A DNA stretch of 34,702 nt from Flavobacteriales bacterium TMED96 (lineage in GTDB: Bacteria; Bacteroidota; Bacteroidia; Flavobacteriales; Flavobacteriaceae). Positions within the stretch are counted from its first letter, which is position 1. Each line of letters opens with the position of its first letter. Shown one piece after another: positions 1 through 34,702 of the stretch. The position numbers and the translations under genes were made by a program. The notes under the pieces were generated by a model. That model searched no databases and was not told where the DNA came from. It saw only the letters and a program-made list of their open reading frames with translations. Location of the stretch: the NCBI GenBank assembly GCA_002171475.2, contig NHEX02000023.1, positions 1-34,702 of the forward strand, given 5' to 3'.

Positions 1-29
1 AAAATATTTAAAAATTTTAAAAAAAACAT

Positions 30-58
30 TTGGAGTTTAGTAAGAATACTTATATTTG
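30..58 (+). promoter_or_regulatory. Bacteroidota-type promoter: TTG (30-32), 18-bp spacer, TATATTTG (51-58)
   Basis: Matches the TTG-N17..19-TAnnTTTG consensus of the Bacteroidetes primary sigma factor; about 60 nt upstream of the lipoprotein ATG at 119. Confidence 0.75.
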
Positions 59-118
59 CACTCATATGTTAATCATAAAAATTTAAAAAAAGCATTATTA
101 ACTAATTATTTATCTAAA

Positions 119-2299
119 ATGAAAAAAGGTTTATTAAGTCTTTTGGCGGTTGCACTAACGGTTGTTGGCTGTCAAAACTATGATGATCAGTTCGACGAAC
201 TGTCTGATCAAATTACTGCACTTTCGGCGACTGTTCAAGGTTTATCGACTGTGTCAGATCAAATTACTGCGTTAACAGCTACTGTTAATGGTTTAGCTAC
301 CGCTGCATCCGTTTCTGGATTGCAAGGTGATATTACAACTATAAAAGCTGCGGTCGATGCACTTACATCTGATTTGGCTGATGTTGCCACTGCTGCTGAT
401 TTAGGTGTCATTTCTTCCACACTTGCTGATGTAAAGGCTGATGTAAAAGAATTATTAGCTGCAAATGCAGTTATTAACCAAAATATAACTATTAACAATG
501 TTGCTACTTTAGAATACGTTGAGTCACTTATAAGTACAGAAGCTGATGCTCCAAATGTTATTGTTAATGGAGAAATCAATGTTAGTGTTGATGAATCGGA
601 TTTTGCAACAGCTGCTCTTCTTGCAAGAGTTGATGCGGTTACAAATAAATTTGCTACATCTTTAAAAACAGTGACGATTTCTAACACTTACTCACCAACT
701 GGACATGTGTTGTCTTTTGACGCATTAGCTTTCGTTGATAATGACCTTGTTATTGATGGTGCAACTGATCTTGTTGATGGCGACGCATCTAATGATGTAT
801 TAAGGACTGTAACAGGTGATTTGACAGTATCAAATATTAAAGGTGATATTGATTTAAGTCTTCTTACATCTGCAGACGATATTTCATTACCAACTGGAGT
901 TGGTGTCACTGCACTAAAAATGGGATCTGTTACTGCAGCTTCTCTTTCATCTGCAGGTTCTGCAAAGGGAGAATTAAATCTTGTTAGTGCTACAATAGTT
1001 GACGGAGGAAAGTCAAAAGTATCAACAATAGTTGCAAATTATGCAACTGATATTGATATTACTTCTGCGGCAACATTGACTGTAAACGCTGCTAGAGCTG
1101 CCACAATTGATATTGAAGGTACAAGTTTAACTGGTGATTTAAGCATAACTGCTTCATCTACAACGATTGTTCACCTTGATAAAGTAACATCTGTTAATGG
1201 TACTATTACTACAGGTTCTTTAGCTCAGCTTCACTTACCAAAACTTAGCTCAACAGGTACTATGACATCTGGCGCTGCAGTGATGGATTTGAGTGCACTT
1301 GCTACTCAAAAAGCTACAGGAGGTGTTATTACATTAAATAAAATAACAAACTTTAATGCACCTAAATTGGATGTTTCTGATGTTGTTTCTGTTACTGCTG
1401 CAACTGATATAACTTTCAAAGATTATAGCGGTGGATTTAATTCTTTTGGCACAACCGTATTTTCAGTAGCTGCTAAAAATTTAACAATTTCTGCCCTTGC
1501 TGCTACTAATAGCGTCACATTTGCTAAGACTGCATCAGTTATGCCCGCTCTTGTTAACATTAACATAACAGGTGTTGCTGCAACTGCAGGACCATTTATA
1601 AATACTCAAACAAATGCTGTTTCTATAACATCAGCAATATTAACTGATCTTACCATTGGTGGTACAGTTGACAATGTATCTTTTCATGATGCTGCTAAGT
1701 TAGCTAATCTAACAACCTCCGGTTTCATTAGACATTTTGATGTAAGAGACGCTGCGGTGATTACTTCTGCTGATATAGGTCATGACCACATTGAAGGTTC
1801 TGATGCTGCTTTCTTCAGATTTTCTAACGCAGCTAAGTTAACATCAATTGCTCCTACAGCTTTAGATGAGGTTGGACACATGGTTCTTACTGATTTACCT
1901 AAAATGACGAGCTTGAACTTGGGCAGTATGGTTACATTACCAATACTCGGTACTTACACGCTTACTATAAGTAATACTGGTTTGTCAGGTTCATACGGTA
2001 TTGCATCTGAAGCTACTACAACTACACAAGCTTACACTGATAAGATTTATTCTGATGACTTAATGACTTTAAAGCCATTAATGACATTAGCTACTGCATC
2101 CTCAGCTGTTACTTATGTATTTGAGGGAGACGTTATTACGAGTGTTACTACAAGAACATTTGATGCGGACGGTGTTCCTTCTGCTAGTTCGTTAGACACT
2201 AATACTTTAGATTCGCGACTACAAGGACTAGGTAATACTGCTTCAGCAATTACAACACCAGTATCAAATCTTGACTTTGCTCATGTTGCTGCTGAATAA
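119..2299 (+). CDS. Large surface lipoprotein: N-terminal coiled coil then repetitive beta-rich region
   Basis: ORF 56..2299; the ATG at 119 gives MKKGLLSLLAVALTVVGC, a signal peptide with lipobox Cys, then heptad-like DQITALSATVQGL repeats and many short T/S/A/V/D-rich strands. Confidence 0.85.
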   Translation: MKKGLLSLLAVALTVVGCQNYDDQFDELSDQITALSATVQGLSTVSDQITALTATVNGLATAASVSGLQGDITTIKAAVDALTSDLADVATAADLGVISSTLADVKADVKELLAANAVINQNITINNVATLEYVESLISTEADAPNVIVNGEINVSVDESDFATAALLARVDAVTNKFATSLKTVTISNTYSPTGHVLSFDALAFVDNDLVIDGATDLVDGDASNDVLRTVTGDLTVSNIKGDIDLSLLTSADDISLPTGVGVTALKMGSVTAASLSSAGSAKGELNLVSATIVDGGKSKVSTIVANYATDIDITSAATLTVNAARAATIDIEGTSLTGDLSITASSTTIVHLDKVTSVNGTITTGSLAQLHLPKLSSTGTMTSGAAVMDLSALATQKATGGVITLNKITNFNAPKLDVSDVVSVTAATDITFKDYSGGFNSFGTTVFSVAAKNLTISALAATNSVTFAKTASVMPALVNINITGVAATAGPFINTQTNAVSITSAILTDLTIGGTVDNVSFHDAAKLANLTTSGFIRHFDVRDAAVITSADIGHDHIEGSDAAFFRFSNAAKLTSIAPTALDEVGHMVLTDLPKMTSLNLGSMVTLPILGTYTLTISNTGLSGSYGIASEATTTTQAYTDKIYSDDLMTLKPLMTLATASSAVTYVFEGDVITSVTTRTFDADGVPSASSLDTNTLDSRLQGLGNTASAITTPVSNLDFAHVAAE

Positions 2300-2324
2300 T
2301 TTAGATAACTAATTGTATAAAAAA

Positions 2325-2349
2325 CCCTCGCAAGTGCGAGGGTTTTTTT
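2325..2349 (+). terminator. Rho-independent terminator
   Basis: Perfect 8-bp stem CCCTCGCA-AG-TGCGAGGG followed by T7, preceded by an A run (may act bidirectionally). Confidence 0.93.
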
Positions 2350-2390
2350 ATATTTTTAACTCAAGTATTTTTAATATAAGATTAGTGAGT

Positions 2391-4727
2391 ATGACAAGCC
2401 TGAAAAGTACTGATATACCAAAATATGTTCTAGTAATTTTATATCTGTTGACAGGATCTTTACCAAATTTTGGAGCCATCGACATATTAGCACCCCAATG
2501 GATATATTTTGGTAGCATAAATATTTTGTCATGTTCGTATATTTTATTTTTTTCTTCTTCTATAAACAATACTTCATTATCAAAATTATTTACTACTTCT
2601 TATATTTATTTCTACCTATTTTACCTTGTATGGAACATATTTTCATATTTCTATGCCGTCAACCCTGTAGAGACCTTAATAAATCTTCCTAGGTTGACTA
2701 ATACTTTTTTTGCAATTTTCTTTTGTTACTTATTTATATCCAATATTTCAAATGGAGTTTATTTTATATCTAATATATTTTTTTTATTTCTCCTTGCTGA
2801 AATGATATCTTATTACTATGATCTATCCGAAGTTTATCCAAAAGAGGGACTAAGAGTTATTGCTATCAAGGGTTTTGCCGGTAATAAAAATATCACGGCA
2901 GCCTCAATAGCTTTTAAAATTCCTTTTGCTATATTTCTTTATTTCAATTCAAAAAAAATTATATTTAAAGTCATAGTATTTATTACTCTGGTGGCAGGGA
3001 TACTTGCAATTTCACTCATAGAGGCTAGAGCAGCTATCCTTAGTACTATTATAGTTTTAATATTATTGATTTCATACTTTGTATATAAATTAATTTTTGA
3101 AAAATTAGATTTTAAGTTTTTTTCTACTAGCATTTTAAAGACGGTCTCACCCTATGTATTAGCCTTTTTGATAAATTTATTTGCAACGAATTTTGCCAAT
3201 GATAAATATAGAAAGGTCACTATAGCTGACACAATTGGTAAAATTTCCTTTACAGAGCAGTCTTCAAACGGAAGATTTAATTATTGGGGGGATGCATTCC
3301 GTTATATAAAGGAGAATCCCATATTTGCCTCAGGACTTGGCAATTGGAAAATAGAGTCAATAGACAAAGGTAAAGAGCACATTAGTGGATATACTGTACC
3401 TTACCATGCGCATAATGATTTTATTCACGTTTTTGCTGAGACTGGAATACTAGGCGGACTATCATACTTGGCTCTTTTTATATTAATATCATTTTATTTA
3501 TTTAAAATTGTCAAAAGAGGATATGATTTAGGTGAAGTTAAGATGAAAGATTTTATTTTAGTTTTGCCGTTAATTGTTTACGGAATCGATGCAACATTAA
3601 ATTTTCCAGTTGCTAGACCTTTAATGCAGTCTTCTTTAGCCATTTATTTAGGATTGGTATTGGCCATTTATCTAAATAAAGAATCTAACATAGATATTAA
3701 AAAGTGGAGAAATTTATCTAAGATTATTTTTTTAATTTCATTTCTATTACTGATTCCAGGTTTAATAATACACATTATATCTTATAAATCTTTAACTCAA
3801 CAGGGTAGATTATTATTTGAGTTTAACAATGCTAAATACACATATACTAGAGAAGAACTGGATAAAATATCACACGATTTTCCAAATTTAACTGAAACAG
3901 CCATGCCTATTAAAGCAATGAAAGCACGATATTATTATCTTTCTGGAAATAAAAAGGAAGCACACGAAATGGCATTGGCAGGGATTAAGGATAACCCAAA
4001 AATTCATTTTGGAAGTAATTTAAAGGCAACTTTCTTTCTCCAGGAAAATAATATTGATAGTTCATATTTTTATGCTAAGAAAGCTTTTGATGGACTACCT
4101 AACAACATGCCCCATTACGATATGTATATGAGAACACTAGCATTCAGAAGAGACGCTCAGGAGATAAATCAAGCGTTTGAAAGAGTAAGAAAAATGGCTG
4201 GAGACACAAAATCAATATGGACTATATATTTAAGAACGCTCGCACTCACAAGAAGTGTTGGAGACCCCTTTTCTATGGCTAAATCCCAAGAGGCTTTTAA
4301 TTTATATCCAAACGATGAAAATGTTTTTCAACTTTATAGAATTTTGACTTATGGACAAAATAGAATTAATGAAGCTGACGAATTTTCAAGTGAAGCAAAA
4401 AAATTATTTGACAAAGGTGAATTTCTCAAAGCTGGGGCATTGTACGAAAAAGCTTATGATAAAGATCCTTTAAGGTATTCCATAGCCTTGAACGCCGCAT
4501 TTAGTTTTTATAATTCCAAAGATTACAATAACGCTTTAAAATATTTTACTTTATCAACTCAATCAAAAAAGACTGAAGTATCTGAAAAGGCCCAAAGGTA
4601 CAAGGCATTAACTTTAATTTCCCTTAGAGATAATAAAAGGGCATGCGCAGAATTTATTAAATTATTGAATCTATATCCAAAGCGAATGTATCAACAAGAA
4701 TTTAATAAATATTGTAGACGTAATTAA
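2391..4727 (+). CDS. O-antigen ligase/polymerase-like (Wzy/WaaL family) membrane protein with C-terminal TPR-like region
   Basis: Multiple TM segments; periplasmic loop with SNGRFNYWGDAFRYIKENPIFASGLGNWK...PYHAHNDFIHVFAETGILGGLSYL typical of the family; C-terminal tandem helical repeats. The ORF-track start at 2313 lies before the terminator; ATG 2391 preferred. Confidence 0.85.
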   Translation: MTSLKSTDIPKYVLVILYLLTGSLPNFGAIDILAPQWIYFGSINILSCSYILFFSSSINNTSLSKLFTTSYIYFYLFYLVWNIFSYFYAVNPVETLINLPRLTNTFFAIFFCYLFISNISNGVYFISNIFFLFLLAEMISYYYDLSEVYPKEGLRVIAIKGFAGNKNITAASIAFKIPFAIFLYFNSKKIIFKVIVFITLVAGILAISLIEARAAILSTIIVLILLISYFVYKLIFEKLDFKFFSTSILKTVSPYVLAFLINLFATNFANDKYRKVTIADTIGKISFTEQSSNGRFNYWGDAFRYIKENPIFASGLGNWKIESIDKGKEHISGYTVPYHAHNDFIHVFAETGILGGLSYLALFILISFYLFKIVKRGYDLGEVKMKDFILVLPLIVYGIDATLNFPVARPLMQSSLAIYLGLVLAIYLNKESNIDIKKWRNLSKIIFLISFLLLIPGLIIHIISYKSLTQQGRLLFEFNNAKYTYTREELDKISHDFPNLTETAMPIKAMKARYYYLSGNKKEAHEMALAGIKDNPKIHFGSNLKATFFLQENNIDSSYFYAKKAFDGLPNNMPHYDMYMRTLAFRRDAQEINQAFERVRKMAGDTKSIWTIYLRTLALTRSVGDPFSMAKSQEAFNLYPNDENVFQLYRILTYGQNRINEADEFSSEAKKLFDKGEFLKAGALYEKAYDKDPLRYSIALNAAFSFYNSKDYNNALKYFTLSTQSKKTEVSEKAQRYKALTLISLRDNKRACAEFIKLLNLYPKRMYQQEFNKYCRRN

Positions 4728-4730
4728 ATT

Positions 4731-6129
4731 ATGAAAATTAGTCAAGTTTGTTGTATAGGAGCTGGATATGTTGGAGGCCCCACAATGGCTGTTATAGCCC
4801 ACGAATGCCCAGATATATTTGTTTATGTAGTGGATGATGATAAAGAAAAAATAAAAGCCTGGAACAGTCAAAATTTAAATGATTTACCAATTTATGAACC
4901 AGGATTAAAAAAAATTATAAAAAAAACAAGAAATAAAAATCTAATTTTTTCTACTGATACTGATAAGGCAATTCTTGATTCTCAAATTATATTTCTAGCC
5001 GTTAATACACCTACTAAACTAAAGGGACAAGGAAAGGGTTTCGCTGCCGATCTAACAAATATTGAGAACTGTGCCAAAAGAATAGCAAGGATTTCAAAAT
5101 CCAATAAAATTGTAGTCGAAAAATCGACTTTACCTGTTAGGACTGCAGAAAAAATAAAAGAAGTTTTAAAATCGAAAAATAAAAAAATAAAATTTGAAGT
5201 TCTATCAAATCCTGAGTTTCTTGCTGAGGGAACCGCTATTGAAGACCTGTACAAGTCAGATAGAGTTTTAATTGGTGGAGAAAATAGTCCATCTGGGAAA
5301 GAAGCAATAGAAAAGTTAGTAAATATTTATAAAAGATGGATACCGGAAAAAAAAATATTGAGAACAAATGTGTGGTCATCTGAGCTTTCAAAATTAGCTT
5401 CCAATGCTATGTTAGCTCAGCGTATATCTTCTATAAATAGTTTGTCTGCATTGTGTGAACAAACAGGTGCTTCTATTAGTGAATTGTCTAAAGCAGTTGG
5501 ACTGGATAAAAGGATTGGCTCTGAGTTTTTGAGTACTTCTGTAGGTTTTGGAGGAAGTTGTTTTCAAAAAGATATTCTAAATTTAGTTTATCTATGTAAA
5601 GTCTATGGGCTAAAAGAAGTTGCAGAGTTTTGGCATCAAGTTGTTAAAATTAATGACTATCAAAAAAAAAGATTTACAAAACAGATTTTAAAAACGTTTG
5701 GAAACTCTGTAGTGGGAATTGAAATATTAATTTTGGGATGGGCTTACAAAAAAAACACGAATGATAGTAGAGAGTCTGCCTCTATTTATGTCTCAACAGA
5801 TTTATTAGAAAAAGGAGCAATTCTTAGTATTTATGACCCAATGGTAAAAAAAGAAAGGATAAAATTGGATTTGAAGATGGTTCTTGAGAAAAGAAAAAAT
5901 GATAAACCCCAAGTAAAAAAAAATACTCAATAATGTTCACATAGTAAAAAAACTAAATGATAAGCAACTCAAATGTAAATGTATACTTATACTAACTGAA
6001 TGGGACGAGTTCAAAGAAATTAATTGGGATAAATTACTTATGAATGATAAAAAATACCCTATAGTTTTTGATGGTAGAAATATTATAAGAAAAAAGTACC
6101 TTAGAAAAATATATTCTATAGGTGAATAA
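4731..6129 (+). CDS. ugd: UDP-glucose 6-dehydrogenase (eukaryote-like UGDH subfamily), interrupted by a +1 frameshift at an A9 tract
   Basis: GAGYVGGPTMAVIA, VNTPTK..GKGFAADLTNIE, VEKSTLPVRTAEKI, GFGGSCFQKDILNLVYLC. The C-terminus ILTEWDEFKEINWDKLL..PIVFDGRNII..IYSIGE* continues in another frame (5923-6129). Confidence 0.9.
5915..5923 (+). repeat. A9 mononucleotide tract at the ugd frameshift
   Basis: GT-AAAAAAAAA-TACTC; 8 A's would fuse the two ugd frames. Confidence 0.95.
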
Positions 6130-6145
6130 AAAGTAAAAAAAGTAC

Positions 6146-6173
6146 TTGTTTTTAATTTTTTTATATATCTTTG
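6146..6173 (+). promoter_or_regulatory. Bacteroidota-type promoter: TTG (6146-6148), 17-bp spacer, TATCTTTG (6166-6173)
   Basis: Consensus match immediately upstream of the GTG-start regulator at 6196. Confidence 0.7.
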
Positions 6174-6195
6174 TTTCAGATAATAATAATTAATA

Positions 6196-7714
<1,519 letters not shown>

Positions 7715-7715
7715 A

Positions 7716-9782
7716 GTGAAAACAATTTTATTTACTGGAGGTTCAAGTCTTTTAGCCCAAAGTTGGATTAGGCAAGAAAAGCCTGAATTTAGTTATGTTT
7801 TAGGTTTGCATGAGAGGAAGCTACATCAAAATAAATTTAAAACGGTTGTCCTTAAATATGATTCTGTCGAAAAAATAAAAGACAAGATAAAAAAAACTAA
7901 TGCGGATGTCGTTGTCAATTGTATTGGTTTAACAAATGTAGAGGATTGCGAAAAAAGCCCTAAAAAAGCAAAAAAAGTAAATGTTGAAATTTCAAAAAAA
8001 ATTGCCTCTGCTTGCTTTATGGCAAAAGTGAAGTTAGTTCAAATCTCAACCGATCATCTTTTTGACGGAAAAAGTTCTTTCTACAGCGAATCAAGTTTCT
8101 GTAATCCCCTAAACAATTACGGTTTCACAAAGGCAGAATGTGAAAAAGTTGTATCTGAAACGAATCCAGAAGCGTTAATTATTCGAACTAATTTTTTTGG
8201 TGTAGGACCAAGTTATAAGCTATCTTTTTCAGATAAAATTCTTAAAAATTTAGAAGCAGGAAAAGTATGTGATTTATTCGATGACGTTTACTATACTCCT
8301 GTTTCAGTTTCCACATTGAGCAAAATTATAATTGCTCTTATAAAAAATAAAGCCAAAGGAATATATAATGTAAGTTCGAATGAAAGATTAACTAAATATC
8401 AATTTGGGATATTGATAGCAAAAACATACGGATATTCAACAAACTTAGTAAAACCGATTAGTATTGATCAAGTACCTAATTTATCGAAACGGCCCAAGGA
8501 CATGAGTCTTAGTAATCATAAATTAAGTAGTTATTTACAATCATATGTTCCTTCTATAAATGACCAAATTTCAGGCTTAAGATTAGAGGAATTTTCCAAC
8601 AAAAAACGTAACGTAATACCCTACGGCAGACAAGATATTTCAGATAAAGATATTAATGAAGTTATTAATGTTTTGAGATCAGATTTTGTCACACAAGGAC
8701 CAATAATTCAAAAGTTTGAAAAAAGAGTAGCAGACTACTGTAGAGTTAAATTTTCTTATGCTTGCAACAGTGCCACAAGCGCACTTCATATAGCCTGCTT
8801 ATCTCTGGGAGTAGGAAAAGGAGACCTGGTTTGGACAAGTCCAATTTCGTTTGTGGCTTCCTCTAATTGTGCGCTTTACTGTAATGCTGAGGTTGATTTT
8901 GTGGATATAGATGCAAAAACTTATAATATGTCTGCTATAGCCTTAGAAAAAAAACTGGTTATCGCAAAAAAAAGTAAAAAGTTGCCTAAAGTAGTTATAC
9001 CCGTTCATTTGTCTGGTCAAACTTGTGAAATGGACAAAATTCATGAGCTTTCAATAAAATACGGCTTTAAAATTATTGAAGACGCTTCACACTCAATTGG
9101 GGCCTCATATAAAGGTGAGCCTGTCGGAAATTGTAAATATAGTGACGTAACAGTATTTAGTTTTCATCCTGTAAAAATTATAACAACTTGTGAAGGGGGC
9201 ATGTGCTTAACAAATGACCCTAATATATCAAAGTTATTAGGGCGTTACCGAAGTCACGGTATTACTAGGCATGCTGCGGAAATGAGTAAGATTCCTGACG
9301 GAGCTTGGTATTATGAACAAATTAATTTAGGGTTAAATTATAGAATGAATGACGTACAGGCTTCTCTGGGACTTAGTCAAATGGATCGCTTGGATGAATT
9401 TATTGATAAGAGAAGATTAATAGCTAAGCGTTATGACGAATTATTAGAAAACACCATAGTTGAGATCCCTAAACAGCATAAAGATTCAAATTCATCTTTT
9501 CATTTATATATAATACGTTTGAAAAAAAATAAGTTTATAACACACAAACAGCTTTTTGATCAGTTTCGATCAGCTGGAGTTTTAGTGAATATACACTACA
9601 TTCCAATTTACCGCCAACCCTACTACAAATCATTAGGTTTTAGTAAAAAAGGATTTGATCAATCTGAGATGTACTATAAAGAAGCAATAAGTATTCCTAT
9701 TTTTCCAACTTTGACATCAGAAGAGCAGGACAAAGTAGTTTCAATAATTAAAGAACCTATGGGGTTTCAAAACTTATTTTAA
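7716..9782 (+). CDS. pseC: Fusion: RmlD-like NAD(P)-dependent sugar reductase (about aa 1-298) + PseC-like UDP-4-keto-sugar aminotransferase (about aa 300-688)
   Basis: N-term TGGSSLLAQSW, ISTDHLFDG, YGFTK (YxxxK). C-term begins IPYGRQDISDKDINEVINVLRSDFVTQGP with IEDASHSIGASYKGEPVG and PLP lysine motif FSFHPVKIITTCEGGM. No stop or start codon at the junction (about nt 8610). Confidence 0.88.
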   Translation: MKTILFTGGSSLLAQSWIRQEKPEFSYVLGLHERKLHQNKFKTVVLKYDSVEKIKDKIKKTNADVVVNCIGLTNVEDCEKSPKKAKKVNVEISKKIASACFMAKVKLVQISTDHLFDGKSSFYSESSFCNPLNNYGFTKAECEKVVSETNPEALIIRTNFFGVGPSYKLSFSDKILKNLEAGKVCDLFDDVYYTPVSVSTLSKIIIALIKNKAKGIYNVSSNERLTKYQFGILIAKTYGYSTNLVKPISIDQVPNLSKRPKDMSLSNHKLSSYLQSYVPSINDQISGLRLEEFSNKKRNVIPYGRQDISDKDINEVINVLRSDFVTQGPIIQKFEKRVADYCRVKFSYACNSATSALHIACLSLGVGKGDLVWTSPISFVASSNCALYCNAEVDFVDIDAKTYNMSAIALEKKLVIAKKSKKLPKVVIPVHLSGQTCEMDKIHELSIKYGFKIIEDASHSIGASYKGEPVGNCKYSDVTVFSFHPVKIITTCEGGMCLTNDPNISKLLGRYRSHGITRHAAEMSKIPDGAWYYEQINLGLNYRMNDVQASLGLSQMDRLDEFIDKRRLIAKRYDELLENTIVEIPKQHKDSNSSFHLYIIRLKKNKFITHKQLFDQFRSAGVLVNIHYIPIYRQPYYKSLGFSKKGFDQSEMYYKEAISIPIFPTLTSEEQDKVVSIIKEPMGFQNLF

Positions 9783-9797
9783 TAAAATATTGTTTAG

Positions 9798-10829
9798 ATG
9801 AAATTAGATCAAATTTTAAAGAACTTTTCAAATCATAAATTTAGTTTTATATCCAGAAAAAAATTTGATTGGGATGGGGTTTTTTCAATATGCAGCACCC
9901 CTGTAGTTTATTATAGTTCAAACTTTATCGATTTTCGAATGGAATATTTTGTTGGAAACAAAATTAAGTGTGATGATTTTTCTTTTGGAGTTCAATTAAA
10001 TGGAGAAATTATTTGTCTTTTACCTCTTTTATATTTTGAAAATAGAGACGAAAATGGTCTAAGCTTTTTAGATCGCTCGATTTATCCTCCTATTTTCTCA
10101 AAAAATATTTCAAAGAAAATTGAAAAGGAAATTTCAAATCTATTATTTGAAAAATTGAAAACACTTTTTAATCGATTAAAGTTAAGCAGTATGGAAATAT
10201 TTGATCATTTGTATCCATCTGATAATTTGAGTATTTGGCATAAAGTAGTTTTTAAACGTGCCAGTAATTGTTATGTTTTGCGAGAATCATTTGTTAAATT
10301 AAGCTTGGATTATTCTACTATCAGGTCGAATTACAGGAAAAGTTACAAATCACTAATTTCAAAGGGGAATGAACTTTTTGAGGCAATTAAGCTAGAAAAA
10401 AACCATAAATGTATTTGGGATGAATTTAAGGCTCTACATTTCAAATCAGCTGGAAGAAAAACTAGATCAGACAAAAGCTGGGAAATTCTATTTAACGGGC
10501 TAATATCAAAAAAGTATGATTTTTATTTTTGTGCGGACCATGATGGTGTTATGAAAGGAGGTTCTTTAATAATGAAATCTCCATTTGAGGCTTTTTACGC
10601 AATTGGCGCCTATGATAGGGATTTATTTCATTTACCCATTGGCCATTTTCTTCAAGATTTTATTATTAAAGATTTAATTAAAACGGATGTTCGTTGGTAT
10701 CGTCTGGGGAGGTACTTCAACAATTACGATTTTGATAAACCAACTGAAAAAGAAATGCAAATAGGTATATTTAAATCTGGTTTTTCTACTCATTTAATTC
10801 CCAACTATAGATTTACGAAATTTAAATAA
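9798..10829 (+). CDS. FemAB/GNAT-like acyltransferase
   Basis: RSNYRKSYKSLISKG, WDEFKALHFKSAGRKTRSDKSW, GGSLIMKSPFEAFYAIGAYDRDLFHLPIGHFLQDFIIKDLI pattern of FemAB-like proteins in glycan loci. Confidence 0.6.
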   Translation: MKLDQILKNFSNHKFSFISRKKFDWDGVFSICSTPVVYYSSNFIDFRMEYFVGNKIKCDDFSFGVQLNGEIICLLPLLYFENRDENGLSFLDRSIYPPIFSKNISKKIEKEISNLLFEKLKTLFNRLKLSSMEIFDHLYPSDNLSIWHKVVFKRASNCYVLRESFVKLSLDYSTIRSNYRKSYKSLISKGNELFEAIKLEKNHKCIWDEFKALHFKSAGRKTRSDKSWEILFNGLISKKYDFYFCADHDGVMKGGSLIMKSPFEAFYAIGAYDRDLFHLPIGHFLQDFIIKDLIKTDVRWYRLGRYFNNYDFDKPTEKEMQIGIFKSGFSTHLIPNYRFTKFK

Positions 10830-11758
10830 TGAAAGTAACAAGTTCCCATTTTTTATGGCCCAAGATGAAATTTAAACTCATTGATATTTTTGGATCAAAA
10901 ACAATTTCTAATTTAGAAAATGAACTTTATGAAATGTTTCCAAGTGGTCATCCAGTTATATGTTCTAGTGGAAGAGTAGCACTTTATATTGCCCTAAATG
11001 AACTAAAATTTGATAGGTCTAAAAACATTAATCTCTACCCATATGCAAGTCACTGTATTATAAATACAGTTGCCAGGTTGACAAATCCAATACCCTACAA
11101 GCCAACTGAAAAGATGAAAATTGTTTATCATCAATGGGGCATAAAGTTTAATTGCAACTATACTCCTTTGATTGAGGACAGTGTTGACAGTCTATATGAA
11201 AAAAAAACACCGCTGTTTGCAATGGGCTCTAAATTTGAAATATGGTCGCTGTCAAAAATATTAGGTACATCTTCAGGAGGAGTTTTATGGTGTAAAAATG
11301 AAAAAGATGCAATCTCTATCAGATCAAAAATCGAAAATAAAAGAGGAATTCTATTATCCTGGATGTTACGGTTACTAGGTTCTAGATATGCTTGTTTTTA
11401 TCCCTTCTGGGAGGGTACAGAAAAAGGATATAAAGGTATCTCAGTTTTTCAAGTCAATGAAATTTTAAGTCGAATTAGAGAATGGGACAGTCTAGTCAAA
11501 AACCGGAAAGAAAAAATTCGTAAATTCCTGAAATACAGCATATTAAAAGAAAAAGAATTAAATGGGCGTTTGCCTAGCTGCCTTCCTTTAAAAATCAAAA
11601 TAAATAACAATAAATTATATGAAATGGGTTTTTCTACTGGTGCCAGACATTTCCATCATAATTCTCAATTTGAAAAAGTTTTTCCGCTCCCTATCCATCA
11701 AGATGTAAATATCATATCTCTAAATAAGATCATAAATTTTTCAAAAAATGGACAATAA
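10829..11758 (+). CDS. Divergent, short DegT/DnrJ/EryC1-like PLP aminotransferase
   Basis: SSGRVALYIALNEL, PLIEDSVDSLY, FEIWSLSKILGTSSGGVLWC (candidate PLP lysine). Confidence 0.65.
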   Translation: MKVTSSHFLWPKMKFKLIDIFGSKTISNLENELYEMFPSGHPVICSSGRVALYIALNELKFDRSKNINLYPYASHCIINTVARLTNPIPYKPTEKMKIVYHQWGIKFNCNYTPLIEDSVDSLYEKKTPLFAMGSKFEIWSLSKILGTSSGGVLWCKNEKDAISIRSKIENKRGILLSWMLRLLGSRYACFYPFWEGTEKGYKGISVFQVNEILSRIREWDSLVKNRKEKIRKFLKYSILKEKELNGRLPSCLPLKIKINNNKLYEMGFSTGARHFHHNSQFEKVFPLPIHQDVNIISLNKIINFSKNGQ

Positions 11759-12773
11759 GTATTTGGGTAATGCGAGAAATGAAGCAGAGATATCTTTAGC
11801 ATTAAACTTAGCTCATAAAGTTTTTGCTAAAAAAAGTCCCAATAAAATGTTAGCTCTTCCAAACAAAAGTTTAAATAATAAAAATGTGGTAGTATTTAAA
11901 ATTGAAAATAAAGTCATGGCAACGTGTTTTATTCATAATCGTTTACTTTACTTTAATAGGGAAAAAATTCCTTGTTCATTTCTTATTTACATATGTGTCG
12001 ATAAATCTATAAGGGGAATGGGCTATTCTAAAGATCTAATGAATTTTGCTATAGATTTGTGTAAAAAAAATGGTAAAAAAGCTTGCTTTGTAATTGCTAG
12101 AAAAGCAGTTGATTTCTATTACACAAAATTTTCATTTTTTGGATTTTCAAATTATCCAAAAATTTTGATTAAAAAAGAGTTACATAAAAAACATAAAAAA
12201 ATTAAATTTTTAAAGTTAAAAAAGTGTCTTATTGACCAAATAATTCCTATTTATAATAATACTTACATAAGTTTATCAGGAGCTTTTTATAGGGATTTTA
12301 ATGAATGGGAATTTATCACGAAAAAAGCTGAATTGTTAGGAGTAAAGCTGTGTATAATTAGAAATGAAAATAATAAGACAACAGGGTATGTATGTTTTAA
12401 GGAAAACAATATATATGAAATTGCACTAAAAAAAGATATTAATTATAATGAAGTTTTAAATAATATGTTTAGAATTATGAGAGTAGATAATCTTATTTTG
12501 CATTTTGGAATCAACCATCCGATAGCTAATAATTTAGAAGATTTTGACTCTACCTTTAGTTTTAGAAAATGTTGGTACGGTGGCCACATGATGAGGATAA
12601 ATGATTACAAAACTTTTTTAAATATCAACGATAAACTAAATATAAATAGGCTAGATAAAATGTTTAATTCACTTGACGATAAAAATAAATTTAAACTTCT
12701 TGTAAATCAAAAAAATAAAAGTGAATCATTTATAAATGAAATTTATAATATTCCGTTAATGGATCAAGTATAA
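11748..12773 (+). CDS. GNAT family N-acetyltransferase
   Basis: IYICVDKSIRGMGYSKDLMNFAIDLCKKNGKKACFVIARKAVDFYYTKFSFFGF: acetyl-CoA-binding R-x-x-G-x-G/S-like loop and GNAT core. Confidence 0.7.
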   Translation: MDNKYLGNARNEAEISLALNLAHKVFAKKSPNKMLALPNKSLNNKNVVVFKIENKVMATCFIHNRLLYFNREKIPCSFLIYICVDKSIRGMGYSKDLMNFAIDLCKKNGKKACFVIARKAVDFYYTKFSFFGFSNYPKILIKKELHKKHKKIKFLKLKKCLIDQIIPIYNNTYISLSGAFYRDFNEWEFITKKAELLGVKLCIIRNENNKTTGYVCFKENNIYEIALKKDINYNEVLNNMFRIMRVDNLILHFGINHPIANNLEDFDSTFSFRKCWYGGHMMRINDYKTFLNINDKLNINRLDKMFNSLDDKNKFKLLVNQKNKSESFINEIYNIPLMDQV

Positions 12774-12777
12774 AATC

Positions 12778-13614
12778 ATGAAAATAGCGTTAGGGAGTGT
12801 ACAATGGGGATTAAACTATGGAATTTCAAATCAAGAAGGTGTTCCATCTAAATGTGAATTAGAGAGAATACTTTCTTTTGCTAATCAAAGTGGAATTAAT
12901 TTATTAGATACAGCATCTTCATACGGAAATGCAGAAGAAAGGATTGGGGATCATTCAAAACATAAATTTAAAATCGTAACCAAAATTGGCGCAGCTGATA
13001 ATTCAGAAACAATTGAGAAACAAATTAAAACTTCACTTAAAAAATTAAAGAGTTCATTTGTCTACGGATGTCTTTTTCACGATATCAGTAAAATTTTAAG
13101 ATTCCCTTCGATGTGGGAGGAAATTCAAATTCAAAAAAATAAAGGTCTTATTAAAAAGATTGGAGTTTCCATTTATGATCCTAATGAATTAGAAAAATTA
13201 TTTAAGCTAAACTATAAACCTGAAATAATTCAAATACCTTTCAATATTGTTGATCGAAGATTTGAACCTTACTTTAAAAATTTAACAGAGATGAAAATTG
13301 AAATTCATGCTAGATCAATTTTTCTTCAGGGATTGTTAGTAGACCTTAAAACGATGAAAAAATTGAAATTCGTCAAATGGAAACAAATTTGGGAAAAATA
13401 TCATGAATGGTTAGCATTTTCTAACCTCTCCCCGATTGAAGCATGCATTTCCCATGTTTCATCTTATGAATGTATTTCAAAACTCGTAATTGGAATTCAC
13501 AATTTATCCCAATTGAAGGAAATAATTTTGGCGACTAAAAAAAAATCTATTAGGGCACCAAAATCAATTTTATCAACAGATAATAAACTAATAAATCCGT
13601 CATTATGGATATAA
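12778..13614 (+). CDS. Aldo/keto reductase
   Basis: ALGSVQWGLNYGISN...INLLDTASSYGNAEERIG...VTKIG, IGVSIYDPNELEKL. Confidence 0.85.
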   Translation: MKIALGSVQWGLNYGISNQEGVPSKCELERILSFANQSGINLLDTASSYGNAEERIGDHSKHKFKIVTKIGAADNSETIEKQIKTSLKKLKSSFVYGCLFHDISKILRFPSMWEEIQIQKNKGLIKKIGVSIYDPNELEKLFKLNYKPEIIQIPFNIVDRRFEPYFKNLTEMKIEIHARSIFLQGLLVDLKTMKKLKFVKWKQIWEKYHEWLAFSNLSPIEACISHVSSYECISKLVIGIHNLSQLKEIILATKKKSIRAPKSILSTDNKLINPSLWI

Positions 13615-13624
13615 ACAGATAATA

Positions 13625-14320
13625 ATGAAAAGAATAGCAATCATTCCTGCTAGAGGAGGCTCGAAAAGGATACCACAAAAAAATATTAAAAACTTTTGTG
13701 GTAAACCCGTAATTGAATATCCAATTCAAGCACTAAACGAAAGCAAATTATTTGACAAAATACATGTGTCAACGGATGATGAAAGAATTGCCAGTTTAAT
13801 AAGAAAACTTGATTTAGATATTGATTTCTATCGACCTAACGAATTATCCGATGATCACACTCCAATTATGCCTGTAATTAAATATGTTATCGAAGAGTAC
13901 AAAAAAAGAAAAGTGTTTTTTGATGAAATATGGATTGTATTACCTTGTTCACCTATGATTAAATCAGCAGATTTGTTAGAGGCTTCGTTAATGTTTAAAA
14001 AAAATGATAATTCAAAATCATTAATGGCAGTTGCTGAATATACTGTACCTATTGAGTGGGCATATGAAATTAATGAAAAAGGAAATCTAAGCCCGATGAA
14101 CAAAGGATCTTTTGCAATAAGATCCCAGGATATTAAAAAGAAATTTTATGACGCTGGAATGTTTTATATTTATTCTAAAAGCACAATATCGAAAATTCAT
14201 AGTGGAGGATCAGATGAAAATATAATACCTTTTATAATTCCTAAGTCAAGGGCAATCGATATAGATAATCATGAAGACTGGAATCTAGCAGAAAAACTTT
14301 TTAAAACAATGAAGCTATAA
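13625..14320 (+). CDS. pseF: Pseudaminic acid cytidylyltransferase
   Basis: IAIIPARGGSKRIPQKNIKNFCGKPVIEYPIQAL, VSTDDERIA, IVLPCSPMI, YDAGMFYIY, IDIDNHEDWNLAEKLF. Confidence 0.93.
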   Translation: MKRIAIIPARGGSKRIPQKNIKNFCGKPVIEYPIQALNESKLFDKIHVSTDDERIASLIRKLDLDIDFYRPNELSDDHTPIMPVIKYVIEEYKKRKVFFDEIWIVLPCSPMIKSADLLEASLMFKKNDNSKSLMAVAEYTVPIEWAYEINEKGNLSPMNKGSFAIRSQDIKKKFYDAGMFYIYSKSTISKIHSGGSDENIIPFIIPKSRAIDIDNHEDWNLAEKLFKTMKL

Positions 14321-14698
14321 TGAAAAGAATAAAATCAAATTTATATAAATCGGAAATAGATGACCTAATTTTAGATAAAAAAAAATAATGATATGGGGTG
14401 GATAAAACATAAGAATAGCGAATTTTTGTTTCTATTTTCAAAAACTCAAGCAGGAGAAATTCACTCAAGGGTTGCGGCTATAAAATCGATAGATACATTT
14501 AAGAAAAAAAATATAGTGAAACAGATGAAAAAAATGAGTGATATTTCTATTAGGAATTGCACAAAAATTATTGAAGAACGAGGATTTGAGAAACATATAG
14601 AACCAATTTCATTTTGGAGGCAGTCTATATCTACATTTAAAAATTTTAATAAAAAGCATAAACTAACAAATAACTATTTACAAGTGTATAAAATTTGA
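14320..14698 (+). pseudogene. Small frameshifted fragment, possibly a relic of a class III aminotransferase C-terminal half
   Basis: FSKTQAGEIHSRVAAIKSIDTFKKKNIVKQMKKMSDISIRNCTKIIEERGFEKHIEPISF resembles the class III TFxGExxSxAAAIATIxxxEKxNV region; reading frame interrupted at A9 (14377-14385). Confidence 0.45.
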
Positions 14699-14700
14699 AT

Positions 14701-16008
14701 ATGAGACAAGGACAAAATTTATATAAAAAAGCAAAAAAAATAATTCCTGGAGGGACTATGCTTCTTTCAAAGAGGCCTGAAATGTTTTTGCCTGAAAATT
14801 GGCCATCATACTATTCCAAGGCAAAAGGTTGTAAAGTATGGGACTTGGATGGAAAAGAGTATACTGATATGTGTATAATGGGTATTGGGACTAACACTCT
14901 TGGGTATGGACATGAAAAAGTTGATAAAGCTGTTTTGAAAACTGTGACAAACGGGAATATGAGTACTTTAAACTGCTCTGAAGAAGTTTATTTAGCTGAG
15001 AAATTGGTTGAATTAAACCCTTGGGCAGATATGGTCCGTTTTGCAAGATCTGGTGGTGAAGCAAATGCAATTGCAATAAGAATTGCTAGAGCCGCTTCAG
15101 GAAAAGATAATATTGCAATATGTGGTTATCATGGTTGGCATGATTGGTATTTATCGGCAAATCATACAAAAAATGATATTTTGTCAGAGCATTTATTGGA
15201 AGGATTAAATCCGCTAGGTGTACCAAAGAACTTAAAAAATTCAGTTTTCCCATTTCATTACAATAACTATGATGAACTTTTATCTATAGTTGAAGAAAAT
15301 GATATTGGAGTAATTAAGATGGAGGTTGTAAGAAATTTTGGACCAGAGAATGATTTTTTACAAAAAGTACGTACCCTAGCTAAAAAAAAAAACATAGTAT
15401 TAATTTTTGATGAGTGTTCGTCAGGATTCAGAGTCACTTTTGGAGGTGCGTACAAAAAATATCAGGTTGAGCCTGATATGGCAATGTTTGGAAAAACTTT
15501 AGGGAATGGATATGCAATTACTGCTGTTGTTGGGAAAAAAGAAGTGATGGAATCAGCACAAAAAACATTTATTAGCAGCACTTTTTGGACTGAAAGAATA
15601 GGCCCATCTGCTGCTTTGGCTTCGTTAGAAGTAATGGAAAAGATAAAGTCGTGGGAGATAATTACTAAAATTGGCTTGAAAATCCAAAAAGGATGGGCTG
15701 CTTTGGCAAAATCAAATAACTTGGATATAAAAGTTAATGGTTTACCTCCTATTACCAATTATACTTTTAACTATTCTAATGCTTTAGAGTATAAAACTTT
15801 CGTCACCCAAGAAATGCTCAAAAAAGGCTTTCTGGCAAGCACAAATTTTTATGCATGTATAGATCATACAGACGAGCTAATAAATCTATACTTTGAGTGT
15901 CTAGATGAAGTGTTTAAGACTATCAGTAAGTGTGAGTCAAAAAAATTAAATATTATGAAATTATTGGATGGTCCGGTTTGTCACTCTGGATTTCAAAGAT
16001 TAAATTAA
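14701..16008 (+). CDS. Class III PLP aminotransferase (glutamate-1-semialdehyde aminomutase-like)
   Basis: KKIIPGGTMLLSKRPEMFLP, VWDLDGKEYTDMCIMGIGTNTLGYGH, FARSGGEANAIAIRIARA, YHGWHDWY, IFDECSSGFR, MFGKTLGNGYAI; ATG 14701 preferred over upstream TTG. Confidence 0.92.
   Translation: MRQGQNLYKKAKKIIPGGTMLLSKRPEMFLPENWPSYYSKAKGCKVWDLDGKEYTDMCIMGIGTNTLGYGHEKVDKAVLKTVTNGNMSTLNCSEEVYLAEKLVELNPWADMVRFARSGGEANAIAIRIARAASGKDNIAICGYHGWHDWYLSANHTKNDILSEHLLEGLNPLGVPKNLKNSVFPFHYNNYDELLSIVEENDIGVIKMEVVRNFGPENDFLQKVRTLAKKKNIVLIFDECSSGFRVTFGGAYKKYQVEPDMAMFGKTLGNGYAITAVVGKKEVMESAQKTFISSTFWTERIGPSAALASLEVMEKIKSWEIITKIGLKIQKGWAALAKSNNLDIKVNGLPPITNYTFNYSNALEYKTFVTQEMLKKGFLASTNFYACIDHTDELINLYFECLDEVFKTISKCESKKLNIMKLLDGPVCHSGFQRLN
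15382..15392 (+). repeat. A11 mononucleotide tract inside the class III aminotransferase
   Basis: GCT-AAAAAAAAAAA-C in frame (AKKKN). Confidence 0.95.
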
Positions 16009-16011
16009 CAA

Positions 16012-16210
16012 ATGAGACTAGCTTTAATCCCGTTAAGATTTGTGAATAACATATTAAAGAATAAAAATTTATTTGATTTTTACGAAAAACCAACGATATG
16101 TTACGCATTAAATGCAGCAAAAAAATATTTCTTATTTGATAATATTTGTATTACAATAGTTTGAAAAAAATTAAAAAAGCACTTTTCAAAGTTGGAGAAT
16201 ACCTTTTGAA
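16012..16210 (+). pseudogene. Decayed N-terminal relic of a CMP-nonulosonate cytidylyltransferase
   Basis: MRLALIPLRFVNNILKNKNLFDFYEKPTICYALNAAKKYFLFDNICITIV* lines up residue-for-residue with IALIPARGGSKRIPxKNIKxFxGKPxIxYxIxAxxxSKLFDxIxVSTDD; the RGGSKRI catalytic loop is lost. Confidence 0.75.
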
Positions 16211-16250
16211 GGGAACGCAGTAAAATCTATTTTTTGTAAATTTAATTAAT

Positions 16251-16380
16251 ATGAAAACATTAATAATTGGTGAAGCAGGAACAAATTATAATCAGGGTTT
16301 AATAAAAGCGAAAAGTGTGCTAAATGTTGCTGTTAGAGCAGGATGCTATCCGTAAATTCAAACCTACAAGGATGTACCTT
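16251..16380 (+). pseudogene. Decayed N-terminal relic of a NeuB-family synthase
   Basis: MKTLIIGEAGTNYNQGLIKAKSVLNVAVRAGCYP*IQTYKD matches the NeuB N-terminus pattern xxxIIAEAGxNHNGxLxxAKxLIDxAxxAGADxVKFQTYK with an internal stop. Confidence 0.75.
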
Positions 16381-16430
16381 TAAACCTTTTAGATTAATGA
16401 CTTATGGTGTTATTTTTTAAATAATTAAAT

Positions 16431-17483
16431 ATGAATTTTAAAATTGGGAATAAGATTATTGGAATAGATAGGCCAACATTTATTATTGCAGAAATGTCTG
16501 CAAATCACGGTGGAGATTTAAATAATGCTGTAGAGATTATTAAAGCGGCTTCCAAGGCAGGTGTAGACGCAATCAAATTACAAACATATACAGCTGATAC
16601 TATTACCATAAATTCAAATAAAAAAGATTTTTTAATTGATGAAAGTTCCCCTTGGGTTAATCAAAAAACATTATGGAACTTATATGACAAAGCACACACT
16701 CCTTGGGAATGGCACCCAACTTTATTTGATGAGGCAAGAAAACATGATTTAGAAATTTTTTCAACACCTTTTGATCAAACAGCTGTTAATTTTCTCGAAA
16801 AATTGGGGTGCCCAGCTTATAAAATAGCCTCACCTGAAATTACAAATATTCCATTATTGAAAAGAGTGGGCATTACCGGGAAACCTGTAATTATATCGAC
16901 TGGCGTTGCAGATTACGATGACATAAAGTTAGCTGTTGACACATTGAGAAAAGTCGGTAACAACAAAATTGCAGTCTTAAAATGTACTTCATCATATCCT
17001 GCTCCAGTTTCTGAAGCCAACTTGTTGACAATCCCAAATTTAATTAAAGATTTCAATGTGGTATCAGGCATCTCAGATCACACATTAGCTTCAGTTTCAT
17101 CAATTGCATCTGTTTCTTTAGGTGGTAAAATTATTGAGAAGCACATAAAACTTAAAAAAAGTGCAGAAACTTTAGATTCTTTTTTTTCATTGGATGAAGA
17201 TAAATTTAAAATTCTAGTCCAAGATGTTAGAATTCTAGACAAAGCTCTTGGTAAAATAAGTTATAAAGTTACACCTAGCGCTAGGTCAAGTATGGCAAGT
17301 AAAAGCTCTATCTATGTTTTTAAAGACATAAAAAAAGGGGATGTTTTTTCAAAGGATAACATCAAAGTAGTTAGACCAGGATACAGCATTCATCCAAAAT
17401 TTTACGAAAGTTTTCTCGGTAAATCTTCCTGTAAAGATCTGTGCGTTGGAGATAGACTTTCTCTTGATTTTATAGATGAGTAA
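16431..17483 (+). CDS. pseI: Pseudaminic acid synthase
   Basis: FIIAEMSANHGGDLNNAVEIIKAASKAGVDAIKLQTYTADTIT, FSTPFDQTAVNFLEKLGCPAYKIASPE, ISTGVADYDDI, VSGISDHT, C-terminal SAF-like domain. Confidence 0.95.
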   Translation: MNFKIGNKIIGIDRPTFIIAEMSANHGGDLNNAVEIIKAASKAGVDAIKLQTYTADTITINSNKKDFLIDESSPWVNQKTLWNLYDKAHTPWEWHPTLFDEARKHDLEIFSTPFDQTAVNFLEKLGCPAYKIASPEITNIPLLKRVGITGKPVIISTGVADYDDIKLAVDTLRKVGNNKIAVLKCTSSYPAPVSEANLLTIPNLIKDFNVVSGISDHTLASVSSIASVSLGGKIIEKHIKLKKSAETLDSFFSLDEDKFKILVQDVRILDKALGKISYKVTPSARSSMASKSSIYVFKDIKKGDVFSKDNIKVVRPGYSIHPKFYESFLGKSSCKDLCVGDRLSLDFIDE

Positions 17484-18333
17484 AGTTTCAGTTCAAATAT
17501 ATTGTGATGGTGGAAAGGAAGTTGGATATGGTCATTTATTTAGATCAAGAGCACTAAATAATATTTTTCTATCTAATGGCATAACTTCAAGTTTATATGG
17601 CCTTACGAATGAAGTTAACGAATTGATTGGTAAAGAAAAATTTGATAATCAAAATGCAGATGTTATTGTATTAGATTCTCACAGAAATATTGAATCTAGA
17701 TTAGTCAATTTAAAAAAACAAAACAAAAAAATAATAACACTAGATTGGTTTGGAAATGAAAAGCCACACATAAATATAGTAATACATCCACATCAAAAAC
17801 CTAAAGCATTGACGAAGAGTTTTATTGGATACAAATATGTTATACTTAGAGATCAGATTTTGAATCAAAAAAAAATCAATAGAAAAAAAAATCAAGTCAT
17901 TATATGTATTGGGGGGGGGGACTTATTGGGCCAAAGCAATTTGGCTGCTGATTATTTAGCAAAAAAAGGGTTAAATGTTATTATTGTTTATGGGCCAAGT
18001 TCAAATAGATTCTTAAAATCAGAAAAACACAAAGTTTTATATAACCCATCCAATTTTACTAGTTTAATAGCAAGTTCATCTTTAGTTGTTACCAATGGGG
18101 GAGGGTGCATGTTTGAATCAATATACTTGAAAACCCCTACTCTTGTTTTACCACAAACCTTATTTGAAAAAAGAGTTGCTAGAATTGCAAAAAAAAACAA
18201 TGCAATATTAGGTTTAGGACTTAGTTATCTAAAGAATTTTAAAACAGAACTTAAGATGAACAATTTTAACTTCAAATTTATTGATGGTCGCGGGGGAATG
18301 AGAATAGTTGAAATTGTAAAAAAAATTTTGTGA
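17476..18333 (+). CDS. pseG: UDP-2,4-diacetamido-2,4,6-trideoxy-beta-L-altropyranose hydrolase (PseG-like)
   Basis: IYCDGGKEVGYGHLFRSRAL (GxGHxxR), ICIGGGDLLG, VVTNGGGCMFESIYLKTPTLVLP; adjacent to pseI. Confidence 0.88.
   Translation: MSKVSVQIYCDGGKEVGYGHLFRSRALNNIFLSNGITSSLYGLTNEVNELIGKEKFDNQNADVIVLDSHRNIESRLVNLKKQNKKIITLDWFGNEKPHINIVIHPHQKPKALTKSFIGYKYVILRDQILNQKKINRKKNQVIICIGGGDLLGQSNLAADYLAKKGLNVIIVYGPSSNRFLKSEKHKVLYNPSNFTSLIASSSLVVTNGGGCMFESIYLKTPTLVLPQTLFEKRVARIAKKNNAILGLGLSYLKNFKTELKMNNFNFKFIDGRGGMRIVEIVKKIL
17911..17920 (+). repeat. G10 mononucleotide tract inside pseG
   Basis: TATT-GGGGGGGGGG-ACTT, in frame, encoding the GGG of IGGGD. Confidence 0.97.
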
Positions 18334-18334
18334 A

Positions 18335-19540
18335 ATGGATAAATGGTTAATTTCTGTAACTGCAGGACTTATTCAGAGACATGGTATAAGAAAAGCAAAA
18401 AAACTAGGCTACAAAGTCTTAGCAATAGATCAAGACCCTAGAGCGATAGGATTTAAATTTTCAGATATCAAAATTGTTTCAAGGTTGGATGAATTCAATG
18501 AAATTATAAAAAAAATAAGAAATTTAAATTTAAATATTGTTGGAGCTGTCAGTTTTTGCTCAGAAGCTGGGTTGAAATTATGTGCTAGAATTCGTAAAGA
18601 ATTCAATTTGCCAGGTGAAAGAGAGAATGTGTATATGAATTTCATTAGTAAGGCTAATCAAAGAAAAATATTGACAGAAAATTCATTCAAACATCCTGAA
18701 AAGTGGGAAGTGTTTGAAAATCAAGAAAGCCTTGAGAAGGCCATGGATGAATTTAAATTTCCAATAATAATTAAACCAACTGAATCATCAGGTAGTAGAG
18801 GAGTTTCAAAGGTATTTAGCCTGAATGACAAAAATTTTAAATACGCTATAGAAAATGCATTCAATTTTGCCCAAAACAATGAAGTAATTGTTGAAACCTA
18901 TATGAATGGATACGAATGTACAGTCGAATCATTTACCGTTAAAGGAGAGACCCACATTTTGGCAGTTACTGAGAAAAAAAAAGTTGAGAATTCTAATGGT
19001 TTAATAGCTAGTGAATTGGGCACTTTCAATCGGGATATAAAAACTTACAATAAAATATGCCAGCTAATCAAAAAAGCTATTCGAGTTTTAAACTACAACA
19101 ATGGGCCGTGTCATTCTGAAGTTATAGTTATGAAGGATGGAAATATTGGTATTGTAGAGATTGGCGCTAGAGGAGGAGGTTTTCTTGTTTTTAACAAGTT
19201 TGTTCCTTTAGTTAGTGGAATTGATATTACAAAATTAACCATTCAACAATCCACAGGAGGTGTTTTTACGTTAGGTAAAATAAAAAATATTGTAGGAATT
19301 TTAAAGTTTATTTTACCGAAAAAAGGAAAAATTAAATCAATTAAAGGGTTTGATAACTTAAATAAAGTTTGTGGGCTTGAAGGTGAAACTTTTGTAAAAG
19401 AAAATGAAGTTGTTAGTTCTGTAAGCTCAGATGGTGATAGGCTAGGTTATATTATAGCAATAGGGAAAACATACAATGAGGCTAAAAATCTCATTGAAAC
19501 TAATCAATCTTTAGTTAAATTTGATTATTATGATTATTGA
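18335..19540 (+). CDS. ATP-grasp family ligase
   Basis: FPIIIKPTESSGSRGVSKV, VIVETYMNGYECTVESFTVKGE, VEIGARGGGFLVF. Confidence 0.9.
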   Translation: MDKWLISVTAGLIQRHGIRKAKKLGYKVLAIDQDPRAIGFKFSDIKIVSRLDEFNEIIKKIRNLNLNIVGAVSFCSEAGLKLCARIRKEFNLPGERENVYMNFISKANQRKILTENSFKHPEKWEVFENQESLEKAMDEFKFPIIIKPTESSGSRGVSKVFSLNDKNFKYAIENAFNFAQNNEVIVETYMNGYECTVESFTVKGETHILAVTEKKKVENSNGLIASELGTFNRDIKTYNKICQLIKKAIRVLNYNNGPCHSEVIVMKDGNIGIVEIGARGGGFLVFNKFVPLVSGIDITKLTIQQSTGGVFTLGKIKNIVGILKFILPKKGKIKSIKGFDNLNKVCGLEGETFVKENEVVSSVSSDGDRLGYIIAIGKTYNEAKNLIETNQSLVKFDYYDY

Positions 19541-20294
19541 TTCTCATATACATTTAGATGAAAATTTTGACGGCACTTGTATAGGTGCATTCAATGAAAT
19601 AGAGAGACAATTTAATGAAAGCCATATCGAAAAAGGCGTTGTTTTACATTTAGAGAGTCAACCCTGGTCTATGGAAGAATTTTCAAATTGTTTACTAAAA
19701 TTCCCAAGATTTATAGGGTTTGTTAACACTGACCCATTAAAAAAAGACTCTATCAAAACGTTTCAACACGGAATAAAAAATTTGGGCTTCTCAGGGTTAA
19801 AACTACACCCAAGATTGCAGGTATTTAGTCTTACAGAACCACTGGTTGAGAGTTTATGCTTGGCAGCAGGAGAATTAGATGTCCCTGTTCTGATTGATGC
19901 CTTTCCAGATGGATCACACTTAATGCAAGGCTTCTCACCTATCAATTATTCCAAATTAGCGTCTGTGTGTCCCAACACAAAATTTATTTGGGCGCATATG
20001 GGAGGACACTATGTCCTAGACTTTATGATGTTAGCAAAAAGGTTGAAAAATGTGTATATGGATATATCATATAGTTTTCTATATTATCAATGTGATTCCG
20101 TTATTGACAATATAATTTATTGTATGCGGTCGATGAATTTTGATAAAATATTTTATGGCTCGGATTATCCAGATAGATCAATAAAAACTTCTTTAGATAT
20201 GTCAATGAAAATCCTTAAAAAAAAGGGCTTAACAGATATCCAACTGAAGAAAATTTTATTTGAAAATGCTAATAGTTTTTTTAAATGGGGATAA
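19521..20294 (+). CDS. Amidohydrolase family (amidohydrolase-2/TIM-barrel metal-dependent hydrolase)
   Basis: IIDSHIHLDE, LGFSGLKLHPRLQVF, FIWAHMGGHYVLDFM, IFYGSDYPDRS. Confidence 0.85.
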   Translation: MIIMIIDSHIHLDENFDGTCIGAFNEIERQFNESHIEKGVVLHLESQPWSMEEFSNCLLKFPRFIGFVNTDPLKKDSIKTFQHGIKNLGFSGLKLHPRLQVFSLTEPLVESLCLAAGELDVPVLIDAFPDGSHLMQGFSPINYSKLASVCPNTKFIWAHMGGHYVLDFMMLAKRLKNVYMDISYSFLYYQCDSVIDNIIYCMRSMNFDKIFYGSDYPDRSIKTSLDMSMKILKKKGLTDIQLKKILFENANSFFKWG

Positions 20295-20886
20295 TGGAAT
20301 ATAATAAAACAGCTGAAATGTATAATAACAGGTTTGATCTTTTTGGGAATGACATAAAAACAGTTGGCTGGGGAAGTAGAGAGGATCAGTCCTTAAGATT
20401 CGAAGTACTATTCAGAGATATAAATCCATATGGTAAAAAAATACTTGACATAGGTTGCGGGCTGGGAGATTTAATAAGTTTTTTGGATAAAAAAACAGAT
20501 AAAAACTTTGATTATATTGGGATTGACATAGCTGAAAAATTAATAATTGAGGCCAAAAAAAAATACAATTCTCATAATAGAAACTTTTTTGTTACTGACA
20601 TTTTTTCATTTGATGGAAATTTTGATATAATTATTTGTTCCGGCGCACTATCCCATAAGTCAAAAGGTATATTAAATTACGCATATCGATCCTTGGAAAG
20701 GATGTATAATATGGCTAATGAAATAGTATCAGTAAATTTTTTAAGTAAATATGTTGATTTTGAATCAAAAAAAACCAACATTATTATCCTGAAAAAGTTT
20801 ATAAAATTTCAAAAACTTTTTGTGACAAAATTAATTTAATCGATGATTATCCGCTTTATGAATTTACCTTACAATTAAAAAAATAA
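20285..20886 (+). CDS. SAM-dependent methyltransferase; C-terminus out of frame after an A8 tract
   Basis: ILDIGCGLGDLISFLDKK, YIGIDIAEKLIIEAKKK, FDIIICSGALSHK. After A8 (20767-20774) the expected tail HYYPEKVYKISKTFCDKINLIDDYPLYEFTLQLKK* lies in the -1 frame. Confidence 0.85.
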
Positions 20887-20889
20887 ATT

Positions 20890-21600
20890 ATGAATTACAA
20901 AGATAAAATTATTGAGTTTTGCAAGAAAAATAGAGTCTCAACTACTGAGGTTGCCGACGCCTTAGGAAAATCAGGTGTCCTTGAAGGACTTAAACCCATT
21001 AACGAAAATTTTTATAAAGTTGGAAAAGTAAGAACTATTTTTACAGCAAATAATTCTAACTTTTCTGTGCATGAACAAATTATCGATGTAGATGATGGAG
21101 ATGTCGTAATTATTTTTGCTCACAATTGTAATGAGAGGGCAATTATTGGTGACCTTATAGCTAAATTTTTAACTTTATATAAAGGGGCTTCGGCTTTAGT
21201 AGTAGTTGGGAACGTCCGAGATGTTTCAGCTCTGAAAAGAGAAAAATTCCCCATTTGGTCTACAGGTTTTAGCCCTCTTGGATGTTACAATACGCCAGCG
21301 GAGGGATTTCCCAAAAAATTAGAATTCGAATTAAGAGAAAAATATAGTGATGGTGTCGCGGTTTGTGATGACGGAGGAGTAGCTGTAATTTCAAAAAAGT
21401 TACTAAATAAAAATGTCTTGGAAAGACTTCATAGAATCGAAATGCAAGAAGATATTTGGTTTTATTGTTTAGACACTCTTAAATGGGATACAAAAAAAAT
21501 TGTTTGTGACAAAGAGTATTTAAATGATCACAAGCCTTTTTCAGCTATTCAAATAGAAAAAATAAAAGACATTCAAGAACCGCTTGATGAAAAGGATTAA
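20890..21600 (+). CDS. RraA-like family protein (aldolase/lyase-type RraA fold)
   Basis: VSTTEVADALGKSGVL, NERAIIGDLIAKFLTLYKGASALVVVGNVRDVSALKREKFPIWSTGFSPLGC, VAVCDDGGVAVI. Confidence 0.85.
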   Translation: MNYKDKIIEFCKKNRVSTTEVADALGKSGVLEGLKPINENFYKVGKVRTIFTANNSNFSVHEQIIDVDDGDVVIIFAHNCNERAIIGDLIAKFLTLYKGASALVVVGNVRDVSALKREKFPIWSTGFSPLGCYNTPAEGFPKKLEFELREKYSDGVAVCDDGGVAVISKKLLNKNVLERLHRIEMQEDIWFYCLDTLKWDTKKIVCDKEYLNDHKPFSAIQIEKIKDIQEPLDEKD

Positions 21601-21618
21601 TATTTTAAAATTTTGATT

Positions 21619-22473
21619 ATGGAAAATAAAATTAACTCTAGATTAATTACAAAAATGGAACAAATACAAGTTTTAAAGGAACTTGACATATATGGATTTA
21701 GTAAAGTTGATAACTTTTTAACCACAGTTTCTATTGAAAACTTTTTGGATTTAATTAATTCAAAATACGATGAAATAAATAAAACCCAGAAAGTAAGTTA
21801 TCCTGGGGTTCCAACAAGGAATACTAACGACAAAATCATTTATAATTTACAAAACATTGACATTTCCTTTATTGATGTTTTAACGTCACCGACCATTGTT
21901 TCAATTGCATCAAATAAACTAAACGATCCCTTTTACAGGTTTCTTCCACCTGATAAACCAAATTATGTTTTACAATACTATAACGCAAGATCAAGTGGAC
22001 AAAAACTTGATTTACACATTGATTCCCACATTCCATTTTCAGGCAGTTTTACAAATATGATGCAGTTTGTTATCTTGTTAGAAGATAGTACTATCGATAA
22101 TGGCTGTACTACCGTAGTACCTGGATCTCATCAGTCCGCAAAGTTCACAGATAGGGAACTTAAAAATTTAAAGCCTTTGGAGGGAAAAGCAGGGGATTTA
22201 ATTTTATGGGATAGTAGACTTTGGCATGGAACAAATGAGAATATAACTGGGGATTCAAGATGGGCTCTAATCGCTACTTTATCCATGTGGTGGATTAAAC
22301 CGTCTATGGACATAGTGCGAGGAATGAGTGAGGATATTTACGATAAATGTAGTGATCACCAAAAACAATTTCTAGGTTTTTGTAGTATACCACCCATAAA
22401 TCCAATGGATAGGAATAACACAAAAACCGGATACGATTTCCTAAAAAAGAAATTTAAGGACTATAATTTTTAG
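21619..22473 (+). CDS. Phytanoyl-CoA dioxygenase (PhyH)-like Fe(II)/2OG oxygenase
   Basis: LDLHIDSHIPFSGSFTNMMQFVILLEDSTIDNGCTTVVPGSHQS...LILWDSRLWHGTNENITGDSRWALI: HxD...H and Arg motifs; ATG 21619. Confidence 0.88.
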   Translation: MENKINSRLITKMEQIQVLKELDIYGFSKVDNFLTTVSIENFLDLINSKYDEINKTQKVSYPGVPTRNTNDKIIYNLQNIDISFIDVLTSPTIVSIASNKLNDPFYRFLPPDKPNYVLQYYNARSSGQKLDLHIDSHIPFSGSFTNMMQFVILLEDSTIDNGCTTVVPGSHQSAKFTDRELKNLKPLEGKAGDLILWDSRLWHGTNENITGDSRWALIATLSMWWIKPSMDIVRGMSEDIYDKCSDHQKQFLGFCSIPPINPMDRNNTKTGYDFLKKKFKDYNF

Positions 22474-22536
22474 GATGACGATTTTATAATTTTTCCCTAG
22501 TAATTATTAACGTACCTGGAAAACTACTTAATATAA

Positions 22537-23970
22537 ATGAATTCAACATTTAAAAACTTAATATGGTATACTATTCCCTTTCTTTTTAGGAATTTAATTC
22601 CCCTAATTAGTTTACCTTTTTTCACAAGATATTTATCCCCATTTGATTTTGGAAATCTTGCTTTATCTGTTATTTATGCAGTTTTTTTAGTTGCACTTCT
22701 AAACCTTGGATTAATTTACGTTTTTGAAAGAAACTATTTTGAATATGAAAAGGATGGTGAAAAATTAAAATTACTTTGGTCTTGTGTAATATTTGTTTTT
22801 ATCAATTTGGGCATAGGCGTTATAGTTACTATTAATTACGAGGAACAAATAAATTATTACTTATTTAGTAAATCTTTACCCACTCACCTAACAGTATTTG
22901 CAACAATTCATCTTGGAGTAAAAAGTCTTTTGCAATTTTTTTATATTTATTTAAGAAACGCTAAAAAAGCTTTTATATACTCATTATTATCTATTTTTGA
23001 GGCTCTTATTTGCACTCTTTCATCTGTTTACTTAGTATTTTATAAAAAAGGAATACTGGGATACGTTCAAGGTCAATGTGTAGGTGTTTTTGTTTTATTT
23101 GTCGCAATAATCTTATTTTCAATTTTTAGAAGAAATATATATTTTAGTTTTCTTCTATTAAAGCAAAACCTTTCTTTAAGTTTCCCATTAACACCAAGAG
23201 TTTTTTTTGGTGCAATTAATACACAATTTGATCGATATATGTTAGGTGTTTTAAACACCAGAGGAGGAGTTGGTATTTACGATATTGGTCAAAAAATAGC
23301 CAATTTCGGATTTTTATCAATGACTGTAATGCAGCACGTCTTTGCACCAGAGGTAATTTCTACTTACGTAAATAAACCCAAAGATTTTTCTAAACATGTT
23401 GGTCAATACTTGGCACCTTTCTTTTATGTTAGCACATTTATTTGTTTACTTCTTGGACTTTTTTCAAAAGAAATAGTTTTTCTTCTTACAACACCCGAGT
23501 ACTATGAAGCATATCAAATAATTATTATTCTTAATATGCTATATGCAACATATTTCTTTGGTAAGCAACCACAATTAATTTTAGCAAAAAAAACTAAATT
23601 AATTTCAATACTTTCATTTGTGTCGATAATATTAAATATAGTTGTTAATTATCCATTAATTAAAATTTATGGTATAGTTGGGGCTGCACTAGGGACCTTG
23701 TTTGCCGGCATGATTATGGCTATAATAAGCCTCTATTATGCACAAAAATTCGCCAAAATAGAGTATAATAAGTCTGTATATTTTATTTATGCATTATTTC
23801 AAATATCAATGCTGTTAATTTTATATCTATCAACTTTTCAAGTTTTTTCTTACATCTCATTTTTGGTTGTTAAGCTTTGCATAATTATTCTTTTTATTTT
23901 GTTAGGTTTTAAATTAAAAATTATAGATAAAAAATTTATTAAAACAATTAAGTTAAGAAGAGATGTTTAA
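22537..23970 (+). CDS. wzx: Wzx-like polysaccharide flippase (MOP superfamily)
   Basis: Multi-TM; SLPFFTRYLSPFDFGNLALS N-term and FFGAINTQFDRYMLGVLNTRGGVGIYDIGQKIA signature-like segment. Confidence 0.9.
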   Translation: MNSTFKNLIWYTIPFLFRNLIPLISLPFFTRYLSPFDFGNLALSVIYAVFLVALLNLGLIYVFERNYFEYEKDGEKLKLLWSCVIFVFINLGIGVIVTINYEEQINYYLFSKSLPTHLTVFATIHLGVKSLLQFFYIYLRNAKKAFIYSLLSIFEALICTLSSVYLVFYKKGILGYVQGQCVGVFVLFVAIILFSIFRRNIYFSFLLLKQNLSLSFPLTPRVFFGAINTQFDRYMLGVLNTRGGVGIYDIGQKIANFGFLSMTVMQHVFAPEVISTYVNKPKDFSKHVGQYLAPFFYVSTFICLLLGLFSKEIVFLLTTPEYYEAYQIIIILNMLYATYFFGKQPQLILAKKTKLISILSFVSIILNIVVNYPLIKIYGIVGAALGTLFAGMIMAIISLYYAQKFAKIEYNKSVYFIYALFQISMLLILYLSTFQVFSYISFLVVKLCIIILFILLGFKLKIIDKKFIKTIKLRRDV

Positions 23971-25546
23971 AATTAAGAATTGGATAAAAAAGAGAAGAAG
24001 AGCTGACTTACGTTCTTACATGAGAGGATATATTCACTTAGATAAAAACAACAACACTGAATATATTGATTGTCTCAAGCGAAGATTGTCTGAAACAACT
24101 ATTGAAAATAAAAAATTCAATTCTGCTTCAAAAAACCCTGAAGAGATATGCTTACAGCAATTTCTAGTATACAGACTTTTAGATAAAAATTTTAATATTG
24201 AAATTTTAAAATCTTTGAAAAAAAAATCAGCATTAAATCTAAACCTACCTCTTTCCTGGAGATTATTATTAGAAGATGAGGGGTTTAAAGTCAACACGTC
24301 AAAAAATAAATTAAATTGGTTATCATTTCAGTTAAAATGGTTCATTTATGGAACATTAACAGGTCTAAAAGAGGTTACAAAATCGTTTAATAATAATTTA
24401 GTTAATATTGAGTACGTATATTTTTATGATTTATCACCAAAAAACTTCCCAATTTCTGAAAATGACACTGAATCTAAAAATATAGTAAGATGGTTTGTTG
24501 AAAGTGCATTTTCTAAAGGAATTAAAAAAATTGCGCACAGTGCAGAAACTAATTTAAAAAGTATTTCAGGAATAGGACTGTCAAAAACCAGTGGTCCACT
24601 ACCTTCATTAGTGGGAACTAAAAGATTCCTTTTTATCTTTTGGTTAATCAAAAAGTTTTTTCAAGGAATTCTATATTCTAATCAAAGAATTTTGTTTAGG
24701 GAGAAGATATTTTTAAAAATTCTAAAATTGTCATCAAAAAAAAGTCTTCCAGTATCTTATTATTTTCATAATGCCTGGAGCATTTTTAAGCCATTATGGA
24801 CATATGAAGTTGAAAAAATGGGCATTGATGTAATTTTATATTTTTATTCAACCAATATTTACACAATGATTGAAAAAGGGAAAGATGAAAAATTATTTTT
24901 TAATCCATGGTTGTTTTCAAGATGGAAAAAAATCTTAGCTTGGAATAAATCACAAGAATTATTTATAAACCAAAAATCATCAATAAATAGTAAAATTTAC
25001 AAAGTCGGTCCTATACCCTTCTATTCGAGCAAAGGTATACGAGATTTTAAAAAAAATATTAATAACCCCAAAATAGTAGTTTTTGATGTCCAGCCTTTTA
25101 AAAAATTATTTTGGTATGCGTATGCACCCCATTGCGATTATTATAATTTTAAAAATTCAAAGCAATTTTTGAGTGACATAAATTTGTTAGCAAAAAAAAT
25201 TGGAGGGACTGTTTATATAAAAAGAAAAAGAAACACAGAAGTTGTAAGTAATAGTTATATAAAATTAATTTCTCGTTTTGTAAAAATTGATAAGTGGATT
25301 GAAATAGACCCTGAATTGGATGTGTTTAGATTGACAGAAATTTTAAATCCTGATATATCTATCAATCGACCTTTCACTTCTACAGCACATGTGACAAAAT
25401 CTTACAATATACCTAGTATTTACTATGATCCCTCAAAAAAACTAGATTTGCCAAAATATTCATTTATTGAAATTGAATTAATCAACAAATATTCAAAATT
25501 AATTCAATGGACAAAAAAAAACATTAAGCATAAAAATCTGACATAA
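23963..25546 (+). CDS. Polysaccharide biosynthesis PFTS-motif protein (putative glycosyltransferase)
   Basis: ILNPDISINRPFTSTAHVTKSYNIPSIYYDPSKKLDLP contains the PFTS motif. Confidence 0.75.
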   Translation: MFKIKNWIKKRRRADLRSYMRGYIHLDKNNNTEYIDCLKRRLSETTIENKKFNSASKNPEEICLQQFLVYRLLDKNFNIEILKSLKKKSALNLNLPLSWRLLLEDEGFKVNTSKNKLNWLSFQLKWFIYGTLTGLKEVTKSFNNNLVNIEYVYFYDLSPKNFPISENDTESKNIVRWFVESAFSKGIKKIAHSAETNLKSISGIGLSKTSGPLPSLVGTKRFLFIFWLIKKFFQGILYSNQRILFREKIFLKILKLSSKKSLPVSYYFHNAWSIFKPLWTYEVEKMGIDVILYFYSTNIYTMIEKGKDEKLFFNPWLFSRWKKILAWNKSQELFINQKSSINSKIYKVGPIPFYSSKGIRDFKKNINNPKIVVFDVQPFKKLFWYAYAPHCDYYNFKNSKQFLSDINLLAKKIGGTVYIKRKRNTEVVSNSYIKLISRFVKIDKWIEIDPELDVFRLTEILNPDISINRPFTSTAHVTKSYNIPSIYYDPSKKLDLPKYSFIEIELINKYSKLIQWTKKNIKHKNLT

Positions 25547-25921
25547 TAAATCTAAAAAAGAATTTTTGACTATTCCTTTACAATTATTCTTTTTAATTCA
25601 ATGGTAAGGAGTCCACATAGTTTTATAAGAAATATAAAAAGAGTACATATGGACATAAAATAATTTGAAAGAAAATGAATTTTGTATTACAAAAACACCT
25701 TCATTTCAACAGTCCCTAATAGTTTCATTATAGATGAAAACATAAACAAATTTAATCACATTGAAAACCTTCTTTAGTTGTAGAGGTAAGATTGTCGGGT
25801 CTTTTATTAATAAAATGGGATTCAATATGATAATTATTGAAAGTGAACTATATTTAACGAAATGTATCTAAATTAAATTATTCCTAAACCATAATGTATT
25901 TTTTATTGAAAGTTTTATAAA

Positions 25922-26806
25922 ATGGAACAAAAAATTGTAAAGGTTGGGTATGGTAATGTAAATAAAATAGAAATTGGAGGTACTAGGCCTCTAGTTTTTG
26001 TTGGAGGGCCTTGTGCTATTGAGAGTAGAGAACACGCATTGATCATGGCTGAGTCAATTTCGGAGATATGTAGCAAATTAGATATCCCTTGGATTTATAA
26101 ATCTTGTTATGACAAGGATTGCCGTTCTTCACCTAAAAGTTTTCATGGGGTCGGCCTTGATAAAGGCTTGAAAATCTTGTCTGAAATTAGAGATACTTTC
26201 AAAGTTCCGGTAGTCTCAGATTTCTCTGACCCTTCTTGGGCGGAGGCAACTGGTGATATTTGTGATATGGTACAAGTCCCTGCATATCTTTGTCGTCAGA
26301 CTTCTATTCTGAGAGCTGCTGCTAAAACTGGTCGACCAATCCTATTGAAAAAGGGGCAATTTATGAGTCCCTGGAATATGAAAAATTCATGTAGGAAATT
26401 AGAGGCATTTGGGAGTAACGAAATTATACTTGCAGACCGTGGTACCTTTATGGGATACAATATGTTAGTTAATGATATGACTTGTTTTCCCATCATGAGC
26501 TACACTGGCTATCCTGTTTGTTATGATGCTACTCATTCAGTTCAACTTCCAACTTCAATGGGAAATATTTCAGGTGGGCAACGTGAATTTATTCCTTATT
26601 TGGTTAGGGCTGCAGTTGCAAACGGGATAAATATCCTTTTCATGGAGACTCATAATAATCCGGCGGAGGCTTTATCTGATGCGAATACTGTACTTGATAT
26701 AAAGTATCTCGAGAATATACTTTTTCAGGCAAAAAAAATCCATGAATTAAGATTAGAATTACTCAGTAGATTAGGGCCTGATAATGTTCATCCAGTAAAC
26801 GAATAG
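25922..26806 (+). CDS. kdsA: 3-deoxy-D-manno-octulosonate 8-phosphate synthase-like (divergent KdsA)
   Basis: FVGGPCAIESREHAL, IYKSCYDKDCRSSPKSFHGVGLDKGLKIL, MVQVPAYLCRQT, LKKGQFMSPWNMKN, YDATHSVQLP, FMETHNNPAEALSDANTVL. Confidence 0.88.
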   Translation: MEQKIVKVGYGNVNKIEIGGTRPLVFVGGPCAIESREHALIMAESISEICSKLDIPWIYKSCYDKDCRSSPKSFHGVGLDKGLKILSEIRDTFKVPVVSDFSDPSWAEATGDICDMVQVPAYLCRQTSILRAAAKTGRPILLKKGQFMSPWNMKNSCRKLEAFGSNEIILADRGTFMGYNMLVNDMTCFPIMSYTGYPVCYDATHSVQLPTSMGNISGGQREFIPYLVRAAVANGINILFMETHNNPAEALSDANTVLDIKYLENILFQAKKIHELRLELLSRLGPDNVHPVNE

Positions 26807-26808
26807 TT

Positions 26809-27204
26809 ATGAAAGTAAAAGAAGTGATGATGAAAATCGGAGAATTTCCATCAATTGAAAAAAAAACAATTTTAAAAGAAGCATTGATCGAAATGGGAAA
26901 AGCAAATTTGGGATTGGTTTGTATAGTTAATCAAGAAAAAAACCTGTTGGGTCTAATGACAGATGGTGATTTGAGAAGAAAATTATTAAAATATCAAAAA
27001 CCAATCTCATCTTTTTTTATTGATGATGCTTTAAATCACGCTAAACTAAATCCAATTACTTGTAATCCTGCTGATGACCTTAAAAAAGCTGTAAAATTAA
27101 TGGGTGATAAGCAAATTTGGGATTTACCAGTAATAGATAATGAAAAGCGTTTAGTTGGCTTGTTACATTTACATCCTGCTATTAAAAAATTAATTGAAAA
27201 GTAA
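26809..27204 (+). CDS. Stand-alone CBS-domain pair resembling the C-terminal half of KdsD (no SIS domain)
   Basis: VKEVMMKIGEFPSI...LGLVCIVNQEKNLLGLMTDGDLRR...IWDLPVIDNEKRLVGLLHLHPAI. Confidence 0.85.
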   Translation: MKVKEVMMKIGEFPSIEKKTILKEALIEMGKANLGLVCIVNQEKNLLGLMTDGDLRRKLLKYQKPISSFFIDDALNHAKLNPITCNPADDLKKAVKLMGDKQIWDLPVIDNEKRLVGLLHLHPAIKKLIEK

Positions 27205-27259
27205 TTTATAAATTGAAAAAAATTATTGCATTTACTAATATTATAAATTCCAAACTCTT

Positions 27260-27292
27260 ATTTACATAAAAAGTATTTAATTTGATGTAAAT
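27260..27292. repeat. Inverted repeat ATTTACAT-N17-ATGTAAAT
   Basis: Perfect 8-bp arms (27260-27267 / 27285-27292) in the intergenic region before the aldolase. Confidence 0.6.
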
Positions 27293-27306
27293 AGAAACTT
27301 TAATAA

Positions 27307-28098
27307 ATGAAAGGTCAAATCGAAAGGCAGAAGAAATTAAAAGAGGCACTTCGAAATAGAAAAAAGCTTTTTGCCTCATGGATTTCTTATTCACATCCTT
27401 CTATCACCGAAACGTTTGCTAAAGCTGGGTTTGATTTTATCGCTATTGATATGGAGCATTCAACTATTAATCAATCAGAGGCCCAACGAATAATAGCTGC
27501 TTGTCAATTTGAAGGTGTACCTTGTTTACCGCGGCCGGTCTCCCACTCAAACGACACCATAAAACCTCTGTTGGAGTCTGGTGCAGATGGAATTTTAATT
27601 CAAATGGTCAATTCTGCCAAAGAAGTAAGTAAGTTAATTAGTGATATAAAATACCCACCTGTAGGAAAAAGAAGCTATGGTGTGAGTCGTGCACAGGGAT
27701 ACGGTTTTGATTTCAAAAATTATATAACTAACTGGAATAAAAGGTCAATATTTATGGTACAAATTGAATCATTAGAGGGAGTTAATAATATTGATGAAAT
27801 ATTGTCATTTGATCAAATAGATGGAGTTATGATTGGCCCTTATGACATTTCTGGATCATTAGGAGTGCCAGGTGAATTAAATCACCCAAAGGTCGTTGAA
27901 GCCTCAAAAAAAGTGATAAAAGCATGTGAAAAATTTGGTAAAAGTTGTGGGACACAGCTTAATAATCCAAACAAACAAAATATCGATGAACTCTTTGGTA
28001 TGGGCTATACTTATGCCATTTTAGGGTCTGATTTATTCGTATTATGGAAGTGGGCTGATAAAATGCAAAAAATTATTACTGATTTTCGTAAAAATTAA
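27307..28098 (+). CDS. HpcH/HpaI family aldolase (2-keto-3-deoxy acid aldolase-like)
   Basis: FASWISYSHPSITETFAKAGFDFIAIDMEHS, PRPVSHSNDTIKPLLESGADGILIQMVNSAKEV, YPPVGKRSYGVSRAQGYG, IDGVMIGPYDISGSLG. Confidence 0.9.
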   Translation: MKGQIERQKKLKEALRNRKKLFASWISYSHPSITETFAKAGFDFIAIDMEHSTINQSEAQRIIAACQFEGVPCLPRPVSHSNDTIKPLLESGADGILIQMVNSAKEVSKLISDIKYPPVGKRSYGVSRAQGYGFDFKNYITNWNKRSIFMVQIESLEGVNNIDEILSFDQIDGVMIGPYDISGSLGVPGELNHPKVVEASKKVIKACEKFGKSCGTQLNNPNKQNIDELFGMGYTYAILGSDLFVLWKWADKMQKIITDFRKN

Positions 28099-28101
28099 AA
28101 C

Positions 28102-28878
28102 ATGTATTTAGAAAAGCTTTTTAATTTAAAAGATAAAGTGGTTGCTGTTATAGGTGGAGGTGGATATTTATGCAGTGAAATGGCCAGTTCGTTTGCTCAT
28201 GCAGGGTGTTCTGTTGCCATAATTGATATTAGGTTAGAAAAGGCAAAAAAAATAGAAATAGGAATTAATAAGAAAGGATTTAAAAATACTTTATCACTTA
28301 GTTTGGATGTTGGAAAAAAAAATCAACATGAGAAAGTTTTAAATTCAATTTTAAATAAGTTTGGATGTCTTGACGTCGTAATTAATGGTGCTGGGATAAA
28401 TGGTTCAACTTCTTTTTTAGATATAACAGAAAATGAATGGAATGAAATAATGGATTCTCAAATTAAAGGTACTTTTTTTGGATGCCAAGTTTATGGAGAA
28501 TATATGGTTTCTAAAGGTAGTGGGAATATAATAAATATTTCTTCTGCATCTGCTGGTCCACCCCTTTCAAAAGCTTTTACATATTCTGCAGCAAAAGCAG
28601 CGATCAAAAATTTGACACAAAATTTAGCAAGAGAATGGGCACCAAAAGGTGTTAGGGTGAATTCAATAAGGCCAGGGTTTTTCCCTACTGAATGGAATCT
28701 AAAGAACTTTATTGATGAAGACCGTAAATCTGCAATTTTGAATCATACTGCTATGCGAAGATTTGGGATACCAAGTGAATTAACTGGCGCAATTCTTTGG
28801 CTAGCTTCAGATTCAGCTAGTTTTGTAACAGGATCAGAAATTACTGTAGATGGTGGTTTTTCTTGTATGACGATATAA
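28102..28878 (+). CDS. Short-chain dehydrogenase/reductase (SDR) 1
   Basis: VIGGGGYLCSEMASSFAHAGCSV, NGAGINGS, YSAAKAA, ITVDGGFSC. Confidence 0.92.
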   Translation: MYLEKLFNLKDKVVAVIGGGGYLCSEMASSFAHAGCSVAIIDIRLEKAKKIEIGINKKGFKNTLSLSLDVGKKNQHEKVLNSILNKFGCLDVVINGAGINGSTSFLDITENEWNEIMDSQIKGTFFGCQVYGEYMVSKGSGNIINISSASAGPPLSKAFTYSAAKAAIKNLTQNLAREWAPKGVRVNSIRPGFFPTEWNLKNFIDEDRKSAILNHTAMRRFGIPSELTGAILWLASDSASFVTGSEITVDGGFSCMTI

Positions 28879-28883
28879 AATTT

Positions 28884-29636
28884 ATGAAAAATAAAAAAGT
28901 AGCTATTGTAACTGGCGGAAATCGAGGAATAGGCCTTGGAATAACCAAAACCTTTATAGAAGCAGGCTATTTAGTAATTGTTGGAGCAAGAAAAAGTTTA
29001 AATATTGAAAATCATGAAAATGAAGGGATTTTCTTTGTTTATACTGATGTTCGTAAAGAGAAATATCATCAAAATTTAGTTAAATACGCAATTGACAAAT
29101 TTGGAAGATTAGATGTATATGTCAATAATGCAGGGTTTTCTTTTTGGAAACCTATTTCTGAAATAGAAGAAATATTTTTAAGTGAGATTTTAGATACTAA
29201 TTTGAAGGGCGCTTTTTGGGGTTGTAAAGCGGCTTCTAAAGTTATGAAGTCCAAAGCAACAATAATTAATATTTCAAGCCTGGCAGGTAAAAGAGGTTCG
29301 TCTAACAACTCCGCATATGTTGCCTCCAAATTTGGAATGAATGGTCTGACACAATCTCTAGCTAAGGAACTTGGCCATAGAAATATTAGAGTAAATGCCG
29401 TTTGTCCAGTGCTAATTGCTACTGATGGACTAAATGAAGCCTTGAAAATGGATTACGCCCCTGGAGGAAAAAATCCAGAAAAGTTTATTAAAAATTTTAC
29501 CAAATCAAATTCAGCTCTTATGAGAATGCCTACTGCTTCTGAGGTAGGTGAAATGTGTGTTTTTTTAGCATCAGAGAGTGCCAGTGCTATTACGGGCCAA
29601 TGTATTAATGTCGATTGCGGAGTTTTACCTCAATAA
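28884..29636 (+). CDS. Short-chain dehydrogenase/reductase (SDR) 2
   Basis: VAIVTGGNRGIGLGI, NNAGFSF, YVASKFG, INVDCGVLP; ATG 28884 preferred to TTG 28863. Confidence 0.93.
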   Translation: MKNKKVAIVTGGNRGIGLGITKTFIEAGYLVIVGARKSLNIENHENEGIFFVYTDVRKEKYHQNLVKYAIDKFGRLDVYVNNAGFSFWKPISEIEEIFLSEILDTNLKGAFWGCKAASKVMKSKATIINISSLAGKRGSSNNSAYVASKFGMNGLTQSLAKELGHRNIRVNAVCPVLIATDGLNEALKMDYAPGGKNPEKFIKNFTKSNSALMRMPTASEVGEMCVFLASESASAITGQCINVDCGVLPQ

Positions 29637-29640
29637 CTAA

Positions 29641-30414
29641 ATGAAAAAAATAGTAGTAATTCCTGCAAGACTGAACTCTAAACGTTTCCCAAATAAAATT
29701 TTATTTGATTTGAAAGGCTTACCAATGATTGAGCACGTAAGAAGGCGAGCATTATTAGCTAAAAATGTTGAAAAGGTTTACATAGCGACTTGTGATACCG
29801 AGATAAGAGACGTTTTAGAAGGTTACGGCGCAGAGGTAATTATGACTAGTAAAAATCATAAAAATGGAACTACTAGGGTAGCAGAAGCTGTATCTAACAT
29901 AAATTGTTCAAATGTAATTTTAATCCAAGGCGATGAACCATTATTACTACCTAGACATTTAGATAAAATGTTAAATATTATTAGTCATGACAATAGTTCT
30001 TTTGCTTGGAATGCAACTGGACCTATAGAAACAGAAGAGGAATTCAATAGAAGTTCTGTTGTTAAAGCATCAATTTATGGAAATAAAATACTTTATTGCT
30101 TTAGGAAGAAAAACTTAATAAATGATTATACAAATCATTCACATAATTACAGAAAAATCTTGGGTCTTATAGCATATAAAAAAGATTTTTTAGTTAGACT
30201 TACCGAAATGAATTCAACACTTATTGAAGAGATGGAATCAATAGAACAAATGAGAATAATTGAAAATGGATATTCAATTTGTTCAGTACCCTTTGAATCT
30301 AGCCAACCTAGTGTTAATGAACCTTCAGAAGTTCAATTAGTATGGGATTATGTTGCAAATGACAATGAACAAAAAATCATATTGGAGAAAGTTTTTAATT
30401 TCAATTATAAATAG
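29641..30414 (+). CDS. kdsB: 3-deoxy-manno-octulosonate cytidylyltransferase-like (KdsB)
   Basis: VIPARLNSKRFPNKILFDLKGLPMIEHVRRRAL, YIATCDTEI, VIMTSKNHKNGTTRVAEA, LIQGDEPLL, HNYRKILGLIAYKKDFL. Confidence 0.92.
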   Translation: MKKIVVIPARLNSKRFPNKILFDLKGLPMIEHVRRRALLAKNVEKVYIATCDTEIRDVLEGYGAEVIMTSKNHKNGTTRVAEAVSNINCSNVILIQGDEPLLLPRHLDKMLNIISHDNSSFAWNATGPIETEEEFNRSSVVKASIYGNKILYCFRKKNLINDYTNHSHNYRKILGLIAYKKDFLVRLTEMNSTLIEEMESIEQMRIIENGYSICSVPFESSQPSVNEPSEVQLVWDYVANDNEQKIILEKVFNFNYK

Positions 30415-31914
30415 ATGAAATGTATCACGGAGACACAATATGATCAATTGTGTAAGACATGTGACAATATTATTAATAATAAACCTAGTTCATTTGCGAG
30501 AAATGCAAACTCTTTTTTACATGTAATTAGAGAGCATCCAATATTTTTAAATACATATAAACCAATTTTTTATAATAATTTTAGATTTTATTTCTTCATT
30601 CTCACTCAACTTTTTAAAAGTTTCATAGTAGGGTTTTTAAAGTTTTTCGATGCTATTTACAGAATTTATTTCTTAAAAGATATTATAAATAGTGACAAGA
30701 CGGACTACCAGAATATATTTATAACTCACTTTTTAAACGATAAATTCCTTAAACATAAAAATGATTTTTATTTTCATGAATTACCAAAAAAATTTATTAA
30801 TTCTCAAAAATCTAGTTTAAAGTTATATATAAATTTCACAAATTTAAGTTCGAGTGATGCCGAAAAAAAATGGCTCAACAATGAAGTAACTTCAATACTA
30901 ATACCAAAATACCTTTCTATTTATTTAGAATTGAAACTTAGGTTTCTAATGTTTAGAGAGGCCATATCAATTTTAAAAATTAAATCTTTCTCATCCTTTG
31001 ATATGAGAGTTAAAATTTATGCGGCTGTTGCATCATTATTTTCTAGTTCACACAACAATTATAGATTAGCTTTTATTGTTCGAAGTTTTGTCAAAAAAAA
31101 TACTAACGCCAGTATTTTCACAACATATGAGGGACATCCTTGGGAGAGATTAATATTTGGCATGGTCAGAAAAATTAATTCAAAAATTAATTGTATAGGC
31201 TACCAACATGCAATTATTTTCAGAAAACAACATTCAATTAGGAGAAAATTATCAAATATTTTTGAGCCCAATTATATTATGTGTTCTGGGGAACATGGTT
31301 TTAAGGAATTAAATAAGATTAATTATCTACCTCCTAGACGTTTATTTATATTTGGGAGTAATAGAAGAAACTATAAAAAATTGAGTAGTTTGGCAGTCCA
31401 ATCCAAAAAGAGGGACACTTTTTTGTTGCTTCCAGAAGGTGATTTAGTTGAGTGCATTCCAATGGCAAATTTCGCTCTTAATTTAGCCTTAAAATTTCCT
31501 AAATTTAAATTTATAATTAGATTTCATCCGGTAACGAAAGTAAAAAAAGTAATTAGAAAGTATCCTCAAATATTGCAAGAGTTACCTAATATTGAAATAT
31601 CAAACTCATCATTCGAGGAAGATTTATTAAGATCGCATTATGCCATATACCGGGGATCAACAACTATAATAAAAGCGGTCGAGTACGGATTGATTCCTCT
31701 TTATTATAAAAGACCAAATGAGATTTCAATCGATCCACTTTTTGAAATTCAAAGCCAAAAAATCAATATATCTAACCCAGAAGATATACAAATTTTAGAT
31801 AAAATTTCTGAGAAAGAACATGTTTACAATCAGTCAAAACTAATTGAGTATGTCCAACATTTTTTTAGTCCAATCAATTATGATGTGGTTTTAAAATTAA
31901 AAGATAATCAATGA
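30415..31914 (+). CDS. Putative GT-B-like surface-carbohydrate glycosyltransferase
   Basis: TTYEGHPWERLIFGMVRK, CIGYQHAIIFRKQHSI, ILLPEGD-like strand, FIIRFHPVT, AIYRGSTTIIKAVEYGLIPLYY; adjacent to kdsB-like. Confidence 0.6.
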   Translation: MKCITETQYDQLCKTCDNIINNKPSSFARNANSFLHVIREHPIFLNTYKPIFYNNFRFYFFILTQLFKSFIVGFLKFFDAIYRIYFLKDIINSDKTDYQNIFITHFLNDKFLKHKNDFYFHELPKKFINSQKSSLKLYINFTNLSSSDAEKKWLNNEVTSILIPKYLSIYLELKLRFLMFREAISILKIKSFSSFDMRVKIYAAVASLFSSSHNNYRLAFIVRSFVKKNTNASIFTTYEGHPWERLIFGMVRKINSKINCIGYQHAIIFRKQHSIRRKLSNIFEPNYIMCSGEHGFKELNKINYLPPRRLFIFGSNRRNYKKLSSLAVQSKKRDTFLLLPEGDLVECIPMANFALNLALKFPKFKFIIRFHPVTKVKKVIRKYPQILQELPNIEISNSSFEEDLLRSHYAIYRGSTTIIKAVEYGLIPLYYKRPNEISIDPLFEIQSQKINISNPEDIQILDKISEKEHVYNQSKLIEYVQHFFSPINYDVVLKLKDNQ

Positions 31915-32813
31915 CTTTTTCAATAGTAATACCTACTAAAAACAGACCTAAAGAATTACTTAGATTATTTATAGCTATAATTAATCAGACAAGACCACCA
32001 GACCAGGTTATCATAGTTGATCAAAGTAATCCAAAAAATGTAATAAAAAAAACAATTATTTCTAAAGCAAGTAAAGTCAATTTGGAGTTAAATTATTTAC
32101 ATAACGAAAAAATAAATGGATTGGTACAGGCAAAGGACTATTCAATTTCATATAATCAGTGTGATTATATTTCTTTTTTCGATGATGATATTTTAATTGA
32201 AAAAGACTACTTTTTATTTATTGAAAGAGCTTTTAAATCCTTTCCAGGAATGATTGGAGCGAACGGAGTTATAACAAATATGCCTAAGAAAAATGGTTTT
32301 AAAAGCTTCATATTTAAATTAACTCATTTTGGAATTTTTAAAGATAACCGTCCAAAAACAATTAGATCTTTAAATTTAGATAGTGATAATCCAAAAAACG
32401 TAAATGTGTTAAGTGGTGGATTATCTACATGGAAGAAACAAGTATTTGAAAAAGTGAATTTCGACACAAAAAATAAATTTCACTCATATGAAGATATTGA
32501 ATTTTCAATCCGAGTAGAAAAGATTTTTCCTGGTGCTATGTTTATTATACCTAAAGCTAGACTTAGCCACCATCACGCCTCTTTAAATAGACAATCATTG
32601 TTGTTAAGAACTCAAAATGATGTAATTGAAGTTTGGATGTTATTTAAAAAAAATAAAAACTTTAATCTTTTAGGCCTTGACTTCCTTATTTTGATTTTGG
32701 GACTTTTTTTCAACTCAATTTTTTTAAATTTTAGATACAGAAATTTAAAATTTATTAAAAAATTTTTTTCGGGTTTTATTTTAGGTTTAAATAAGAATAT
32801 TATTAGAAAATGA
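31911..32813 (+). CDS. Glycosyltransferase family 2
   Basis: FSIVIPTKNRPKELLRLFIAIINQTRPPDQVIIVDQS...ISFFDDDILIEKDY...YEDIEFSIR. Confidence 0.92.
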   Translation: MTFSIVIPTKNRPKELLRLFIAIINQTRPPDQVIIVDQSNPKNVIKKTIISKASKVNLELNYLHNEKINGLVQAKDYSISYNQCDYISFFDDDILIEKDYFLFIERAFKSFPGMIGANGVITNMPKKNGFKSFIFKLTHFGIFKDNRPKTIRSLNLDSDNPKNVNVLSGGLSTWKKQVFEKVNFDTKNKFHSYEDIEFSIRVEKIFPGAMFIIPKARLSHHHASLNRQSLLLRTQNDVIEVWMLFKKNKNFNLLGLDFLILILGLFFNSIFLNFRYRNLKFIKKFFSGFILGLNKNIIRK

Positions 32814-34057
32814 AAATCGATATTGGAATTTTAGGAATGGGTTATGTTGGCCTTCCATTGGCAATTGTAATGGCAGAAAAATACAAAGTTATTGGATTTG
32901 ATGTTGATAGAAACAGAATTTCTTCTTTAAAAATGGGAATCGACAAGAAAAAAGATGTCACATCCAAAAAAATCATAAAAACAGATTTAACTTATTCAAA
33001 TAAACCAGAATCTTTAAAAAATTGTAACATTTATATAGTTACAGTTCCTACACCTATAAAAAATAATAAACTTCCAGACTTTACATTTTTAAAAAATGCA
33101 TCTAAGATTATTTCAAAATATCTCAAAATAGGGGATATCGTTATTTATGAGTCAACTGTTTATCCTGGAGCTACTGAAGAAATTTGTATTCCAATTTTAG
33201 AAATTTCATCGCTAAAAATAAACAAAGACTTTTACGTTGGGTATAGCCCAGAAAGAATTAATGTTGGAGATCAAGTCAATACTCTTAAAACAATTCCTAA
33301 AATTGTATCAGCATCAAACAAATATTCTCTTAAAAAAATAAAAAAGCTATACGAATCTATTATAGATGCTGAGGTACATCCCGTATCATCTATAAAAATA
33401 GCAGAGTCTGCTAAAGTTATTGAGAATGTTCAGAGAGATGTCAATATTGCATTTGTAAATGAATTAGCAATGATGTTTAAATCTTTCAAAATTGATATAC
33501 ATGAAGTCCTTAATGCAGCTTGTACTAAATGGAATTTTTTAAATTTTAGGCCCGGTCTTGTTGGAGGACACTGCATAGGAATTGATCCATATTACCTAGC
33601 CCATAAATCAATATCTATGGGGTATAAACCTGAAATATTATTTTCTGCAAGAAAAATAAATGAAGAAATACCCAATTTCGTTCTTAAAGACTTAAAACAA
33701 AAATTGTCTTTTCATAAAATTAAAACCTCTAAAGCAAAAGTTTTATTTTTAGGTATAACATTCAAAGAAAACACATCCGATATTCGAAATTCTAAGGCAT
33801 TGTCTTTAGCACTGGGATTAAAAAAAACTTGCAAAAACATCTTAATATGTGACCCATACTTAAAGGGTGAGGACCTTAATCTAGAATTTGAGTTTACATC
33901 AAATTTACCTGAAGAGCAAAAATTTGATGTATTGGTTTTGGCAGTTGCACACTCCTTATTTTTAAAAATAAAGCCGTTAACTCTTTTGTCAAAAGTTGGG
34001 TTTGTTTACGATATAAAAGCAGTTTTTGAACCACACGAAAAAATTTACCGATTATGA
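32810..34057 (+). CDS. Nucleotide-sugar dehydrogenase (UDP-HexNAc 6-dehydrogenase, TviB/WbpA/WecC-like)
   Basis: IGILGMGYVGLPLAIVMAEKYKVIGFDVD, VTVPTPI, YESTVYPGATEE, YSPERINVGD, RPGLVGGHCIGIDPYYLAHKS, LGITFKENTSDIRNSK. Confidence 0.93.
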   Translation: MKIDIGILGMGYVGLPLAIVMAEKYKVIGFDVDRNRISSLKMGIDKKKDVTSKKIIKTDLTYSNKPESLKNCNIYIVTVPTPIKNNKLPDFTFLKNASKIISKYLKIGDIVIYESTVYPGATEEICIPILEISSLKINKDFYVGYSPERINVGDQVNTLKTIPKIVSASNKYSLKKIKKLYESIIDAEVHPVSSIKIAESAKVIENVQRDVNIAFVNELAMMFKSFKIDIHEVLNAACTKWNFLNFRPGLVGGHCIGIDPYYLAHKSISMGYKPEILFSARKINEEIPNFVLKDLKQKLSFHKIKTSKAKVLFLGITFKENTSDIRNSKALSLALGLKKTCKNILICDPYLKGEDLNLEFEFTSNLPEEQKFDVLVLAVAHSLFLKIKPLTLLSKVGFVYDIKAVFEPHEKIYRL

Positions 34058-34702
34058 ATCTAAGTTTTTATGATAAAAACCCTTCCATGCATTTAATAAA
34101 GAAGCTTCATTAAAATTTTTTTCAACATATTTTCTTCCATTATCTCCCATTTTTTTCATTATTGATGGATTTAATAAAGCATACTCCAGTTTATTCTTTA
34201 TTTTAGTGATATTTCCAGCTGGATGTTTCATACCAGTCAAACCATCAATAACAGTTTCATTTAGTCCGTATATGTTGCTACAAATTATTGGTATTTTAAG
34301 AGAAGACGCTTCAATTATTGAAATTCCAAATCCCTCTCTGTAACTTGGTAAACAGAAAGTATCACACGCTTGCATTAATTTTTCTGGAAACTTTTCGTGC
34401 TCAATAAAAAATATCTTATTGGAATAAGAATTAAATTTTTCTTTAATTTTCTCCTCATCATCACCAACTAAATAAAGCGAGCAATTATTTATACTTTGAT
34501 CAAGTAGAGAAAAAGCCCTAATTAAATCAATAACACCTTTGTCTTTATTCAATCTCCCAAGAAACATAAATACCCATTCCTCATTTGGGATTTTTAATTT
34601 TTTTCTTTGTTTTTTTCGTTCGACAATCGATGGACTAAAACGTTTTGTTGAAATTCCGGCTATAGATCCGTTCCCTAATATTTCTCCTTTGTTTACAGCT
34701 AT
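34052..34702 (-). CDS. Glycosyltransferase family 4 (GT1-type), 5' end beyond window
   Basis: Reverse frame stays open to the window edge: VNKGEILGNGSIAGISTKRFSPSIVERKKQRKKLKIPNEEWVFMFLGRLNKDKGVIDLIRAFSLL...FCLPSYREGFGISIIEASSLKIPIICSN. Confidence 0.92.
   Translation of the reverse strand: MAVNKGEILGNGSIAGISTKRFSPSIVERKKQRKKLKIPNEEWVFMFLGRLNKDKGVIDLIRAFSLLDQSINNCSLYLVGDDEEKIKEKFNSYSNKIFFIEHEKFPEKLMQACDTFCLPSYREGFGISIIEASSLKIPIICSNIYGLNETVIDGLTGMKHPAGNITKIKNKLEYALLNPSIMKKMGDNGRKYVEKNFNEASLLNAWKGFYHKNLDS

Follow-up and report, generated by a model that had tools for sequence, protein, structure and literature searches.

A Kdo-like gene cassette in marine bacteria and its possible role in making a CMP-activated 3-deoxy-2-ulosonic acid other than Kdo

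The analysed window covers positions 1–34,702 of contig NHEX02000023.1 of the marine flavobacterium Flavobacteriales bacterium TMED96. It contains six close-packed open reading frames on one strand, with a glycosyltransferase gene adjoining the last of them (Table 1). The initial annotation had read these six as a Kdo-like cassette, and both the reading frames and their family assignments were borne out by Pfam and NCBIfam models. The order kdsA*-CBS-HpcH-SDR1-SDR2-kdsB* (asterisks mark the cassette versions) recurs, sometimes with inserts, in 30 loci from several phyla; the arrangement is therefore not due to chance, and the reading frames are genuine genes that form one group. The conserved synteny for which the initial annotation had proposed a search thus exists, but its six-gene set is not a fixed unit. 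HpcH is missing from 28 further KdsA* loci; the HpcH/SDR module is optional and the core is kdsA*-CBS-kdsB*, often with kdsC (a KdsC-like phosphatase lies close to the cassette in 18 loci). An HpcH search of Bacteroidota and one Alphaproteobacteria sample, made to see whether the trio also occurs without KdsA*, returned few matches of any kind. The cassette looks like a transferable pathway, and its gene set turns up across many unrelated bacteria, Prochlorococcus among them; cultured KdsA* carriers include Tabrizicola sp. TH137. No description of the cassette or of its KDCRSS enzyme was found in the searchable literature.

Table 1. Features of the cassette and the adjoining gene, in window coordinates
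Feature	Position	Strand	Assignment	Basis or remark
kdsA*	25922..26806	+	KDO8P-synthase-like PEP-dependent ulosonate-phosphate synthase, KDCRSS replacing KANRSS	TIGR01362, alignment, AF2 model, pocket residues
CBS pair, stand-alone	26809..27204	+	C-terminal part of KdsD, without SIS isomerase domain	
HpcH	27307..28098	+	HpcH/HpaI class II pyruvate aldolase	active-site residues H51, R76, E154 and D180 retained
SDR1	28102..28878	+	classical SDR, NAD-type	
SDR2	28863..29636 (first ATG ~28884)	+	classical SDR, NADP-type	
kdsB*	29641..30414	+	type II CMP-ulosonate cytidylyltransferase	Ile173 replacing canonical Kdo-domain His
Glycosyltransferase	30415..31914	+	GT-B fold; adjoins kdsB*	AF2 and Foldseek

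KdsA* scores barely above the cut-off of the KDO8P synthase equivalog TIGR01362 (317.4 versus 314 bits), aligns over its full length with solved KDO8P synthases and gives an AF2 model that matches these enzymes in Foldseek (TM 0.78–0.88). It keeps the ligands for PEP (K60, K65, K143/K144, R173 and H205), metal (C31, E242 and D253) and the acceptor phosphate (R68, S69 and R125). The acceptor pocket, in contrast, is altered. Residues 60–79 read KSCYDKDCRSSPKSFHGVGL, where solved KDO8P synthases have KSSFDKANRSS at the same place, and all 78 members of the KdsA* clade share KDCRSS for KANRSS together with a His-to-Ser (S102) and a Phe-to-Tyr (Y122) change. The arabinose-5-phosphate pocket set (that is, the Asn, the His of TDVHE and the Phe of PAF) is thus lacking from KdsA*, whereas Asn67 and His102 occur in 26/26 canonical KdsAs. 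In the Neisseria meningitidis enzyme, the equivalents of positions 67 and 122 (Asn57 and Phe112) face the arabinose-5-phosphate part of bound ligands (PMC6650799). Near-complete splits between KdsA* and canonical enzymes are found at residues 62, 66, 67, 102, 122, 152, 156, 176 and 256, and the clade, which spans many phyla including Prochlorococcus, is monophyletic with respect to the 26 canonical KdsAs (SH-aLRT 99). An alignment scan of 78 viral KdsA homologues found canonical-type enzymes only, KDC being absent from all, and a viral scan with a single protein query gave no match. Plasmid-borne matches at 43–47% identity to KdsA* were also considered; those inspected are canonical KANRSS enzymes, mostly from capsule sets.

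The two remaining core proteins also depart from their Kdo-pathway counterparts. In 64 loci, the CBS gene comes immediately 3' of kdsA*, with a median gap of −27.5 bases, and its product matches the KpsF/KdsD profile only over positions 156–268 of 268 (68.2 bits versus a cut-off of 203.7). It is confined to the C-terminal CBS part and, as described in the initial annotation, lacks the isomerase domain of KdsD/KpsF arabinose-5-phosphate isomerase. KdsB* falls below the cut-off of TIGR00466 (138.8 versus 155.2) and above that of the broader NF003952 (203.6 versus 193). The window protein has the CTP-loop residues R10, R15 and K19 and the first metal-binding Asp (D98), the roles of which have been described (PMC3149649), and carries I173 and I177 in place of the conserved His and Tyr of the Kdo-binding C-terminal domain (KH[IV]GxY).

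Elsewhere in the host genome lie a separate canonical kdsA, kdsB and kdsC and two full kdsD genes. The cassette copies are thus not the only kdsA and kdsB of this genome and the aldolase and SDR genes are syntenic in relatives, the two points on which the initial annotation had staked its proposal; both findings support a 3-deoxy-ulosonate pathway that is additional to housekeeping Kdo synthesis and to the Pse pathway. Another KdsA accompanies KdsA* in 17 of 30 KdsA* genomes. In 15 other KdsA* genomes (8 of them Prochlorococcus), neither a KdsD/KpsF isomerase nor another KdsA was found, only DAHP synthases, with the proviso that many KdsA* genomes are assembled from metagenomes or single cells, in which such a gene can never be called missing with certainty. 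Given the altered pocket, and given that canonical KdsA and the isomerase were not found in these genomes, we suggest that the acceptor of KdsA* is probably not arabinose 5-phosphate.

The foremost alternative, although we consider it unlikely, is that the cassette duplicates the ordinary Kdo pathway and provides Kdo for capsule or O-antigen, like the plasmid-borne kpsF-kdsB-kdsA sets of Rhodobacterales. A similar kdsA and kdsB core does occur in surface-glycan clusters, KdsA* exceeds the TIGR01362 cut-off and the type I KdsB of Rhodospirillales retains the canonical His and Tyr; yet the Rhodobacterales sets have a full KpsF and a KANRSS KdsA, the pocket is altered throughout the KdsA* clade, the sugar domain is altered in type II KdsB*, and some KdsA* genomes show no KdsD. 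A second alternative, to which we give slightly less credence, is that KdsA* still takes arabinose 5-phosphate and differs only in C4 stereochemistry or catalysis, so that all novelty would lie in HpcH/SDR tailoring. The retained acceptor-phosphate ligands, the KDO8PS fold and the profile score are compatible with this, but the failure to find an arabinose-5-phosphate isomerase in the 15 genomes argues against it.

The optional module comprises an aldolase and two dehydrogenases. HpcH matches PF03328 (109 bits) with its catalytic residues intact and falls far below every equivalog cut-off (for example, 142 versus 368.8 bits for HpaI). SDR1, for which the best NCBIfam model is D-mannonate oxidoreductase and which is also KduD-like, has Asp42 in 40/40 sequences, as in NAD-type enzymes, and SDR2 has Arg38 in 34/35 (Lys in the other), as in NADP-type enzymes; this pairing suggests an inversion by oxidation and subsequent reduction. 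Residue 173 of KdsB* (canonically His) is Ile or Val in 36/36 HpcH-containing loci versus 0/15 related type II loci without HpcH, an association for which the KdsB* tree offers only two independent pairs on well-supported branches (seven on all branches) and hence no strict test against relatedness. Locus L026, left out of this comparison, agrees with the pattern. In KdsA* of the same loci, no column exceeds the label-shuffle range. The data therefore support a coupling of the module to an altered KdsB* sugar domain rather than to any change in KdsA*, and HpcH, SDR1 and SDR2 most likely tailor the sugar after its synthesis and before CMP activation. That they instead build the acceptor aldose for KdsA* is the least likely of the alternatives, because, although an aldolase and dehydrogenases could make an unusual aldose and gene order alone does not fix the step, the same KdsA* occurs without the module in 28 loci and the two kinds of locus are split by KdsB* columns and by no KdsA* column.

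On balance, with moderate confidence, we favour the interpretation that the cassette encodes a pathway, spread by horizontal transfer, to a CMP-activated 3-deoxy-2-ulosonic acid distinct from ordinary Kdo. Its reactions are inferred from gene content, synteny, clade-specific residues and the KdsB*-module coupling. KdsA* would join PEP to a phosphorylated aldose to give an ulosonate phosphate; ribose 5-phosphate is our preferred guess, as it differs from arabinose 5-phosphate only at the carbon beside the aldehyde and is present in every cell. KdsC (a housekeeping copy here, cassette-borne elsewhere) would remove the phosphate, after which HpcH, SDR1 and SDR2 may modify the free ulosonate; in the simplest scheme a ring carbon is oxidized and then reduced again, and HpcH works on the C3–C4 aldol bond. 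Simple cleavage of the ulosonate by HpcH would make the cassette partly self-defeating, and Devosia loci, which carry HpcH yet lack SDR2, count against the interpretation. KdsB*, with a sugar domain that lacks the canonical His, would then activate the tailored sugar with CTP, and the adjacent enzyme would transfer it onto a surface glycan. This candidate transferase (AF2 model with pLDDT 90, matched by Foldseek to GT-B enzymes) is encoded directly 3' of kdsB* in 23/63 loci. The CBS protein could serve as a nucleotide-sugar sensor for feedback. Heptulosaric acid was considered as a product; the papers on it concerned plant pectin.

The undescribed CMP-activated 3-deoxy-ulosonate of the initial annotation is thus broadly upheld by the altered pocket, the KdsB*-module coupling and the separate canonical set, and is refined as to the acceptor and the optional module. 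More tentatively, at somewhat less than even confidence, we propose that KdsA* is a new PEP-dependent ulosonate-phosphate synthase with an acceptor different from arabinose 5-phosphate (perhaps ribose 5-phosphate, in which case a 5-epi-Kdo would result), and that optional HpcH/SDR modules diversify its product before CMP activation by a dedicated KdsB*, in a widespread, mobile and undescribed system of ocean bacteria that include Prochlorococcus and a candidate-phylum bacterium. If so, a new CMP-activated acidic sugar would be added to those that abundant ocean bacteria use at their surface, PEP-dependent ulosonate synthases would gain a new sequence-defined acceptor class, and ulosonate pathways would appear modular (that is, one synthase, exchangeable tailoring and a matching cytidylyltransferase). 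Databases would call the cassette genes plain kdsA and kdsB, and predictions of Kdo from gene presence would consequently be wrong in many marine genomes.

The cassette draws on the same enzyme families as the canonical KdsD-KdsA-KdsC-KdsB pathway and follows the same scheme of PEP condensation, phosphate removal and CMP activation, but differs in its KDCRSS motif and further pocket changes, the lack of an isomerase domain, the additional HpcH and two SDRs, the loss of the KdsB sugar-domain His and the canonical set alongside it in the genome. The capsule kpsF-kdsB-kdsA sets on Thalassovita, Palleronia and Pseudosulfitobacter plasmids likewise place a second kdsA and kdsB within surface-glycan clusters, yet they have a full KpsF isomerase, a canonical KANRSS KdsA only 44–47% identical to KdsA*, and no HpcH, SDR1 or SDR2. 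YfaU, GarL and HpaI, which act on 2-keto-3-deoxy acids, share family and catalytic residues with the cassette HpcH, whereas the latter sits in a biosynthetic operon, below all equivalog cut-offs. Shewanella makes Kdo8N with the aminotransferase KdnB, an alcohol dehydrogenase of the iron type (KdnA) and a dedicated KdsB; there, as proposed for the cassette, a dehydrogenase tailors the free ulosonate ahead of a specialized KdsB, but the cassette enzymes are of neither the KdnA nor the KdnB type, and HpcH and two SDRs alone stand between CBS and kdsB*.

The six open reading frames of the cassette were borne out as initially annotated, in position by an ORF check of the window, where they lie near-overlapping on one strand, and in family by Pfam and NCBIfam. 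The CBS protein is the counterpart of only the C-terminal CBS part of KdsD/KpsF (NCBIfam profile), and a 499-aa protein directly 3′ of KdsB* (KdsA* and KdsB* being the divergent KdsA and KdsB) has an AF2 model (pLDDT 90) that matches GT-B enzymes. Elsewhere in the window, a PseB-like gene carries a single in-frame stop codon and is either disrupted or an assembly error.

Coordinates of the cassette and of associated features in the window and in related loci (L-numbers)
Feature	Location	Strand
KdsA*	25922-26806	+
CBS protein	26809-27204	+
HpcH/HpaI aldolase (HpcH)	27307-28098	+
SDR1	28102-28878	+
SDR2	28863-29636	+
KdsB*	29641-30414	+
PseB-like gene	6668-7714
In-frame stop codon	6857-6859
Cluster shared with L066	14695-22473
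Its relatives in L066	L066:441-7183
KdsA with KKDNRSS (L144)	G406:C81:37700-39300
~320-aa inserted family	L022, L023, L027, L028, L033, L035, L037, L039, L076
Families upstream of kdsA*	L017:7271-8101, L029:246-1061, relatives
Rhodospirillales minimal cassettes	L058, L065, L067, L068, L070

The initial annotation read the cassette as a source of a CMP-activated 3-deoxy-ulosonic acid other than Kdo, a reading that would fall if its kdsA and kdsB were the only ones in the genome and canonical in activity, with no synteny of aldolase and SDR genes in relatives. They are not the only ones: across its 67 contigs (1.94 Mb in total), the same assembly also encodes a canonical, KANRT-bearing kdsA (C33; 36% identical to KdsA*), a kdsB (C14; 26-27% identity, His of IHVG kept), a kdsC (C19) and two full kdsD genes (C53, C57).

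KdsA* residues 60-79 read KSCYDKDCRSSPKSFHGVGL where, in alignment, solved KDO8P synthases have KSSFDKANRSS. C62, D66, S102, Y122, N152, S156, F176 and T256 occur in 78/78 KdsA* sequences, with C, S or G at position 67, whereas canonical KdsAs invariably (26/26) carry S62, N67 and H102 and nearly always (25/26) A66 and F122. In the N. meningitidis enzyme, Asn57 and Phe112 (KdsA* 67 and 122) face the arabinose 5-phosphate (A5P) part of bound ligands (PMC6650799). Given these changes, the retained metal (C31, H205, E242, D253), PEP and acceptor-phosphate (R68, S69, R125) ligands and an AF2 model with the KDO8P-synthase barrel, KdsA* is, by its residues, built for PEP and a phosphorylated aldose, with the standard A5P contacts lost. 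Canonical-type KdsA genes also lie on ~78 IMG/VR viral contigs (L148-L227); [AG]-N-R is kept in 78 viral KdsAs, all <48% identical.

A GTDB genome scan returned at least 80 KdsA* relatives; among the matches listed, 79 are 56-86% identical over most of the protein, and the hosts comprise Flavobacteriaceae, other Bacteroidota, Balneolota, SAR116, Pelagibacter, Rhodospirillales, Devosia, beta- and gammaproteobacteria, a deltaproteobacterium that the taxonomy followed here places in Myxococcota, Prochlorococcus, Nitrospirota, Leptospiraceae, Latescibacteria and Uhrbacteria. One branch (SH-aLRT 99) separates 78 KdsA* (the window's included) from 26 canonical KdsAs, a set that includes 16 second copies from KdsA* genomes. 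Mixed-phylum subclades, such as one (support 92) of Nitrospirota, Balneolota, Comamonadaceae, Oxalobacteraceae, Legionella and Rhodospirillales, point to horizontal spread. In L144, a KdsA with KKDNRSS (37% identical to KdsA*, which its genome also holds) is apparently a third acceptor-site subtype.

With the KpsF/KdsD profile, an isomerase scored above the cut-off in 12/30 KdsA* genomes, and 15/30 (8 Prochlorococcus, 4 Bacteroidota, 1 Devosia, 1 Latescibacterium and 1 Uhrbacterium) matched the profile only with CBS-type proteins and showed no further KdsA; the remaining PF00793 proteins of these 15 are DAHP synthases by length or motif. Any one of these genomes may be incomplete, but joint loss in all 15 is unlikely, and the KdsA* acceptor is probably not A5P. 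Ribose 5-phosphate, present in every cell, could take its place.

The predicted conservation of gene order also held: among the matches listed, HpcH, SDR1, SDR2 and KdsB* follow KdsA* as in the window in 30 loci; HpcH is present in 42 loci overall and missing from 28 others, in which kdsA* and kdsB* are mostly accompanied by CBS; 10 more are unassigned. Median gaps between neighbouring cassette genes are -27.5 to +7 bases. A KdsC-like HAD phosphatase lies close to KdsA* in 18 loci and a GT-B gene immediately 3′ of kdsB* in 23/63; in the closest relatives, CBS and HpcH are separated by two inserted genes, one of them for an MBOAT acyltransferase. Three families lack Pfam matches: a conserved one of ~320 aa between kdsA*/CBS and HpcH, possibly a further tailoring enzyme, and two of ~260-280 aa directly upstream of kdsA* in about 12 loci. 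Rhodospirillales minimal cassettes adjoin kdsC, radical SAM/SPASM, TPR and Rrf2-like regulator genes in similar layout. Directly upstream of its KdsA* cassette, the SAR116 alphaproteobacterium L066 has aminotransferase, PseI, PseG, ATP-grasp, amidohydrolase, methyltransferase and PhyH genes 29-57% identical to the window's and in the same order, which by sequence is a much larger cluster shared across phyla. The 16-kb 'Bacillus velezensis plasmid' record NZ_CP061939.1 (L007), with Rhodobacterales-like capsule genes, looks like foreign sequence.

HpcH retains the catalytic residues H51, R76, E154 and D180 and, among solved structures, is closest to 2-keto-3-deoxy sugar-acid aldolases; it could work on the C3-C4 bond. 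SDR1 (Asp42 in 40/40; best NCBIfam model D-mannonate oxidoreductase, KduD lower) looks NAD-type and SDR2 (Arg38 in 34/35) NADP-type, so that NAD-dependent oxidation followed by NADPH-dependent reduction would give a redox-balanced inversion. If this HpcH-SDR1-SDR2 module made the acceptor, KdsA* should differ by module state; if it tailored the product, KdsB* should. Between loci with and without HpcH (all usable loci), no KdsA* column exceeded a total-variation distance of 0.6 (maximum 0.58) and 34 KdsB* columns did. The KdsB* tree shows two types. Type I is canonical-like and comprises 12 loci, none of them with the module. In type II, all module-plus enzymes have I or V (36/36) and all module-minus enzymes L, M or S (15/15) at residue 173, which aligns with the His of canonical KH[IV]G that presumably contacts Kdo. 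KdsB binds Kdo through its C-terminal domain (PMC3149649). Within type II, residue 14 reached 0.92 against a 95% limit of 0.70 for the best column, compared with 0.69 (limit 0.69) for KdsA* and a marginal 0.75 (limit 0.72) for CBS, the limits coming from label shuffles that ignore relatedness. L026, excluded for having its module upstream of KdsA*, shows the predicted H10, V14 and I173 in KdsB*. A minimum of 7 switches of the module label is needed on the KdsB* tree and of 12 on the KdsA* tree, but only two KdsB* pairs sit on well-supported branches; thus the association, although short of proof, strongly suggests that the module goes with change in KdsB* rather than KdsA*, as for product tailoring.

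No description of the cassette was found in the open-access papers searched, and there is a fair chance that its product is a CMP-sugar not yet described. KdsA* departs from KdsA proper in its acceptor motif, and KdsB* from KdsB proper in missing the equivalog cut-off and the Kdo-domain His. The cassette resembles the Kdo pathway in its predicted chain but would differ by a tailoring step before activation, and in this it would be like Kdo8N synthesis, in which the sugar is likewise tailored before activation.
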